From NCBI RefSeq assembly GCF_009177065.1, contig NZ_WEZF01000014.1, positions 1 to 64,000 on the forward strand: DNA of 64,000 nt, in the 5' to 3' direction. The DNA comes from Tautonia marina. Its GTDB lineage: Bacteria > Planctomycetota > Planctomycetia > Isosphaerales > Isosphaeraceae. Every line of letters starts with the position of its first letter. The stretch's first letter is position 1. Below the pieces are notes generated by a model, which had not been told where the DNA came from, searched no databases, and was given only the letters and a program-made list of their open reading frames with translations. A program made the translations under genes and the position numbers. Below are positions 1 through 64,000 of the stretch, in pieces.

Positions 1-1
1 C

Positions 2-133
2 AACCGATTCGTTGCAAGATATGGAGGTGGAAGTAATTGGATCGTGCCCGATCACGAGCGATTGAGTTCCGTATGCAAAACATTATTGCTTCAGGCGCGC
101 GAACGGCTGGGTGGAACTGGTGCGAAGACTTGA
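2..133 (+). CDS. 3' end of an unidentified gene (5' truncated by window edge)
   Basis: Frame 2 is open from the first base to a TGA at 131-133 and encodes 43 residues, ending in ...RLGGTGAKT. It contains a plausible amphipathic stretch (SSVCKTLLLQARERL) and no frame-breaking low-complexity sequence. It lies 67 bases upstream of, and in the same direction as, the PH-domain gene. I do not recognise the family, and a chance open frame of this length is possible, so confidence is low. Confidence 0.3.
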   Translation, partial: NRFVARYGGGSNWIVPDHERLSSVCKTLLLQARERLGGTGAKT

Positions 134-200
134 TCAGCGGTGGGTGGCTAGAATCATCCTGCTCCCAGCGGGTGGCAACCAAACTTAATGGAACCTAGCT

Positions 201-944
201 ATGAGTACAACTTTTCAGCCTGGGCTGCAAACAGAGCAGACTATTTACCAGGCCCATCCGGCCATGTTTCGCAACAGTCCCATTGGTTTCCTGATTTGTA
301 TCGTACTGATTCCCTTTCTGGGTCTGGGTTTGCTTCTGCTTTTCGTGTGGTGGTTGAATACTCTGGGAACCACTCTCACGGTTACAGACCGTCGAACCAT
401 ACTCAGAAAAGGGTTGCTTTCGAAATACACAAATGAAGTTTTTCATGAGGATGTGAGAAATGTTCAGGTCGGACAGACTTTCTTTCAGCGCATCTTCCGA
501 GTCGGTTTCATAGGAATATCAAGTGCAGGACAAGCAGGAATTGAAATAGGGGTAAACGGAATTCCCTCGCCGAATCGAGTCAAGGAAATCCTTGATCAAG
601 CGCGTCACAATCACAAGAGATCAGTCTCGCAGTCCTCTTCGGCCCGCTCGACTCCAGACACTCATCAATCGGCCACGAACTCCGCAGTAACGAAGGCCAT
701 GCCCTCTGCCACACCAGCTACACCTCCTCCGATCCCATTGGATGGCCAGATTGAGAATGCGGAATCAGCTTATATTGTTAAGCTCAGAGAACATGGACAA
801 GGATTAATCGACTTTCTTGCATACGTCGCTTCGTTTGTCTGGGTCAGTCGTCTACCTGATTGGGCCCAGCCTATTGTCTGGGGACTCTTGGTTTCCGTTC
901 CGTTAATTGTCCTATTGGCAATTTCGTTTAAAGCGATTGGTTAG
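201..944 (+). CDS. PH domain-containing membrane protein (bPH2/YdbS-like)
   Basis: This 247-residue protein begins with a short cytosolic tail followed by a hydrophobic segment at about residues 27-51 (PIGFLICIVLIPFLG...). A bacterial PH-like core follows at about 55-135, with the pattern LTVTDRRTILRKGLL, the 'EVFHEDVRNVQV' strand and 'GISSAGQAGIEI', as in the bPH_2 family. A Ser/Thr/Pro-rich linker (about 140-185) leads to a second membrane helix at the C-terminus (about 215-245). Such proteins are membrane-anchored with unknown ligands. Codon use is clearly AT-richer than in most of the window, which may indicate transfer. The ATG at 201 was chosen because it is the first in frame; an upstream Shine-Dalgarno sequence is weak. 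Confidence 0.75.
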   Translation: MSTTFQPGLQTEQTIYQAHPAMFRNSPIGFLICIVLIPFLGLGLLLLFVWWLNTLGTTLTVTDRRTILRKGLLSKYTNEVFHEDVRNVQVGQTFFQRIFRVGFIGISSAGQAGIEIGVNGIPSPNRVKEILDQARHNHKRSVSQSSSARSTPDTHQSATNSAVTKAMPSATPATPPPIPLDGQIENAESAYIVKLREHGQGLIDFLAYVASFVWVSRLPDWAQPIVWGLLVSVPLIVLLAISFKAIG

Positions 945-979
945 GTTGACCACAGAGGGTGGCGCGGGCGGCCTCGGGC

Positions 980-1050
980 GGGTGGCACTGGTAGACGCAA
1001 TCGCATACTCACATGAAAATTTGGGTGGCACTGGTGACTTCACCAGTGTC
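980..1050. repeat. Family A palindromic element (GGGTGGCACTGGTGA type)
   Basis: GGGTGGCACTGG occurs at 980 and again at 1023. The second copy continues into a perfect hairpin at 1029-1048 (CACTGGTGA-CT-TCACCAGTG). The same motif bounds elements at 49121-49307 and 51664-51855. The stop codon of the minus-strand gene 1040-1420 lies inside this hairpin. Confidence 0.75.
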
Positions 1051-1420
1051 CCTTCTGCTTGGCCGAACCGATGGCCTGCCTTCCCCCGTTCGTCGTTTCC
1101 AGACCCGTCGCGTCAGTGGGCCAATTGCCAGGTCGACCGGATCGACCCGGCTTTGTTCTGACGACGATTACGATCAATCTCACGAGGTCGGTCACAGGCG
1201 ATTCGCCATGAGGGCGGTTCTTCCTCAGCGAGCGCAAGGCCTGATTCACCGCCTCGTCGGTCGGAAATGCCGTGCGGACCTCAGCAGACAACAGGGCGAG
1301 GTTCGTACCGGCCTGATAGCGTTTGAGATACTTCCCCCGAACGCCCTGCTTGAGATCTTTGGGGCCGTATTCCGGGCGCAGTTCATCCTCGGGCGGCGCC
1401 GTGTCCTGATCCTTCCTCAT
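1040..1420 (-). CDS. Small antitoxin-like protein (GVRGKYxxRYQAGTN family)
   Basis: A 126-residue protein whose first 75 residues match a small-protein family seen in planctomycetes and cyanobacteria: an acidic start, 'GVRGKYLKRYQAGTNLALL' and 'AFPTDEAVNQALRSL'. Members are often found as antitoxin-like partners of PIN or RelE toxins, but no toxin is adjacent here. The ATG at 1420 has a strong upstream GGAGAGGAGG. The open frame continues far upstream of this start, but only this part resembles a protein. The C-terminal residues (after about 80) are atypical and the last ones are encoded by a palindromic element that supplies the stop, so the original C-terminus has probably been replaced. 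A broken paralogue lies at 24342-24500. Confidence 0.6.
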   Translation of the reverse strand: MRKDQDTAPPEDELRPEYGPKDLKQGVRGKYLKRYQAGTNLALLSAEVRTAFPTDEAVNQALRSLRKNRPHGESPVTDLVRLIVIVVRTKPGRSGRPGNWPTDATGLETTNGGRQAIGSAKQKGHW

Positions 1421-1750
1421 CAAGCCTCCTCTCCCGACGCGTGGCCAACCGGGCACTGATGATTCTCGTGCCCTCACCGCGATCGGCGTGTGACACCACC
1501 AGCAGCCTCCCTCCGATCGAATGCCCAAAAGGTCAGGAATCGGTCCTCGTCCTCGGAATGGTCGGGAGGTCCCTTTCTCTCTCGGCAACAGCGAGGGCAC
1601 AGATCTCGTGTTCAAAGCGGGCTGTTGAACGAGGGACGAGCCGGTTGCGCGGATTGGGCGAGGCGATTCGGCAACAGGGGTTGCGGGGGAGGTTGACGAG
1701 GGGGAAGAATGGTCGAGACTTGAAGGAGCTTCCCCGGGAGATTGGTGCTG
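1421..1750. other. Intergenic region, no gene recognised
   Basis: This 330-base spacer separates two divergent genes. It carries the Shine-Dalgarno region of the small protein at its left end and a GAAGGAG/CGGGAG stretch just before the downstream secreted protein at its right end. I see no conserved open frame, hairpin or repeat in it. Confidence 0.5.
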
Positions 1751-3844
1751 ATGATGACGCCCCCTGCGCGACGGACTCGGGCACTCCGGAAACGGACGGG
1801 GGGCGCCCGGTTGGGCTTCGAGGGCCTGGAGGAGCGGGTGGTCTTGTCGGCAATGGTGCCGGCGGACATCGACGGAGACGGGCGGTCGGATTTTGCCGTC
1901 TATGACTTCAGCGCTCGCCAGGGATTCGGGACGTTCACGGTCGAGCAATCGAGCGGCGGACGGGTGCAGAAGGCCTTCGGGGGGGCGGCCGATCGGCCGG
2001 TCGTGGGAGACTACGACGGTGATGGCCGGTCGGACCTGGGGGTGTTCGGGTTCAGTCCGGTCGATGGATTCAGCCGGTTTGCGATCTTGCCGTCGAGGGG
2101 GGGATCGGCCTTTCTTCAGGGGTTCGGCGGGGCGGCCGATCAGCCGGTCGCAGGGGATTTTGACGGCGACGGCATCACCGACGTCGCCGTCTACGGGTTC
2201 AGCCCCGATGACCAGGCCCACCGCTTCGCCGTCTTGCTCTCCGACGGCCCGAGCGTGCAGCACCCGAACGGCGTGATCATGCTGCCGATCGGAGAGGCCG
2301 CCGACGTGCCGGTGGTCGGTGACTTCGACGGCGACGGCCGCGATGACCTCGGCGTTTACGGCCCGAGCGGCACCGACGGCTTCAGCCGGTTCCGGGTCGT
2401 GCTGTCCGGCGGCCCGAGCGCCGAGCATCCGACCGGCCTCATCGTGCGGCCGTTTGGCGGGCTCGACGACCTGCCGGCGATCGGCGACTACACCGGCGAC
2501 GGTCGGGCCGACCTGGCGGTGGCCGGGTTCAGCCCGGTCGAGGGGTTCCGACGGTTCGCAATCTTGCCGTCGGAGGGGACTTCGGGCCGATCGGTTCCCT
2601 TCGGGGGCTTCGACGATCGGCCGGTGCCGCTCGACACCGAGGGAGACGGGATCACCGACATCGCCGTTTATGGGTTCAGCCGGTTCGCGGTCTTGCCGTC
2701 GAGCGGATCGGGGGCGTTTGCGGTGCCGATGGGCGCGGCGCAGAGCATCCCGATGCCCTCTCCGGCAATTGCTTCGGTGCCGATCGGTTCTCCGGGACCG
2801 GGACCGGGCCGGCCGACCTTTCAGATTGACTGGGTGAACCGAGGGACGGCGACCGACCAGTTCTCGGCCGCCGAGCGTCGGGTGATCGACCGCGCGATCG
2901 AGATCTGGGAAGGCGTGATCCTCGACATCAACCGGCCCGACAACACGATGCGGATCCGGTTCCAGGGAGGGGCGTTCTCGGGGCTCGACATGGGAGACAC
3001 GCTCGGCCTGGCCACGGTCCGTTACGACGCGAGCGGCCCGTTCGAGGCAACGATCCAGCTTGACGCCGACGGCGGCGGCCGAGGGTGGTACGTCGATCCG
3101 ACCCCGGCCGACGACCTCGAATTCGCGGGGGCCGCCTCGCCGACGTTCCTGGTTCACGGGCCTGCGGATCAGTTCGACCTGCTCTCGACGGTCGTCCACG
3201 AGATCGGCCATGCGCTCGGCTTCGGCATCGACTTCGCCAACCGCCTGGGGTCCGGTCTGTCTCCCTGGCCCGGGGGTGGTCTGATCTATCAGGGGCCGAC
3301 CGGCGCTCGGGCCGTCTTCAACGACGCCGTAGACCACCTCGACCCGATCGAGCACGCCTACGACCTGCTGACGGCCGACGCCTTCGTCGGCACCCGCGCG
3401 TATCCGACGGCGTTGAACCTGCAACTGCTGGTCGATGCCTACGGCTACCGGGTGTTCGTTCCCCCGTTGCCTCTCGACGTGAGGCCGCCGCGGATCCTCG
3501 ATGCCCGGATCGCCTCACTCGGGGTCGGCAACCTGATTGTCTCGGTCGATTTCGACGAGGGGATCGACCTGACCGGGGCTCGTGATCCGTCGCGATACGC
3601 CCTGCTGCGGCCCCAGGGGGCCGACTTCGTGCCGGTCGCGTCGCCCTTCACCTCGGCCACCTTCGATGTGAGCCGCCTTCGGCTTCGCCTGCGGCTGCGA
3701 TCGGGCGTCATGCCGGCTCCCGGCTGGCTCCTGGTTGTGCCTGGCCTCGGCCCGAATGCGATCACCGACCTGGCCGGCAACGCGCTGGACGGGAACCAGG
3801 ACGGATTGTCCGGGCCGGACGCGGTGGTCACGCTCCGGTTCTGA
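1751..3844 (+). CDS. Secreted FG-GAP repeat protein with metzincin-like protease domain
   Basis: A 697-residue protein. The N-terminus is Arg-rich and carries the planctomycete motif 'GLEERVVLS', associated with cell-surface/secreted proteins. Six FG-GAP/VCBS-like repeats follow at about residues 35-320, each built on D(F/Y)DGDGxxDxxVYGFS, which probably bind calcium and fold as part of a propeller. After a Pro-rich spacer a zinc-protease-like domain includes 'VVHEIGHALGFG' (His 483), the HExxHxxG motif of M10-type metzincins. The residue expected to be the third ligand (position 11 of the motif) is Ile with Asp next to it, so the zinc site is not canonical. A C-terminal Ig/Ca-like beta domain completes the protein. 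ATG 1751 or 1754 may be the start; a TTG at 1742 is also in frame. Confidence 0.8.
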   Translation: MMTPPARRTRALRKRTGGARLGFEGLEERVVLSAMVPADIDGDGRSDFAVYDFSARQGFGTFTVEQSSGGRVQKAFGGAADRPVVGDYDGDGRSDLGVFGFSPVDGFSRFAILPSRGGSAFLQGFGGAADQPVAGDFDGDGITDVAVYGFSPDDQAHRFAVLLSDGPSVQHPNGVIMLPIGEAADVPVVGDFDGDGRDDLGVYGPSGTDGFSRFRVVLSGGPSAEHPTGLIVRPFGGLDDLPAIGDYTGDGRADLAVAGFSPVEGFRRFAILPSEGTSGRSVPFGGFDDRPVPLDTEGDGITDIAVYGFSRFAVLPSSGSGAFAVPMGAAQSIPMPSPAIASVPIGSPGPGPGRPTFQIDWVNRGTATDQFSAAERRVIDRAIEIWEGVILDINRPDNTMRIRFQGGAFSGLDMGDTLGLATVRYDASGPFEATIQLDADGGGRGWYVDPTPADDLEFAGAASPTFLVHGPADQFDLLSTVVHEIGHALGFGIDFANRLGSGLSPWPGGGLIYQGPTGARAVFNDAVDHLDPIEHAYDLLTADAFVGTRAYPTALNLQLLVDAYGYRVFVPPLPLDVRPPRILDARIASLGVGNLIVSVDFDEGIDLTGARDPSRYALLRPQGADFVPVASPFTSATFDVSRLRLRLRLRSGVMPAPGWLLVVPGLGPNAITDLAGNALDGNQDGLSGPDAVVTLRF

Positions 3845-3862
3845 GGCGATTCGACCGCCTTC

Positions 3863-4228
3863 TCAGGACAGGCCGAGCCAGTCGAGAATGCGGGCGAAGA
3901 CCTCGGAAGCATCGGGAGCGTCCACCGATTCGCGGCGGAGTTCCTGAAGATCGGGGCCGAGGTATCGAACGAGGAAGCGGCGCCGGTGGCCGTCGTAGAG
4001 GACGAAGACCATCGGCCGCTTGAGCCGGTCCTCAAACGCGGAAACGGTCGATAGGCCGAGGGCCTCGTGCGAGGTACTCGGCACAAGCACCTGGCCATAG
4101 GGGCCTGACGCGAGCCAGGAGGCGAAGGCTCGCATCGGCTCCTGACGCCAGCCGTAGTCCTCAATCAATTCCTCGTAGAAGGCGTCGATGTCTTCCCAGC
4201 GATCAGTGGGCACAATGAATTCCACCAA
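3863..4228 (-). CDS. Hypothetical protein
   Basis: A 121-residue soluble protein that starts MVEFIVPTDRWEDIDAFY and ends ARILDWLGLS. It alternates hydrophobic and charged residues in a way typical of a small alpha/beta fold, and has no signal peptide or membrane segment. I do not recognise the family. It is convergent with the FG-GAP protein gene and downstream of, and co-oriented with, the TetR gene, but a palindromic repeat separates the two. Confidence 0.6.
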   Translation of the reverse strand: MVEFIVPTDRWEDIDAFYEELIEDYGWRQEPMRAFASWLASGPYGQVLVPSTSHEALGLSTVSAFEDRLKRPMVFVLYDGHRRRFLVRYLGPDLQELRRESVDAPDASEVFARILDWLGLS

Positions 4229-4254
4229 AGAAGTTTCATGCTATCAAATTTCAT

Positions 4255-4322
4255 GAAGTACGTCGAATCCTCGAAGACGCACCATCTCGGGCAAAGGTGT
4301 GTCTTCGACGACTCGAAATACC
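4255..4322. repeat. Family B palindromic element (TCCTCGAAGACGCACC type)
   Basis: The left arm at 4261-4283 (CGTCGAATCCTCGAAGACGC...) is imperfectly complementary to the right arm at 4296-4317 (GGTGTGTCTTCGACGACTCGA). The same two arms in the same order occur at 47632-47706. The element lies between the TetR gene and a hypothetical gene on the minus strand and could form a stem in their transcripts. Confidence 0.7.
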
Positions 4323-4381
4323 CGAGACCACGTGCCCGCGTCAATCGGATGGGGCGGCGCGGGCCGGGCGGGCGGCTTGAT

Positions 4382-5032
4382 TCAACCGAGCGAGAACGGA
4401 GGCAAGGCCACACGCCCTCGACGGCCTGTGCCGATCCCGTAAAGGAACGCGTTGACCAGTTCATCGGCCAGTTCCAGGCGCAGGCGATCCCGAGCATCGG
4501 GGATTCGAGTCAAGAGATGAAGATGCGTATCCAGAATTGAGCAGAACATCAAGGCCAGTGCGCCGGCGTCTCCGCCTCGTAAGGCCTTCTGATCGAGGCC
4601 GTCGAGCATGACCTGGCGGACGATCTCGAACCGCAGGGCACCGATTGCGTCCATGAATTCGGAAATCCCGGGGATGGACGGGCCGAAGCTCGTCTGAAAC
4701 ATCAATCGAGGGACGCGGAGATCCGCCAGGCAGAAACGGAACGACCCCCGCGCGATGGCCCGGAGCCGATCGGCACAGCCCTCGATGCTGCCCAGGATTT
4801 GGCCGAGTTCTTGATACGCCTGGTCATGTTTCCATCGAACGAGCCGTTTGAATAGATCGTCTTTCCCGGAACAGTAGTAGTAGAGAACCGGAGCGGTCAC
4901 GCCCACGGCGTTGATGATTTCACGAACACTGGTGGCCTCGTAACCTTTCTGGGCGAAGAGGGTCAGCGCGGCGTCGAGCAGACGTTCCTCGGTGGCGTTG
5001 GTCGGGGGGCGGACCGTGTCGAGCCTCGTCAC
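4382..5032 (-). CDS. TetR/AcrR family transcriptional regulator
   Basis: This 216-residue protein has an N-terminal helix-turn-helix at about residues 14-60: ERLLDAALTLFAQKGYEATS, then 'REIINAVGVTAPVLYYYCSGKDDLF', the typical TetR_N signature. The remainder is the helical ligand-binding/dimer domain. Its start overlaps the stop of the upstream redoxin/monooxygenase gene by four bases (ATGA), so the two are co-transcribed and translationally coupled. The likely target is the dyad at 6988-7005 in front of that operon, giving autoregulation. The ligand cannot be read from the sequence. Confidence 0.9.
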   Translation of the reverse strand: MTRLDTVRPPTNATEERLLDAALTLFAQKGYEATSVREIINAVGVTAPVLYYYCSGKDDLFKRLVRWKHDQAYQELGQILGSIEGCADRLRAIARGSFRFCLADLRVPRLMFQTSFGPSIPGISEFMDAIGALRFEIVRQVMLDGLDQKALRGGDAGALALMFCSILDTHLHLLTRIPDARDRLRLELADELVNAFLYGIGTGRRGRVALPPFSLG

Positions 5033-6930
5033 GGTCTGGGCTCCGGCGCGAGACGCGGTTGTCGGGCGTCGTGCCCGAGGTTGTCGAGAATCACGTGAAT
5101 CACGTCCTCCGTCCGCTCGGCGGCGATCAGGAAGAAGCAGAACAACATTTCGTCATTTGTGCCATCTCCCCAGGTGACGCGCCGGGGAGGACGGCTCGGG
5201 TTCGAGGGGTTCTCGGCCGAATTGTCGAAGGCGGCCCGGACTTCCAGACGCGTTCCGGCGGGTAAGGTAAAGGGGCGCTCGTAATAGTACTCGTCTTGCC
5301 AGTTGTAGTTCCAGTGTTCGATGTCGATCAGCGTTGTTTCCTGACCATCGGGCAAGATCGCGGTCACGGTCATGGCCTTGCCGAGCAGGTGCATATGAGG
5401 CACGACACCGACCAGGATCACGTCTCGGGGCAGGGTGTACGACGCCGATCGCTCGACGTGGTTCGCGCCGGCGGGGAGGTCGATCTCATAATCGGCGAGC
5501 CAGATGCTTCCGACGAGCTTTGCCGGCTCCTTGAGCGCCTCGCTAGCCGGTTTCGGGACGAAGAACAGGCCGATTTCCGACTGGTCCGTCTCCTCCTTGC
5601 CTGTGGGGTGGTAGTGCATTTGCACGACCAGATCGGAGCCTCGCTTGAGGTAGCGCCCCATGCCATTGGGGAGCGTCCGAGGCGTGTTGCCGACGGACCA
5701 TCCCCCGAGTGCTCCCGACGGGAAAAATCCCGGCCCGCCGAAATTCGGATACCCCGGCCCCGAGCTGGCCCGGTCCAGTGCGCGGGCGATGCCGCTTTCA
5801 TCCAGGAACAGAACCGCGTGGTGGGCCACTCGGGGGTTGCCGGGATGGAACTCGATGGCCGCCACGAGCCTGTCCTCGTCGAGATCCAGGGGGATCACGA
5901 AGTTCTGAAACAGGTCGGGGCCATCGGCCGGGACCGTGAACGGCTCGGGCATCCGGACGATCAGATCGGGTTGACCGAGGAGCCAGCCTTCGGCGAACGA
6001 CGGCACGGGGGGCAAGTCGGCCTCATCTCCCCTGGCCCGGCCCCCTTCGGCCCAGTCGACCAGCAAGTCCAGCTCACGATCCGTCAGCCGGCGATCGCCG
6101 ACGAACCGCTCATGACCCGAACCGGGAATCCAGGGGGGCATGATCCGGTCCTGCGTCACTTGGACGATCTGACGGGCCCTCCGGGCGGCCTGCTCATACG
6201 TGGCCAGCGCGAACGGGGCCGCCTGCCCTTCGCGGTGGCAGTTCAGGCAGCGTGCCTGGAGGATCGGCGCGATGTCTCGGGTGTAGGTCACTCGGCTCGA
6301 TGCTTCGTCCTCCGGCGGCAGTTCAATCAGGCAGCCGACCGGCTCGGTCTCGGCGATCGAAACGGCCCACCCCCGGCTCGCCGCCTCGATCGCCTCGGCC
6401 AGATAGGCCTGCTCGGCCTGGATGCGACGCCGCCCGAGGGCTTCCCAGGCGTTGTCGATCGCCCCTCGATAGACCAGCCGACCGTCGGAATCCAGCACGA
6501 AGGCCTCGGGAACGTGCGTGGGCCTCAACGCCTCGAACAGCAACCCCGACGCATCCACGAGGATCGGAAACGCCGCCTCGAACTCCCGGAAATGCCGAGC
6601 GATCTCGGCCCGGGTCACGTACGGATCGAAGACGACCCCGAACAGATCGACCCCGACGGCCGAGTCCTTCAGCGTCTCGCCCAGCGCATTGAGCGTCCTG
6701 ATCGAACCGTTCGAGATGGGACACTCGGTCGACAGGAAGACGAACGCCCGGACCCTCTCTTCATCGTTCTGCCCCAGGTCATGGAGTGCCCCGTCCAGAT
6801 CCGCCAGGATCACCGCCAGTGACGGAATCCCGCCGAGCTGCCCCGCCTCCGGCTCGGCCGCCGTCACAAGGCCCGACGCGCCGACACTCCCGATCCCCAA
6901 CAGACCCATGATCGCCACGAGGTTCCGCAT
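5029..6930 (-). CDS. Redoxin - haem c - copper type II monooxygenase-like fusion protein
   Basis: A 633-residue exported protein with signal peptide at 1-24. A thioredoxin/peroxiredoxin-like domain (about 35-200) carries 'STECPIS' with Cys70. One c-type haem motif follows, CLNCH (Cys228, Cys231, His232). The C-terminal half (about 330-610) resembles copper type II, ascorbate-dependent monooxygenases (dopamine beta-hydroxylase fold), with probable copper ligands in 'VAHHAVLF', 'QMHYHPTG' and 'PHMHLLG'. This domain order is recurrent in planctomycetes but the substrate is unknown; it presumably acts in the periplasm. The start at 6930 has GGGAGAA upstream, and an open frame continuing to 7077 is not supported. 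The gene overlaps tetR by ATGA. The paralogue at 52031-53461 lacks the redoxin domain. Confidence 0.85.
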   Translation of the reverse strand: MRNLVAIMGLLGIGSVGASGLVTAAEPEAGQLGGIPSLAVILADLDGALHDLGQNDEERVRAFVFLSTECPISNGSIRTLNALGETLKDSAVGVDLFGVVFDPYVTRAEIARHFREFEAAFPILVDASGLLFEALRPTHVPEAFVLDSDGRLVYRGAIDNAWEALGRRRIQAEQAYLAEAIEAASRGWAVSIAETEPVGCLIELPPEDEASSRVTYTRDIAPILQARCLNCHREGQAAPFALATYEQAARRARQIVQVTQDRIMPPWIPGSGHERFVGDRRLTDRELDLLVDWAEGGRARGDEADLPPVPSFAEGWLLGQPDLIVRMPEPFTVPADGPDLFQNFVIPLDLDEDRLVAAIEFHPGNPRVAHHAVLFLDESGIARALDRASSGPGYPNFGGPGFFPSGALGGWSVGNTPRTLPNGMGRYLKRGSDLVVQMHYHPTGKEETDQSEIGLFFVPKPASEALKEPAKLVGSIWLADYEIDLPAGANHVERSASYTLPRDVILVGVVPHMHLLGKAMTVTAILPDGQETTLIDIEHWNYNWQDEYYYERPFTLPAGTRLEVRAAFDNSAENPSNPSRPPRRVTWGDGTNDEMLFCFFLIAAERTEDVIHVILDNLGHDARQPRLAPEPRP

Positions 6931-6987
6931 GTCCGATTCTCCCTGCAAAGTGGTCCCCACCAGGAATGGCGGTTTTCCGAGAATTAC

Positions 6988-7005
6988 CGAACTAGCGCTC
7001 GTTAG
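6988..7005. promoter_or_regulatory. Putative TetR operator upstream of the redoxin/monooxygenase-tetR operon
   Basis: CGAACTAGCGCTCGTTAG is an 18 bp dyad centred on AGCGCT, with 14 of 18 positions symmetric. It lies about 58 bases upstream of the first gene of an operon that ends in a TetR regulator. AGCGCT-centred dyads with TAAC/GTTA flanks are common TetR operators. The assignment rests on position and symmetry only. Confidence 0.5.
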
Positions 7006-7090
7006 GTTTCGTCTGAAGTGGATTTTCTCCGGTCGATCGCGCGTTGAACGGGCAAGGTGGGTCTTCAAGGGCGCCACACACCCGACTCGG

Positions 7091-8308
7091 CTACTGCGGC
7101 GGGGAGGGCTTGGCGATGGCGATTTGGAGGCCGAGCGCGTTGGCCGAGTCGATGGCGGAGACGGCGTTGCGGTGGGGGGTGGTGAAGTCGGCCATCAGGA
7201 GCATGCCGGAGCGGAGGGTGTCGGCGCGGGCCTGGCGGAGGCGGTCGGTCAGCTCGGCGAGGTCGATCGGTTCGCGGTCGACGGAGATGCGCCCCTGGGG
7301 GTCGATCTCGACGAGGATGTACTCGTCGAGCAGCTCGTCGAGCGTCCGCATTTGCTGGGCGACGGCGTCGGGATCTTCGGGGTCGGGGGTCGGGATTTCG
7401 AGGGTCTTGAAGTAGAGGGTCGTGGCGGTGACGAGGAAGAACAGGACGAGCTGAAAGGCGACGTCGACCATGGCCGTCAGGTCGATCTCCTCGGGCTCGT
7501 CCCGAGGCTCGGCAGCGAGGGTGAAGGAGGCGGCCTCCTCGTCCTCGTCGGCCGGGTCGAACAGGCCGAACAGCTCGGCGCTGGTGAGGGTTTCGGACGA
7601 GGTTTCGACGATCGGGGCGGCGCGGCGGTCGGAGAGATCGGGCGCGGGGATCGGCTCGGCGTCGAACTCGGAATCGGCCTCGCGCTCATCCTCGGTTTCG
7701 GCAGCGATGGAGGCATCTGAAGCAGGGGGCAGCGTGTCGGGACGCGGGACGGCGGCCGGGGGAGGCGCCGGCGCCGGCTCCGGGCGCGAGGAGCGCGGGG
7801 GCTTGGGGGACCGAGGGGGCAGCTCGACGGTCCGTTCCTGCTCATCGGCGTCAGCGTCAGCCTCGGCCCTGGCGGTGTCGGCCTTGGCGTCGGTGGCGAG
7901 CGGAGGGGCGGGGATCGAGTCGTCGAAGTCGGAGTCGGTGTCGTCGGCGTCGAGCGGGAGGGGTTCGAACTCCTCGGCGACCTCGGCAAGCTCAATCACC
8001 TCGTCGTCCTCGTTGTCCTCGACAACGTTGGCGTCGAGGATCGGCTCCCGGTCGTCGGGTGGAGGAGGAGCGGCGGGACGGATCGTCTTCGGCGACTCGG
8101 TGCGCGGCGAGGGGGGTTCCTCCGCGCCGTAGGAGGGTAACAGCTCGGGAGTGTCGCCGATCCGGGCCCACGAGGCACTCGACCCGGCCGGTCGGACCAG
8201 GTCATCGGCCCGGATCGCCCCCGAGGCAACCGCCGCGCGCACGGCCTCGGTGCTGAGGCTTCGCTCGGCTTCGAGGCGGTCGGTGTGGAAGATGTCCCAG
8301 TTGGCCAT
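7091..8308 (-). CDS. ExbD/TolR-type protein with N-terminal GYF_2-like domain and long acidic linker
   Basis: A 405-residue protein in three parts. Residues 1-60 (MANWDIFHTDRLEAERSL... 'WARIGD') resemble a GYF_2-type adaptor domain. Residues about 65-270 are a disordered, highly acidic, Pro/Ala/Asp/Glu-rich linker. The C-terminal 135 residues are ExbD/TolR: 'EIDLTAMVDVAFQLVLFFLVTATT', with the membrane Asp of the proton path (DLTAMVD), then the periplasmic domain. It would work with the ExbB-like protein at 8924-9670 to couple proton flow to a periplasmic process. Having a large cytosolic linker before the membrane helix is unusual, since ExbD normally has a short N-terminus. The start at 8308 was chosen because sequence upstream belongs to a repeat. 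Confidence 0.8.
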   Translation of the reverse strand: MANWDIFHTDRLEAERSLSTEAVRAAVASGAIRADDLVRPAGSSASWARIGDTPELLPSYGAEEPPSPRTESPKTIRPAAPPPPDDREPILDANVVEDNEDDEVIELAEVAEEFEPLPLDADDTDSDFDDSIPAPPLATDAKADTARAEADADADEQERTVELPPRSPKPPRSSRPEPAPAPPPAAVPRPDTLPPASDASIAAETEDEREADSEFDAEPIPAPDLSDRRAAPIVETSSETLTSAELFGLFDPADEDEEAASFTLAAEPRDEPEEIDLTAMVDVAFQLVLFFLVTATTLYFKTLEIPTPDPEDPDAVAQQMRTLDELLDEYILVEIDPQGRISVDREPIDLAELTDRLRQARADTLRSGMLLMADFTTPHRNAVSAIDSANALGLQIAIAKPSPPQ

Positions 8309-8317
8309 TGGTTCTTG

Positions 8318-8436
8318 GGAGTAGGCAGGAGGCGGTCGGCAGGAGGCAGTCAGGAGAAGACAGAGGGCGGTAGGCAGTAGGCGGCTTCCGATGTCTTTCT
8401 GCCGACTGCCTCCTGCCTCGTGCCTACTGCCCTTCG
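8318..8436. repeat. Family C repeat (GGCAGTAGGC/GGCAGGAGGC units, inverted)
   Basis: Short units such as GTAGGCAGGAGGC, GGCAGGAGGCAGTC and GGCAGTAGGC occur at 8324-8385, and their complements (GCCGACTGCCTCCTGCC, GTGCCTACTGCCC) at 8401-8435, so the region can fold into a long imperfect hairpin. It lies between two exbD genes, and the TAG of the upstream exbD comes from one of its GGCAGTAGG units. Confidence 0.7.
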
Positions 8437-8858
8437 TCCTCGACACCCAGGTGAAGGATGATGCCCTCGACTTCGGCGACGGTGGAGCCGACGCGGAGGA
8501 CCTCGCCGTGAGGGACGGCGCCATCGGCCTGGAGGACGACGCGGCGGCGGCCCTGACGGACCCCTTCGGCGACGGCCTCGCGGATGGCGTCGGGAGAGTC
8601 GAGCCGGTCGTTTGGGTCGGTGGACATGCCGTTGAAAACGGCGACTGCGCCGCCGGGCAAGGGGAGCAGGGTCAGGGTGATGGCCTCAGTTTCCTCAACC
8701 CCCGTGCCGTAGACCGCCGGCGGCAGCTCGATTTCGGACTGGGCCGAGGCGCGGTAGGTGAGCATCAGGAAGATGAGGAGCTGAAAGACGACGTCGACCA
8801 TCGGGGTCAAGTCGACGGCGCTTTCCAGAGGAGCTCGAACCTGGCGTTGCAAGAGCAT
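8424..8858 (-). CDS. ExbD/TolR family biopolymer transport protein
   Basis: A 144-residue protein of normal ExbD length. A short N-terminus precedes 'AVDLTPMVDVVFQLLIFLMLT' (residues 14-34), the single membrane helix with the conserved Asp. A periplasmic domain ends in 'VVLQADGAVPHGEVLRVGSTVAEVEG', typical of ExbD/TolR. It follows the ExbB gene at 65 bases and is followed by the second, longer exbD. The final residues EDEGQ run into a repeat that provides the stop codon. Confidence 0.88.
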   Translation of the reverse strand: MLLQRQVRAPLESAVDLTPMVDVVFQLLIFLMLTYRASAQSEIELPPAVYGTGVEETEAITLTLLPLPGGAVAVFNGMSTDPNDRLDSPDAIREAVAEGVRQGRRRVVLQADGAVPHGEVLRVGSTVAEVEGIILHLGVEDEGQ

Positions 8859-8923
8859 GGCGATGGCGGCCCTTGGGGCGTGCGAGCGTCGGAGGTCGTT
8901 TGAGGGGTCGGTGTTGCTTCAGA

Positions 8924-9670
8924 TCAACGCGGCGCGGTGGCTCGGACGGAGCCGGAACCGGGCCGCTGGCCGGACGAGGCCGAGGCCGACGCCGACGCGG
9001 ATCGGCGATCGGCGGCGCGGCGGGCGTCTTCGACCTCGATGAATTCGAGGAACCCTTGAAGCTGCCGCTCGGTTCGGTCGCGGAGCTTTCGCAGGCGGCC
9101 CTGGAGGTCGTTGGCCAGCAGCATCAAGGGGGAGGCGATGATCAGGCCGACGGCCGTGGTCCAGAGGCCCAGGGCGATCGAGGCGGCCAGCTGGCTGCCG
9201 GGGTCGGTCGCCCGCTCGCCCGCCCCGACGTTGCCGAAGGCCCCAATCATGCCAATGACCGTGCCCAGGAGGCCGAGCAACGGCGCGAGCTTCGCGGCCG
9301 TGACGACCGAGGCCAGGCGGTTCTCCATCGACGAGATGATCTGGGTGTGAAATTCCATGACCAGCAGCAACTTGATCTTTGCCAGCCCCTTGTGAAGATT
9401 CTGAAGGCCGACGGCGACCAGTTGCGCCAACGTGGTATGCCAGAATGGGGGCCGGTTGCAGACGTCGATGGCTTCCTTCGTCGCGCCGGTCTTGGCGACG
9501 AGGGTGCCGACCTGTTCGAGCAACTGGTTGGCCCGATCGTCGGGCAAGGTGCGCTTGCCGATGCCCCGGTAGACCATGACCGCATTATACGTGCCCCAGA
9601 CCGCCAGCAGGGCCTGAGCCACGTAGATCGAGTAACCGATGAGTTTCAGGAGCAGCGAGATGTCAAGCAT
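8924..9670 (-). CDS. MotA/TolQ/ExbB proton channel family protein
   Basis: This 248-residue membrane protein has an N-terminal helix (about 8-30), a cytosolic part, and two helices at about 128-150 (KLAPLLGLLGTVIGMIGAF) and about 168-195 (ALGLWTTAVGLIIASPLMLL). These are the conserved ExbB/TolQ/MotA channel segments, with the typical 'LLGLLGTV.GMI..F' signature. An Ala/Ser/Arg-rich tail ends the protein. It is the first gene of an ExbB-ExbD-ExbD operon on the minus strand that would form an inner-membrane proton-driven motor. The partner (TonB-like, gliding or surface-protein transport) is not encoded here. Confidence 0.88.
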   Translation of the reverse strand: MLDISLLLKLIGYSIYVAQALLAVWGTYNAVMVYRGIGKRTLPDDRANQLLEQVGTLVAKTGATKEAIDVCNRPPFWHTTLAQLVAVGLQNLHKGLAKIKLLLVMEFHTQIISSMENRLASVVTAAKLAPLLGLLGTVIGMIGAFGNVGAGERATDPGSQLAASIALGLWTTAVGLIIASPLMLLANDLQGRLRKLRDRTERQLQGFLEFIEVEDARRAADRRSASASASASSGQRPGSGSVRATAPR

Positions 9671-9944
9671 GCACGGCCTCGGGTCGTCGAACGGCTCGGC
9701 GGGAAAGGATGGGGTCGGGTCGGAATCTTGGGACGGTTCGGTTTGGAACGGGCTGGCCAGGAATTTGTTGGTCGATTTCTGAGGGCTCTTGCGGTCGAGC
9801 CGGCGATGTATTGTTCATCCGAGCGTGCAGAGCCGCAAGACCCCGGTGGACGATGCCTTGCTTCGAGCCGAAATGCGCGCCACAATGATTTCCCATCTGT
9901 CAGATCGTCATCAAGACCCGAAGGACGTCGGGGACCGCGTGCCC

Positions 9945-10808
9945 ATGTCGCCGCGCACCGTAATGATTGTTGAAGACGAACGCGACGCCAACGACTTGAT
10001 GGCCGAGCTCGTCCGCGCCCGCAATGATCGGCCTGTCCAGGTCTTCGACGGGGCATCGGTGCTCGACGCCGTCGACGAGCACGACCCGGACCTGATCTTG
10101 CTTGATGTCATGCTGCCCGACGTCGACGGCTATGAGATTTGTGCCCGGCTGAAACGCCGACGGGCGACGAACCTGATCCCGATTATCATGGTCACGGCGC
10201 TTCAGACCGAGAACAACCGCGTGCGAGGCGTTCGGGTCGGAGCGAACGAGTACCTGACAAAGCCGTTTACCCCCGATCAGTTGTTCGAGGTGATGGACCG
10301 CGCCCACGCCTGGCGAGAGCAGCACAAGACCCTCGGCACCGCCGGCGAGATTCATTTCGATATCCGGAGCGAAACGGATTATCTCACCGAGCTGAACGAC
10401 ATGCTCACCGACCTGTACGAGCATACTCCCCTGACCGAGCGGCAGATCAAGGACCTGAAACAGGCCGTCATGGAAATGGGCTCCAACGCGATCGAGTGGG
10501 GCCACCGCAAGGACGCCGAGCTGATGCTCCGGATCACCTACCGGATCGAGCCCGATCACGTCACCCTGATCATCCTCGACCAGGGCCCCGGCTTCGACCC
10601 CGGCCACGTCCCCCACGCCGCCCAGGTCGACGACCCGATCGCCCACCTCGACGTCCGCAACGAGCTGGGCATCCGCGAAGGGGGATTCGGCATCATGCTC
10701 GCCCGCGGCCTCGTCGACGAGTTCCGCTACAACGACAAGGGGAACGAAGTGACCCTGGTCAAGCGCTTCGAATCGACCGGCGCGGTGGGCCTCCCCGAAG
10801 GAGACTGA
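9945..10808 (+). CDS. Response regulator fused to HATPase (RsbW-like) domain
   Basis: A 287-residue cytosolic protein. Residues 4-120 are a receiver domain: acidic pair in 'IVEDE', phospho-acceptor Asp54 in 'LILLDVMLPD', and Lys in 'EYLTKPF'. Residues about 150-285 are a GHKL/HATPase_c domain with N-box 'EMGSNAIEWGH', G1 'DQGPGFDP' and 'EGGFGIML', lacking a DHp domain, so closest to anti-sigma-factor kinases (RsbW type). Phosphorylation of the receiver probably controls the ATPase half, linking two-component signalling to a partner-switching circuit. In-frame ATGs at 9873 and 9885 are alternative starts; 9945 is chosen because it begins the receiver domain and has GGGGA upstream. It is divergent from the exbB operon. 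Confidence 0.8.
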   Translation: MSPRTVMIVEDERDANDLMAELVRARNDRPVQVFDGASVLDAVDEHDPDLILLDVMLPDVDGYEICARLKRRRATNLIPIIMVTALQTENNRVRGVRVGANEYLTKPFTPDQLFEVMDRAHAWREQHKTLGTAGEIHFDIRSETDYLTELNDMLTDLYEHTPLTERQIKDLKQAVMEMGSNAIEWGHRKDAELMLRITYRIEPDHVTLIILDQGPGFDPGHVPHAAQVDDPIAHLDVRNELGIREGGFGIMLARGLVDEFRYNDKGNEVTLVKRFESTGAVGLPEGD

Positions 10809-10879
10809 GCCACCCGCTCGGCCGTCAGAAGCCGGTGGGTGGAGGTGAGCCACGGAAGGGGATGGTCGGGGGAGGTTTT

Positions 10880-11089
10880 GAGCCACGGATGAAACACGGA
10901 TAAGGGACGAATCGAATCGGCTGACGGATGGCGTTTGCAGCCGACGGTTGATCCCGGTTTGGTTCTTCGACCCCTTGTTTTTACGTGTGTATTCTTCGTC
11001 TTGGCGCGCGGTGTTGCTGCCTCCGTCTTTGTATGGGTTGCGTTCTGGTTTCTGTCATCTGTGTTTCATCCGTGTTTCATCCGTGGCTC
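10880..11089. repeat. Family D element with 22 bp perfect terminal inverted repeats
   Basis: The left end 10880-10901 (GAGCCACGGATGAAACACGG...) is exactly the reverse complement of 11068-11089 (ATCCGTGTTTCATCCGTGGC...). The 210 bp between the outer ends carry no gene. The right end provides the last codons and TGA of the minus-strand gene 11077-12150. Confidence 0.8.
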
Positions 11090-12150
11090 ACATCCGCTCG
11101 CTTCCTTCTTGCCGCCGCGGCTCGGGCCCGACGTGCGCGGCGGTTGGTGAGCGGGACGGGAGCGGCCGCCGGCTCGTTCCGCAACCGCTTGTCCGGCAAG
11201 GCGATCGGCGGATTGCACGGGGGTGATTCGGGGGCGATGGGTTCGTTTCGCGCGGCCGATTCGGGGGCGATGGGTTCGTTTTGCAGAGGGGGGCGGCAGG
11301 GGCGCGGGCCGGGAGGCGAGGAGGAGGCGCGGGGGGCGGAGGAACAGGACTGCAAGCGGCGTAACTCGTTGAGGAAATACGAGAAACGGCGTCGAGCGTC
11401 GGCGGCGTAGCGTTCCAGGAGGCGGATGGAAGCGGGGTCGTCGGCATTCAGGCCGAGTTCGGTGTCGAGCCGGGCGCGCTCGTCTCGGGCGTTGAGGACG
11501 GTTTCCAGGCGATCGCGGAGGGCGGCGACCGCCTCGGCGACCAGGGCCAGGCCGGGCTCGGGGCCGGAGTCGTCGGGCGAGAGTTCCCAGGGGCCGAGCC
11601 CCTCACGGGCGTCGATCGCCAGGCCGAGCAGGTCGAGCATTTTTGACCAGGTTGTCGGCGTCCACCCCTGGTGGCTCGTGAGCGAGTCGGCCACCTCGGC
11701 CCAGCGGTCGAGGAGCCATTGCACCCCGTGCTTGCTCTGCAACAAGATCGCTTGAATCCGGTCCGGCTGCCGGTCGAGCTTCGCGGCGAGTTGGGCGACC
11801 TCGGCGGCGCGGTCGTCGTCCCAGAGTTCCGAGGCGCGGAGGGCGTGCTCCTCCCTCGCGGCGAGGATGCGCGCGTTGCAGGCATCGAGCCGTACCGACT
11901 CGGCCACGAGCTGCTCAAAGGCCCAGATCTGCGCCTCCCCCTCGGGGCGATAGTCCGACTTCCAGGTGGTCTTGCGCCGCTCGATCGCCTCGGCCATCTC
12001 GGTTGTCGGGTGGGTGCCGACCTTCGACAATCCGTGCGTCCTCGCGTTCTGGCTCGCTCGTTGCTTCCCCTCGCTCGACCTCGGGCCGGTCGATCGCAGG
12101 GCGTTGAGGCGGTTGGCCAGGGTCTGCTTCAGGCTCAGGAGGCGTGTCAT
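11077..12150 (-). CDS. Conserved planctomycete protein of the TGPKTxEGKxRS family, copy 1
   Basis: This 357-residue protein is paralogous to 61030-62166. The N-terminus carries 'NRLNALRSTGPRSSEGKQRA' and 'NARTHGLS', a short basic motif that defines a widespread, multicopy family of unknown function. A helical middle follows ('VAESVRLDACNARI', 'ILLQSKHGVQWLLDRW', 'RLLERYAADARRRFSYFLNELRRLQ'). The C-terminus is low-complexity with repeated (Q/R)NEPIAP units and ends in an Arg/Ala tail. No catalytic motif is evident. The stop codon lies in a palindromic element, and the upstream region shares a conserved block with copy 2. The repeat-borne context suggests a mobile or selfish passenger; that is an inference. 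Confidence 0.75.
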   Translation of the reverse strand: MTRLLSLKQTLANRLNALRSTGPRSSEGKQRASQNARTHGLSKVGTHPTTEMAEAIERRKTTWKSDYRPEGEAQIWAFEQLVAESVRLDACNARILAAREEHALRASELWDDDRAAEVAQLAAKLDRQPDRIQAILLQSKHGVQWLLDRWAEVADSLTSHQGWTPTTWSKMLDLLGLAIDAREGLGPWELSPDDSGPEPGLALVAEAVAALRDRLETVLNARDERARLDTELGLNADDPASIRLLERYAADARRRFSYFLNELRRLQSCSSAPRASSSPPGPRPCRPPLQNEPIAPESAARNEPIAPESPPCNPPIALPDKRLRNEPAAAPVPLTNRRARRARAAAARRKRADVSHG

Positions 12151-12184
12151 GTCTGGATGCCTTTGTGTTGCTCGTGGTGTACTC

Positions 12185-12300
12185 GATCGGATGCGTTGCG
12201 GCCCGATCCCCTGGGCAGGGCCGCGACGGACCGCTCCTGTCTGATAAGATCAGGAAATCGGGGAGGCTTAATTGCGTTTTTCTGGGGCGATTGTGTGATG
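12185..12300 (-). promoter_or_regulatory. Conserved upstream block of TGPK-family gene, copy 1
   Basis: Read on the minus strand, this block contains AAAAACGCAATTAAGCCTC followed by a TTTCC-GAT-TATCA stretch, then CGGTCC and GGGCCGC. The same series, in the same order and at similar spacing, precedes the copy-2 gene at 60878-60990. Conservation outside the coding region suggests a promoter, a leader RNA or the end of a mobile unit. The rest of the 320-base gap up to 12470 shows nothing I recognise. Confidence 0.5.
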
Positions 12301-12470
12301 GGGGTGAATTGAGGGGGGCGATCCTCGTTCGTCGAGGCGTGCTCGCCGAGCGGCGCGACGGGGAAGGAGGCGACTTCGGCTGCGTCCGTTCGCCGAAGCC
12401 TCGATTGTGCTTGCATCAACGCAACGAAGGCGGGAGAATCAGGCCGATGGGATGAGATGGGCGATCCGTC

Positions 12471-13340
12471 GTGTTTTTCCGGGACGACTCCTTTGTGATT
12501 GCTCAAGAATATGAGGAATCGTTTGTCGATTTTGGTGAGGCGGCTTGGTTCTTCGCGGATCAGAGGCTGAAGATGGACGACGAACGTGATTTAAACTACG
12601 TATGCGAGAACCTCCAAGCAGCGGGTCTCAGCGTGACCCGAGTTGAGGTTGACCCGAAGGCGGAAGTTGAGCGATGTGATCTGTCAGCCACCGACACGCG
12701 GGAGAAATACCTCATAGAAGTGAAGGGAATAAACGACGAGGTCAAAATCAAGCAAGTTTTGTGTAAGGGTGAGATGTTCGAGACGACTCGCTCCCATGTT
12801 TACCGAAATCGCGTAGCTAAAGAAATTCACAAGGCTAAGAGCCAATTACAAAGCACAGCAGAAGAATATAAGGATCATCTCTGGCTGGTAGCCCTTATCG
12901 CAAAGAGCAAATACGATGCTCGTTTTATGCACGAACAGATCCTCGGAACTCTCTATGGCGTTGCCGCCATCACCGATTGTGAAGCAGACGGAAAACGCCG
13001 TAGACGCCGCTGCCTCTACTTCTCTGAAAGCGCGTTCCATAAACACCCTGAAGTAGACGGCGCGATCCTATTAGGAGTCGATGGCATTTCGCTACACATG
13101 AACGATTATTCCAGTCGTATCGATCGAGTGCGTCGAAGCGGACTGGCGTGTTTTCTTGAACAATACAAGGTTGTATATGATAAAGAAGCAATGGAGGACC
13201 GTTGTGATTGTCTGGTTGCCGATTTCGAAATGGATCGAAGTGACGTCCGGGCAGTCATTGAACGCCTCAAGGAGAAATACCACGGCCGAAATTTACAAGC
13301 GATGAATTGGCAACGATGGGAAGGAATTGCGCGTATTTGA
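12471..13340 (+). CDS. AT-rich hypothetical protein, possibly PD-(D/E)xK nuclease-like
   Basis: A 289-residue protein with clearly lower G+C and different codon use from its neighbours, which suggests horizontal transfer. Around residues 60-85 it has 'RCDLSATDTREKYLIEVKG', whose IEVKG is compatible with the E-x-K of a PD-(D/E)xK nuclease core, preceded by acidic residues. This is a motif-level suggestion, not a family match. The central part is rich in Lys/Arg and aromatic residues. The start could be the GTG at 12471 or the ATG at 12573, which has GAGG six bases upstream. It stands alone, with a palindromic element just downstream, as often seen for orphan defence genes. Confidence 0.55.
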   Translation: MFFRDDSFVIAQEYEESFVDFGEAAWFFADQRLKMDDERDLNYVCENLQAAGLSVTRVEVDPKAEVERCDLSATDTREKYLIEVKGINDEVKIKQVLCKGEMFETTRSHVYRNRVAKEIHKAKSQLQSTAEEYKDHLWLVALIAKSKYDARFMHEQILGTLYGVAAITDCEADGKRRRRRCLYFSESAFHKHPEVDGAILLGVDGISLHMNDYSSRIDRVRRSGLACFLEQYKVVYDKEAMEDRCDCLVADFEMDRSDVRAVIERLKEKYHGRNLQAMNWQRWEGIARI

Positions 13341-13382
13341 GGCGAAGCAAGGGTCACTACGTGGTAGTGATTGTCTGCGGAC

Positions 13383-13471
13383 GGGTGGCCGGGGCAGAGC
13401 GAGTCTTCGAGCGTGCCCCGGTGAGCGCAGCGGTTGCGGACTGGGGCACGAAAACTTTGCCCCGGCCACCC
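13383..13471. repeat. Palindromic element with 14 bp perfect terminal inverted repeats
   Basis: GGGTGGCCGGGGCA at 13383-13396 is the exact reverse complement of TGCCCCGGCCACCC at 13458-13471. An inner GTGCCCCGG/CTGGGGCAC pair extends the stem. It lies downstream of the AT-rich gene and upstream of the toxin-antitoxin pair. Confidence 0.75.
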
Positions 13472-13571
13472 GCCCGGGGCCCTGGGCCTGGTCGGGCTGG
13501 TGGGGTATGATGGATGGAGGCGGGAGCAGCCCGCGCGAACGTCACAAAATCCCCTGCGAGGCGGGCGACCG

Positions 13572-13802
13572 ATGGACTACCAATCCGTTCTCAGGGCCGT
13601 CGAGTCATTGCCGATCGATGATCGAATCCGGCTGGTTCAGGACGTCTGGGATCGGCTCGGCAATCAAGGCGCCGAGCTGGAACTGACCGAGGAGATGAAG
13701 GCCGAGCTGGATCGACGGGTCGAGGAACTGGACCGCAATCCCGAGGCGGGTATCCCCTGGGAAGTGGTCAAGGCCCGCGCCCTTGAGCGCATCCGGCGAT
13801 GA
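13572..13802 (+). CDS. RelB-like addiction module antitoxin (TIGR02574-type)
   Basis: A 76-residue acidic helical protein with the family pattern 'LPIDDRIRLVQDVWDRL' near the N-terminus and 'EELDRNPEAGIPWEVVKARAL' near the C-terminus, as in the 'addiction module component' (TIGR02574) antitoxins. Its stop overlaps the toxin start by four bases (ATGA), so the pair is translationally coupled. Such antitoxins neutralise RelE/ParE toxins and repress their own promoter. Confidence 0.88.
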   Translation: MDYQSVLRAVESLPIDDRIRLVQDVWDRLGNQGAELELTEEMKAELDRRVEELDRNPEAGIPWEVVKARALERIRR

Positions 13803-14092
13803 GCCTCCCGGTCTTGCTCAGTCCGGCCGCGGACCGGGAGTTCGTGGAGGCGGCGGCCTGGTACGAGCAGCAGGCGGGGCGCGGGGAGGTGTTCATCGAG
13901 TGCGTCCAGGAGGTGCTGGACCGCATCGGCCAGCAGCCGGAACTTCATGCGGTGGTCTACCGAGACCTCCGACGGGCGCGGGTCCAACGGTTCCCGTACA
14001 GCGTGTTTTACCGTGTCCTGCCCGACCGGGTCGAAGTGATCGCCGTGTTCCACGGCAAGCGGAACCCGCAGATCTGGCAATCGCGAGCCTGA
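13799..14092 (+). CDS. RelE/ParE family toxin
   Basis: A 97-residue basic protein with the ParE/RelE fold signature: 'LSPAADREFVEAAAWYEQQAGRG' at the N-terminus, 'VVYRDLRRARVQRFPYSVFYRVL' and the final strand 'VIAVFHGKRNPQIW'. It follows its antitoxin with an ATGA overlap. The family targets either ribosome-bound mRNA (RelE) or DNA gyrase (ParE), and sequence alone does not decide which. Confidence 0.88.
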   Translation: MSLPVLLSPAADREFVEAAAWYEQQAGRGEVFIECVQEVLDRIGQQPELHAVVYRDLRRARVQRFPYSVFYRVLPDRVEVIAVFHGKRNPQIWQSRA

Positions 14093-14429
14093 CGGGCGGG
14101 TGGTACAGGTGACCTCACCCGTGCTGGGGATGGCTGGCCAGGGGGACCACCCCGCGCCACCCCATCGGCAGTCGGGTCCAGGCTGGTTGCGATCGACCAG
14201 GGGTGCGACACCCCCCTGGAACCCGCTCGGGGGCGTGCCGAGCCTGGACACGCTGAAAGGCACAACGCACGGGTGAGGCCAACAGTGCCACACGGCCGGA
14301 GCCGTGGACTAGAGTCGTCGTAGGGTCGGTCACGGGCGGTGCCGGGGGAGTTCGATTGCTGCCTCGGGGCGGCCACACGGCGCCCTTGAGAGTCTTGAGG
14401 GATCGCAACCGTCGCCCTGGAACATCACG
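14093..14429. other. 337-base intergenic region with a possible group II intron 5' fragment
   Basis: No protein gene is recognisable. From 14203 the sequence begins GTGCGACACCC and continues with ACACGCTGAAAGGCAC (about 14248), GTGAGGCCAACAG and GGACTAGAGTCGTCGTAGG. This looks like the 5' end and domain I of a bacterial group II intron (conserved GUGYG start). It stops near 14345 with no reverse transcriptase or domain V, so it would be a dead fragment. The assignment is from memory of such introns and is uncertain. Confidence 0.3.
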
Positions 14430-15035
14430 GTGCGCAGGAACTATGTCCTCATCGATTATGAGAATGTTCAGCCCGAGTCGTTGAAGGGGCTCGACGCCGA
14501 ACACTTCAGAGTGCTCCTGTTTGTGGGAGCTACTCAGACGAAGGTGTCGTACGAGATCGCCGAGGGGATGCAGCGTCTCGGGTCACGCGCCCAGTACGTC
14601 AAGATGGCGGGCAAGGGGTCGAACGCGCTGGATTTTCACATCGCTTTTTACATCGGTTATCTTGCGGCCAATGATCCCACGGCCTTCTTCCACATCATCT
14701 CGAAGGATACGGGATTCGATCCACTGGTCCAGCATCTGAAGACCAACAAGGTTTTCATTGTTCGATCGAAGGCGATTGAAAGCATCACGCTCGTGAAGGT
14801 GGCGAACTCGAAGACCCTTCCTGATCGGGTCGCGGTCCTGGTGGCCGACCTGAAGAAGCGAGGCACCGCCAGGCCAAAATCGGTGAAGACGCTGACGAGC
14901 ACGGTGGCTTCCGTCTTCCAGAAACAACTGAAGGAACCGGAGCTTGCCGAATTGATCGCCGAGTTGCAGCGGCGTGGCTTCATCAGCCTCCACGAGGCGA
15001 AGGTTTCCTATGCGTTGCCGGAAGGCGATCCCTGA
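14430..15035 (+). CDS. NYN/PIN-like domain protein
   Basis: A 201-residue protein starting at a GTG with MRRNYVLIDYENVQP, where the Asp-Tyr-Glu-Asn motif is the metal-binding start of NYN/PIN-type nucleases. Further conserved acidic positions are in 'KGSNALDFHIAFYIG' and 'ISKDTGFDPLVQHL' (about residues 68-104), completing the PIN-like active site. The C-terminal 70 residues form a helical domain ending 'RGFISLHEAKVSYAL'. The family is probably an RNase of unknown target. The gene stands alone after the toxin-antitoxin pair. Confidence 0.8.
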   Translation: MRRNYVLIDYENVQPESLKGLDAEHFRVLLFVGATQTKVSYEIAEGMQRLGSRAQYVKMAGKGSNALDFHIAFYIGYLAANDPTAFFHIISKDTGFDPLVQHLKTNKVFIVRSKAIESITLVKVANSKTLPDRVAVLVADLKKRGTARPKSVKTLTSTVASVFQKQLKEPELAELIAELQRRGFISLHEAKVSYALPEGDP

Positions 15036-15303
15036 TTGCTTTCCGGGGCCTCGGGAGTCATGGGCAGGCCGTTGAGGCGTTGGGTGAGGTGGGACCGGGC
15101 CGGGATTCCGGGGGGAACCTCGGGGCGGAGCGAAGCGGGTACCTCGGGTGATCCGGAACGGGCGGCGAGGTGGTACAATGGGAGGCTCAGACGGCTTCGG
15201 ATCACGAGGGGAAAGGGGAAGGCAAGCCAGGCCCTGAACCTTCGGGATTGCGAAGGGGAATTGACGGTGACCGAACGAACCTTTCGCATCGGGCCCAACG
15301 ACC

Positions 15304-16182
15304 ATGAGCACTCCACAGAGCGACACTCAGGAACCCGCATTCGTGATCGACGCGACCCGGGAGGGCTTCGAGCAAGAGGTGATTGAGCGGTCGAAGTCGG
15401 TGCCGGTGGTGGTCGACTTCTGGGCCGAGTGGTGCGGGCCGTGTCGGAGGCTCGGCCCGTTGCTGGAAAAGCTAGCGCACGAGTATGCAGGGAAGTTCAT
15501 CCTGGTGAAGGCGGATACGGAGCAGCTGGGAGACATCGCCTCGGCCTTCGGCGTGCAGGGAATTCCGGCGGTCTTCGGCCTGAGGGACGGGCAGATTGTG
15601 GATGGGTTCGTCGGGTTGCAGTCGGAGGCCGTGATCCGAGACTTCATCGGCCGATTGCTGCCGACGCCGGCGCAGGCGATTGCCGCCGAGGCCACGGCGC
15701 TGGAGGGGTCGGAGCCGGCCTCGGCCGAGGCGAAGTATCGGGAAGCCTTGGAGCTGGACCCACGCGAGGTGAAGGCGAAGATCGGCCTGGCCCGTGTGCT
15801 CGAAGCGCAGGGGAAGACCGACGAGGCCGCAACCTTGATCACCCAGCTCGAAGGCCGGGGCTACCTCGAACCCGAGGCCGAGGCGGTGAAGGCCCGGTTG
15901 GCCCTCGACGCCGCCGCGGCCGACGCCGGTGATCTGGCCTCGGCCCGGGCCGAGGCCGACGCGAACCCCGACGACCTGCACGCCCGCTTCCGCCTGGCCG
16001 AGGCGCTGGCCGCCTCGGGGCAGAACGAAGAGGCGCTGGCCGTGTGCCTCGAACTGGTCGAGCGCGACCGCCACGGCGTCGGCGAGCAGGCGAGGCAGAC
16101 GATGCTCGCGATCTTCAACCTGATGCCGCCCGGCGACCCGATCGCCACCGAGTATCGCCGGAAGCTGTCGTTCGTGCTTTGA
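15304..16182 (+). CDS. Thioredoxin fused to TPR domain (CnoX/YbbN-like)
   Basis: A 292-residue cytosolic protein. A thioredoxin domain (about 10-120) has the active site 'WAEWCGPCRRLGP' and the cis-Pro in 'GIPAVFG'. A TPR region (about 135-290) follows, with 'AEAKYREALELDPREVKAKIGLARVLEAQG' style repeats. This architecture and length match CnoX (YbbN), a chaperedoxin that protects substrates and passes them to GroEL/DnaK. Because it retains CGPC (E. coli CnoX has lost the second Cys) it is likely an active oxidoreductase. Upstream a TGGTACAAT near 15172 could be a -10 element. Confidence 0.85.
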   Translation: MSTPQSDTQEPAFVIDATREGFEQEVIERSKSVPVVVDFWAEWCGPCRRLGPLLEKLAHEYAGKFILVKADTEQLGDIASAFGVQGIPAVFGLRDGQIVDGFVGLQSEAVIRDFIGRLLPTPAQAIAAEATALEGSEPASAEAKYREALELDPREVKAKIGLARVLEAQGKTDEAATLITQLEGRGYLEPEAEAVKARLALDAAAADAGDLASARAEADANPDDLHARFRLAEALAASGQNEEALAVCLELVERDRHGVGEQARQTMLAIFNLMPPGDPIATEYRRKLSFVL

Positions 16183-16227
16183 TGTTTGCTCATTTCTTTG
16201 GATTTTCTTGACGGATCGGATCGACCG

Positions 16228-17520
16228 ATGCCTTCACCGCTTCGCGATGCCATCACCCGGGGGCTTGCGCCCGGGGCCGACCTTGCCGCCGCCATTCACG
16301 AGCTGGGGGATTACCCGCTGCGGACCATCGAGGATGCGGAGGCCGTGTGCGAGGCGCTCGAGCGCCTGCCGGCCGAACCTGATCCGGACGACCAGACAAC
16401 ACGGTCGCCGTTGCACGCCGTGCTGGGGATCTTGCAGGGGATCGAGACGCGAGAAGCCTACGAGGGAATCGCCGAGCGGGGGATCTCCCGGCTGGCGGCG
16501 GTGGTGACCGAGCATTTGCGGTCGCCCGAGGCTGCGACGCCGTCGAGGCGGGAGGTGATCGCCTTCGCGCTGAAGGTGCTGGGCCTGTATCGCGTGCCCG
16601 AGGCGATCGAGCCGATAGCCGAGGCAGCCCGCCGTCCGGGCGTCGATGAGGCGTTTCTCTGGGAGGTGATCTTCCGGACCTTCGACGCGCAGCACCCCCT
16701 CCGGTTGACCCTCTGCGACCGCCTGCGCGACCCCTTGCCGAAGGGGTTCGCAGGAATTGCCTACCTCGACTTTGCCAATACGCTGGCGCGAGAAGGATTC
16801 ATTGACGATCACCCGTTTGATTCATCGGAGGGGATTGATCGGCTGGTCGGACTGCTGAGGGACTCGGACCCCGAGTCGTTTTCTCAGGCACAGAGCGCCG
16901 CGGCGGCCTTGCCGTTTCTCGACCCGGCCGCACGAGAACCCTTGATGGCGCTGGCGATGGATCACCCCTCGACCGGTGTGCAGATGGAAGGGGCCTGGGC
17001 GGCGGCGAAGCTCGGCAGCGAGGCGGGGATTCGCTTTCTGGGGCGGCTGTGCCTGGACGTGAACCACAGTCTTCAGGCAAGGCTGTATTTGCAGGAGCTG
17101 GACCGGCACGAGGCGGTTCCGCCGCGCGCCCACGAGCCGAACTTCGAGGCGATGGCGAAGATGGTCGACTGGCTCGGGCACCCGATGGAGTTCGGCCAGC
17201 CTCCCGACGAGATTTCCCTGTTCGATACGCGGGAACTCCTCTGGCCGCCGGCCAACGACATGAGGCGGCTCTGGCTGTTTCACTACCGATACGCGGCGAC
17301 TGCTCCGGATCAGCCCGAAACGGAAGGGATCGGCATGGTCGGCTCGATCACCTTTTCGCTGTTTGGGGAAACATCGTCAAGCATGACACCGGAGGACATC
17401 TACGCTCTTCACTGTTGCTGGGAGCTGGCCGTCGACGACGACCCGAGAGCGCCGTCGGCCCGCTCGATCGCCGCCGGACGGGCCTTGCTCGGGTTCCCTC
17501 CGATCGAAAACGCATCGTGA
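16228..17520 (+). CDS. Hypothetical protein, HEAT-like helical repeats
   Basis: A 430-residue soluble protein. The first 330 residues are Ala/Leu-rich helical pairs resembling HEAT-like repeats (for example 'EVIAFALKVLGLYRVPEAIEPIAEAARR' and 'MEGAWAAAKLGSEAGIRFLG'). The C-terminal 100 residues form a distinct domain with aromatic residues ('NDMRRLWLFHYRYAA', 'VGSITFSLFGETSSSMTPEDIYALHCCWEL'). I do not recognise a named family; function is unknown. The ATG at 16228 was preferred over an upstream alternative start at 16186 because the N-terminal 14 residues are out of character. Confidence 0.65.
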   Translation: MPSPLRDAITRGLAPGADLAAAIHELGDYPLRTIEDAEAVCEALERLPAEPDPDDQTTRSPLHAVLGILQGIETREAYEGIAERGISRLAAVVTEHLRSPEAATPSRREVIAFALKVLGLYRVPEAIEPIAEAARRPGVDEAFLWEVIFRTFDAQHPLRLTLCDRLRDPLPKGFAGIAYLDFANTLAREGFIDDHPFDSSEGIDRLVGLLRDSDPESFSQAQSAAAALPFLDPAAREPLMALAMDHPSTGVQMEGAWAAAKLGSEAGIRFLGRLCLDVNHSLQARLYLQELDRHEAVPPRAHEPNFEAMAKMVDWLGHPMEFGQPPDEISLFDTRELLWPPANDMRRLWLFHYRYAATAPDQPETEGIGMVGSITFSLFGETSSSMTPEDIYALHCCWELAVDDDPRAPSARSIAAGRALLGFPPIENAS

Positions 17521-17602
17521 TGCGATTGCAAATTGGTTGATCGCTCCGAGACGTGTTGAGTTGTCTACCTGACTCGTCTCGACTCTTTTCCGAGTTGATC
17601 CA

Positions 17603-19531
17603 ATGCCCACCGACGCACCGATCGAACCTGTTGCCGACCGTGTGAGCCGATCTTCGGCGCTGATCGCGGTGTTTACCGTGGGAATGATCGCGGTGCATCT
17701 GGTGCTTCGGTTTGGGATCGGCACCAGCGCGACGGTTCAGGGAATTCCGATCGAACGCTGGCCGTTGCTGGCGGCCTTGCTGTTCGGTGGGGGGCCGTTG
17801 GTGCTGGACCTGCTGTCGAAGATGCTCCGCCGCGAGTTCGGCGCGGATTTGCTGGCGGGGATCTCGATCGTAACGGCGGTCGTGCTGGGGGAATACCTCG
17901 CCGGAGCGCTGGTGGTGTTGATGCTCTCCGGAGGCGAGGCAATCGAGGCATACGCGGTGCGGAGCGCCTCGTCGGTGCTGGAAGCGCTGGCGAAGCGGAT
18001 GCCCTCGATCGCCCACCGCAAGACCCAGGGCGGGACGGTGGCCGATGTGGCGCTCGACGCGGTGGGGATCGGCGATGAGCTGGTTGTCTTCCCGCACGAG
18101 ATTTGCCCGGTGGACGGCGAGGTGATCGATGGTCATGGAACGATGGATGAGTCGTTCCTGACCGGCGAGCCATACCTGATGTCGAAGGCCCCCGGCTCGA
18201 CGGTGATCTCCGGGGCGATCAACGGTGAGTCGGCCCTGACCATTCGGGCCGAAAAGCTGGCGATCGATTCGCGATATGCGAAAATCATGGAGGTGATGCG
18301 CGCCTCTGAACAACGTCGGCCGCGTATCCGACGCCTGGGCGACACGCTGGGAGCGCTCTACACGCCCCTGGCCGTGGCAATCGCGCTAGTGGCCTGGTTG
18401 ATCAGCGGCGATGCGGTGCGATTTCTGGCCGTGCTGGTGGTGGCCACGCCTTGCCCGCTCTTGATTGCGATTCCGGTGGGAATCATTGGGGCGATTTCGC
18501 TGTCGGCGAGGCGAGGGATCATCATCAAAGATCCGGCGGTTCTCGAAGCGATTGATACGTGCCGCACGGCGATTTTCGACAAGACGGGGACCTTGACGTA
18601 TGGTGCTCCTCGATTGACGACGATCGACGTCTCGACGATCGCGGGCATGAGCGAGGATGCGATTCTCCACCTGGTCGCCAGCCTGGAACGATACTCGAAG
18701 CACCCGCTTTCCGGCGCGATTCTGAACGAAGCCAGGCGCCGACGCCTGAATCTGTCCGATGCCTCGCAGGTCGAGGAGCGGCCCGGCCAGGGCTTGCTCG
18801 GGACGGTTGACGGCCATACCGTGCGGATTTGCAGCCGGAAGCAACTGCTTGCGCTCGATCCCGAGGCCGCACCCCACCTTCCTCCCATGTCTGGGGGAAT
18901 GGAATGCGTGGCCGCGATCGACGACCGCTTCGCCGCCGTCTTCCGCTTTCGTGACGAGCCGAGGCGCGAGGGGGCCTCGTTCATCGAGCACCTGGGGCCG
19001 AAACACCAGTTTGACCGCGTCCTGATTGTCTCTGGAGACCGCGAGTCGGAGGTGCGCTACCTGGCCGATCGGGTTGGCATCGGTGAGGTGTATGCCTCGC
19101 AAACGCCCGAGCAGAAGGTGGCGATCGTCCGAGACGAGACCTCGAAAGCGCCCACTGTGTTTCTGGGAGACGGCATCAACGACGCCCCTGCCCTGGCCGA
19201 GGCGACCGTCGGCGTCGCCTTCGGCCAGAACAGCGACATCACATCTGAAGCCGCCGGGGCGGTGATCCTTGACACGTCGCTTTCAAAGGTTGACGAATTT
19301 TTCCATATCAGTAAGCGCCTTCGAAAAATCGTCCTTCAGAGCGCCGTCGGCGGCATGGTGTTGAGCCTGGTCGGCATGATGATCGCCGCCTTCGGCTATT
19401 TGCCTCCGGTGGCGGGGGCGATTTTCCAGGAAGTGATCGACGTGATTGCGGTCGTTAATGCGTTGCGGGTGGCCTTTTCTCCGCCTCGTCTGACGGATTT
19501 TGATGCCGAACCGGGCGCGTCGGCACGATGA
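17603..19531 (+). CDS. Heavy-metal P1B-type ATPase, TPCP motif
   Basis: A 642-residue P-type ATPase without an N-terminal metal-binding domain. The actuator has 'DESFLTGEP', the transmembrane metal motif is TPCP (Thr282-Pro285) within '[15 protein letters not shown]', the phosphorylated Asp326 lies in DKTGTLT, the nucleotide region has an HP motif in 'SKHPLSGA', and the hinge is '[11 protein letters not shown]'. The P1B fold with TPC rather than CPC or SPC places it near the P1B-5-like group, whose reported substrates are Ni or Fe; the substrate here is not proven. The 82-base upstream gap contains CGAGACG...CGTCTCG (17547-17581), a possible stem or operator. Confidence 0.85.
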
Positions 19532-19610
19532 GACGCGGCGTGTTCTTGAGGATCGCCGACGGCCCCGATGGCCCGACACCTACGGCTTTCTGGTTTCCGA
19601 ACTCAGTCCG

Positions 19611-20246
19611 ATGATTTCTGAACGGCTCGATCCGTTCTCCGTCATGCCATCGTTCGAGGGATTCCAGGCGCAGATTGACGCCCGCTGTGCCGGGCTCAGC
19701 GACGACCTGGTTCGCCGGTTCGCCTGCGCCTGCTGCCGGCGGATCTGGCACGTCATTGAGAATGATCGGGTCCATCGCGCCCTTGCGACGGCCGAACTGT
19801 TTGCCTCGGAACGCGCGACCTTCAACGACCTGGATACGGCCCGCGCCGAGGTTGCCGACGCGCTCCGGGTCGCCTCCCATGCCGAGTGGGTGGCGGAGGC
19901 CGAGGCCAACTGTACCTACACCCCCCGGTATTGCGAGATCCAGGCTCGTCTGTTTGCGACCCTGGCCGTCTGGTACACCCTCTCGCGGAGCATGGCCGCC
20001 CCTGAACCGGACGACGTGTTATTCCTGACCCCTCGTCACAAGCAGAGCAGTTGGTTCTGGGCCGCGGCGACGGTCGAGGCCATCGAGCGAGCCGAGGCGC
20101 TCCGGTGGTTCGACGAGCACCTCCCGGGCGACCCCGACACCTTCAACGCCACCAACACGACGGCCCGGATGCACCGGATCGACGAGCGCCGGGAACAGCA
20201 GGAGATCCTGGACCGGATGATCGAAAACCAGGCGACACGCGAGTGA
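19611..20246 (+). CDS. Hypothetical planctomycete protein (ACACCRRIW motif)
   Basis: A 211-residue protein with 'RRFACACCRRIWHVIENDRVHRAL', a motif I recognise from a large, poorly characterised group of planctomycete proteins, followed by helical segments rich in Glu/Ala. Three Cys in the CACC stretch could bind a metal, though this is not established. The C-terminus has 'NTTARMHRIDERREQQEILDRMI'. An ATG at 19611 avoids overlap with the ATPase gene; an earlier in-frame start at 19500 would overlap it by 32 bases. Confidence 0.65.
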   Translation: MISERLDPFSVMPSFEGFQAQIDARCAGLSDDLVRRFACACCRRIWHVIENDRVHRALATAELFASERATFNDLDTARAEVADALRVASHAEWVAEAEANCTYTPRYCEIQARLFATLAVWYTLSRSMAAPEPDDVLFLTPRHKQSSWFWAAATVEAIERAEALRWFDEHLPGDPDTFNATNTTARMHRIDERREQQEILDRMIENQATRE

Positions 20247-20294
20247 ACCCTCAAGGGTCGTCTGCGTGCCAATCGGGACGCCCGGCGGCCCACC

Positions 20295-20645
20295 TCACTG
20301 CACGACGATCGCATCGACCTTGCCCGGATAAAAGGCGAGGTGGTCCTTGATGGCGGCGACCTCGGCCTTCGGGTCCTCGTAGCTCCAGGCGACGTCGTCG
20401 GTCACCTGGTCGCCGATCGTCAGGCGGAAGTAGCTGGCGTCGCCCTTGAAGGGGCAGTGGGTAGATCGCTCGGTGCGCTGCATGGCGTCCATCACGATGT
20501 CGTCGCGTGGGATGTAGACGATTGGCGCCATGCTACCTTCCTTCAGGGCCAGCGCCCGGCGCGACTCGGCGATGGTCTTCTCTCCCTTTGTCACCAGGAC
20601 CCGGCCGGCGATCGGTTCGATGGAGATGTGGTGCGGGTTGCTCAT
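20295..20645 (-). CDS. DUF427 domain-containing protein
   Basis: A 116-residue protein matching DUF427: 'ISIEPIAGRVLVTKGEKTIAES' at the N-terminus, 'VYIPRDDIVMDAMQRTERSTHCPFKGDASYF' in the centre and 'DDVAWSYEDP' near the end. The central T-x-CPFKG-x-AxY motif is the hallmark of the family. Function is unknown. The ATG at 20645 begins the conserved domain; a longer open frame extends upstream without conservation. Confidence 0.88.
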   Translation of the reverse strand: MSNPHHISIEPIAGRVLVTKGEKTIAESRRALALKEGSMAPIVYIPRDDIVMDAMQRTERSTHCPFKGDASYFRLTIGDQVTDDVAWSYEDPKAEVAAIKDHLAFYPGKVDAIVVQ

Positions 20646-20914
20646 CGGATGCCGTTTCCTTTGAATCACAGGGATGAATCGAGAATCGACCGTGCCTTCG
20701 CAGAAGATTCTCTTGCAGGTTTTAGGCCACCGGCAAGGCCCGCTGGCCGGAGCATGACCGCTGACCGAAAGATTGATCGAATCGGTTGGACTTCCGCGGC
20801 GTCTCTGGAGTTTAATGAAGACTCGTGATCGTCTCGCGGGCTGTCGACGTCCGCCTCTCACTCGAGCATCCAATCGGATGGGCTTGATCTGATTCGCCAC
20901 GGAGGAGACTTCGC

Positions 20915-22321
20915 ATGAGCCAGGCGTTCGCAACGAGCGTTCCGGGCATCGTCGGACCCGTGCTGATGATGCTGGTCGTCCCGGTTCACCTCCAGGCACA
21001 GGAGGACGATTCGAGCCCCGCTGCCCCCGGGGTGATCGAACTCGGCCGCGACCTGTTCACCCACCGCTGGATGCCGGGCGATCCAAAGAGCCGGGGGGGA
21101 GATGGCCTCGGGCCGGTCTTCAATGCCCAGTCGTGCCTCGATTGCCACGACCGTGGCGGGATCGGAGGAGCGGGGCATTCGGCGAGGAATATCGACATTG
21201 CCTCGGCCACCGGACAGGATGGCTCAGCAGGAACCGGATTCTTTTATGCTTTCAGCATGAACATGGGTCCGAACCGTTTCGAGTACCGGATCGGCACGCC
21301 CCCCGCCGCCGCCGTGGCCACAAACCGACGAGGGGCCGCCGCTCCGCCGGCGAACCTGGCCGCCCTGGAGGCAATTCACCCCGGATTCCGAGAGTCGCCC
21401 AGCGTGGTCTTGCACCGCTTCGGCACCGATCCCGCCTACGGCAACTGGCGGGCCGAGGTTCCCGGTCGGCACGGCTCGGTTTCGGTGCGCATCACCCAGC
21501 GCAACCCGACGGCCCTGTTCGGCGTTGCCCTGATCGACGACCTTCCCGATGAGGTGCTGGAAGACGCCGCCCGACGCTCCCGACGGGCAAAGGCGACCCG
21601 GGGCCGCCTGGCCCGCACCGCCGACGGCCGCATCGGCCGGTTCGGATGGAAGGGGCAAACCGCAACGCTGGACGAGTTTGTCCGATCGGCCGCGGCCGGA
21701 GAGCTGGGCCTGGAAGTCCCCGGGCATCACCAGGCGCTGGATCCGCGATTGCCGGGCATCGGCGCTCCGGGGCCCGACCTGAATCAGGGGGACCTCGACG
21801 CCCTTCTCGCCTTCGTCCGATCCCTACCGAGGCCGACGATCACCGTGGATGACGAACTCGCCACCCGGATTGAAGCAGGCGCAAGCACCTTCCGATCGAT
21901 CGGCTGCGCCTCGTGCCACGTCCCCGACCTCGGGCCGATCGAAGGGATTTACAGCGACCTGCTGCTGCACGACATGGGCCCTCGGCTCGTCGATACGGGC
22001 TCGTACATCGCCTTTGGGGCTCGACCCGCCGCAGCCCCCGCTGCCGCTCTCGATGCCGATGCCCCGGCCACGGATCACGAGTGGCGCACCCCACCGCTCT
22101 GGGGCCTGGCCGACTCGGGCCCGTACCTTCACGACGGCCGAGCCCAGACGATTTCCGAGGCCATCCTCTTGCACGACGGCCAGGGAGCCGCCGCCGCCCG
22201 ACGCTTCGCGCAGCTCTCCAGCCCGCGGAAGGAACAGCTCGGTGCCTTCCTGCTCTCCCTCACCGCACCGGCCGAGGCCGACGACCCGCCCCGACTCCTT
22301 GGAATCGGAGCCGACGAATAA
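20915..22321 (+). CDS. Di-haem cytochrome c family protein (DUF1111-like)
   Basis: A 468-residue exported protein with a signal-like N-terminus to about residue 28. It has two c-type haem motifs, CLDCH (Cys74-His78) and CASCH (Cys331-His335). The first domain has the conserved 'GLGPVFNAQSCLDCH' and the second 'DLLLHDMGPRL' and 'WRTPPLWGLADSGPYLHDGRAQTISEAI', typical of di-haem oxidoreductases of the DUF1111/MauG-related group. It would act in the periplasm in electron transfer or peroxide reduction. The gene stands alone, divergent from DUF427. Confidence 0.85.
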   Translation: MSQAFATSVPGIVGPVLMMLVVPVHLQAQEDDSSPAAPGVIELGRDLFTHRWMPGDPKSRGGDGLGPVFNAQSCLDCHDRGGIGGAGHSARNIDIASATGQDGSAGTGFFYAFSMNMGPNRFEYRIGTPPAAAVATNRRGAAAPPANLAALEAIHPGFRESPSVVLHRFGTDPAYGNWRAEVPGRHGSVSVRITQRNPTALFGVALIDDLPDEVLEDAARRSRRAKATRGRLARTADGRIGRFGWKGQTATLDEFVRSAAAGELGLEVPGHHQALDPRLPGIGAPGPDLNQGDLDALLAFVRSLPRPTITVDDELATRIEAGASTFRSIGCASCHVPDLGPIEGIYSDLLLHDMGPRLVDTGSYIAFGARPAAAPAAALDADAPATDHEWRTPPLWGLADSGPYLHDGRAQTISEAILLHDGQGAAAARRFAQLSSPRKEQLGAFLLSLTAPAEADDPPRLLGIGADE

Positions 22322-22385
22322 TCGCTTGCCAATCCAAAGCGGGGGCCCGGCTCGAACAGTCCAGTCCGAGCCGCCCGCCTGCCTG

Positions 22386-22412
22386 GCCTCGCCGAACCGA
22401 TCAGGGCGAGGC
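22386..22412. terminator. Hairpin between convergent genes
   Basis: GCCTCGCC and GGCGAGGC form an 8 bp G+C-rich stem with an 11-base loop between the convergent di-haem and DUF5808 genes, overlapping the DUF5808 stop codon. There is no clear T-tract, so terminator function is a guess. Confidence 0.3.
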
Positions 22413-22631
22413 GAGCAGCGCGACGATCGTCACCCCGAACGCGACCGCAAGGAGGAGCAAGACGGTCAGCGGCCCGGAAGGATGGGCGAAGTTCACGGTG
22501 TAGCCCATCCACGGTTTACGCTTGGGGACCCAGGCTCGCGAGTCTCTCGGGCTCCGGTAGATCTCGAACCACCTGCCATGCCAGTTCCGGGGATCGTGCC
22601 ACTCGGCGTCGTTGATTTCAGCCTGGGTCAT
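22401..22631 (-). CDS. DUF5808 domain-containing small membrane protein
   Basis: A 76-residue protein starting MTQAEINDAEWHDPRNW. The motif 'WFEIYRSPRDSRAWVPKRKPWMGYTVNFAHP' matches DUF5808 (DPR-x-WVPKR-x-G-x-TxNFxHP), and a C-terminal membrane helix follows (PLTVLLLLAVAFGVTIVALLA). Function unknown. It is convergent with the di-haem gene. Confidence 0.85.
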   Translation of the reverse strand: MTQAEINDAEWHDPRNWHGRWFEIYRSPRDSRAWVPKRKPWMGYTVNFAHPSGPLTVLLLLAVAFGVTIVALLASP

Positions 22632-22855
22632 GACGGACAGCTCCAACCAATCAATCGTGCGGAGATGATGGGAACATGAGTTCTCCTTCAGGAGCAAGTT
22701 CGCTCCATCATCCCCTTCATTCAGGAACCTCTCCCAGGTTCCCGGCGAGAACGGGAGCCGAGGCCCTTGGGGTTGACCTCCGCGGCGGCCGGGGAACAAT
22801 CAAGACGGGGGCCATCGAGACAACCGACTCCATCGAACGCAACGAAAGATGATTC

Positions 22856-24343
22856 ATGTGCGGATTTGTTTGCCTCTGGAAGATCGACGACAAGGTGCTG
22901 GCTCGGCAGATGATTGAGCGGATCGAGCATCGGGGGCCAGACGAAACGGCGGTGCTTTCGCCAGCGAAGATTCCGGCGGTGATGGCGCATTGTCGGTTGT
23001 CAATCATCGGCACAGCGGATGGCTCGCAGCCGATCTATTGCTCGGACAACGTGCTGGTGGCCAACGGAGAGATTTACAACTACGCCGACATCCGCGCGAT
23101 TTTGGGGGAAAGCGCGTTTGAGACCTCCAGCGACAGCGAGACAATTCTGCAATTGTTTCGGTCGGGTCAGATGCGCTGGGTGTCGAAACTGGACGGGATG
23201 TTCGCCTTTGTGCTGGCGACCCCCGAGCGAATCATCGCCGCCCGAGACCCCCTGGGGATCAAGCCCTTGTACGTGGCCCACCTGCGCGGGGGCCTGGCCT
23301 TTGCCTCGGAGCTGAAGGCGTTTGACGGGCTTGGGCTGGAGAAGCTGGAGGCGATCGAGCCGGGAGCGATGTTTGACAGTCGGGATGGGATCCGACGCTG
23401 GTATCGCTTGCCCCACGGGGCCGCCGAGTTGGAACCGGGGCAGTCGGCCGAGTCGATCTGGAGGGAGCTTCGCCTGGTGATGGAGGAGGCCGTCCGCAAG
23501 TGGATGGTGGCCGATGTGGAGGTCGGCTCGTTCCTCTCCGGGGGGCTCGATTCCTCGATCATCGCCGCTCTGGCCGCCCGGTTCAGCCCGAGGAGGTTGA
23601 AGACCTTCGCCGTTGGCCTGGAAGGGAGCGCCGACGTGATGGCCGCTCGCCGAGTGGCCGAGCATATCGACTCGGATCATCATGAATTACTGTTCTCGAA
23701 GGATGACCTGATCGAGGTGCTGCCGAAGGTCGTCTATCATCTGGAGAGTGCCGATACGGACCTGGTCCGCAGCGCGATTCCGACCCACTTCGCCACGACC
23801 CTGGCCCGGCGACACGTGAAGGCGGTGCTGACCGGTGAGGGGGCCGACGAGCTGTTCGCCGGCTACGCCTACCACCAACGCTACGCCGATCGACCCCGAG
23901 ACCTGGCCGACGAGCTGACGCGGTCGCTGGCGGCGATGCACAACATCAATCTTCAGCGCGTGGATCGGATCACCATGGCCCAGGGCTTGGAAGCAAGGAC
24001 CCCCTTCCTCGACCGCGAGCTGATCGACTTCGCCCAGTCGATCCCTGTCACCCTGAAGCTCAAGGAGACCGACGACGGCGAGCTGGTCGAGAAGTGGATC
24101 CTCCGCAAGGCCTGTGAGGACCTCTTGCCCGAGGATCTGCTCTGGCGAAAGAAGTCTCAGTTCGACGAAGGTTCGGGCACGACCCAGGCGCTTGCCTCGG
24201 CCCTGGCAACGATCCTTGGCGTTGATGGCCCGGTCGATCGCCAGGCCGAGGGACAACTGTATGAGCGCATGCTCCGCGAGCAATACGAGGACCCGGAGTT
24301 GATTCTCAACTGCGCCGGCACGTGGGCCGCCAACCGAGTCTGA
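22856..24343 (+). CDS. asnB: Asparagine synthase (glutamine-hydrolysing)
   Basis: A 495-residue protein. The class II glutaminase domain begins with the catalytic Cys2 (MCGFVCLW) and has 'RGPDET', 'CRLSIIG' and 'ANGEIYNY'. The synthetase domain (about 210-490) has the PP-loop 'SFLSGGLDSSIIAALAA' and 'LTGEGADELFAGY'. It converts aspartate, glutamine and ATP to asparagine. It is somewhat shorter than most AsnB proteins at the C-terminus but all motifs are present. It lies just upstream of a degraded antitoxin fragment and the HigBA array. Confidence 0.92.
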   Translation: MCGFVCLWKIDDKVLARQMIERIEHRGPDETAVLSPAKIPAVMAHCRLSIIGTADGSQPIYCSDNVLVANGEIYNYADIRAILGESAFETSSDSETILQLFRSGQMRWVSKLDGMFAFVLATPERIIAARDPLGIKPLYVAHLRGGLAFASELKAFDGLGLEKLEAIEPGAMFDSRDGIRRWYRLPHGAAELEPGQSAESIWRELRLVMEEAVRKWMVADVEVGSFLSGGLDSSIIAALAARFSPRRLKTFAVGLEGSADVMAARRVAEHIDSDHHELLFSKDDLIEVLPKVVYHLESADTDLVRSAIPTHFATTLARRHVKAVLTGEGADELFAGYAYHQRYADRPRDLADELTRSLAAMHNINLQRVDRITMAQGLEARTPFLDRELIDFAQSIPVTLKLKETDDGELVEKWILRKACEDLLPEDLLWRKKSQFDEGSGTTQALASALATILGVDGPVDRQAEGQLYERMLREQYEDPELILNCAGTWAANRV

Positions 24344-24500
24344 TGCCGCCCTCGCGAGGGTTCGTCCTGAGGTCCGCACGGCATTTCCGAGCGACGAGGC
24401 GGTGAATCAGGCCTTGCGCTCGCTGAGGAAGAACGGCCCTCATGCCTGACGCAGAGTGGCCCCCTCGTGCGATTGCGATCAATCGCCGAGAGAACCCCAC
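24342..24500 (+). pseudogene. Remnant of a GVRGKY-family antitoxin-like gene
   Basis: From 24342 to the TGA at 24447-24449 the frame reads ...EVRTAFPSDEAVNQALRSLRKN, almost identical to residues 49-70 of the product of 1040-1420. The N-terminal half, including the GVRGKY motif and a start codon, is missing. Weak similarity to the paralogue's following codons continues to about 24500 in other frames. It starts at the asnB stop codon, so a recombination event has replaced its 5' half. Confidence 0.7.
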
Positions 24501-24548
24501 CGAGCCGATTCGGTTGACCTGGCGATCGGCCCAACGACGGGACGAGGC

Positions 24549-24655
24549 CCGACGACCTGCTTGACTTCCTCAAACGGCTCGACCGCAAGGTCACCATCCG
24601 GATCACCCCCCACCATCCCGGCGAGCCGTACCACGACATCGCCCTTGGCCCTTGA
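24549..24655 (+). pseudogene. Truncated higA remnant, first unit of the tandem array
   Basis: It encodes the C-terminal part of HigA (LLDFLKRLDRKVTIRITPHH...) up to the same TGA, exactly 891 bases before the equivalent position of the first complete copy. It differs from the complete copies by several substitutions, so it is older than the duplication that made those two. The 5' two thirds of higA and all of higB are missing. Confidence 0.8.
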
Positions 24656-24844
24656 CCGGCTGTCAGCCCGCCTTGAGGCCGGTTAAGTTCTTTGGTATCA
24701 TCGGGTTCTTCGGAATCCTCCCCTCGGACCGAGCGAAGGTGCCGCGGCAGCGCGGGTTGCATCAACAGGTCGGGGGTTGAGTGATTTCTCGGAGCCGAGC
24801 CGCGCGGAAGCGGCCGGGACATCGGACCCGAGGTCCAGGGCGGG

Positions 24845-24864
24845 GTTATAATTTGCGTTATAAC
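24845..24864 (+). promoter_or_regulatory. Promoter -10 and palindromic operator of HigBA copy 1
   Basis: GTTATAA-N6-TTATAAC is a perfect 7 bp inverted repeat, and its left arm contains TATAAT (24847-24852), a consensus -10 box. An operator overlapping the -10 fits autorepression by the HigA antitoxin. The leader-only unit before dnaN diverges just at this point and lacks it. Confidence 0.7.
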
Positions 24865-24885
24865 TCCAAACGCCTATCCATTTGG

Positions 24886-25221
24886 ATGGGCAACTCCCTA
24901 AAAGCCATCCGGGCATTCCCTGACGGGGCTCGTAAGCTTATTGGGGACGAGTTACAATCGATCGAGTTCGGAGGGATGCCGAGGAGCGCGAAACCCTTCA
25001 AGGGAGTCGGCCCTGGCGTTTTCGAACTGGCAGTGCAGTACGATACCGATGCCTACCGCACGGTGGTTGCCGTGCAACTCGGCGAGTGCATCTATGTGCT
25101 GCACGCCTTCAAGAAAAAATCCAAAGAGGGTATCGCGACTCCGAAGTCGGACGTGGACCTGATCAAACAGCGATACGCCGAGGCGGTATCGCTGGCCCGT
25201 CGTCGCGAACAGGGATGCTAA
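24886..25221 (+). CDS. higB: HigB-like toxin (phage-derived Gp49/RelE family), copy 1
   Basis: A protein of at least 111 residues with the Gp49-like HigB pattern: 'GNSLKAIRAFPDGARKLIGDEL', 'AKPFKGVGPGVFELAVQYDTDAYRTVVAVQ' and 'IYVLHAFKKKSKEGIATPKSDVDLIKQRYAEA', the last being the family hallmark. It is expected to be a ribosome-dependent mRNA endonuclease. The start is uncertain. The family usually has a few residues before the W-x-G-(S/N)-S segment, here 'LSIWMGNS', and the promoter at 24847 rules out the in-frame start at 24781. ATG 24886 or a non-ATG codon shortly upstream is likely. Four bases separate it from higA. Confidence 0.85.
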   Translation: MGNSLKAIRAFPDGARKLIGDELQSIEFGGMPRSAKPFKGVGPGVFELAVQYDTDAYRTVVAVQLGECIYVLHAFKKKSKEGIATPKSDVDLIKQRYAEAVSLARRREQGC

Positions 25222-25225
25222 ACCG

Positions 25226-25546
25226 ATGGAGATCGAATTCGAGGAAGGCTCGGGCAATGTCTTCGCCGACCTCGGATTCGAGGATGCCGAGGAACGGTTC
25301 GCGAGGGCGAAGCTGGGAGCGTGCGTCTTCCGGATCCTGGATGAGGCGGGGATGACCCCCGAGGCGATCGGGTCGCTGCTGAGCCTGTCGTCGGAGGAGG
25401 TCGCGCACCTCCTCGACGGCCATTTCAGCCGGTTCTCGACCGACACCCTGCTCGACTTCCTCAAACGGCTCGACCGCAAGGTCACCATCCGGATCACGCC
25501 GCACCACCCCGGCGAGCCGTACCACGACATCGCCCTTGGCCCTTGA
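25226..25546 (+). CDS. higA: HigA-like antitoxin (XRE family), copy 1
   Basis: A 106-residue protein of the HigA/XRE type found next to Gp49-like HigB. The helix-turn-helix spans about residues 42-80: 'EAGMTPEAIGSLLSLSSEEVAHLLDGHFSRFSTDTLLDFLKRL', followed by the conserved 'KVTIRITPHH'. It binds and neutralises HigB and represses the shared promoter. It starts four bases after the higB stop. Confidence 0.88.
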   Translation: MEIEFEEGSGNVFADLGFEDAEERFARAKLGACVFRILDEAGMTPEAIGSLLSLSSEEVAHLLDGHFSRFSTDTLLDFLKRLDRKVTIRITPHHPGEPYHDIALGP

Positions 25547-25735
25547 CCGGCCGTCAGCCCGCCTTGAGGCCGGTTAAGTTCTTTGGTATCATCGGGTTCT
25601 TCGGAATCCTCCCCTCGGACCGAGCGAAGGTGCCGCGGCAGCGCGGGTTGCATCAACAGGTCGGGGGTTGAGTGATTTCTCGGAGCCGAGCCGCGCGGAA
25701 GCGGCCGGGACATCGGACCCGAGGTCCAGGGCGGG

Positions 25736-25755
25736 GTTATAATTTGCGTTATAAC
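25736..25755 (+). promoter_or_regulatory. Promoter -10 and palindromic operator of HigBA copy 2
   Basis: Identical to the site at 24845-24864, 891 bases downstream: GTTATAA-N6-TTATAAC with the TATAAT box in its left arm. Confidence 0.7.
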
Positions 25756-25776
25756 TCCAAACGCCTATCCATTTGG

Positions 25777-26112
25777 ATGGGCAACTCCCTAAAAGCCATC
25801 CGGGCATTCCCTGACGGGGCTCGTAAGCTTATTGGGGACGAGTTACAATCGATCGAGTTCGGAGGGATGCCGAGGAGCGCGAAACCCTTCAAGGGAGTCG
25901 GCCCTGGCGTTTTCGAACTGGCAGTGCAGTACGATACCGATGCCTACCGCACGGTGGTTGCCGTGCAACTCGGCGAGTGCATCTATGTGCTGCACGCCTT
26001 CAAGAAAAAATCCAAAGAGGGTATCGCGACTCCGAAGTCGGACGTGGACCTGATCAAACAGCGATACGCCGAGGCGGTATCGCTGGCCCGTCGTCGCGAA
26101 CAGGGATGCTAA
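25777..26112 (+). CDS. higB: HigB-like toxin, copy 2
   Basis: The predicted protein is identical to the product of 24886-25221, with the same motifs and the same uncertain start. As two functional copies are intact, either HigA can neutralise both toxins. Confidence 0.85.
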   Translation: MGNSLKAIRAFPDGARKLIGDELQSIEFGGMPRSAKPFKGVGPGVFELAVQYDTDAYRTVVAVQLGECIYVLHAFKKKSKEGIATPKSDVDLIKQRYAEAVSLARRREQGC

Positions 26113-26116
26113 ACCG

Positions 26117-26437
26117 ATGGAGATCGAATTCGAGGAAGGCTCGGGCAATGTCTTCGCCGACCTCGGATTCGAGGATGCCGAGGAACGGTTCGCGAGGGCG
26201 AAGCTGGGAGCGTGCGTCTTCCGGATCCTGGATGAGGCGGGGATGACCCCCGAGGCGATCGGGTCGCTGCTGAGCCTGTCGTCGGAGGAGGTCGCGCACC
26301 TCCTCGACGGCCATTTCAGCCGGTTCTCGACCGACACCCTGCTCGACTTCCTCAAACGGCTCGACCGCAAGGTCACCATCCGGATCACGCCGCACCACCC
26401 CGGCGAGCCGTACCACGACATCGCCCTTGGCCCTTGA
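26117..26437 (+). CDS. higA: HigA-like antitoxin, copy 2
   Basis: The predicted 106-residue protein is identical to the product of 25226-25546. It is the gene immediately before dnaN, 197 bases away and in the same direction, so read-through from the toxin-antitoxin promoter could reach dnaN; I see no strong terminator between them. Confidence 0.88.
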   Translation: MEIEFEEGSGNVFADLGFEDAEERFARAKLGACVFRILDEAGMTPEAIGSLLSLSSEEVAHLLDGHFSRFSTDTLLDFLKRLDRKVTIRITPHHPGEPYHDIALGP

Positions 26438-26634
26438 CCGGCCGTCAGCCCGCCTTGAGGCCGGTTAAGTTCTTTGGTATCATCGGGTTCTTCGGAATCC
26501 TCCCCTCGGGCCGAGCGAAGGTGCCGCGGCAGCGCGGGTTGCATCAACAGGTCGGGGGTTGAGTGATTTCTCGGAGCCGAGCCGCGCGGAAGCGGCCGGG
26601 ACATCGGACCCGAGGTCCAGGGCGGGGCGTCTCC

Positions 26635-27756
26635 ATGAAATTGCTGTGCGACCGCGAGCAATTGCTCGCTGCGTTCGGGGCCGTCGGCGGTGTGGTGCCG
26701 GCCCGGAGTCCCAAGCCGATCCTCCAGAACCTCAAGCTCGACGCCTCGCCGAACCAGGGCTCGACCCTGATGGCGACCGACCTGGAAGTCGGCATCCGCT
26801 TGAAGGTGCTGGGGGTCAAGGTCGATCAGCCCGGCTCGGTCATCCTCCCCCTGCAAAAGATGGGGCAGATCCTCCGCGCCAGCACCGGAGACGACGAGCT
26901 GGCCCTTGAAGTCGAGGGGGAAACCCTGGTCGTCCGCGGCCACCGCTCCGAGTTCAAGCTCCCGGCCGAAGACCCGAGCCTCTTCCCCGACCCGCCCGAC
27001 TTCCACGCCGAGACCGGCTACCGCATCTCCCCGGCCGACCTCCGCCGCGCCGTCCGCCGCACCAGCTTCGCCACCGACCCCGACAGCACCCGATACGCCC
27101 TCGCCGGCGTCCTGATGGAGCCGGGGCCCGAGTCGATCACCATGGTCGGTACCGACGGCCGCCGGATGGCCCGCCAGATCATCCCCTGCGAACCCGAAGG
27201 CGAGGCCGAAGTTCCGAGCCAGGCCCCGGTCATCCCGGTCAAGGCCCTCCGCCTCATCGAGCGCAACCTCGACGACGACGAGCCGGCCCGAATCGCCGTG
27301 CAGGACGGCACCGCCGTGCTCGTCCGGACCGGCCGCGCGGTCATCTACAGCCGGCTCGTCGAAGGCCGGTTCCCGAACTACAAGGCCGTCATGCCCAGCA
27401 GCTACGAGTGCCGGATCCCCTTCACCGAGGTCGATCCGTTGCTCTCGGCCGTCGAGCAGGCGGCCATCGTCACCAGCAAGGAGAGCCGAGGGGTCGACTT
27501 CCAGTTCGGCGACGGCCTGCTCAAACTCGCCAGCCAGACGGCCGACATCGGCGAGTCGCACGTCGAGCTGCCCATCACCTACGACGGCAAGGACGTGGCC
27601 ATCACCTTCGACGCCACCTATCTGATCGAGGCCCTCAAGACCCTCGACCCCTCGCAGCCGATCGCCGCCGAGCTGATCGACCACAAAAGCGCCGCCGTGT
27701 TCAAGACCGAAGACCAATATACCTATGTCGTGATGCCCCTGAACCGCGACCGCTAA
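26635..27756 (+). CDS. dnaN: DNA polymerase III sliding clamp subunit beta
   Basis: A 373-residue protein with standard clamp length and features: 'MKLLCDREQLLAAFGAVGGVVPARSPKPILQNLKL' at the start (about 35 residues), 'TDLEVGIRL' near residue 45, 'RISPADLRRAVRRTSFATDPDSTRYALAGVLME' opening the second domain, and the canonical C-terminus ending VVMPLNRDR. Three clamp domains are present. The true start is the ATG at 26635. An open frame from 26563 adds residues encoded by the repeat leader and should not be used. dnaN is followed by dciA and gyrB in the same direction, a replication-gene cluster often close to oriC, though dnaA is not in the window. Confidence 0.96.
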   Translation: MKLLCDREQLLAAFGAVGGVVPARSPKPILQNLKLDASPNQGSTLMATDLEVGIRLKVLGVKVDQPGSVILPLQKMGQILRASTGDDELALEVEGETLVVRGHRSEFKLPAEDPSLFPDPPDFHAETGYRISPADLRRAVRRTSFATDPDSTRYALAGVLMEPGPESITMVGTDGRRMARQIIPCEPEGEAEVPSQAPVIPVKALRLIERNLDDDEPARIAVQDGTAVLVRTGRAVIYSRLVEGRFPNYKAVMPSSYECRIPFTEVDPLLSAVEQAAIVTSKESRGVDFQFGDGLLKLASQTADIGESHVELPITYDGKDVAITFDATYLIEALKTLDPSQPIAAELIDHKSAAVFKTEDQYTYVVMPLNRDR

Positions 27757-27847
27757 GCTTGGGCACTTCGGAGCCAGATCATCGGCCAGGTGGGGGCGGG
27801 CGGAGCGTGCCCCATCCGCTTGCCAAATGCGGGGTTGAGACGTTACA

Positions 27848-28189
27848 ATGAAAAAGCGTACACATCGAGAACGCCCCCAGGGGGGCGGAGGTCCGACCCC
27901 CCTGGCCGAGACGCTCGGCTCGCTGTTCGCCGCTCGAGGATACGCCCGAACCCGAGCCCTCAGCGAGCTGGAAGCCGCCTGGGAATCGGCCGTCGGGGCC
28001 GACCTGGTCGCCCGAACCCGCCTCGGTGGCGTCCGCCACGGGGTCCTGAGCGTCACGGTCGCTCACCCGACGCTCCTGGAGGAACTCTCCGCGTTCCGCA
28101 AGCCGTCCATCCTCGCCACCTTGCGGCGCGAGGCCCCCGGCACCCCGGTCCTCGATATCCGCTTCCGGGTCGGTCCCGTCGAATCGTGA
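27848..28189 (+). CDS. dciA: DUF721 / DciA-type replicative helicase loader
   Basis: A 113-residue protein of the DUF721 family: 'PLAETLGSLFAARGYARTRALSELEAAWESAVGADLVART', then 'RLGGVRHGVLSVTVAHPTLLEELSAFRKPSILATLR', matching DciA, the ancestral DnaB helicase operator. Its position between dnaN and gyrB is typical. A short basic, Gly-rich N-terminal tail precedes the domain. Confidence 0.88.
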   Translation: MKKRTHRERPQGGGGPTPLAETLGSLFAARGYARTRALSELEAAWESAVGADLVARTRLGGVRHGVLSVTVAHPTLLEELSAFRKPSILATLRREAPGTPVLDIRFRVGPVES

Positions 28190-28285
28190 TCGTAACCGTG
28201 ACCGCTCGCTGGTCGATCGACGACGCTCCCGAACCGACCCGAACCCCGCCTTGCACGTTGCTTGCTTGCTCTTCAGCCTTTTTGA

Positions 28286-30931
<2,646 letters not shown>

Positions 30932-31020
30932 CCGGCAGACGGCCCCGGTCATTTCCCCCTGGGGCCGATCCGATCGTCACGGCTTGCCCTCCAATCGGAT
31001 GGAACCAGGAGAGTCGAAGC

Positions 31021-31551
31021 ATGCGTGTTTATCGATTTCGACTCAGCGGCTTGATGCTCATCGTCGCGGTGGTGGCCCTGAACCTGGCCATTGGCATGGC
31101 CCTTTTCTCCCGCGATATATCCCTCCTGTTTCGGATCGCTCTGATCGGGATTGCGCTGCAAGTCGGGCTCGTCGCGTGGGTCCGGGGCCGAAACCGTCCC
31201 TTCTGGGCGGGGTTTATGGCGTTCGGCCTGCTGAGCGCCCTCTCCTGCGCCCTGGCCTTCGGCCCCCGGTTCGAGATCGTCACCGATGCGACGGGGTCTC
31301 GGCCCGTCGAAGTCGCCCCCGCCTCGGCGATGTGGCAGGCGTGGGAGGGCTATGATCGGCTCTGGGTTTCGCGGCTCGAACCCGTCGTGTTCCCTTACCT
31401 TCAGCTTCCGGAGCCTCCGTTGCCGATCGTGATCGCCTGGGTGACGACGATCATCCTGGCCTCGGCCGTCCCTCATGCGTTGATCGCGATCGCAGGCGGC
31501 CTGATCACCCGCGCCTCTGCCCGACGATTCCGGTCGAGGGTCGGTTCGTAA
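31021..31551 (+). CDS. Hypothetical membrane protein
   Basis: A 176-residue protein with four likely membrane helices: about 8-28 (LSGLMLIVAVVALNLAIGMAL), 35-55, 60-80 and 135-160. The 'FRLSGLMLIVAVVALNLAI' start is typical of a group of small planctomycete membrane proteins. Residues 85-125 are a periplasmic or cytosolic loop. Function unknown. It follows gyrB and precedes another small membrane protein by 8 bases, so the two are probably co-transcribed. Confidence 0.7.
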   Translation: MRVYRFRLSGLMLIVAVVALNLAIGMALFSRDISLLFRIALIGIALQVGLVAWVRGRNRPFWAGFMAFGLLSALSCALAFGPRFEIVTDATGSRPVEVAPASAMWQAWEGYDRLWVSRLEPVVFPYLQLPEPPLPIVIAWVTTIILASAVPHALIAIAGGLITRASARRFRSRVGS

Positions 31552-31559
31552 GTCGTGTC

Positions 31560-31805
31560 TTGAAACGGAAATGGCGTCCGCCCCTCGCCCTGCCGGCCGT
31601 CGGGCTGTTTGTTGCCGGGGCGGGCTTCGCCTACGACCTCGCCTTCGCGGGGATCCCGTACCCGGATCCGACCCCGGAGATGGCGGCCCGATACCGCTTC
31701 CATTCCCGCATCGCCTCGGCGGCCGAATGGTCCGGCGCGGCGGTTGTCCTGGTCGGTATGCTGTCCCTCGCGTTGCGGGCGGCCTGGCGGCGGGTGTCCC
31801 CCTGA
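31560..31805 (+). CDS. Small hypothetical membrane protein
   Basis: An 81-residue protein starting at a TTG, with two membrane helices (about 8-30 and 55-76) and a loop containing 'GIPYPDPTPEMAARYRFHSRIAS'. I recall similar small planctomycete proteins without known function. It lies 8 bases downstream of the preceding membrane-protein gene. Confidence 0.6.
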   Translation: MKRKWRPPLALPAVGLFVAGAGFAYDLAFAGIPYPDPTPEMAARYRFHSRIASAAEWSGAAVVLVGMLSLALRAAWRRVSP

Positions 31806-31836
31806 TCGCCCTTCTCGGGCGATCCGAGAGGCTCGA

Positions 31837-32787
31837 TCACCCCTCCCACCGTTGCTGCAACCGCTCCAAGAGCGGCTCGTACAGCTCCTTCCCCCGCAGC
31901 GCCTGCCGCCAGCGATCGGGAATCGCGTCGATCCCGTCTCTCAACCCTGCCAGTCCTCCGGCCACGCACGCCGTGGTATCGGTATCATGGCCAAGAGCAA
32001 TGGCGGATTTGACCACGCCTTCATACGAGGGTTCTTCCATCGCCAGGCGGCTCGACCGCAGGCAATCGACCACATAGCCGGTCCCCTTGCCCGAGGGGGG
32101 CTCGTCGGGCCGGATCGCCCCTTCGAGTTCGAGCATCAAGATCGACTCATAATCGCAAAGCGTTCGCATGGTCCGCACCGCCTCGCGCCACGGGTCGGCC
32201 GCGCCGTCGAGGATCCGACGTGCCCAGAGGCAGTACAGGGCGCAACTCGCCTGCGACCGCGCATGCCCGTGCGTCAGCTTCGACTGCAAGCAGGCCAGGT
32301 CGATCAGTTCCACATCCGTCCCTTGATGCCAGAGCGCCAGCGGCAAGACGCGCATCAACGACCCGTTGCCGTTGTCCCGCTCGCCATGCGGCCCGGCCAT
32401 CGCCGCCGGAATCCCCTCGCGAAGGTTCTGCAAGGCCCGGCTCGTGGTGATCCCGATGTCAAACACCTTACCGCCCACGGCCATGAAGCCGTGTTCATAC
32501 CAATCGAGCAGCTTGCGTCCAAGATCCTCCAGGTCCAGCTGCCCGCAGTCGAGCAACGACGCCAGCAAACAGAGCGCCTGCGCCCCGTCGTCCGACCACG
32601 TTCCCGGCGGCACCCCCGCATGAGCCCTCCGGAACCCCTCCGGCGGCTCCATCTCGATCGCCTCAACCGGCGGTAAATCGCCCGGCGCGTGGAACTCGTA
32701 CGGCACGCCCAGCGCGTCACCCACCAGGAGGCCGATCAATCCCCCTTCCAACCGATCGAGCAACCCTGGTGGCGTTTCGGCTTCCAT
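31837..32787 (-). CDS. ADP-ribosylglycohydrolase family protein
   Basis: A 316-residue protein of the ARH/DraG fold: 'GGLIGLLVGDALGVPYE' at the N-terminus, 'GTWSDDGAQALCLLAS' (binuclear metal site, WSDDG in place of the usual WTDDT), 'RDNGNGSLMRVLPLAL' and C-terminal 'ALGHDTDTTACVAGGLAG', all metal-binding motifs. It would remove ADP-ribose from proteins or small molecules; the substrate is unknown. No ADP-ribosyltransferase is encoded nearby. Confidence 0.9.
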   Translation of the reverse strand: MEAETPPGLLDRLEGGLIGLLVGDALGVPYEFHAPGDLPPVEAIEMEPPEGFRRAHAGVPPGTWSDDGAQALCLLASLLDCGQLDLEDLGRKLLDWYEHGFMAVGGKVFDIGITTSRALQNLREGIPAAMAGPHGERDNGNGSLMRVLPLALWHQGTDVELIDLACLQSKLTHGHARSQASCALYCLWARRILDGAADPWREAVRTMRTLCDYESILMLELEGAIRPDEPPSGKGTGYVVDCLRSSRLAMEEPSYEGVVKSAIALGHDTDTTACVAGGLAGLRDGIDAIPDRWRQALRGKELYEPLLERLQQRWEG

Positions 32788-32874
32788 GAATCAGTCCTGG
32801 TCCGATCGATCCCTGGTTTCCCAATGACACACCCCCTGGCGAGCTTACCCGATCCGCTCACGTCGGGAAACGAC

Positions 32875-32911
32875 GATGCCCTACCACCAGCATGCTGGAA
32901 GGCAGGGCATC
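32875..32911. terminator. Hairpin downstream of the PEP-CTERM gene
   Basis: GATGCCCT and AGGGCATC pair around a 21-base loop that itself contains CCAGCATGCTGG. It lies 54 bases after the stop of the minus-strand PEP-CTERM gene and before the next minus-strand gene. It lacks a T-tract. Confidence 0.45.
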
Positions 32912-32964
32912 GAGGGGCATGGGTGTCGCGTTTCCGATGGGATCAAGGCGGGCAGAATCAGCCG

Positions 32965-33777
32965 TCAGGCTGCGGCGTTCAACGATCGGTGGCGCTGGAT
33001 GACCCGAACCAGACCAATCGTTGCCACGCAGCCCAGGGCCATCACCAGGGTCGACGGCTCGGGGACTGCGTTCACCCCCTCCGAGCCCTCCTCATCGCTG
33101 TCTGGTGGTGTCTGCAGGGTTCCGTAGAAGCTCGGCTCAGAGAGCGATGTCCCGTACTGGAATTTCACGCTCTGGATGTGGGAGAGACTGAACCCACTGC
33201 CTACCGTGATGGCAAACGTCAGGGTGTCTCGAACCAGCGGGGTCGAATCGACCGCATTATTGCCGTCGCCAGGGTTGTATCCGGCATTGATGAGACCGAA
33301 GTTAAACCCTCCCGTGCCCTCTCCCGTGTTGACGATGTTGCCGTTGAAGATCCCGAACCCCGCGGTTCCGAGACCCTCGGACGGCTTGAGCTGCCAGCCC
33401 CCCAACGTCCCGGTGTAGTCCTTCTTCGAGCCGTCGACCGCCAGGTTCGGGTTGGCCGGCCCCGAGTAGTTGACCAGCTCCGAGGCATACGCCGTCAGCA
33501 GGTTGAAAGGGTTCGGCGTCGGATTGATGTCGACCAGCAGCGCCGTCAAGACACTGCTCGGCACGGTCTGGTTTGCCCCATACGTCTGGAGCGAAGTGTT
33601 TTTCAGAACAATCGAGAGCGTTGAATCGCTCAGCGAAAACTCGGCCGAGGCGGCCAGGGCATGATTCGCCGAGGAGTTCGTGCCCGAGCCCAGGTACAGG
33701 CCCGCCTGACACGGCTCAGAGGCGACCGTGAGTATCACCAGGGCACCCCACAGAGCGCCTTGTCCGCGCAAAACCAT
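32965..33777 (-). CDS. PEP-CTERM sorting domain-containing secreted protein
   Basis: A 270-residue exported protein. The signal peptide spans 1-25 (...ALVILTVASEPCQA). The body is rich in Ser, Thr, Asn and Gly beta strands. The C-terminus has the sorting signal VPEPSTLVMALG followed by a hydrophobic helix and an Arg/His tail (about 240-265), which is processed by an exosortase. It is probably surface- or matrix-associated. No exosortase is encoded in this window. Confidence 0.9.
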   Translation of the reverse strand: MVLRGQGALWGALVILTVASEPCQAGLYLGSGTNSSANHALAASAEFSLSDSTLSIVLKNTSLQTYGANQTVPSSVLTALLVDINPTPNPFNLLTAYASELVNYSGPANPNLAVDGSKKDYTGTLGGWQLKPSEGLGTAGFGIFNGNIVNTGEGTGGFNFGLINAGYNPGDGNNAVDSTPLVRDTLTFAITVGSGFSLSHIQSVKFQYGTSLSEPSFYGTLQTPPDSDEEGSEGVNAVPEPSTLVMALGCVATIGLVRVIQRHRSLNAAA

Positions 33778-34354
33778 CGAAGAGACTCCCCAGTCTTGGA
33801 GCCGTCACCGTGCGTCATCGCAAATGGTCGCCGTCGTGGCGATCTCGCGCTCGTTCCCGTCAACTCGAAGGGGTCTGAGAACCGCCGGACGACGCAAGCC
33901 CTCGCGCCGATCCGACGAAGTCCCGCCTTCAAGCCACGGAACTCCGCTCAATGCAACCGCAACCGTGCTTGATCTCAAACACCCCAGAACTCACTGAGTT
34001 CTTGCAAGGGTGCATTTCTCTCGCCCGCCATTCTTTCGTTCCCACCCGGTGGGTTCAAGAGCCCCCTTCCGAATGTTCACGAAACGTTGTCAGGACGCAA
34101 CATTCCTGTCTCCTCCTTGCATCATCCCGCGCACCAAAGCAGCCCGGCCCGATCCTCTCTCTCATGAGTCCGAACCGGGCCGGGCGGGTTGAGCAGGAAT
34201 TGCCCGCGCTCCATCGAGACCGTTTTCATTCCGACCATCGAGCGCGGTTGGTTGTGTTGTGTGCAACTGGACCGTTTAGAGCTGGCGCCGGCTCGATCAT
34301 CGTCCGAGTCGAGGGCGAAAAGCCGGTCGGGGTCTGAGTTCAACACTCGTCTGA
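33778..34354. other. 577-base intergenic region with a short perfect hairpin
   Basis: The region separates the start of the PEP-CTERM gene from the 3' end of the deaminase gene. It holds AGAACTCA-C-TGAGTTCT (33986-34002), an 8 bp dyad that could be an operator. The open frames here look unlike proteins. I see nothing else in it. Confidence 0.45.
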
Positions 34355-34822
34355 TCAGTACGCGCGGCCTCGGGCGGCCTTCCAGGTGTCGAAGAGGGCG
34401 CGGCACTCGTCGCGGAGGGGGCCGGGCTCGACGAGGATCGGGCTGCCTCCCTGGCGGGCGAGGGAGGCGGCCGGAACGCTCAGTTCGGAAAAACCGGCGG
34501 CATCGGCATCGGCAATCGAGGCGCCAAAGATCACCCGATCGACCCGGGCCCAGTGCGAGGCAGCCAGGCACATCGGGCAGGGCTCGCAGGTCGTGTACAG
34601 GGTCGATCCGGTGAGGTCAATTCGTTCGAGGCTCCGGCAGGCGATCCGGATGGCGTTCACCTCGGCATGAGCGGTCGGGTCGGTGTCTTGCCAGACCGTG
34701 TTGTGCGCCTCGGCAACAATCTGACCCTCCCGCACGATCACCGAGCCGAAGGGCGACTGCCCGTTTGCGATTCCCTTGCGGCAGATCTCCACCGCCCGGC
34801 GCATGAACGCCTCGTGATCCAT
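34355..34822 (-). CDS. Nucleoside/tRNA-type deaminase (CMP/dCMP deaminase fold)
   Basis: A 155-residue zinc deaminase. The active site HAE lies at His52/Glu54 (TAHAEVNAI) and PCPMC at Cys82/Cys85, with 'GQSPFGSVIV' before them. The sequence 'PFGSVIVREGQIVAEAHNTVWQDTDPTAHAEVNAIR' is closest to guanine-deaminase-like and nucleoside deaminases rather than TadA, but the substrate is uncertain. The ATG at 34822 begins the conserved domain. Confidence 0.87.
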   Translation of the reverse strand: MDHEAFMRRAVEICRKGIANGQSPFGSVIVREGQIVAEAHNTVWQDTDPTAHAEVNAIRIACRSLERIDLTGSTLYTTCEPCPMCLAASHWARVDRVIFGASIADADAAGFSELSVPAASLARQGGSPILVEPGPLRDECRALFDTWKAARGRAY

Positions 34823-35591
34823 CGTCCCAGGTCCCTTCTGACGTCCGCCAGACGCCCCAGAGCCGCTCTTCGCGGGCCAACCCCGCCAACCACCGGACCG
34901 CGATCGAGGATCACCATACCGGATGGCTCCCTCCTCGGTCCAGAAGACCGGCACGCTGACCCTCCACTCGGTCTTCCGCGAGGAGCGTTCGTCGACTCGA
35001 CTGCTCCCCATCCTGCATCTTGGCAACTTACGCCATTGCTCCTTGTGTTCCGCTTCCTTTCGTTTCTTTTCGTTCTGAGAACGTAAATGAACGGTAGAAA
35101 ATCATCGTCTTCTTCGGAGAGAGGCCTCCGACGTGTTGACGGTCGCAACCTCAATACGCGAACTCGTTCTTCTGAAAGGAGTTAGGAAACACCGTCCAGA
35201 AAACTTCCCAGGGGAAAACCCGTTAACCTTTCTGTCGCGCCCTCCGGCATGGTCCGGGGTTCTCGTGGGTCCGACCACGGAGCGCGAATCCCCTGGTGTT
35301 CACCCTCCGGGCGCCATCCGCGAAGGCGCGACGCGCCATCAACGGGTTTTCCCCTGGTCGGTGTTGACGGCGGATCGGGACACCTGATCACCTGGACCAG
35401 GAGAAGCGGGTTCGGAATTTCCCACGCTTGGCATTCTCTTTGCATCCAGATCAAGGGTGAGTTTGGTCCTGCTGGTCGCCATTCGACCGGCTGTGATCAC
35501 GGCCGGCGTGATCCCCCCCGTCGAAGCCACCGGCAGCGACCCCATCGGGAGACGCTCCCAATCCCTTCACTCAAGCGTTGAGGAACGAATC
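34823..35591. other. 769-base gene-poor region
   Basis: Between the deaminase start and the DUF1328 gene I find no convincing gene. It contains a 150 bp element with perfect inverted ends (35208-35357), described separately. The promoter of the DUF1328 gene must lie in its last 200 bases, but no consensus box stands out. Confidence 0.45.
35208..35357. repeat. MITE-like element with 17 bp perfect terminal inverted repeats
   Basis: CCAGGGGAAAACCCGTT at 35208-35224 is exactly the reverse complement of AACGGGTTTTCCCCTGG at 35341-35357. Just inside, TGTCGCGCC (from 35232) and GGCGCGACG (from 35324) extend the symmetry. The 150 bp element has no coding capacity. Confidence 0.75.
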
Positions 35592-35777
35592 ATGAGTTTG
35601 CTCTGGTGGGCCTTGATTGCTGCGGTCGTCGCGATCATTTCCGGTGCCCTCGGTTTCACGGGAGTGGCATCGGGTGCGGCGACCATCGCCCGGGTCCTGT
35701 TCGGGATCTTCCTGATTCTGGCCCTGATCCTGCTGCTCATGGCACTGCTCGCCGGGGCCGCCGTGGCCGCGGTCTAG
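35592..35777 (+). CDS. DUF1328 family small membrane protein (YtjA-like)
   Basis: A 61-residue protein with two membrane helices: 'LLWWALIAAVVAIISGALGFTG' and 'IARVLFGIFLILALILLLMALLAG'. This is the compact pattern of DUF1328/YtjA, often stress-induced. The ATG at 35592 follows AGGAACGAATC. The family usually has 50-60 residues, so this gene is complete. Confidence 0.88.
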   Translation: MSLLWWALIAAVVAIISGALGFTGVASGAATIARVLFGIFLILALILLLMALLAGAAVAAV

Positions 35778-36094
35778 CAGGCGCGAAACGGGGTCTGGTG
35801 ACAGGTCCACGCACGGGGCCGCTGGTGCAAGCTCGCCCGGCAATCGCCCCTGGTTCCGACCTGTCACGACTCCGATCGCCTCCCCTTGGTTTCGCCGGAA
35901 TCACCGCCTGGAGCACGCGAGGAGCAACTCTCTCGCAATCCTTCGCGCCTTACGCCCAATTTGGTGCGTAAGCGGCGTAATGGGCGCTTCTTCCTCCTCG
36001 CCTTCCTGGGATCGCCGTGGTGGCGTATGATCCCGAGCGGAATGGCCTCGGGCTTCGAATCGTTTCAGGCTCGACTGTGTGGGAGGTTGCGGGC
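35778..36094. other. 317-base intergenic region
   Basis: It holds a short stem CTTACGC...GCGTAAG (35949-35972) with a second, overlapping GGCGTAA, which may act as a terminator for the DUF1328 gene or an operator. GGGAGG at 36081-36086 is the ribosome-binding site of the glycosyltransferase gene. Otherwise nothing is recognised. Confidence 0.4.
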
Positions 36095-37738
36095 ATGATG
36101 CCATCAATCCGATCGGGCCGGGCTGACCGATGGGTCGGGTTGCTCGGGCTCCTGGCCGTGCTTGTGCTGGGAGTGGGGCTCGGCGGGGCTCGCCGCTTGA
36201 CCTACCACGAGGCGATTGTGGCTCAGGGAGCGCGCGAGCTGCTCGCGTCTGACACGGCGGCCGACTGGCTGGTGCCGACCCTCGGCGGTCTTCCCTGGCT
36301 GGAAAAACCCCCCCTGGCCCACTGGTTGGTGGCCCTGTGTTCGGGGGTGGCGGGGGGAGTGAGCGAGACGTCGAGCCGAGTTCCTTCGGCCCTGGCCGCT
36401 GCGAGCCTCGCCGGAGTGGTTGCCTGGCTCGCGGCTCGGCGATTCGGGGGGACCGTCGGCCTCCTCGCCGGAGGCGTTCAGTTGACCACCGCCTGGTCGA
36501 TTCAGCGCGGGCGCCTGGCCGATGCCGACATGCTGCTGGCCTTGCTCGTGGCTGCCACCCTGGCCGTCGCCGACCGATTGAGGACCGCGACCGACCCTCG
36601 ATCCGCGCGAGCCTGGCAATGGGCGTTCTTCGCCCTGCTCGGTGGCACGAGTCTGGTCAAGGGAATTGGCTTTGGCGCGGTCCTGGCGATGGCGTCGATT
36701 GGGGCTCTGGTCCTCTGGGACCGCGACCGCCGCACCTTGCTCCGCTTTTGCTGGCCGACCGGCTGGTGCCTGGCTGCCTTGCTCGCGCTGGCCTGGCCGC
36801 TGGCGATTGTCGGCCGATACCCCGAGGCCGTGCCCCTCTGGCTTGGGCACGTGACCGACCGCCTCGCCGCCGAGCCTCGCCGGTTCGCCGGGCAGCCGAT
36901 CGGGGCGTTCTTGCTGACACCGATTCTTCAGACCTTACCGTGGACCCCCTTTGCCCTGGTCGGCGCCTGGCACTCCCTCTGCCGCTCCCGCCGAGAGCCC
37001 GGCGGCGCCGACCGCCTGCTCTGGGCCTGGGCCGTCGTGCCGACGCTCTTACTCTCGATGGCCTCGGTTCGCAACGGCCACTACCTGATTCACGCCCTGC
37101 CCCCCTGGTCCATCTGGGCGGCGCTCGGGCTCGTTCGCCTCGGCGATCGCCTCCAGACGCGCCGAGGGTGGGCGCCCGATCGGCTCCGCCGCGCCACCGT
37201 TTCGCTGTTCGGCGCAATCGGCGTGACCGTGACAATCCTTCACATGCTCATCCTCCCCCGAGTCGATCACCGGGGGCGCGAGTGGTTCTGGTATGCCGAG
37301 GCCGCCCGCCAGGCTCCCCCCGATGAACCGCTCGTCTTGCTCTACGACTGGGACGGCCCCGACCCCTGGGACCGCCTCCCCTACCCGACTCCCTTCGGCC
37401 CGGTCCCGCCCGATCTGGCCGTCCGGCTTTTTTATCTCGACCGCCCCGCGCGCTGGCTTTCCGGACCCGACCGCCTCGCCGCCCACCCGCCAGGCTCCGG
37501 TCCCTTCACCGTCGTTGCCCGAGATCGCGACCTGCCTGCACTTCATTCCCTCGGGCCGGTCACCGAGCTGGACCGAGGCCCTTCTCACCGTTGGGATCGC
37601 TCCTACGCGCTGTTCCGCGTCTCCCCGGCACCGTCGTCTCATGACCGGCTCGCGGTGGGCGATCGGCCGTCCTCCGGGGCTGATCGCTCCGAGATCGAGC
37701 GAAACGAATCGAGAGTTTCGAGTGTTGATGTGTTATGA
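36095..37738 (+). CDS. ArnT/PMT-like glycosyltransferase family 39 protein
   Basis: A 547-residue multi-pass membrane protein. After a first helix comes the GT-C motif in 'RLTYHEAIVAQGARELL' (with a catalytic-type acid) and 'PTLGGLPWLEKPPLAHWL', typical of the ArnT/dolichyl-phosphate-mannose mannosyltransferase superfamily. About ten helices follow. The last 150 residues are a periplasmic-like domain. It would transfer a sugar from an undecaprenyl- or dolichyl-type donor to lipid A, another lipid or protein. The ATG at 36095 has GGGAGG upstream. The gene is not clustered with other glycan genes. Confidence 0.8.
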   Translation: MMPSIRSGRADRWVGLLGLLAVLVLGVGLGGARRLTYHEAIVAQGARELLASDTAADWLVPTLGGLPWLEKPPLAHWLVALCSGVAGGVSETSSRVPSALAAASLAGVVAWLAARRFGGTVGLLAGGVQLTTAWSIQRGRLADADMLLALLVAATLAVADRLRTATDPRSARAWQWAFFALLGGTSLVKGIGFGAVLAMASIGALVLWDRDRRTLLRFCWPTGWCLAALLALAWPLAIVGRYPEAVPLWLGHVTDRLAAEPRRFAGQPIGAFLLTPILQTLPWTPFALVGAWHSLCRSRREPGGADRLLWAWAVVPTLLLSMASVRNGHYLIHALPPWSIWAALGLVRLGDRLQTRRGWAPDRLRRATVSLFGAIGVTVTILHMLILPRVDHRGREWFWYAEAARQAPPDEPLVLLYDWDGPDPWDRLPYPTPFGPVPPDLAVRLFYLDRPARWLSGPDRLAAHPPGSGPFTVVARDRDLPALHSLGPVTELDRGPSHRWDRSYALFRVSPAPSSHDRLAVGDRPSSGADRSEIERNESRVSSVDVL

Positions 37739-37745
37739 CGATGTT

Positions 37746-38300
37746 TCAATCGAAGAAGCAGCGCACCGCGACGCGGAAGTCGCCCAGCAGGTCGGGAAGG
37801 GTCAGTTCATCGTCATCCTGCAACATTTGCGGGGCGTGATCGACTCGGTAAACCTGGGCCGAGCGCGCCTCGGGGTCGAGCACGAGGACGGCCACCACGC
37901 CGGCGTTGAGGTATTCCGTGACCTTCGCCAGCACGTCCGGCCAGCGATCGCCCGGCGAACGAACCTCGACGATCAGTTCGGGAACCTCTGGTCCATACGA
38001 CTGCGGCAGCGGTCCCTTCGGTAAACGCTGATAACTGTAAAAGGCAATGTCGGCGCCGCGAACCGTGTCGGGATTGCGCTCGGTGATCACGCCGGAGTCA
38101 TTACTCAGGACGTGGCCCAGGTCGTGCGCATCGACGTGATGGCGGATCAAGAAGTACGCCTGTCCACAGACTTGCCCATGACGTCGATTCGGTGGCGGCA
38201 TGCGAACGACTCTCCCCCGGACCAACTCCTCGGGAAACCCGGGATCGGGCCTGTTGCCGAACTGCTCGGCAGTGATCAGTGATGCGACGGCGGTGGCCAT
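37746..38300 (-). CDS. Uma2 family endonuclease-like protein (DUF820)
   Basis: A 184-residue protein with the Uma2/DUF820 pattern: 'LITAEQFGNRPDPGFPEELVRGRVVRMPPPNRRHGQV', 'VRGADIAFYSYQRLP' and 'PELIVEVRSPGD', which carry the D...ExK-like residues of a restriction-endonuclease fold. The family is very abundant in planctomycetes and cyanobacteria, and its role is unknown. The ATG at 38300 has AGGAGG upstream; the open frame before it is spurious. Confidence 0.88.
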   Translation of the reverse strand: MATAVASLITAEQFGNRPDPGFPEELVRGRVVRMPPPNRRHGQVCGQAYFLIRHHVDAHDLGHVLSNDSGVITERNPDTVRGADIAFYSYQRLPKGPLPQSYGPEVPELIVEVRSPGDRWPDVLAKVTEYLNAGVVAVLVLDPEARSAQVYRVDHAPQMLQDDDELTLPDLLGDFRVAVRCFFD

Positions 38301-38466
38301 CGGGGTCCTCCTGTCCGTGTCCTCGGGGTGAACTCCGCCTGTGTGATTGTCACCGGAACCCGGTCCCAATTTCCAGAGCCGGGAAAGGGCTTCCAGTTCC
38401 GGCGCAGGAGGCGGCCACGGTTCGGAACCGTTCCGAAGCGTTTCGAACGGAGCAACATCAACACAA

Positions 38467-39366
38467 TCACTGAGGCTTTAACGCGAAGACTCGGACGCTG
38501 GCGGCGTAGTCGTTCACGTTGTACCGACGGAGCAGTTCGGCCAGGCGATCGTGAAAGGCCGCGTCGTCTGGAGCCACGGCGGGGGTGGGGGAACAGCACC
38601 CGGTCTCGGCGATTGGCAAGGCGCCGGAGGTAGGCGACGCCGGGGCCGGTGGTGAGCAGCAGGCGGCCTGGTTCTCGACCTTCGCGTAGGCGTTCAGGTC
38701 GGCCCCGGTGTCCACCACCTCGACGGCCGAGAACCCGGCGTCGAGCAACAACTGCCGATATTCAGGAATCAGCACGGCCCCGGCAATGCAGCCGACGTAG
38801 GCCATCAGGTCGTTGCCGAGTTCCTCCGGAAGATCCTGCTTCAGGGCGATATCGCTCACGGCCAGCCGACCACCCGGCTTCAACACGCGGACGATCTCGC
38901 GGAAGACGGCCGACTTGTCCGGAGCGAGGTTGATCACGCAATTGCTGATGACACAATCGACCGATGCGTCGGGCAAGGGCAAGGCGTCGATCGAGGCCAG
39001 GTGAAACGCAACGTTCGTCGCGCCGGCCTTCGCCGCGTTTTGCTCGGCCAGGGCGATCATCTCGGGGGTCATGTCGATGCCGATTGCCTTGCCCGACGGC
39101 CCCACCTTCTTCGCGGCGAGCAAGACGTCGAGCCCCCCTCCCGAGCCGAGGTCGACCACCACCTCCCCCTCGCGCAGGTTCGCCGTCGCCGTCGGGTTGC
39201 CGCACGAAAGGCCCATGTTCGCCTCGCTCGGGATCGAGGCCAGCTCCTCCGTCGAGTAGCCGAACGCCTCGGCCACCGCGCGCACCCCTTGCTGATCGCT
39301 CGACAGGCCAAAGCCCGCGACCGATCCATACTTCGCCTTCACGGCCTGGGTGATGGATTCCGACAT
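38467..39366 (-). CDS. arsM: Arsenite S-adenosylmethyltransferase
   Basis: A 299-residue protein. The SAM-binding core has '[20 protein letters not shown]' and 'GIDMTPEMI'. The arsenic-binding Cys residues appear as Cys55 in 'NMGLSCGNP' and in '[10 protein letters not shown]' and 'YVGCIAGA', as in ArsM. A 65-residue C-terminal extension has CC pairs ('ACCSPP', 'GCCSP') that may also bind metal. It methylates As(III) to volatile or less toxic species. It ends a minus-strand operon after arsR and arsC, 43 bases downstream of arsC. Confidence 0.93.
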
Positions 39367-39409
39367 GATTGTTCCTTTCAGAAATGAAGGTAATGGTCCA
39401 CTGATCTCT

Positions 39410-40096
39410 TTAGAGAACTCGGGTCAAGGCGTGAAGCATCCATCGGGCCAGTTCGTCGCGACGCTCGGCGTAACGAAGCGATTCGACGGGAGAACCGTCC
39501 GCCTCTTTCGGATCGGCAAAGGGAATGGACACGCGGAGCGCAGCCCCCGGCACGACGGGGCACTCGTCGGCGGCCTCGTCGCAGACCATCAGGGCGGCAA
39601 ACCCAGATCGAGGATTGCTGGCGTCATCATAACGCTTCGAGAACTCGATCGCCTCCGTTTCCGGGTTGCCCGGCACGGTTCCCCAGCGGACCCGGTAGAC
39701 CGGATTCGGCAGACCGGAACGACCCGACGGAGCCTGCTCGCCGGTCGGCTCGATGACCACGCCGATCGCCTCCAGCGCGGCGATGGTCCGGGGGTTGAAG
39801 GCACTCGGCTCGGTCCCACCGCTGAACATCCGGATGTCGGGCAGACCAACAGACGCGGTGGCAATGTTCCCCATCGTCGCGCCGAGGATGCTCCGCCGAC
39901 TGTTCCCGGTGCAAACCACGATCACCGGCGAGTCCTTGCCCGCCTCGCGATTCCTCGCAATCCAGCCGCCCAGAGCCTCGGCCATTTCCCGATGAGCGAT
40001 CGGCGTCACCCCCCGGGCACGACCCTCGCCCAGTTGATCAAGATGCGCGGCAACCGCGGGAAGCAAGAGCGATCGGCGGTTGGGCTTCACGGTCAT
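39410..40096 (-). CDS. Arsenate reductase-like low-molecular-weight protein tyrosine phosphatase
   Basis: A 228-residue protein with the CX5R P-loop '[14 protein letters not shown]' (Cys62). It is longer than classical ArsC of this fold (about 130-140) owing to an N-terminal helical extension and a loop with '[18 protein letters not shown]'. The C-terminal 'MVCDEADEC'-like stretch (residues near 180) holds further Cys. The context between arsR and arsM makes reduction of arsenate the likely job. The ATG at 40096 has GGAAG upstream; a GTG at 40174 overlapping the arsR stop is an alternative, but an operator-like dyad at 40134-40149 lies in between. Confidence 0.85.
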
Positions 40097-40133
40097 GATC
40101 GCTTCCGATGCTGGCCGGGTGTCTGAACCCTTG

Positions 40134-40149
40134 ATTCGTGAAACCGAAT
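40134..40149. promoter_or_regulatory. Candidate ArsR-type operator between arsR and arsC
   Basis: ATTCGTGAAACCGAAT is a 16 bp dyad (ATTCG-N6-CGAAT) placed 37 bases before the arsC start. It matches the spacing of ATTC-N8-GAAT dyads at 40579-40594 and 42260-42275. Confidence 0.5.
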
Positions 40150-40170
40150 ATAGAAACGCAAAAAAATGAT

Positions 40171-40542
40171 TCACTTACTGCAACAGGCGATGAGCCGATC
40201 GAGCCTCCTGCGATCTTCGCGCAGCAGCTCGATCGGGCCGAGGCACGAGCCGACACTCTCGATCAACGTCCGGTGCAGGCCCGATCTCGGCTTGGCCAGG
40301 CGGTAATGGACCCAGAGCCCTTCCTTACGACCGACCACCAGGCCGAGCTTGCGGAGGGCGGCCAGGTGTCTCGAAACGGTCGGTTGCGGTAAGCCGAGCG
40401 CCTCGTGCAGGTGGCAGACGCAGACCTCGCGATCGCCGACGAGTAGGTTCAAGAGCCGCAGTCGCACCGGATCGGCAAACGCCTTGAACAGCGCGGTCGA
40501 TTCGGCCAGGGTCGGCGAGGTGTCGGCGGCCGTGGGGTTCAT
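40171..40542 (-). CDS. arsR: ArsR/SmtB family transcriptional repressor
   Basis: A 123-residue protein. The winged helix has the As(III)-binding motif 'EVCVCHLHEALGLPQPTVSRHLAALRKLGLV' (the ELCVCDL type), with two Cys spaced CVC. The C-terminus ends CCSK, which could contribute a third ligand. It represses the ars operon until As(III) binds. It is the first gene of the minus-strand ars operon, and its promoter region carries a 16 bp dyad at 40579-40594. Confidence 0.92.
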   Translation of the reverse strand: MNPTAADTSPTLAESTALFKAFADPVRLRLLNLLVGDREVCVCHLHEALGLPQPTVSRHLAALRKLGLVVGRKEGLWVHYRLAKPRSGLHRTLIESVGSCLGPIELLREDRRRLDRLIACCSK

Positions 40543-40578
40543 CGGTCGGTCAGGTTCTGGGACACCGGGATGCGCTTA

Positions 40579-40594
40579 ATTCACTTTTCCGAAT
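40579..40594. promoter_or_regulatory. Candidate ArsR operator upstream of arsR
   Basis: ATTCACTTTTCCGAAT has ATTC and GAAT half-sites with the same 8-base spacing as the dyads at 40134 and 42260. It lies 37 bases before the arsR start (40542), a position that suits autorepression. Confidence 0.5.
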
Positions 40595-40721
40595 ATACGC
40601 CGACCTCATTCAAAGGTCAAGGGAAACCGGCGTCGGTCCGCATCGACCGCGCCGATTTCCCTTGCTTGATCCCCCATCGTCGGGGACATACCCGATGCCG
40701 CCGGCCGGAACGCAGTGAACG

Positions 40722-41264
40722 TCAGGCCGTCGCCGTCGAGGGCTTGCTGGCCAGCAGCGCGGTCTGGAAGCCCCGGACGACGGCGGCGATGCGCACGGCG
40801 TCGTGGACCTTATCCTCGCCGGCTCCTTCCTTGATCAACGCGTCTTCATGAGCCTTGATGCACGCTTCGCAACCGGCCAGGGCCGCGCAGGCCAGCGAGG
40901 CCAGTTCGAACGTGGTCTTGTCGGTGGCCGGCCGGGCCATGCGGCTCATGCGGAGGCCGGCGGGGCGGTGCTGGTAGGCGTCCTTGCCCACCATGTGGCG
41001 GAAGCGATAGTAGGTCGTGTTCATCGCCATCAGGGCTGCCGCCGCCTTCGCGTCGGCAACCGCGGCGTCGTCGAGCGCCTCGCGGCCGTCGTCGGCGATC
41101 GCCTCGGCCAGCGCGGAGTCGTTCAGAAACAAGGCCGAGGTCAGGGCCACGGTGTATCGTTGCTTCGGGTCGAGGCTGCCGCCGCCGAGGACCGAGCCAA
41201 GATTCAGGCGCAGATCTTTGGTGTCATCACCGAGCGATTCTTTCATCGGGTCAAGCAGCGACAT
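40722..41264 (-). CDS. ahpD: Alkylhydroperoxidase AhpD
   Basis: A 180-residue protein with the AhpD active site CEACIKAH (Cys132, Cys135, His139), close to the positions known for mycobacterial AhpD. It is all-helical, with 'MNTTYYRFRHMV' before the active site as in the family. It reduces AhpC through a lipoyl partner and has weak peroxidase activity itself. It lies 361 bases after ahpC in the same direction, separated by a REP-like hairpin. Confidence 0.92.
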   Translation of the reverse strand: MSLLDPMKESLGDDTKDLRLNLGSVLGGGSLDPKQRYTVALTSALFLNDSALAEAIADDGREALDDAAVADAKAAAALMAMNTTYYRFRHMVGKDAYQHRPAGLRMSRMARPATDKTTFELASLACAALAGCEACIKAHEDALIKEGAGEDKVHDAVRIAAVVRGFQTALLASKPSTATA

Positions 41265-41625
41265 GAGCAAACGACTCCTCAAGCAAATCTGCCACCCGAA
41301 CACCAGGGCTCAGGATCGGCAATCCGAACAAACATGATTTGATTCGATGTTCAGAGAAACGTGATCCGACACGCGATCGACGCGCCGCGAACGCAAACCT
41401 CGCGGATGCGTCCCACACGCCAGGCTCGCGCGTCGGTTCGTTTGTCCCTCTTGGCTCAACCTCCGGCCTCCCTCTCCCCGATTGCGGGGAGAGGGCCGGG
41501 GTGATGGGCCGTTGGCCCGCGCGCGACGCTCCGCGTCACGTCCTCACTCCCTCGTCCGGCGTTCGGCCACATGCTTCCCAGGGTCGGAAAACGAGGTCGC
41601 ACGGGGAGACACGTCGATCCGTCGA
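41265..41625. other. 361-base intergenic region between ahpC and ahpD
   Basis: It holds the REP-like hairpin 41461-41499, listed separately. No convincing gene. An isolated ATTCG half-site at 41342 without its partner is the only other element noted. Confidence 0.4.
41461..41499. repeat. REP-like hairpin downstream of ahpC
   Basis: CCCTCTCCCCG-ATTG-CGGGGAGAGGG forms an uninterrupted stem, extended by CCGG/CCGG at both ends after a small bulge. This CTCTCCCC palindrome type is common between genes of many bacteria and may protect or end the ahpC transcript. Confidence 0.6.
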
Positions 41626-42153
41626 TCAAACCTTGATCGTCTCTTCACCCTTCTTCCAGTTGCACGGGCACAGCTCGCCCGACTGCAAGGCGTCGAGCAC
41701 CCGGATGATCTCGTCCACGTTGCGGCCCACCGACAGGCCGTTGGCCGTGGCAAACTGGATCGTCCCCTCGGGGTCGACGATGAAGGTCGCCCGCAGGCAA
41801 ACCCCTTCTTCGGGGTGCAGGATGCCCAGATCGGCGGCGAGCTTCTGGGCGCCGATGAGCGGGTACTTCAGGCCCTTCAGGTCCTCGTGCGACTGGCACC
41901 AGGCCAGGTGGCTGAACTCGTTGTCCGTGCTCCCGCCCACGACCATCGCGTCGCGGTCCTGGAACTCGCCGAGCCGCTTGTTGAACTCGGCAATCTCGGT
42001 CGGGCACACAAACGTGAAGTCTTTCGGATAAAAGAAATAGACGACCCACTGCCCCGGGAACGACTGGTTGTGAAAGGTCGTCAGGCTGTCCTTCGCGGAT
42101 CCCACGCAGCCGTGGGCCTGAAACTTCGGAAAGCTTTGTCCAACGGTCAGCAC
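41626..42153 (-). CDS. ahpC: Peroxiredoxin (AhpC-type)
   Basis: A 175-residue two-Cys peroxiredoxin. The peroxidatic Cys50 lies in 'PKDFTFVCPTE' and the C-terminal resolving region is 'GELCPCNWKKGEE'. It also has 'FSHLAWCQSHEDL'. It reduces hydrogen peroxide and organic peroxides, recycled by AhpD. The likely start is the GTG at 42153 with AGAGGACGAG upstream, because the residues before it are not family-like. It is divergent from oxyR, with a 155-base shared control region. Confidence 0.92.
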   Translation of the reverse strand: MLTVGQSFPKFQAHGCVGSAKDSLTTFHNQSFPGQWVVYFFYPKDFTFVCPTEIAEFNKRLGEFQDRDAMVVGGSTDNEFSHLAWCQSHEDLKGLKYPLIGAQKLAADLGILHPEEGVCLRATFIVDPEGTIQFATANGLSVGRNVDEIIRVLDALQSGELCPCNWKKGEETIKV

Positions 42154-42259
42154 GGCTCTCGTCCTCTGCCTTCTGGCAAGATCATGACACACTCGGGCCG
42201 GTCACTCCGGCCAGACGGCCTCGCGGCGCGTCGTTCTTGCTGGAGTTATAGAGGATCTG

Positions 42260-42275
42260 ATTCGATAAGTCGAAT
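42260..42275. promoter_or_regulatory. Dyad in the ahpC-oxyR control region
   Basis: ATTCGATAAGTCGAAT is a perfect dyad (ATTCGA/TCGAAT) with an inner TTCG...CGAA that fits the LysR T-N11-A box, so OxyR may bind it. It also has the same ATTCG-N6-CGAAT form as the site before arsC. Confidence 0.55.
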
Positions 42276-42308
42276 GGATTTTCCCGATCAGTTTGATAAA
42301 CTTTGCTT

Positions 42309-43199
42309 ATGGACATTGTGCAGCTTCGCTCGTTCCTGAAAATCGCTGACCTGGGCAGCTTTACGAAGGCGGCCGAGGAGCTGGGGGTCTCTCAGCCGGC
42401 GCTTAGCCAGCAGATGGCCCGGCTTGAGGGCGAGCTGGGCCGGCCGGTTCTGGAGCGCGCCGGGCGAACGGTCCGCCTGACCGACGCCGGACGATTGCTC
42501 CTGCCCCGGGCCGAGCGCATTCTCGCCCTGGCCGACGACACCCGCCGCGAGCTGCTCGACGACGGCCGGGCCGGTCGGGTGGTGGTGGCGGCGATCCCGA
42601 CGATCGCCCCGTTTTTGCTTCCCCCCGTGCTCCGCGAGTACCGCCGCGAGCACCCAGGGGCCTCGGTCCAGGTCGATGAGGAGGTGACCGAGACCTTGCT
42701 CCGCCGTTGCCAGCGCGGCGAGATCGACGTCGGCGTCTTCGCCCTCCCGGCCGAGGCCCCGGCTTCGCTTGAGGTCGAGCCTCTGTTCGAGGAGGAGCTG
42801 GTGCTGGCCCTGCCGGCCGACCACCCGCTCGCCCGGCTCGACGCCGTGCCGCTCGACGCCGTCCGGGGCGAGCCGTTCGTCCTGCTCGGCGAGGGGCATT
42901 GCCTCTCCGACCACATCCGCAGCTTCTGCCAGCAACGCGCCGTCCAGCCGATCAGCACGGGCAAGACCGGCCAACTGGCCACCGTCCAGGAACTCGTCGC
43001 GCTCGGCCACGGCGTCTCGTTCGTCCCCGAGATGGCCCGCCGCGTCGACGCCAGCCCCCACCGCGCCTACCGCTCGATGCTCGGCGACCGCCCCCGCCGC
43101 ACCATCGCCGCCTGCTGGAACCCCGACCGCTACCAGACCCGCCTCGCCCGCGCCTTCCTGGAACTCCTCCTCGCCTACCGACCGAGCGATCCCGCCTGA
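42309..43199 (+). CDS. oxyR: LysR-type peroxide sensor OxyR
   Basis: A 296-residue LysR regulator. The helix-turn-helix is 'SFLKIADLGSFTKAAEELGVSQPALSQQMARLEGELG'. The effector domain has Cys198 and Cys207 in 'GEGHCLSDHIRSFCQQ', almost exactly the redox pair of E. coli OxyR (199 and 208). Peroxide forms the disulfide and activates ahpC. It is divergent from ahpC, the classic arrangement. The start is the ATG at 42309; a TTG at 42303 is also in frame. Confidence 0.93.
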   Translation: MDIVQLRSFLKIADLGSFTKAAEELGVSQPALSQQMARLEGELGRPVLERAGRTVRLTDAGRLLLPRAERILALADDTRRELLDDGRAGRVVVAAIPTIAPFLLPPVLREYRREHPGASVQVDEEVTETLLRRCQRGEIDVGVFALPAEAPASLEVEPLFEEELVLALPADHPLARLDAVPLDAVRGEPFVLLGEGHCLSDHIRSFCQQRAVQPISTGKTGQLATVQELVALGHGVSFVPEMARRVDASPHRAYRSMLGDRPRRTIAACWNPDRYQTRLARAFLELLLAYRPSDPA

Positions 43200-43323
43200 T
43201 CCTCCTCCCGCTCCCGACAACACCTCGACGCAGCGGCCCCCTTCGTTGACGCGACGACGCACAGCCCCCTACGATTGAAAGATGGGGGAACCGCCGTGCG
43301 GCGAGCATCAAAAGGAGGCGAGG

Positions 43324-44397
43324 ATGACGATCCGACAATGGCTCCTGGCCGTGGCCGTCGTCGCCGTCGTCACGATGGGCGTCCTCCAGTGGAGGGCCGC
43401 GCGGCCCGAGGAGCTTCCCGAGGGGTTCGCCCAGGGCAACGGCCGCATCGAGGCCACCGAGATCCACATCGCCACCAAGGCTCCCGGTCGGCTTGAGGAA
43501 GTCCTTGTCGACGAGGGCGATTACGTCGTCGCCGACCAGGTCGTCGCCCGGATGGACACCTCGGTCCTCGAAGCCCAGTTTCGCGAGGCCGAGGCGCAGC
43601 ACCGCCAGGCCCAGAGCGCTGTCGATGCCGCCCGGAGCAACGTCACCCAGCGTGAGAAGGACCGGGAAGCCGCTCAGGCCACCATCGCCCAGCGCCAGGC
43701 CGAGCTGGAGGCCGAGGAGAAGCACCTGAACCGTACCCAGCAGCTCGTCGGCCGAGACGCCGGAACCGTCGCCGATCTCGATAACGCCCGCGCGCTCTTT
43801 TTTCGAGGCAAGGCGGCCCTCGCCGCGGCCGAGGCCAATGTCGCCGCGGCCGAGGCTGCCGTCACTACCGCCACCTTACAGGTCATCGAGGCCGAGGCCG
43901 CCGTCGATTCGGCCCAGGCCCGCATCGATCGGCTTCAGGCCGATCTCGACGATGCCGCCTTGAAGGCCCCGCGCGACGGCCGCGTGCAGTTCCGCATCGC
44001 CCAGCCTGGCGAGGTCCTGGCGGCCGGTGGAAAGATCTTGAATCTTGTCGATCTCACCGACGTGTACATGACCTTCTTCCTCCCCACGGCCGACGCCGGC
44101 CGCCTGGCGATCGGCACCGAGGTCCGGATCGTCCTCGATGCCGTCCCGCAGTACGCCATCCCGGCCCGGATCTCCTTCGTCTCCAGCGTTGCCCAGTTCA
44201 CTCCCAAGACGGTCGAGACCGCCGAGGAGCGCCAGAAGCTCACCTTCCGGGTGCGGGCTCAGGTCGATCCCGATCTGCTCCGCGAACACATCGACCGGGT
44301 CAAGACCGGCCTGCCGGGGATGGCCTACGTCCGGCTCGACCCCGACGCCGAGTGGCCCCCCTTCCTCCGCGGGATTCCCGGCGATGACCAACCCTGA
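43324..44397 (+). CDS. HlyD-family membrane fusion protein (YhiI/YbhG-like)
   Basis: A 357-residue periplasmic adaptor. An N-terminal membrane anchor (about 7-25) leads to a barrel/lipoyl part ('[31 protein letters not shown]'), a long Ala/Glu/Gln-rich coiled coil (about 75-215), the second lipoyl half ('[18 protein letters not shown]') and a beta domain with '[21 protein letters not shown]'. It would connect the ABC exporter encoded next to an outer-membrane channel. The ATG at 43324 has AAGGAGG upstream. Its last 14 bases overlap the ABC gene. Confidence 0.9.
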
Positions 44398-47230
44398 CCC
44401 TGACCCCGGCTCCCCCGTCGGCGTTGATCCTGCCGATCTCCCCTCCCCGCCGGTCGTTCGCCTCGCCGAGGTCACCCACCGCTACGGCAAGGTCCGCGCC
44501 CTTGACGGTGTCAGCCTCGATCTGCCGGGCGGCGGCATGGTCGGCCTGATCGGTCCCGACGGCGTCGGCAAGTCGAGCCTGCTGGGGCTGATTGCCGGTT
44601 CCCGGAGGCTCCAGGTCGGGCGCGTCGAGGTCCTCGGCGGCGATATGAGCGATCCGAGGTTCCGCCGCGCGGTCTCCCCCCGCATCGCCTTCATGCCGCA
44701 GGGGCTCGGCAAGAATCTTTATCCCTCCCTCTCGGTCTTCGAGAATGTCGCGTTCTTCGGCCGGCTCTTTGGTCACGACCGCGCCGAGCGCGAGCGCCGC
44801 ATCGCACGGCTGCTCGCCAGCACCGGCCTCGCCCCCTTCGCCGATCGCCCCGCCGGCAAGCTCTCAGGAGGGATGAAGCAGAAGCTCAGCCTCTGCTGCG
44901 CCTTGATTCACGACCCCGACCTGTTGATCCTCGACGAGCCGACGACCGGCATCGACCCCCTCTCCCGTCGCCAGTTCTGGGAGCTGATCGACCAGATCCG
45001 CGCCTCCCGGCCCGGCATGAGTGTCATCGTGGCGACCGCCTCGATGGACGAGGCCGCCGGCTTCGACTGGCTGGTGGCGATGGACGACGGCCGCGTCCTC
45101 GGCGCCGGAACCCCCGCTGCCTTGCTCGATCGTACCGGCACCGACTCGCTCGAAGCGGCCTTCATCGCCCTCTTGCCCGAGGCGAAGCGCCGGGGGCACC
45201 AGCCGGTCCGGATCCCCCCCCGATCGACCCTCGAAGGAGAAGGGGCCGAGGTGGCCATCGAGGCCCAGGACCTCACCCGCCGCTTCGGCTCGTTCGTGGC
45301 CGTCGATCGCGTCACCTTCCGCATCGAGCGTGGCGAGATCTTCGGCTTCCTCGGCTCCAACGGCTGCGGCAAGACGACCACCATGAAGATGCTCACCGGC
45401 CTGCTTCCCGCCAGCGAGGGGCGGGCCTGGCTCTTTGGCCGCGAGGTCGATGCCCGCGACCTCGACACCCGGCGCCGGGTCGGCTACATGTCGCAGTCTT
45501 TCTCCCTCTATTCCGAGCTGACCGTCCGCCAAAACCTCGTCTTGCACGCCCGATTGTTCCAGGTGCCGAGGTCGGAGATTCCCGACCGCGTCGCCCAGGC
45601 GGCCGATCGCTTCGGCCTCGATTCCGTCCTCGACGCCTTGCCCGACGCCCTCCCGCTCGGCCTCCGCCAGCGCCTTTCGCTGGCCGTTGCCCTGATCCAC
45701 CGGCCCGAGCTGTTGATCCTCGACGAGCCGACTTCCGGCGTCGATCCGGTCGCCCGAGACGCCTTCTGGCAGTTCCTCGTCGACCTCTCTCGGCGCGACG
45801 GCGTGACCATCTTCATCTCCACCCACTTCGTCAACGAGGCCGCCCGCTGCGATCGCATCTCCTTGATGCACGCCGGCCGCGTGCTGGTCAGCGATTCCCC
45901 GGCCGCCCTGGTCGAGCATCGCGGCGCATCGAGCCTTGATGAAGCCTTCATCGGCTACCTCGAAGACGCCGCGGCCGAAACCCAACCTCAGCCCCAGGTC
46001 CCCGAACCTTCGTCCTCCCTCGCCTCGGCCGAGTCGCCCCCGCCTGGGGTGGCTGGGGTCGTGTCGACCCCCGCGGACCCGACCGCAATCGAGCCGTCAT
46101 CCCGCTTCAGCCTGCGGCGCATGCTCAGCTTCAGCCGTCGCGAGGGCCTGGAGCTCATCCGAGACCCGATCCGCCTGACGATGGCCGCGCTCGGCAGCGC
46201 CATTCTCATGCTCATCATGGGCTACGGCATCACCTTCGATGTCGAAGGCTTGACCTTCGCCGTGCTCGACCGCGACCAGACGGCCCTGAGCCGAGACTAC
46301 ACCTGGAACCTCGCCGGTTCTCGGTACTTCATCGAGCGCACGCCGATCCTCGACGACGAGGACCTCGACCGCCGCATGCGATCGGGATTGCTCAGCATGG
46401 CCGTCGAGATCCCTCCCGGCTTCGCCCGAGACGTGGCGCGCGGCTCGCCGGTCGAGCTGGGTGTCTGGATCGACGGCGCCATGCCGCAGCGGGCCGAAAC
46501 GATCCTCGGCTACGTGCAGGGGATGCACGCCCTCTGGCTCGACCAGCAGGCCGAAACCGTCCCCGACCGAGCCGACCCGACCCCCCCGGCCGTCGTCGAG
46601 CTGCGCTATCGCTACAACCCCGACGTCAAGAGCGTCGTGGCGATGGTCCCGGCCACCATTCCGCTCGTCTTGCTGATGATTCCGGCCATGCTCTCGGCTC
46701 TGTCCGTGGTCCGCGAGAAGGAGCTGGGCTCGATCCTCAACTTCTACGTCACGCCGACCACCCGCCTGGAGTTCCTCCTCGGCAAGCAGCTTCCGTATGT
46801 GGTCCTGGGAATGCTCAACTTCGTGCTGCTGGTCACCATCGTGGTGACGGTTGTGGATGTGCCGATGAAAGGGAGCCTCGCGGCCGAGGCCGCCGGGGCC
46901 TTCCTCTACGTCATCTGCTCCACCGCGATCGGCATGCTTGTCTCGACCTTCATGCGCAGTCAGGTGGCGGCGGTCTTCGGCACCACCATCATCACCATCC
47001 TCCCCGCCGTGCAGTTCTGTGGCTTGCTTGAACCCGTCTCGTCGCTCGAAGGCACCGGCGCGATGGTCGGCCGGATCTACCCGACCACCCATTTCCTGAC
47101 CATCTGCCAGGGCACCTTCTCCAAGGCCCTTGGCTTCGCCGAGCTTTCCGGCTCGTTCCTCCCCCTCCTGATCGCCGCCCCCGTCCTGATCGGCCTGAGC
47201 GCGGCCTTGCTGAAGAAACAGGAGGCATGA
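44384..47230 (+). CDS. RbbA-like double ABC ATPase fused to ABC-2 permease
   Basis: A 948-residue protein. Two nucleotide-binding domains: the first has Walker [18 protein letters not shown] and '[13 protein letters not shown]'; the second has GSNGCGKTT, a degenerate signature LPLGLRQR and '[13 protein letters not shown]'. This degenerate signature is also seen in E. coli RbbA. After a Pro/Ala/Gln linker (about 535-575) follows an ABC-2 permease with six membrane segments. It exports an unknown substrate together with the HlyD protein and the separate permease. The start at 44384 overlaps the HlyD gene by 14 bases. The linker contains an element-derived stretch (46046-46077). Confidence 0.9.
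46046..46077 (+). repeat. Half of a family E palindromic element inside the RbbA coding sequence
   Basis: GGGGTGGCTGGGGTCGTGTC, followed by GACCCCCGCGG, is nearly identical to the left end of the intergenic element at 48986. Here it is read in frame as the linker residues [11 protein letters not shown]. Only one end of the element is present. Confidence 0.7.
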
Positions 47231-47291
47231 TCATGCGAGTCTCTGCGACGTGTGGAGCACCGCTTCCAATGAAGAATGGTGGGCTTCTCCT

Positions 47292-47406
47292 GGGTGGCCC
47301 CGGTTGCTCGTCAACCGGGGTCGCGGAGCGACGAGCGGTCTCGGTGCGGCCTCTCGTCTCCTCATGCGGCTGCGCCGCCCCGGTTGGCGAGCAACCGGGC
47401 CTACCC
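47292..47406 (+). repeat. Family F palindromic element, copy 1
   Basis: The left end GGTGGCCCCGGTTGCTCG pairs with the right end CGAGCAACCGGG-CTACC. The interior has GTCGCGGAGCGACGAG. The other copies, in the same orientation, lie at 47483-47597 and 62222-62336. Confidence 0.8.
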
Positions 47407-47482
47407 AAACAGGAGGCATGATCATGCGAGTCTCTGCGACCTGTGGAGTACCGCTTCCAATGAAGAATGGTGGGCTTCTCCT

Positions 47483-47597
47483 GGGTGGCCCCGGTTGCTC
47501 GTCAACCGGGGTCGCGGAGCGACGAGCGGTCTCGGTGCGGCCTCTCGTCTCCTCGTGCGGCTGCGCCGCCCCGGTTGGCGAGCAACCGGGGCTACCC
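47483..47597 (+). repeat. Family F palindromic element, copy 2
   Basis: Nearly identical to copy 1, exactly 191 bases downstream, as part of the tandem duplication. Its right end has the fuller CGAGCAACCGGGGCTACC. Confidence 0.8.
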
Positions 47598-47631
47598 AAA
47601 ACGCATGATTTGAGGGTGGAAGAAGGAGTCG

Positions 47632-47706
47632 GGTGCGTCGAGTCCTCGAAGACGCACCGCCAAGCTTTTGGCAATGGATCAGTGTGTCTTCGAAGACTCG
47701 ACACAG
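47632..47706. repeat. Family B palindromic element, second copy
   Basis: GTGCGTCGAGTCCTCGAAGA... and GTGTGTCTTCGAAGACTCGA are the same arms as at 4255-4322. A short AAGCTTTTGGCAATGG spacer separates them. It lies in the disrupted interval before the permease gene. Confidence 0.7.
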
Positions 47707-47800
47707 CCGACCACAGCAGGGGCGTTGCGATCGTCCTGGGGATGGCTGTGGGAGCCCAGCCACACTCAATCACCTGCCTTCCAGAAAATTTGGCATAATC

Positions 47801-48922
47801 ATGCGAGCCGATCATATTTTCCAGCTTGGCCTCAAGGAATTCTGGAGCCTCGCCCGCGATCCGGTCATGCTCGCCCTGATTCTCTTTGCTTTCACCGGAT
47901 CGGTCTACTCGGCCACCAGGGCCATGCCCGAGACGCTCAACAACGCCCCCATCGCCATCGTTGACGAGGACCGCTCTCCCCTCTCGCTGCGGATCATCAG
48001 CGCCTTCCGCCCCCCCTATTTCCTGCCGCCGAGGCTCGTGACCCAGGGCGAGATGGATGCCCGGATGGACGCCGGTCTCGACACCTTTGCCCTCGACATC
48101 CCCCCCGGCTTCCAGGACGACGTCCTTGCCGGCCGATCCCCGGCCATCCAGCTCAACGTCGATGCCACCCGCATGGGCCAGGCGTTCGCCGGCAGCGGCT
48201 ACGTCCAGACGATCGTCACCCGGGAAATCGACGAGTTCGTTCAACGCTACCGCGCCGCTCCGTCCGTGCCGATCGACCTTGCCTTGCGCGTCCGCTTCAA
48301 CCCGAACCTGACGAAGTCCTGGTTCACCGCCCTGACGAAGCTCATCGATCAGGTCACCTTGCTCTCGATCATCCTCACCGGCGCCGCCCTGCTCCGCGAA
48401 CGCGAGCGCGGCACCATCGAGCACCTGCTGGTGATGCCCGTCACCCCCTTCGAGATCATGACGAGCAAGGTCTGGGCGATGGGCCTGGTCGTGCTCGTCG
48501 CCTGCACCTGCTCGCTGTTCGTCGTCGTTCAGGGGTTGCTGGCGGTCCCGCTCTCGGGGTCGATCCCCCTGTTCCTGCTCGGCGCGGCCATGAACCTGTT
48601 CGCCACCACGTCAATGGGGATCTTCATGGGCACCTTCGCCCGCTCGATGCCCCAGTTCGGCCTGTTGGTGATTCTCGTGCTCTTGCCCTTACAGATGCTC
48701 TCCGGCGGCTCGACCCCGCGCGAAAGTATGCCCGAGTGGATTCAGTATGTGATGCTCGCCGCTCCCTCGACCCATTTCGTCATGCTTGCGCAGGCCATCC
48801 TCATGCGCGGCGCCGGCCTCTCGGTCATCTGGCCCCAGTTCCTCTGGCTTGCCCTGATCGGTTCGACCTTCTTCGGCATCGCCCTCGCCCGCTTCCGCCA
48901 CGCCATCGGCACAATGGCCTGA
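47801..48922 (+). CDS. ABC-2 type transporter permease (YhhJ-like)
   Basis: A 373-residue permease. A first helix at about 22-42 (DPVMLALILFAFTGSVYSAT) precedes a large periplasmic domain (about 45-165) and five helices to the end, with 'RERERGTIEHLLVMPVTPFEIMTSKVWA' between, typical of the YhhJ/YhiH partner of RbbA-type exporters. It completes the HlyD-RbbA-YhhJ exporter. No Shine-Dalgarno sequence precedes the ATG at 47801, whereas the duplicated junction copies upstream have AGGAGG eight bases from the equivalent ATG, so translation may be reduced. Confidence 0.88.
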   Translation: MRADHIFQLGLKEFWSLARDPVMLALILFAFTGSVYSATRAMPETLNNAPIAIVDEDRSPLSLRIISAFRPPYFLPPRLVTQGEMDARMDAGLDTFALDIPPGFQDDVLAGRSPAIQLNVDATRMGQAFAGSGYVQTIVTREIDEFVQRYRAAPSVPIDLALRVRFNPNLTKSWFTALTKLIDQVTLLSIILTGAALLRERERGTIEHLLVMPVTPFEIMTSKVWAMGLVVLVACTCSLFVVVQGLLAVPLSGSIPLFLLGAAMNLFATTSMGIFMGTFARSMPQFGLLVILVLLPLQMLSGGSTPRESMPEWIQYVMLAAPSTHFVMLAQAILMRGAGLSVIWPQFLWLALIGSTFFGIALARFRHAIGTMA

Positions 48923-48985
48923 GCCGCAAGACGCCCCGCCCCAATGCCGCCACGCCCTCGGCACGGCTTGACCCTGTTCTCTGAA

Positions 48986-49070
48986 GTGGCTGGTGTCGTG
49001 TCGACCCCCGCGGGCCGACGCGGGGCCGTTGCCTCACCCGACTGGGGTCAGGATGAGCCCAGCCACCCCG
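48986..49070. repeat. Family E palindromic element
   Basis: Left end GTGGCTGGTGTCGTGTCGAC, right end CTGGGGTCAGGATGAGCCCA followed by GCCACCCCG. It is imperfectly self-complementary and related to 51897-51985, 54830-54860 and the intragenic 46046-46077. Confidence 0.7.
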
Positions 49071-49120
49071 CCGTGCTTGACGCGTTTGGGTACTCCCACG
49101 CCCGTTCGCCCTTCGTTTCT

Positions 49121-49307
49121 GGGTGGCACTGGTGACTTCTCCCAGTGCAAGCCGATCGCAGGTGGTTCCAGGCTCCGCGTGATCCCAGGCGACGGTTGTG
49201 TGTGTCGAGGTGGAACGTGTCGCGAAGCGTGGTTCCGCCGCCGAAGAAGCTGGGGTCGTTGTTTGGATTCATCATATCGTACATTGGTGAAGTCACCAGT
49301 GCCACCC
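49121..49307. repeat. Family A element, 187 bp with 19 bp perfect terminal inverted repeats
   Basis: GGGTGGCACTGGTGACTTC at 49121-49139 is the exact reverse complement of 49289-49307. The inner sequence includes AGCCGATCGCAGGTGGT, which has a relative in the element at 51664-51855. Other family members lie at 980-1050 and 51664-51855. Confidence 0.8.
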
Positions 49308-49346
49308 GGCGCAGCCTGTCTGATGTTTCTTACATTCAGGGAGTTG

Positions 49347-49387
49347 CTGACGCGATGTCAGTAAACTATACTGACGCCATGTCAGTA
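49347..49387 (+). promoter_or_regulatory. Twin TetR operator at the tetR start
   Basis: CTGACGCGATGTCAGTA (49347-49363) and CTGACGCCATGTCAGTA (49371-49387) are direct repeats 24 bases apart. Each is a TGAC-N5-GTCA dyad. The second covers the start codon of the TetR gene, so binding would block its own expression and that of the following DUF1254 gene. Confidence 0.75.
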
Positions 49388-50098
49388 TCTCGTAGAGCAA
49401 CTCGGAAGACCAAGGCCAACGCACCCCAACGCTCTCCCCGGCATCATCCCGACGATGCGAAGCGGCTTATCACTCAAAGCACGCTCCGGTTTCTTTGGGA
49501 ATACCCATTCCGGGAACTTACCGTGGCCAAGCTCATGGCGGGGACTTCCCTTAGCCGCCCGGCGTTCTACCAGTATTTTGATGACCTGCATGACTTGGCT
49601 GAGTCCCTCCTCCACGAGATTGAGTCCGCGATGCGCCAGAGGGCCAACCCGTGGATCAACGGTGAGGGAGAGCCGATTGCGGCGCTGCGCGTGGCTCTTG
49701 ATGGCGTGATTCGGTCTTGCATCGAACACGGACCCATCATTCGCGCAGTTGCCGAGGCGGCTCCACTCGACGAGCGTCTCGAACGGGCGTGGTCGAACTT
49801 TATGAAGCGTTGGGACGACTCGGTGGAGGCCCGGATCAAGGCCCAGCAGCGCGAGGGCCTAATCGCGAAGACGCTCGATGCGAAGCGGACCGCCAATGCG
49901 CTGAACGCCCTCGACGCAGCAGTCTTGATCTCCGAGTTCGGACGCCGACCTCAAGGCGATCCGGACGCCACGCTGGACACGCTTCACAACATCTGGGTGG
50001 GAGCGCTGTACGGCCGCTCGCCTAAACAATTACGAATACCAGAGCAATCAGGACCAACATCAACCCAAAAGAAACGCAACACCAAACCCAGGAGTTGA
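49379..50098 (+). CDS. TetR family transcriptional regulator
   Basis: A 239-residue protein. The helix-turn-helix region reads 'KRLITQSTLRFLWEYPFRELTVAKLMAGTSLSRPAFYQYFDDLHDLAESLL' (about 27-77), and the C-terminal part is helical with 'ARIKAQQREGLIAKTLDAKRTANALNALD'. The start codon at 49379 sits inside the second of two operator repeats. The next gene (DUF1254) begins 2 bases after its stop, forming an operon. Base use is somewhat less G+C-rich than in the neighbours, and palindromic elements lie on both sides of the pair, so the pair may be acquired. Confidence 0.9.
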   Translation: MSVSRRATRKTKANAPQRSPRHHPDDAKRLITQSTLRFLWEYPFRELTVAKLMAGTSLSRPAFYQYFDDLHDLAESLLHEIESAMRQRANPWINGEGEPIAALRVALDGVIRSCIEHGPIIRAVAEAAPLDERLERAWSNFMKRWDDSVEARIKAQQREGLIAKTLDAKRTANALNALDAAVLISEFGRRPQGDPDATLDTLHNIWVGALYGRSPKQLRIPEQSGPTSTQKKRNTKPRS

Positions 50099-50100
50099 CC

Positions 50101-51606
50101 ATGAAAATCACAACGTTTGCAACACTGACTGCGTTTGTTCTCGCCTCGTCGGCGTGGGCACAGCCGCCAAAGATGAAGATGACCACACCGATTCCCGAGG
50201 GCATTGCGACGCCCGACACGCTGGAGACGTCGATCGGCACGCTGACGGGGTTCGACGGCGTGCCGGACGCCAAGACCACTGAACTGGTCTACGAGCACCT
50301 CTATCGGCAGCGAGCACTCAGTGCGTACCTGAACTCCATCCAGATCGCGTCGATGTACGCGATGGAGCAGGGCATGCGTGAGTTTGGACCGCCAAACACC
50401 ACGGTGATCCAGTTTGCCGATCAGATGGATTCCAAGGCGCTGTGGCTGACGCCTAACACGGTGTCGATCTACCAGGGCTGCTGGGTGGAGCTTGGCGACG
50501 AGCCGATGGTGATCGAGACCCCGCCCAATGTCCTGGGCATCATTGACGATGCCTGGTTTCAGTACGTCATCGATTTTGGCAACGCCGGCCCGGACAATGG
50601 CAAGGGCGGCAAGTTCTTGCTCGTCCGCGAGGACTACAAGGGCGAGATTCCCGAGGGCTATTACGTCGCGCGAACCCCGACGACCGGCAACTGGGTGATC
50701 TGGCGCGGCTTCCCGGTGGACGGTTCGACCAAGCCCGCGGTGGAGGCGACGCAGAAGTTCGTCAAGTTCTACCCCCTTTCCCAGAAGAACAACCCGCCGA
50801 AGCTCAAGTTCGTCAACGTCTCCGGCACGTTCAACAACACCATCCACCGCATGGACTTCGGCTACTGGGAAGAACTCAACGCTCAGATCCAGGCCGAGAC
50901 GTTGATGGGGCTCGACCCAGACATCCGAGGGCTGCTTGCCGAGGTTGGCATTGAGAAGGGCAAAACGTTCGATCCCACGCCGAAGCAGAAGAAGATCCTG
51001 GAGGATGTGGCCAAAATCGGTGCCGTGACCGCCCGGGCGCTTACCGCCCGGCCGAAGGATGACCTGGCGTACGTGTACCCGGGCGAGTTGAAGTGGACAA
51101 ACCCGTTCTTCGCCAACCGCTACGACTTCATCCTCGATGGCAAACGCCTTTATGACGGTCGTGTCTACATGCACTTTTACGCGACCGGGATCACCCCGGC
51201 GATGGCGGCCAGGAACGTCGGCAAGGGGTCACAGTACCTCATCGCCTATCTCGACAAGGACGGCAACGCCCTCGATGGCGGCAAGACCTACAAGATTCAT
51301 CTGCCGCCCGACGTGCCCGCGAAGGACTTCTGGTCGTTCACGCTCTACGACAACCAGACGCGTTCGATGCTTCAAACGGACCAACGGTTCCCCGGCCTCG
51401 ACAACCTCAGCAAAAAGGACCTGAAGCAGAACGCGGATGGTTCCTACGACATTTACTTCGCTCCAAAGCCGCCGAAGGGCTTTGAGACCAACTGGATCCA
51501 AACCGTGCCCGGCAAGGGATGGAACACCATCTTCCGTCTTTATGGCCCACTTCAGTCGTTCTACGACAAGACTTGGAAGCCGAGCGATCCGGAGTTGGTG
51601 GAGTAG
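50101..51606 (+). CDS. DUF1254/DUF1214 domain-containing exported protein
   Basis: A 501-residue protein with a signal peptide at 1-20 (cleavage after SSAWA). The N-terminal DUF1254 part includes 'ELVYEHLYRQRALSAYLNSIQIASMYAMEQG' and 'TVSIYQGCWVELGDEPMVIETPPN'. The C-terminal DUF1214 part includes 'KTYKIHLPPDVPAKDFWSFTLYDNQTRSML' and ends 'GWNTIFRLYGPLQSFYDKTWKPSD'. The family is widespread, exported and of unknown function. The ATG at 50101 has AGGAG upstream and directly follows a tetR gene. Confidence 0.9.
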   Translation: MKITTFATLTAFVLASSAWAQPPKMKMTTPIPEGIATPDTLETSIGTLTGFDGVPDAKTTELVYEHLYRQRALSAYLNSIQIASMYAMEQGMREFGPPNTTVIQFADQMDSKALWLTPNTVSIYQGCWVELGDEPMVIETPPNVLGIIDDAWFQYVIDFGNAGPDNGKGGKFLLVREDYKGEIPEGYYVARTPTTGNWVIWRGFPVDGSTKPAVEATQKFVKFYPLSQKNNPPKLKFVNVSGTFNNTIHRMDFGYWEELNAQIQAETLMGLDPDIRGLLAEVGIEKGKTFDPTPKQKKILEDVAKIGAVTARALTARPKDDLAYVYPGELKWTNPFFANRYDFILDGKRLYDGRVYMHFYATGITPAMAARNVGKGSQYLIAYLDKDGNALDGGKTYKIHLPPDVPAKDFWSFTLYDNQTRSMLQTDQRFPGLDNLSKKDLKQNADGSYDIYFAPKPPKGFETNWIQTVPGKGWNTIFRLYGPLQSFYDKTWKPSDPELVE

Positions 51607-51663
51607 CAAGACTTCGCACCACAAACAGCCGATCGCAGTTGGTGGTGTTGTGTGCCATCGGGT

Positions 51664-51855
51664 GGGTGGCAATGGCGCCCGCACCAGTGTCCTCATCATG
51701 GCAGGCGTTTCCAGGCGTTGCACAATTCCGGCCCATGCGACCGTTCGGGCGTGGGTGGCTGATCCGTCGTCGCGTGGTTCTCCTCGCCAAACGATCGGGA
51801 GGCCCCTGGCATCGGCCAATCCTCCTGTACACTGGTGAGGACACCAGTGTCACCC
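51664..51855. repeat. Family A palindromic element, diverged
   Basis: It starts GGGTGGCAATGG and ends with the hairpin ACACTGGTG-AGGA-CACCAGTGT (51829-51850) followed by CACCC. The overall size (192 bp) and the ends resemble 49121-49307. Confidence 0.65.
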
Positions 51856-51896
51856 TACGAAGAAGATTCCGAACGAGCCGATCCAACCCAAACCGT

Positions 51897-51985
51897 CGGG
51901 GTGGCTGGGGTCATCCTGACCCCAGCGGACGGTCGGCAGGGTGTTCGAATCACCGACTGGGGTCGGGATGACCCCAGCCACCCCG
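51897..51985. repeat. Family E palindromic element with 19 bp perfect ends
   Basis: CGGGGTGGCTGGGGTCATC at 51897-51915 is the exact reverse complement of 51967-51985. Both ends continue into CTGACCCCAGC / CTGGGGTCGG. It is 89 bp long with no coding content. Confidence 0.8.
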
Positions 51986-52030
51986 ATGGTCGGACCTGAA
52001 ACCCTTCGCGGTCATGCACGACGCCCCCGC

Positions 52031-53461
52031 TCAATCGGCCGCGTCTCCCGAAGGATCGCGCGAGACAGAGCGGGCGCGGTCGGCGTCGGTGGCGGGAACG
52101 AACTCGAAGATGCCGATGCACATCTCGTCGTTCGTCTGGTCGCCCCAGCGGACGAGGACGGGAGGATGGCTCGGGTTGTTCGGGTTCTCGGCCGAGTTGT
52201 CGAAGTGGGCCACCATCTCGAACCAGGTCCCCTCGGGCAGGAAAACGGGTTCGAGCAGGGCGTAGGTCCCCTGCCAGTTGAAGTCCCAGCGGTCGATCCG
52301 GATGATCGGGACGCGGGTCTCATCGGGCAAGACGGCGGTCAGGGTGAAGTCCTTGCCCAGCCAGTGCATATGAGGCATGACGGCCGTCAGCAGGACGTCT
52401 CGACCGAGCGGCCGACCCATCACCCCACCCTGGCGCGTTGATCCTTTCACCTCATAGTTCGCCTCGCCGGGAGGAATCACAAGCACCTCGCGCATGAACT
52501 CGTTCAGGCCCGGCCGACCCCCTTTCTCCTGCATCGCCGCGCGGGCCTTCATGGCCTGGAACATCGAGACGTCCGGGAAGACGAACCCCGTGCGCACTTC
52601 CCGGCCGAGCGGCTCATCCGAGAAATAGAGGCCGATCGCCGTGGCGTCCTCCTCCACCTTGCCGCTCTTGTGGTAGTGCACCTGGATCAACACGTCGGCC
52701 CCCTTCGGCAAGAGGTAGCCGGCGTCCTCCGGAGCGTCCCGAGGCGTGCTGCCCGGCACCCAGATCGGCAGGAACGACCGGATCGGCACCCCGTCGCCGA
52801 ACCCGCCGACGGCCGAGTAGCCCGGTGTCTCGTCCTCCGCGTCCAGCTCCCGGGCTCGGCCCGAGGTATCCGTCCCCGCGATCACGTGATGCACCACCCG
52901 GCGGTTGCCCGGCTTGAAGTCGACGGCCCGGATCCAGCGGTCCTCGGGCAGATCGGTCGGCAAGACGAAGACGCGGAACTCGTCGTCCCCTTCGGCCCCA
53001 AGCGCGTACGGCTCGGCCATCGTCAGGATCAGGTCCGGCTCACCCATCGGCCAGTCGCCGGCGAAGGTGAGGGGCTCGGGGGCGTCGGCCGGGTCCCCTT
53101 CGGGGGTGTCTGCGTCGAGCCAGCGCTGAAGGGTGTCGATCTCGGCGTCCGACAGGATCCGCTCATCCCGGAACGGCCCGCCGAAGTCCTTCGAGGCCGG
53201 CCAGGGGGGCATCCGCCGTTCCTCAACGACGAGCAGCAGGTCCGACGCCCGCCGCCTGGCGTGGTCGTACTCCAGCAGCGAGAACGGCGCGACCTCTCCC
53301 GGCCGGTGGCAGTCCTGACAGTGACGCTGAAGGATCGGTGCCACGTCTCGATGATACGTCGGCACGTCGGCCCCCTCGGTTCCGAAGGCCGACCCCCCAC
53401 CCGTCCCCAGGCCGACCAGCAAGCAGGCGGCCAGCGTTCCCGCGATCGCGTACCGAGTCAT
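52031..53461 (-). CDS. Haem c and copper type II monooxygenase-like exported protein
   Basis: A 476-residue protein with a signal peptide at 1-27. One c-type haem motif CQDCH (Cys48, Cys51, His52) in 'VAPILQRHCQDCHRPGEVAPF' is followed by 'RRMPPWPAS', and then by a copper type II ascorbate-dependent monooxygenase-like region with 'RRVVHHVIAG', 'QVHYHKSG' and 'PHMHWLG' as probable copper ligands. It is clearly homologous to the last 400 residues of the product of 5029-6930 but lacks the redoxin domain. Substrate unknown; periplasmic. The ATG at 53461 begins the signal peptide. Confidence 0.85.
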   Translation of the reverse strand: MTRYAIAGTLAACLLVGLGTGGGSAFGTEGADVPTYHRDVAPILQRHCQDCHRPGEVAPFSLLEYDHARRRASDLLLVVEERRMPPWPASKDFGGPFRDERILSDAEIDTLQRWLDADTPEGDPADAPEPLTFAGDWPMGEPDLILTMAEPYALGAEGDDEFRVFVLPTDLPEDRWIRAVDFKPGNRRVVHHVIAGTDTSGRARELDAEDETPGYSAVGGFGDGVPIRSFLPIWVPGSTPRDAPEDAGYLLPKGADVLIQVHYHKSGKVEEDATAIGLYFSDEPLGREVRTGFVFPDVSMFQAMKARAAMQEKGGRPGLNEFMREVLVIPPGEANYEVKGSTRQGGVMGRPLGRDVLLTAVMPHMHWLGKDFTLTAVLPDETRVPIIRIDRWDFNWQGTYALLEPVFLPEGTWFEMVAHFDNSAENPNNPSHPPVLVRWGDQTNDEMCIGIFEFVPATDADRARSVSRDPSGDAAD

Positions 53462-53791
53462 CCTGTCTGATCCCCTTTTTGAAGCGTCTTCTGAGCCGGA
53501 ATCCACGAAACCCGAACCAACCCAATGGGCCCCACGGCCCGCGGCCGATCTTCGGAGATACTCCCGTTCGGTCCTTCGGGTTTCAACGGCCGCGGCGGGG
53601 TTCTCGTCCGATCGGTTCCGAGAATTCCTCGAAAAACCGAAAGACCCGCCGCCTCGGGTGGTCAAGATTGGGGGGATCCGGTACGATCCGCCTCGATCTC
53701 GGGCCGTTTGCTTGCCCGAAGGCTGGATTGCGCCCTTTGCGGGGCGTCGGCCCGGCCAGCCCCGAACAACCCGATCCCGGAGGGACGCGGA
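53462..53791. other. 330-base divergent promoter region
   Basis: It lies between divergent genes (monooxygenase-like and TIGR03009). GGAGGG at about 53778 is the ribosome-binding site of the plus-strand gene. I see no clear promoter boxes, repeat or open frame of interest. Confidence 0.4.
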
Positions 53792-54796
53792 ATGCGACGG
53801 ATCGCTCCCCTGATCGTCGGCCTCCTCGCCGCACTCGGCCCGATGGCCGCGGCCAAGGGCCAGGCGACCCCCTCGAATCCAGGCCAGGCCCCCCGCCCCC
53901 AGACCCGAGCCGGCGCGAGCCAGACTCCCCCTGCCCCGGCCATCCCCGGCCCGGCCCGAGGCGCCACCTATGATCCCTCGGTCCAGCGGGCCTCCACCCC
54001 AGCCCCGGCTCAGGCCCCGGCCCAAACTCAGGCTCAGCCCGCCGCTCCCGAGCAGGCCCCGAGCGACCCCGAACTCGACGCCGTCCTCGCCCGCTGGGAG
54101 CAGACCAGCGGCAAGATCGAGACCCTCTACGCCACCTTCGAGCAGGTCGACGAGATGACCATCGTCGGCGACCGCAAGGTCTACAAGGGGGCCGCCTACC
54201 TCCGCCGGCCGAACCTCGTCGTTCTGCAACTGGAGAAGCAGACCGGCGACGAGGGGGAAGAAAAATTCGTCTTCGACCGCCGCATCCTCGCCAACGGCGG
54301 CGAGGTGGTCGAGTTTGACGGCCCGCTCCGCCAGATCACCATCTTCCCCCTGCCCAAGGACGCCCAGCAGCGCGCCCTCGAAGAAGGCCCCCTGCCCTTC
54401 CTCTTTCGCATGAACATCGAGGACTTCAAGCGCCGCTACCGCGCCAACCTCATGCCGCCGAACCAGGAAGGCACCCACCGGATCGCCATCTACCCCAAGA
54501 TCGCCGCCGACCGCGACGCCTTCTCCGTCGCCGTCCTGATCCTCGACGCCAAGACCCTCCAGCCGAAGAGCATCCACACCCTCGCCCCCAACGGCAAGGA
54601 CAAGCAGAACTATTACATCAAGGAACTCAAAGCCAACGTCGCCATCAAGCCCGAGCTGTTCGTCTGGGACTCCGCCAAGGCCCAGCAGGCCCAGAAAGAC
54701 GGCTGGCGGATCGTCCGCAACCCCGACCAGCCCGTCGTCCAGCCCCCTCCCAACGAAATCGGCCGCCAGGACGGGCTCGAACCCATCCCCCGCTAA
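53792..54796 (+). CDS. TIGR03009 domain-containing exported protein
   Basis: A 334-residue protein with a signal peptide (about 1-22), a Pro/Ala/Gln-rich segment (about 24-90) and a conserved C-terminal domain beginning 'LDAVLARWEQTSGKIETLYATFEQVDEM'. This matches the planctomycete-specific TIGR03009 family, whose fold resembles LolA-type lipoprotein carriers in my judgement. Further landmarks are 'GAAYLRRPNLVVLQLE', 'DRRILANGGEVVEFDG' and 'IAIYPKIAADRDAFSVAVLILDAKTL'. Function unknown. GGAGGG precedes the ATG by eight bases. Confidence 0.88.
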   Translation: MRRIAPLIVGLLAALGPMAAAKGQATPSNPGQAPRPQTRAGASQTPPAPAIPGPARGATYDPSVQRASTPAPAQAPAQTQAQPAAPEQAPSDPELDAVLARWEQTSGKIETLYATFEQVDEMTIVGDRKVYKGAAYLRRPNLVVLQLEKQTGDEGEEKFVFDRRILANGGEVVEFDGPLRQITIFPLPKDAQQRALEEGPLPFLFRMNIEDFKRRYRANLMPPNQEGTHRIAIYPKIAADRDAFSVAVLILDAKTLQPKSIHTLAPNGKDKQNYYIKELKANVAIKPELFVWDSAKAQQAQKDGWRIVRNPDQPVVQPPPNEIGRQDGLEPIPR

Positions 54797-54829
54797 AGGC
54801 AATGCCGCAGAGGCACTTCACATGAACAA

Positions 54830-54860
54830 GGGGTGGCCGGGGTCGTGACAACCCCGGACG
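54830..54860. repeat. Fragment of a family E element
   Basis: GGGGTGGCCGGGGTCGTGAC followed by AACCCCGGACGG resembles the left end of the family E elements, with a local GGGGT...ACCCC stem. It lies just after the TIGR03009 gene. Confidence 0.5.
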
Positions 54861-54970
54861 GACCGATGCCGATGCGATGGCCCCTCGCCACTGACGCCCC
54901 GGTTGCAAGCCTTTACGCCGCCGGGGGCATCCACCGATTCCTTTGAGATCAGGACAGGCGACGGAGGGCC

Positions 54971-55546
54971 TTGGAATTGATCGTCGCCGTCGAGAGCCGC
55001 CGCAAGAAGCTCGCAACCGTCGAGGCTCAATGGCCCGGGGCTGTCATCATCGACGTGACCTCCAAGGGGGTCGAACCCTGGGTCCGGTTCAGCCCCTTCT
55101 ATCCACATGGCGGCATCCCGATCCCGAACTCCGGGTCCCAGACGGCCCAGTCGGTCGAAGGATTGTGGCAGGGGTTGAAGGTCTTCGAGCGAGAGGACAT
55201 CGACCCCGGCAAGTGGGCCATCACCCGCATGTCAGGAATCAAGCGCGGGGGCGCCAGGCGAGGAGCGGTGCTCGGCCACCGCTTCGGCGTCGAGGGCGAC
55301 ACGCTCCTCGACTACCTCAGCGCTCGCCTGCGCATTTATTTGCCAGCCTACCGATGGGTGCTTGAGCACCGCCTGGCGGCCGAGGTCGAACAGTTGAGGC
55401 GGCTCGCCGCCGATCGCCCCTTGGTGCTCCTCGACTACGAAACCAACGCGGATGTCGAGGACCTCTCCCGCCCTCTCTCGCATGCCGCCCTGATCAAGGA
55501 CCATCTCCAGGGGTGCTGGCCCGCCCCCCGGACCGCGGAGCCCTGA
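54971..55546 (+). CDS. DUF6939 family protein
   Basis: A 191-residue protein whose central motif 'DVTSKGVEPWVRFSPFYPHGGIPIPNSG' and following 'SQTAQSVEGLWQGLKVF' match the DUF6939 family as I know it; also 'YLPAYRWVLEHRLAAEVEQLRRLA'. No membrane segment or signal. Function unknown. It starts at a TTG with GGAGGG upstream at ideal distance; no better ATG is available. Confidence 0.8.
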   Translation: MELIVAVESRRKKLATVEAQWPGAVIIDVTSKGVEPWVRFSPFYPHGGIPIPNSGSQTAQSVEGLWQGLKVFEREDIDPGKWAITRMSGIKRGGARRGAVLGHRFGVEGDTLLDYLSARLRIYLPAYRWVLEHRLAAEVEQLRRLAADRPLVLLDYETNADVEDLSRPLSHAALIKDHLQGCWPAPRTAEP

Positions 55547-55577
55547 TCCCCGGCCGCCCGGCGCCGACCAATCCCGA

Positions 55578-57212
55578 TCACCCCACCTCCCGCACCGCCC
55601 CCTCGCGCCTCAAATCAGCCCGACCCATCAGTGACCCGTCGGCCCCGGCCATCACCAGCTTCACCCCGCCGAAATACATGTCCGGGTGATCAAACGCGCG
55701 CACCTCGAAGAACGGTTCGAGCAACGACGTGTCGAATCCCGGCTCGCTTCGGGCGATCGGCCGCCCACCCTCGGCCGACGGTTCAACGTGCAACCGAGGC
55801 GCCGCCACCGCATCCCCCGGTTCCAGCCCCTCGAACGCCATCCACGCCCACGTCTGCGCCAGGGCCGTCGTGATTCGAGACGCCCCCGGCGTCCCAAACG
55901 CCAGCCTCCTGCCGTCGTCGGCCAGCGCCACCGTCGGCGCCATGTTCGAGACGATCCGCGCTCCCGGCGCCAGGGCCAAAAATCCCCCCGGATTCAGCTC
56001 CGGCTCTCCCAACGCGTTATTACAGGTGATCCCCGTCCCCGGAATGTTGATCCCCGCGTCGTAGCCGTTGCTCATCGCGATCGAGACAAGACTGCCGTCT
56101 CCCGTCGCCACGCTCAGTTGCGTCGTGCCGGGGCTGGAAAGCCTCGGAAGCCACGGCAAGAGCCCCGTCTCCTCCAGCAGCGACCGCGCCATCGCCTCAT
56201 CAAAATCACCCGATTCGATCACATCCGCGCGCAATTCCAGCAACGTCCGCTGCGCCCTGGCGATCACCAACGCCCGCTCGCCGTGCGACGTCTCGCTTGG
56301 CCAGGCCCGATCGAGCCAGCCGATCAAGACCCCCAGCGCCGCCCCCCCGATGCTCGGCGGCGGGTTCAGGTCCAGCGTCCACCCGCGCGACCGCAGCATC
56401 AACGGCCGCCTCACCTCCGCGCGGTACGATTGCAGGTCCTTTCGCGCGATCAGGCCCCCGTAGTCCTGCATCTCCCGTACGATCGCCTCGGCAATGTCCC
56501 CCTCATACACCGACCGCGCCCCTTCCCGGGCGATCGCCTCCATCGTCCTGGCCATCCCCGGCAATCGGAACGGACTCCCCGGCGCCGCCGGGTTCCGACC
56601 GTCCGGGAAGTAGGTCCGCAAACACTCCTCTTGCCTCACATACGACCCCGGCCCGACCCTCGCCAGGTAGTCGCTCATCGTCTTGCTCGCCGGCCATCCC
56701 GACCGTGCCAGCTCGATGCTCGGCGCCACCAGCTCGGCCCACGGCAACCTTCCGTGCCGCTTCCAGAGCGTCTCCAGCATCGCCGGCACGCCCGGCACCG
56801 CCACCGTCCCCCGGCCGATCTTGATCGCAATCCCGCTCCCGTACGGCAGCAGGTAATCGACCACGTCCAGCTCCTCGCCCGACCTCCTGCACGTCGGATC
56901 GAGCCCCGGCACCGTGTGCGCCCCGTCGATCAGCTCGGCCGCTTTCCCCTTCGTCGCCACCATCGCGAACCCCGAGCCGCTGAGCGAACACATCAACGCC
57001 TCGGTCATCGTCGCCACCAGAGCCGCCCCCACGGCAATATCGGCGGCGTTCCCCCCCTCCTCGGCGATCCTCGCCCCCGCCTCCGCCGTCGTGGGCGAAT
57101 CCGCCGCAATCACCGCTCGTGTCGATCCTGGCATAACCGCTGGCTCAGGCCCTGGTCCGCACACCCTCGGCCGACCCCCTCCAATCCGGGCCGACCCACC
57201 CTCGCCCTTCAT
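55578..57212 (-). CDS. Gamma-glutamyltransferase family protein
   Basis: A 544-residue Ntn-hydrolase of the GGT family: 'AADSPTTAEAGARIAEEGGNAADIAVGAALV' near the N-terminus, 'DYGGLIARKDLQSYRAEVR' in the large subunit and the autoprocessing site 'SSPGTTQLSVATGDGSLVSIAMSNG', where the first Thr of TTQLSV would be the nucleophile of the small subunit, plus 'LGEPELNPGGFLALAPGARIVSNMAPTVAL'. A clear signal peptide is absent, so the protein may be cytosolic. The start is 57212, or the ATG at 57134 if the 26-residue Gly/Arg/Pro-rich extension is not translated. Confidence 0.88.
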   Translation of the reverse strand: MKGEGGSARIGGGRPRVCGPGPEPAVMPGSTRAVIAADSPTTAEAGARIAEEGGNAADIAVGAALVATMTEALMCSLSGSGFAMVATKGKAAELIDGAHTVPGLDPTCRRSGEELDVVDYLLPYGSGIAIKIGRGTVAVPGVPAMLETLWKRHGRLPWAELVAPSIELARSGWPASKTMSDYLARVGPGSYVRQEECLRTYFPDGRNPAAPGSPFRLPGMARTMEAIAREGARSVYEGDIAEAIVREMQDYGGLIARKDLQSYRAEVRRPLMLRSRGWTLDLNPPPSIGGAALGVLIGWLDRAWPSETSHGERALVIARAQRTLLELRADVIESGDFDEAMARSLLEETGLLPWLPRLSSPGTTQLSVATGDGSLVSIAMSNGYDAGINIPGTGITCNNALGEPELNPGGFLALAPGARIVSNMAPTVALADDGRRLAFGTPGASRITTALAQTWAWMAFEGLEPGDAVAAPRLHVEPSAEGGRPIARSEPGFDTSLLEPFFEVRAFDHPDMYFGGVKLVMAGADGSLMGRADLRREGAVREVG

Positions 57213-57276
57213 TCTATCCCAATCCCTGTGCGGACCCTACGAGGCTGGGTGGCCAGATCGACCTTCGCGCCGGGTG

Positions 57277-57306
57277 CCCCGGGTTCCGCGCACGCGGACC
57301 CCGGGC
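57277..57306. terminator. Strong hairpin between the zinc-ribbon and gamma-glutamyltransferase genes
   Basis: CCCCGGGTTCCGCG and CGCGGACCCCGGGC pair with one mismatch over a 2-base loop. It lies 54 bases after the stop of the minus-strand zinc-ribbon gene and before the next gene, a position suited to termination or processing. GGGTGGCC motifs at both sides (57247 and 57323) suggest it is the core of a palindromic element. Confidence 0.5.
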
Positions 57307-57360
57307 GGACCTGCGGGTGGCCCCGTCATCACGAATGGCCATCTTCACTGCAACGCGGTC

Positions 57361-57633
57361 TCAGGCGTCCTCAGCGCCGGCCCAGCGTTCCATCTGCTCT
57401 CGGATCCGGCGCTGCTCGGCGCTTTCCGGCGGTTCCACGGCCGCGGAGCCCGAATCCGATCGAGGCGATCGGCTCAAGCGTCTCGGCGGGTCCTCGACCA
57501 GGCCATACGCGCCGGCCGGCTCGACGAAGAAGGGGAGCTTGCACTTCGGGCAGGTCATCGTCGAGCCCATCACGGTCTCGTCCACCTGCAACGTCACGCC
57601 GCACTCCGAGCATTCCACATCCACGATGGCCAT
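57361..57633 (-). CDS. Zinc-ribbon small protein
   Basis: A 90-residue protein with two CxxC knuckles, 'VECSECGVTLQVDETVMGSTMTCPKCKLPFFVE' (Cys at 8, 11, 28 and 31), i.e. a zinc ribbon of the MJ0042/YgiT-like kind, followed by a charged Pro/Ser/Arg tail ending 'RIREQMERWAGAEDA'. Function unknown. A possible start is the ATG at 57633, with GAGAGAGGC upstream on the minus strand. Confidence 0.8.
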   Translation of the reverse strand: MAIVDVECSECGVTLQVDETVMGSTMTCPKCKLPFFVEPAGAYGLVEDPPRRLSRSPRSDSGSAAVEPPESAEQRRIREQMERWAGAEDA

Positions 57634-57997
57634 GATGAGCCTCTCTCGATCGTTCGCATCCCGAGACGGTGAGTCCCCGCGTCCGATCCAGAAGGCACCA
57701 CGCCTCGGAACACCTCGGGCGATCGGCAGGCCGCCGTCCTCTCCTGACGATGAACGACACCAGCCCCCGCTGTCAACAGGTCAGATCAAGATTCATCGAA
57801 GAAAGAACCGCGATACCTTCCGCTCCGGCGCTTCTTCCACCCATGCGGTGCCTCTTCGCGTGAAGCCTTGGCCGGGTGATTTCCGCTGGTTTGCCGCGTG
57901 CCATTCCCACGTCCACCTGGGCATGCCCCATTCGCCTGCCGCTCGATCATGGCCACGTCTTCGTGGCCATACCACCCCTCAAAGAGAGAGGTCACTC
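57634..57997. other. 364-base intergenic region with a hairpin repeat
   Basis: It holds ATGGCCACG-TCTT-CGTGGCCAT (57949-57970), followed by ACCACCC. The same half-sequence (GACATGGCCATACCAC) recurs at about 60788-60803. Together the two copies bracket the restriction-modification genes. No gene is recognised. Confidence 0.5.
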
Positions 57998-58912
57998 CTA
58001 AGGTCTAGTTTTCTCAATCCAATCAAGCATGGCATTAAGACTGTGGGCCCAGAAGATTGTGAGGCCACGTCGCTGCGCTTCTTCTAGTTTCTGAAGCTTG
58101 TAGACGCCGCTGATGACTGCGGTGGACACGACCTGCGTTTCACCAAAGTCTTTACGCCATACCTCTGCTTTCACGGCAGCATCATTGTTGAGACGCTTGA
58201 CGGAGTTGAGCGCGGAGTTGGATACCTTGCATTCGAGCGGCATGACGCGATGGTCCCATAGACGAATTACGAAATCCGCCTTCCGTGTGCCGAGTTCGCT
58301 TTCGCCACAGAACTCGCCGAGCCCCGGCGCAAGCGGCAGCGTGGGGATTGCCCGCGTCGGTACCTTCTTGAAACCAACACCCAGCATGGCATCTTCTACT
58401 CGCTGCTCCTGTGCGCTTTTCCCTTCGTGCCGACGCGCGGTCCCGAGCCGCTGCGTCGCTATGAGAGCCGCAGATGCCAATACTGCCGCACCTCGTTCAG
58501 CTTCCGTAGCCTCGCGATCATCCGCTACCCACGGAAACCGCCTTCGATCGAGGGCAATGAGGATGAGTTCCACTACACGGTTAACTAACTCCGGATCCTG
58601 TTGGAGGCCTTTCTTGCTCAGCGACGTTGTCTCGGCGACCGTCTTGAGGTCATCAGTTGATATGGGAGGGCCGGCGAGGTAGCGGAATGCCTCGTGAAGC
58701 TTCTTGTCAGTGAGAACCTGAAGCCCGTTTTCGCGTAGCTGTGTAAGATCTACGGTCTGTTCGAGAAGGTCCTCAAAGAATCCTTGATATTCATCAAAGA
58801 CTTCGAGGTATGCTTCCAACGGCTCCCGTAGTCGCTCACGTCGGAAGATTGAGATGGCTATCTGCCGATCTCTCTCAAATTCCTCGGTGGTCCACCGGGG
58901 CGGATCGATCAT
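57998..58912 (-). CDS. XamI-type type II restriction endonuclease
   Basis: A 304-residue protein that matches the XamI family (RE_XamI): 'MIDPPRWTTEEFERDRQIAISIFR', 'EPLEAYLEVFDEYQGFFEDLLEQTVDLTQL', and the catalytic PD-(D/E)xK core 'RKADFVIRLWDHRVMPLECKVSNSALNSVKRLN' (Asp in ADFVI and Glu/Lys in ECK). XamI cuts GTCGAC, so the same site is likely here. The start overlaps the stop of the methylase gene by four bases. Both genes are clearly AT-richer than the rest of the window, indicating transfer. Confidence 0.9.
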   Translation of the reverse strand: MIDPPRWTTEEFERDRQIAISIFRRERLREPLEAYLEVFDEYQGFFEDLLEQTVDLTQLRENGLQVLTDKKLHEAFRYLAGPPISTDDLKTVAETTSLSKKGLQQDPELVNRVVELILIALDRRRFPWVADDREATEAERGAAVLASAALIATQRLGTARRHEGKSAQEQRVEDAMLGVGFKKVPTRAIPTLPLAPGLGEFCGESELGTRKADFVIRLWDHRVMPLECKVSNSALNSVKRLNNDAAVKAEVWRKDFGETQVVSTAVISGVYKLQKLEEAQRRGLTIFWAHSLNAMLDWIEKTRP

Positions 58913-60570
58913 GTCGCACCTTGCGAGAGAATATCCAGACCGGGAACAAGAAGACGTTCCATTTCCCGGGGCTCGAATTTCGTTAGTCCACCTGCGTAAG
59001 TGCGTCCCTCATTCGTGTTTACGGCGCCTGACAGGTAATCTACAAGGTTTTGCAGAATGCAGTCACTCAGAATTTCTCTTGGGTAGAGACCATGCGCGAT
59101 ATTGATGTGCCGTGCCTCTGCACGGTTCCGCACGAACGCAGGGGGTCGGCGGGCCATATACGTAGCGAGTATCGGGGCAGGCTGTCTCAGCCCTACCGAC
59201 CACCATGCGCGGCGATTGGTCGCAATGTATGTCTGATGCGCGCCGAGTTTTTTTGCACGGTCGAGGAAACGATCAATCTCTCGTCGCACTGGCGTATCAA
59301 AGACATCTAGATCCACGGGTAGGTCTATAACTCGTCGCAATATCGAAGCATCTTCCAGCACTTTTCCTGCAAGAAAGAGCTCGCGTGCCTTAGTAATGGA
59401 TGGAAAGAGGACCGACGATGGAAGACCCTTACTTAACGGACCCTCGATCCAGACTTTGTTTGCGCCGGTAACCTGGCCACGATGAACGCGGAAGACCTCG
59501 CCTAGTTCGACGTATCCTGCCGGACCCCTACGGACTCGGCGAGTGAGGTGCGACCAGCGGACCTCGGTCTCTAGCCGCTCTCGCCGAACCACGCGCTCGT
59601 CGCCGCTGAGTTGCAGATCGTCCAGCAACTCGACTCGTTTCATGCGAATCTGCTTCGGTTGGCTCCCGATCTTAAAGGTGGTGATAGCCGCCGTCGTGGC
59701 GGCATCAGGGAAAGGCAGAGCAGTCGGCTCGATAACGACGATCCGTTGCCCGCCGAGGGGGCCGATGAATAGGTCGCGAACGAGACTGCCATAGTTGACA
59801 TCGAGCCACTCCGCTGCGGTAATAAACGCGCCAAAATCGCCTGGTGCTGCTTTCGCAACCGTTGCGAGGAAGAAGTGAACATGCAGCCCAGCAAGCTGAC
59901 TCGCTGAGAGAGTTAAGCGGGACGCTTCCTCGATAAGCCATCGCTTCCATTGGGAGCCAATTAGGTGGTGGCGAACATATGGTGGGTTGCCAATATACAG
60001 TGTCTTGCCGTTAATCGACGAAATTGGGACACTGCGAAAGTCACCTAGGATGACCTTTGATCGGTGGGCGAACCCCGCCACTGACAGATTCGCCCTAGCG
60101 ATGACGGCGGACAGGGGATCCACCTCGATACCAAGAATCGTTGCATCACGGAATCTTCTCCCAGCGGCAAGGGCAAAACGGGCGGATCCGATGCCGGGAT
60201 CAATGACACGTTCAGGAGTTGCAAACTGCTCTGCCCAATCAACCATAGCCGTGGTAATTGGCTGAGGAGTGAAAATGGCACCAGTTTTCCGGCGTTCTAC
60301 AGGTGGGCGGAGCCTGCAGAACGCTTCTCCGAGCGGATCGAAACCGGCGAGTATTTGTTCCTGGATTCGATCCCGAAGTGAAGGTGGAACAGTCGGTAGA
60401 TTGGCCGTGAAGTGCTCTTCCTCAGAAGACCAGCCTGCGACTTCCCGAGCCCCAAGAGCCATTGCAATGGCCAAGAGGCCCCGCTCCGACGGCTGCTCGG
60501 AGAATTCGGTTGCGAGCACGTCAGTCTCGGCAATATTGGTAAAAAGGCTCAGTTGCCGAGGCTTCCTCAT
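58909..60570 (-). CDS. N6-adenine DNA methyltransferase of the XamI-type system
   Basis: A 553-residue gamma-class-like methylase. An N-terminal helical part leads to 'RRKTGAIFTPQPITTAMVDWA', SAM motif I 'VIDPGIGSARFALAAGRRF', 'IEVDPLSAVIARANLS' and the catalytic motif IV NPPY in 'KTLYIGNPPYVRHHL'. The C-terminal 200 residues are probably the target recognition domain. It should methylate adenine in the site cut by the downstream nuclease (GTCGAC by analogy with XamI), protecting the host. It is the first gene of the pair, so protection is made before cutting. The start is the ATG at 60570. Confidence 0.9.
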   Translation of the reverse strand: MRKPRQLSLFTNIAETDVLATEFSEQPSERGLLAIAMALGAREVAGWSSEEEHFTANLPTVPPSLRDRIQEQILAGFDPLGEAFCRLRPPVERRKTGAIFTPQPITTAMVDWAEQFATPERVIDPGIGSARFALAAGRRFRDATILGIEVDPLSAVIARANLSVAGFAHRSKVILGDFRSVPISSINGKTLYIGNPPYVRHHLIGSQWKRWLIEEASRLTLSASQLAGLHVHFFLATVAKAAPGDFGAFITAAEWLDVNYGSLVRDLFIGPLGGQRIVVIEPTALPFPDAATTAAITTFKIGSQPKQIRMKRVELLDDLQLSGDERVVRRERLETEVRWSHLTRRVRRGPAGYVELGEVFRVHRGQVTGANKVWIEGPLSKGLPSSVLFPSITKARELFLAGKVLEDASILRRVIDLPVDLDVFDTPVRREIDRFLDRAKKLGAHQTYIATNRRAWWSVGLRQPAPILATYMARRPPAFVRNRAEARHINIAHGLYPREILSDCILQNLVDYLSGAVNTNEGRTYAGGLTKFEPREMERLLVPGLDILSQGAT

Positions 60571-60722
60571 GTCTTCAGCCTACCTTTGCCGTCCGTTTCA
60601 ACAAGATCACTCCTTCCAGCAGATCTCCTGGAGAATACCGGCCGCAGCCTATCAGGACCACCCTAGGGGCCTGTGTGAATCGATCGCTCTATTTTGCAAT
60701 ACGAACGGCAGGCAAGCAAGCT

Positions 60723-60762
60723 GCTGGGAGCATGCCCACGAAGCTGCGGGCATGCTCCCAGC
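60723..60762. repeat. Perfect hairpin, 15 bp stem
   Basis: GCTGGGAGCATGCCC (60723-60737) and GGGCATGCTCCCAGC (60748-60762) are exact complements over a 10-base loop. It lies between the R-M genes and the conserved leader of the TGPK gene. A related GGGAGCA occurs again at 61016. Confidence 0.7.
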
Positions 60763-60877
60763 CCCTCCTTCCTCCGAGGATGGTCACGCGGACATGGCCA
60801 TACCACTCGGCCATTGCCAGTAAGGAATGCCTCTCCCACACCTCAACAAAAACGCCTGATCGCCCAGCTACTCTCAC

Positions 60878-60990
60878 GGAAAAACGCAATAAAGCCTCGC
60901 CGTTTTCCAGATGCTATCAAATAAGTCGCGCGGTCCTCGCCCTGCCGAAACCCACCGTGGGGCCGCTCGCCCGATGGATTCGAATGGCGC
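60878..60990 (+). promoter_or_regulatory. Conserved upstream block of TGPK-family gene, copy 2
   Basis: GAAAAACGCAATAAAGCCTC followed by GCCGTTTTCCAGATGCTATC, then CGGTCC and GGGCCGC, in the same order as the block upstream of copy 1 (12185-12300). It may be a promoter, leader RNA or the boundary of a mobile unit. Confidence 0.5.
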
Positions 60991-61029
60991 ACCTCTTGTG
61001 TCTCGCTCACCTTCTGGGAGCACGCTCCA

Positions 61030-62166
61030 ATGGCCCACACCACCCTGAAGCAGACGATCGCCAACCGCCTGAACGCCCTCCTGTCCACCGGCCCGAAGAC
61101 GATCGAGGGCAAGGCCCGATCGAGCCGGAACGCCCGGACGCACGGTCTCTCGAAACTTGGGACGCACCTCTGCGCCGACATGGTCGAGGCGATCGAAACG
61201 CGCAAGGCCCAGTGGCGCAACGATTACCGGCCCGAGGGGTCGGCGCAGGAATGGTTCTTCGAACGCCTCGTGGCCGAATCCGTCCGCCTCGATTGCTGCG
61301 ACGATCGCATCCGAGCCGCCCGCGCCGAACGCTCCGCCCGCGCCGCCGAAAGCTGGGACGACGACCGCGCCGCCGAGATCGCCTCCCTCGCCGCGCGGCT
61401 CGCCACGCATCCCGATCGCATTCAACCCATCTTGCTTCAGAGCAAGCATGGGGTCCTCTGGCTCCTGGAGCGGTGGGACGAGGTCCTCGACTCCCTCAAC
61501 CGTCACGAAGGCTGGACCCGAGACACCTGGAACCTCGCCCTCGACCTGCTCGGTGTCTCGACCGCGGCGCGCGACGGTTCCGGCCCCTGGGACCTCGACC
61601 CCGAGGATAAGACCGAAGCCCCCGGCCTCGACCTCGTGGCCCGATCGACCGCCGCCCTCCGTGAGCGCCTCGACGCCTACCTCCACGCCCGAGACGAGCG
61701 CGCCCAGACCGACGCCGCGCTCGGCCTCGACGCCGACGATCCCCCCGCCATCCGCCTCCTCGAACGCTACGCCGCCGACGCACGTCGCCAGTTCTCCAAA
61801 AATCTCAACGAGTTGCGCCGCCTGCAATCCCTCGCCTCCCGACCCGCCCCCGCCGTCCCGAGCCTTCCCCCCGGCCCTCGACCGTCCCGATCCCCCTCCG
61901 TTGACCGCACCGCTCCCGATCGCCCCCCCGCGCCCATCGAAGCCATCGCCGATTCCCCCCCCTTGCGAAACGAAGCCGATGCCCCCGGATCCCCCTTGCG
62001 AAACGAACCCGTCGCCGGATCGTCCCCCTTGCGAAACGAAGCCGATGCCCCCAGCAATCGCCCCGCGATCACCCCTGGCCGCCCCTTGATCTCCCTGCCG
62101 GCCGCCTCCCCTCGGGAGAACCGCCGCGCCCGACGCGCTCGGGCCGCCGCCGCGCGACGGTCGTGA
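61030..62166 (+). CDS. Conserved planctomycete protein of the TGPKTxEGKxRS family, copy 2
   Basis: A 378-residue paralogue of 11077-12150. It has 'NRLNALLSTGPKTIEGKARS' then 'NARTHGLS', the helical middle with 'ILLQSKHGVLWLLERWDEVLDSL' and 'RLLERYAADARRQFSKNLNELRRLQ', and a C-terminus with three LRNE(A/P) units (for example PLRNEADAPGS) encoded by near-identical CCCTTGCGAAACGAA repeats. It ends in a basic Arg/Ala tail like copy 1. No catalytic motif is visible and the function is unknown. The start at ATG 61030 follows the conserved upstream block. Confidence 0.75.
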   Translation: MAHTTLKQTIANRLNALLSTGPKTIEGKARSSRNARTHGLSKLGTHLCADMVEAIETRKAQWRNDYRPEGSAQEWFFERLVAESVRLDCCDDRIRAARAERSARAAESWDDDRAAEIASLAARLATHPDRIQPILLQSKHGVLWLLERWDEVLDSLNRHEGWTRDTWNLALDLLGVSTAARDGSGPWDLDPEDKTEAPGLDLVARSTAALRERLDAYLHARDERAQTDAALGLDADDPPAIRLLERYAADARRQFSKNLNELRRLQSLASRPAPAVPSLPPGPRPSRSPSVDRTAPDRPPAPIEAIADSPPLRNEADAPGSPLRNEPVAGSSPLRNEADAPSNRPAITPGRPLISLPAASPRENRRARRARAAAARRS

Positions 62167-62593
62167 GGTCCGTCGATTCGTCCCTCCGTCGTATCGTTTC
62201 CACCCTCAACGGATGCGTTGTGGGTGGCCCCGGTTGCTCGCCAACCGGGGTCGCGGAGCGACGAGAGGTCTCAGTGCGGCCTTCCGTTGCCTCTTTCGGC
62301 TGCGCCGCCCCGGTTGGCGAGCAACCGGGACCACCCAAGACAAGGAGCGGCGCATCAGTTGAGGTTGGAAGCCGTACTCCTGCGGCAACGTCTTCGCGGT
62401 TGCGACGAATCCTCTCTGGGAAGGGGGGATCGGATCGGCCCCGTTCGCCTGTGCCTTCGTCGTGTCCGCTTCATTCTTCGCCAACGGACGAGGGATTCAT
62501 TGCGTGATTCTTGCAATCACGTTCAGGGCTGTGTATACGTCTGGAGCGGCTCACGTCACCGTCCCATCCAGGCCCGATTCGGGAGTCTCCGAG
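62167..62593. other. 427-base intergenic region with a repeat element
   Basis: It contains the third family F element (62222-62336). The remainder up to the YIP1 gene shows no gene or hairpin I can support; GAGATGG at 62591 is at the start codon. Confidence 0.5.
62222..62336 (+). repeat. Family F palindromic element, copy 3
   Basis: GGTGGCCCCGGTTGCTCGCC at the left and GGCGAGCAACCGGGACCACC at the right, 115 bp overall, almost identical to 47292-47406 and 47483-47597 and in the same orientation. The ends form a 19-20 bp stem with one mismatch. Confidence 0.8.
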
Positions 62594-63352
62594 ATGGCCA
62601 GTTACGACGAAGATGAGGATCTGCAGAACCCCTATCGTGCGCCGATCGGGCGGCATGACGAGATCCGCACCCCTCAGGAGGTGCCGGGGCTCGGGCCCGA
62701 CCCGAATCCGTGGAAGACCATCTGGCGACGCCCTCGGGCGACCATTCGCTACCTCGTCGCGACCGACCCGACCCGCAACGTCATGCTCCTGGCGGCGCTC
62801 AGTGGCATCAACAGTTCGCTGAGCCGGGCCGTCGAGCGCAACGCCGGAGACCTGATGCCGCTGGTCGCCATCCTCGGCATCGCGGTGCTGCTCGGTCCGA
62901 TCGGCGGCATCATCTGGCTGTACCTCGGCAGCGCCTTGCTCCGGTGGGTTTCCGGCTGGTTCGGCGGTCGGGGGGAGAGCGAACACATCCGCACGGCCAT
63001 GGCCTAGTCGCTCGTTCCCGTCCTCACGACCATGGTCTTCTGGATCCCCCAACTGATCCTCTTCCGTGGCGAGATGTTCCAGTCCGAGATGCCCCGGGTC
63101 GAGTCCAACCCGGCCCTGCTCAACACCATGGTCGCCCTCGGCGGCCTGGAAGCGCTCGCCATCCTGGTCCTGGGCATCTGGACCCTCGTCGTCTTCCTGC
63201 ACGGGCTGGGAGAGGTCGAAGGCTACTCCGCCTGGAAGGCCCTCGGCGTCTCGATCGTCGCGGTCATCGTGCTGATGCTGTTCCTCCTGGTCATCATCTT
63301 CGGCATCGTCCTGGTGGTCGGTGGGGCAATCGCCGGATTTCGAGGAGTATAA
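62594..63352 (+). pseudogene. YIP1 family membrane protein interrupted by a TAG codon
   Basis: The reading frame encodes a 252-codon YIP1-like protein in one frame, except for TAG at 63005-63007. The N-terminal half (MASYDEDEDLQNPYRAPIGR..., two membrane helices) ends 'SEHIRTAMA-stop'. The second half continues directly, 'SLVPVLTTMVFWIPQLILF', with three more helices. In intact relatives this place usually reads A-(W)-S-x-(V/I)-P, so TGG (Trp) to TAG is the simplest explanation. It is either a recent nonsense mutation, a sequencing error, or readthrough. The halves could also be separate polypeptides starting at ATG 63032. Confidence 0.75.
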
Positions 63353-63445
63353 TCAACTTTGCATTTCTTGGAATCAATGATTCCTTTTGATCAAGAAATC
63401 TGATTGCTCGTGTTCGAGCCGGTTCGCATCGCGTCGCGCGAGGTG

Positions 63446-63473
63446 GGAGCCGGGCCAGTGGCGGCCCGGCTCC
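63446..63473. terminator. Strong hairpin between convergent genes
   Basis: GGAGCCGGGCC-AGTGGC-GGCCCGGCTCC has a perfect 11 bp stem and 6-base loop, placed between the YIP1 gene (plus) and the following minus-strand gene, so it can end transcription from both sides. T-tracts are short. Confidence 0.7.
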
Positions 63474-63488
63474 TTGAGACGAGCCCGA

Positions 63489-64000
63489 TCAGGAGGAGCG
63501 GCCGGGGCCGTCGGCCTCATTCGCCTCGGCCGGAGGTTGAGGGGGACGGGGGGCGGCGGCGGGCTGGGCTTCGGCCTCGGCCTCGTCGTTGAGGTTGGTC
63601 ACGCGGACGTTGGTGTAGACGACCGGGTCGAGGTTGTACCGCGGTTCCCACTCATCGGCGCGGACCTTGACGGTGGTGTCGAGGAACTCGATCAGCGGGG
63701 TGGTGGCTTCGGGGGCGAAGCGGAGGAGATTCGTGGCGGGCAATCGGGTTTCGGTCAACGTCACCCGGCTCAGGCGCTGGCGTTCGATGGTCGGTCGCAG
63801 GGCATCGGCCAGGGCCGAGCGTTCGGCGTCTCCGGCCCCGGCTTGCAGCAAGATCGGCAATCGGGGGGCGAGGGCGGTGACGGCCGGTTCAATGGGCCGA
63901 TCGTTGAGCGTTGGGCGGGGGGAGATCAGGACCATCGCGGCCAGGTCGCTCGTCCGCCCTTCGATCGAGACCGCCCCCCCCGGAGCCGTCGCCCAATGAG
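63489..64000 (-). CDS. C-terminal part of an unidentified protein (5' end beyond window)
   Basis: The frame is open from the last bases of the window to the stop at 63489, giving at least 170 residues. The visible part has 'MVLISPRPTLNDRPIEPAVTALAPRLPILLQAGAGD' (about 36 residues), which recalls the 'xPxLLxxGxxD' region of alpha/beta-hydrolases; then 'LIEFLDTTVKVRADEWEPRYNLDPVVYTNVRV' and an Ala/Pro/Glu-rich tail. The internal ATG at 63935 is probably not the start because the upstream codons are equally protein-like. Family uncertain. Confidence 0.55.
   Translation of the reverse strand, partial: HWATAPGGAVSIEGRTSDLAAMVLISPRPTLNDRPIEPAVTALAPRLPILLQAGAGDAERSALADALRPTIERQRLSRVTLTETRLPATNLLRFAPEATTPLIEFLDTTVKVRADEWEPRYNLDPVVYTNVRVTNLNDEAEAEAQPAAAPRPPQPPAEANEADGPGRSS

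Follow-up and report, generated by a model that had tools for sequence, protein, structure and literature searches.

Probably two local switches rather than one regulon: candidate ArsR operators on either side of arsR next to an ahpC–oxyR pair with an OxyR-like regulator

Overview

The ars genes and the neighbouring ahpC–oxyR pair in the 64,000-nucleotide stretch of DNA analysed here (the window) very probably carry two separate local switches, an ArsR protein acting through two operators on the ars genes and an OxyR-like protein acting on ahpC and oxyR, with a third operator-like dyad standing between the latter two genes by chance. This supplies a conserved candidate ArsR operator for a bacterial group without one in the open-access literature searched, a group in which the ars genes usually have two candidate operators. 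A tempting joint arsenic–peroxide regulon is set aside as unsupported, and a T-tract element that lacks a −35 box, found at the internal operator, is the part likely to interest transcription specialists.

The ars genes and their regulator

The arsR gene (40171..40542, minus strand) encodes a 123-residue repressor of the ArsR/SmtB family, and its ArsR-type winged-helix identity follows from a match to NCBIfam NF033788 above the cut-off (9.8e-27) together with Pfam HTH_5. Cys41 and Cys43 lie in the motif CVCHLH and are both kept in 30 of 30 aligned family homologues; cysteines at the positions of Cys100, Cys120 and Cys121 occur in 21, 21 and 20 of the 30, respectively. His46 presumably occupies the place of the third ligand of the R773 ArsR, judging by the CVCDLC motif. 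Identity with the sulfide-responsive SqrR/BigR regulators was rejected, since the protein scores 45.3 bits with the BigR equivalog model, far below its cut-off of 155.

Downstream on the same strand, the arsC-like gene (39410..40096, minus strand) encodes a protein of 228 residues with a CX5R motif (CTGNSRR), whose matches are weak: thioredoxin-type arsenate reductase models hit it at 1.7e-9 and 5e-8, under their curated cut-offs, and a Pfam search gave no match. The arsenite methyltransferase gene arsM (38467..39366, minus strand) is recognized by NF008823 above the cut-off (3.3e-85).

Three dyads and how often they arise by chance

The sequence-only reading of this stretch had singled out three ATTC-N8-GAAT dyads, two of them in the longer form ATTCG-N6-CGAAT, and all of them start exactly where it had placed them, at 40134, 40579 and 42260, with the longer form at the first and the last. 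The dyad near the arsC-like gene (ATTCGTGAAACCGAAT, 40134-40149, ATTCG-N6-CGAAT form) is separated by 37 bases from the arsC-like ATG (40096), the dyad before arsR (ATTCACTTTTCCGAAT, 40579-40594) by 36 bases from the arsR ATG (40542), and the dyad in the ahpC–oxyR gap (ATTCGATAAGTCGAAT, 42260-42275, ATTCG-N6-CGAAT form) by 33 bases from the oxyR ATG and 106 from the ahpC ATG.

The bare formula occurs at 80 places in the organism's own genome (7,069,583 bases), which gives an expectation of 0.72 per 64 kb and a probability of about 0.037 for three or more, and, of 100 dinucleotide-shuffled versions of the window, 8 hold at least three matches. Being so common in genome and shuffles alike, the bare motif is weak evidence, and the formula alone cannot tie the three sites together. 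Occurrence at chance frequency, which would tell against a functional element, is indeed seen for ATTC-N8-GAAT but not for the longer TATATTCG form, and the two ars sites are distinguished solely by their common TATATTCGG context and their conservation. The genome-wide and shuffle counts would fit all three dyads being chance matches to an 8-base motif; given the cross-genus conservation and flanking context of the ars sites, we regard this as extremely improbable. The chance reading survives for 42260-42275 alone, and conservation opposes it at the ars sites.

Conservation on both sides of arsR

Both ars sites read TATATTCGG...GAAT on the coding (minus) strand. Among the 127,958 window positions on the two strands, a 22-base matrix trained on 45 sites, all from other genera, ranks the internal site first (24.9 bits) and the arsR site second (21.2 bits); the training sites were initially chosen by a consensus search, which inflates their own scores, and the full matrix measures the promoter −10 in part. 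The wider sample comprised 30 arsR loci, one per genome, from 30 of the 45 family genomes, the remaining 15 holding distant arsR homologues only (E 5.8e-13 or weaker); the sample excludes three more close homologues, two of them in G018 and one in G038. With leave-one-genus-out training and a site threshold of at least 12 bits, the element was found upstream of arsR in 25 loci, just after arsR in 27 and on both sides in 22, spanning 14 of 18 genera, and 1 of 410 control stretches reached the same score. Eight loci have a site under the threshold, either upstream (L008, L027, L032-L034) or downstream (L016, L028, L030). In a first control set of 420 stretches, two had scored 20.1 and 29.2 bits, but some stretches of that set reached into the arsR regions of short loci; the set of 410 leaves those out.

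Within the genus, the four members compared share all eight dyad bases at each of the two ars sites, and in the dyad middle six of eight bases vary and two are invariant; G042 carries two tandem dyads after arsR, both perfect, one of which was used in this comparison. The exact pattern TATATTCG-N6-CGNAT occurs at 26 places in 22 of the 45 genomes, against 2 for the backwards control, and 23 of these places adjoin an ArsR-family gene (22 by tblastn plus the window's own). The three places without arsR, in G008, G013 and G016, were read by translation, without family models. Beyond the family, both operators flank arsR in two loci of other families of the same class (L112 and L114, in G383 and G335). 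In the organism's own genome, a search allowing up to two mismatches returned 44 places, four further dyad places (L095-L098), likewise read by translation and without family models, lay at no evident ars gene, and a sequence-only covariance model gave no matches, its E-values in the window being 0.17 or worse.

The gene that follows the internal operator differs between loci, and we take it, from labels based on translations, to be acr3, arsM, arsC or another gene. The internal operator therefore travels with arsR and not with one particular downstream gene. Judged by this conservation, the arsR and arsC sites are candidate ArsR operators, and the simplest reading is that ArsR would regulate itself through both.

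The operator over the arsR promoter

The upstream operator, O1 (TATATTCGGAAAAGTGAATTAA, 40576..40597, minus strand), contains the dyad at 40579-40594 and overlaps the −10 of the arsR promoter, TTGACC-17-TATATT (40592..40620, minus strand; −35 at 40620-40615 and −10 at 40597-40592), so that an imperfect inverted repeat lies over the regulator's own promoter. This promoter is the sole sigma-70-type match within 40100-42350, with 10 of 12 positions agreeing and a shuffle mean of 0.3 matches, and across the family a −35 of at least four of six bases accompanies 25 of 26 arsR-upstream sites. ArsR bound at O1 would sit on the −10 of this good sigma-70 promoter and so would shut polymerase out.

The internal operator and its T-tract

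The internal operator, O2 (TATATTCGGTTTCACGAATCAA, 40131..40152, minus strand), lies after arsR and 37 bases before the arsC-like ATG and holds the dyad at 40134-40149; a T-tract, T7 on the coding strand (40160..40166, minus strand), stands 7 bases before its TATATT. At the internal sites of the family the first three bases of TATATT are well kept (T in 22, A in 24 and T in 23 of 27), and a −35 of at least four of six bases is found at 3 of 27. A run of T5 or longer is present at 17 of the 27 internal sites, compared with 0 of 26 upstream sites and 53 of 6000 random 22-mers, and its gap to TATATTCG is exactly 7 bases in 15 of the 17, the other two having 8 and 9. Between loci the T-run lies at differing distances from the arsR stop codon, and it therefore goes with the operator.

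The internal site had also been taken to suggest a second promoter for arsC-arsM. The −10-like TATATT is kept at this site, but with a −35 at 3 and a T-tract at 17 of the 27 sites the suggestion holds only in part. O2 would be either a promoter that leans on its T-tract or an ArsR roadblock behind a U-tract, and we favour repression at O2 in one or other of these forms. We put forward tentatively, as a possibility, that T7-N7-TATATTCG-N6-C(G)NAT constitutes a distinct ArsR-gated control point, working as a promoter with a T-tract in place of the −35 or as a roadblock after a U-tract, and kept beside arsR in three families of one class whichever ars gene follows. That O2 is specifically a roadblock, where ArsR bound after a U-rich tract would stop or release polymerase that started at the arsR promoter and arsC-arsM would be read only once arsenite removes ArsR, is a somewhat more doubtful proposition. 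The scarcity of −35 boxes at internal sites fits it, as do the 17 T-tracts and their constant spacing in 15 cases, but the conserved internal TATATT would be unneeded by a pure roadblock unless it is part of the operator.

The run could also be the tail of a terminator after arsR, with an internal promoter merely coming next, which we grade as less likely than either the T-tract promoter or the roadblock and improbable in itself. In a few loci (e.g. L007 and L015) the predicted stem does abut the run; the window's predicted stem, however, stops more than 10 bases short of it, and the spacing of the run is kept relative to the operator and not to the arsR stop codon. A scan of the window for intrinsic terminators found none at the T-tract. 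For 22 loci, the 40 bases before the run were folded and compared with 100 mononucleotide shuffles each, 8 of the 30 loci having no run of at least four T within 60 bases of the arsR stop, and the hairpins were no stronger than those of shuffled sequence (z from −1.5 to +1.5). On these z-scores and the empty terminator listing for the window, an intrinsic terminator at the T-tract was rejected.

Nor does the T-tract define a general promoter class, a candidate rejected on the rarity of T6-N7-TATATT, which occurs 20 times in the 45 family genomes (backwards control, 10) and in 9 of these cases adjoins an arsR homologue. In 392 genomes of the phylum, T6-N7-TATATTCG turns up 20 times and its control 17 times, so that there is no enrichment phylum-wide, and an ArsR-family gene stands beside three of the 20: the window's own and those in G335 and G383, which belong to the same class.

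The ahpC–oxyR region

On the other side of arsR lie an ahpD-family alkylhydroperoxidase gene (40722..41264, minus strand; TIGR00777 at 1.3e-40, under its cut-off of 191.95 bits, the AhpD core domain TIGR00778 above its cut-off, and Pfam CMD) and an ahpC-like peroxiredoxin gene (41626..42153, minus strand; Pfam AhpC-TSA at 2.6e-30, above the gathering score, and TIGR03137 at 4.5e-41, under its cut-off). The oxyR-like gene (42309..43199, plus strand) encodes a LysR-type regulator with Cys198 and Cys207, whose best PDB match (9.8e-41) is 6g1b, 'Hydrogen peroxide-inducible genes activator'; the regulator's two redox cysteines, spaced 9 residues apart, both line up with those of 6g1b. The OxyR equivalog model NF008361 gives 155 bits against a cut-off of 329, and the protein is therefore named OxyR-like and not filed as a member.

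OxyR sites have the form ATAG-N7-CTAT-N7-ATAG-N7-CTAT. An OxyR-like box, ATGG-N7-CGAT-N7-ATAA-N7-TTAT (42274..42310, plus strand), adjoins the third dyad and agrees at 12 of 16 positions; it ends with the A and T of the oxyR start codon. It is the only match of at least 12/16 in the window, where no other position, the ars sites included, reaches 11; the scan was run on one strand, the motif being its own reverse complement. At 12 of 13 ahpC–oxyR loci the box scores best at the same offset, with 10-12 matches, and in G033 it ties at 8/16; a score of at least 11/16 is reached by 7 of the 13 loci versus 0 of 299 control stretches, six of which reach 10. When the start-codon bases are left out, the window's box scores 10/14, one of four window positions that good, and the loci score 6-10/14, with the offset best in 8 and tied best in 2 of the 13; among the 299 controls 2 reach 10 and 12 more reach 9. 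In the family the box drifts to NNNN-CTAT-ATAA-TTAT. The loci are related, so the kept offset partly reflects common descent, and with the start-codon correction the OxyR reading rests on the conserved block, its position and the neighbouring gene jointly, and not on the box score.

The third dyad (42260..42275, no strand assigned) is probably no ArsR operator, and its right part lies in the conserved ahpC–oxyR promoter block. Across the genus its left half reads ATTC, GTTC, CCGT or GGAC, and GATAAGTCGAAT is invariant; in nine further ahpC–oxyR loci ATAA and a few more bases are kept. The full matrix gives the site 6.9 bits (rank 7), and it lacks the ars-type TATATTCG context. Scored on the 16-base dyad core alone, it reaches 12.9/14.5 bits against 11.5 for the arsR site, and 4 of 410 control stretches reach 12.3-15.6 bits. 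Since its core scores no lower than the arsR site, ArsR might touch it, controls also scoring at this level. With conservation and context missing, binding of ArsR there seems unlikely, and the dyad probably resembles an operator by accident, as a chance symmetry on the border of the OxyR promoter block.

By inspection, the invariant AGTCGA may double as a putative −35 of ahpC (TCGACT, 17 bases, TATAAC, minus strand); this arrangement is absent from the sigma-70-type promoter listing of 40100-42350.

One regulon or two switches

The sequence-only reading went further and proposed that a single regulator, ArsR or OxyR, acts on the three dyads together and links arsenic detoxification with peroxide defence. 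What stands of it is an ArsR-type element that precedes both arsR and the next ars gene; the same conserved element is not found at ahpC–oxyR, where the genus preserves the right half of the dyad only, against invariance at both ars sites. Several observations would suit such a coupling: the dyad cores share one form, with the ahpC core scoring no lower than that of arsR, the ars and ahpC–oxyR genes are adjacent within the genus, the third dyad has a single base changed in G041, the closest sister, and a link between ArsR and redox responses has been proposed elsewhere, in the part of the source available ('Beyond Repression: ArsR Functions as a Global Activator of Metabolic and Redox Responses in Escherichia coli', PMC12821715). 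Against it, the left half-site of the third dyad is gone in G040 and G042, the ars-type TATATTCG context is missing there, the ars sites have no OxyR box of 11 or better, and a conserved promoter block with an OxyR-like box accounts for the region; moreover, arsR and an oxyR homologue lie on one contig 0.57 Mb (G004, a genome in a single contig) and 4.6 Mb (G032) apart. We consider control by a single regulator highly unlikely, and the joint ArsR–OxyR regulon was rejected as unsupported, the comparison for a same operator having failed with a left half-site that varies in the genus. The third site being probably a coincidence inside the OxyR promoter, it gives no good sign of joint arsenic–peroxide control.

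For the two separate switches, we infer binding, repression and the arsenic and peroxide signals from sequence, conservation, positions and protein families. ArsR would bind two TATATTCG-N6-CGNAT operators, O1 on the −10 of the arsR promoter and O2 between arsR and the arsC-like gene, and, by excluding RNA polymerase, would repress arsR itself as well as the ars genes after it. Release of ArsR would come when Cys41 and Cys43, perhaps with a C-terminal cysteine, take up arsenite or methylarsenite, and arsR, the arsC-like gene and arsM would then be switched on. The LysR regulator with its redox cysteines (OxyR) would control the divergent ahpC and oxyR from the conserved block at about 42264-42310.

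Comparison with known systems

The open-access literature held nothing recognizably about a two-operator ars arrangement with a T-tract of this kind, nor about ArsR operators in this bacterial group. In the available text of one report, ATTC-N8-GAAT is the stated recognition formula of the ArsR-family SqrR and is present at the own promoter of YgaV, which sits over the RNA polymerase site there and represses it (PMC9774250); the dyad type, as far as that text goes, was therefore already known for ArsR-fold proteins. The SqrR/BigR/YgaV operators thus share their dyad formula with the sites described here, but those regulators, in the material available, respond to sulfide, whereas the present ArsR has a weak BigR match, a CVC motif and arsC-like and arsM neighbours.

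In the ars operons of Pseudomonas putida and Arsenicibacter rosenii, as covered by the available portions of the sources, the ArsR operator overlaps the arsR promoter, as it does here (PMC11868830, PMC7994332). Unlike in those autoregulated operons, as far as the same portions describe them, a second operator between arsR and the next gene recurs here, and in A. rosenii, according to the same excerpts, arsRMC is under one promoter and the protected sequence differs from the present operators. A likeness in layout is offered, in the available text, by TtSmtB of Thermus thermophilus, a single ArsR/SmtB protein that binds the promoters of two neighbouring genes, each gene having its own (PMC5658604); its operator sequence and neighbouring genes differ from those here, and the T-tract element is absent from the text examined.

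For the OxyR-like box, the rows listed in the available part of a table of Pseudomonas aeruginosa OxyR candidates have 10-13 matches (PMC5720770), a range that includes the 12/16 of the box described here. Unlike known OxyR sites, this box runs into the oxyR start codon, from which two of its matches come.

Position of the operators around arsR

In many of the relatives, including those holding the arsR loci L011, L013, L014, L017 and L018, the probable start codon of arsR abuts the right half of the upstream operator or shares bases with it, the start codons of the relatives being inferred from the alignment. Because of this overlap or contact, the arsR mRNA of those relatives, read from the start codons so placed, may be nearly leaderless. 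Unlike these loci, arsR of the window's species has its ATG 36 bases beyond the operator's dyad (40579-40594, minus strand).

The internal operator of the window (40131-40152, minus strand) is preceded on its 5′ side by a T-tract (40160-40166), and at this and many of the other internal sites such a tract lies in front of the operator at a spacing mostly fixed at 7 bases. The upstream arsR operator has no preceding T-tract. In a member of the genus (G042, locus L008), two perfect dyads stand in tandem 3′ of arsR, without a T-tract, and the orientation of arsR relative to ahpC is reversed. In two other genomes, G036 and G037, the stretch separating arsR from the gene that follows it contains a pair of TATATTCG dyads in opposite orientation, spaced by 30 bases, and no upstream arsR operator was found in these genomes within 120 bases.

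Proteins encoded around the operators

The Pfam search of the arsC-like protein (39410-40096) returned no match and all its arsenate reductase matches were sub-threshold; the role given to it is a guess from gene position and a CX5R motif. A second gene elsewhere in the genome (G000:C1:335439-336296) is 53% identical to the oxyR-like gene (42309-43199, plus strand).

The window's ArsR (40171-40542) retains Cys41 and Cys43, and its third arsenic ligand may be a C-terminal cysteine, namely Cys100, Cys120 or Cys121. His46 occupies the position of the third cysteine of R773 ArsR.
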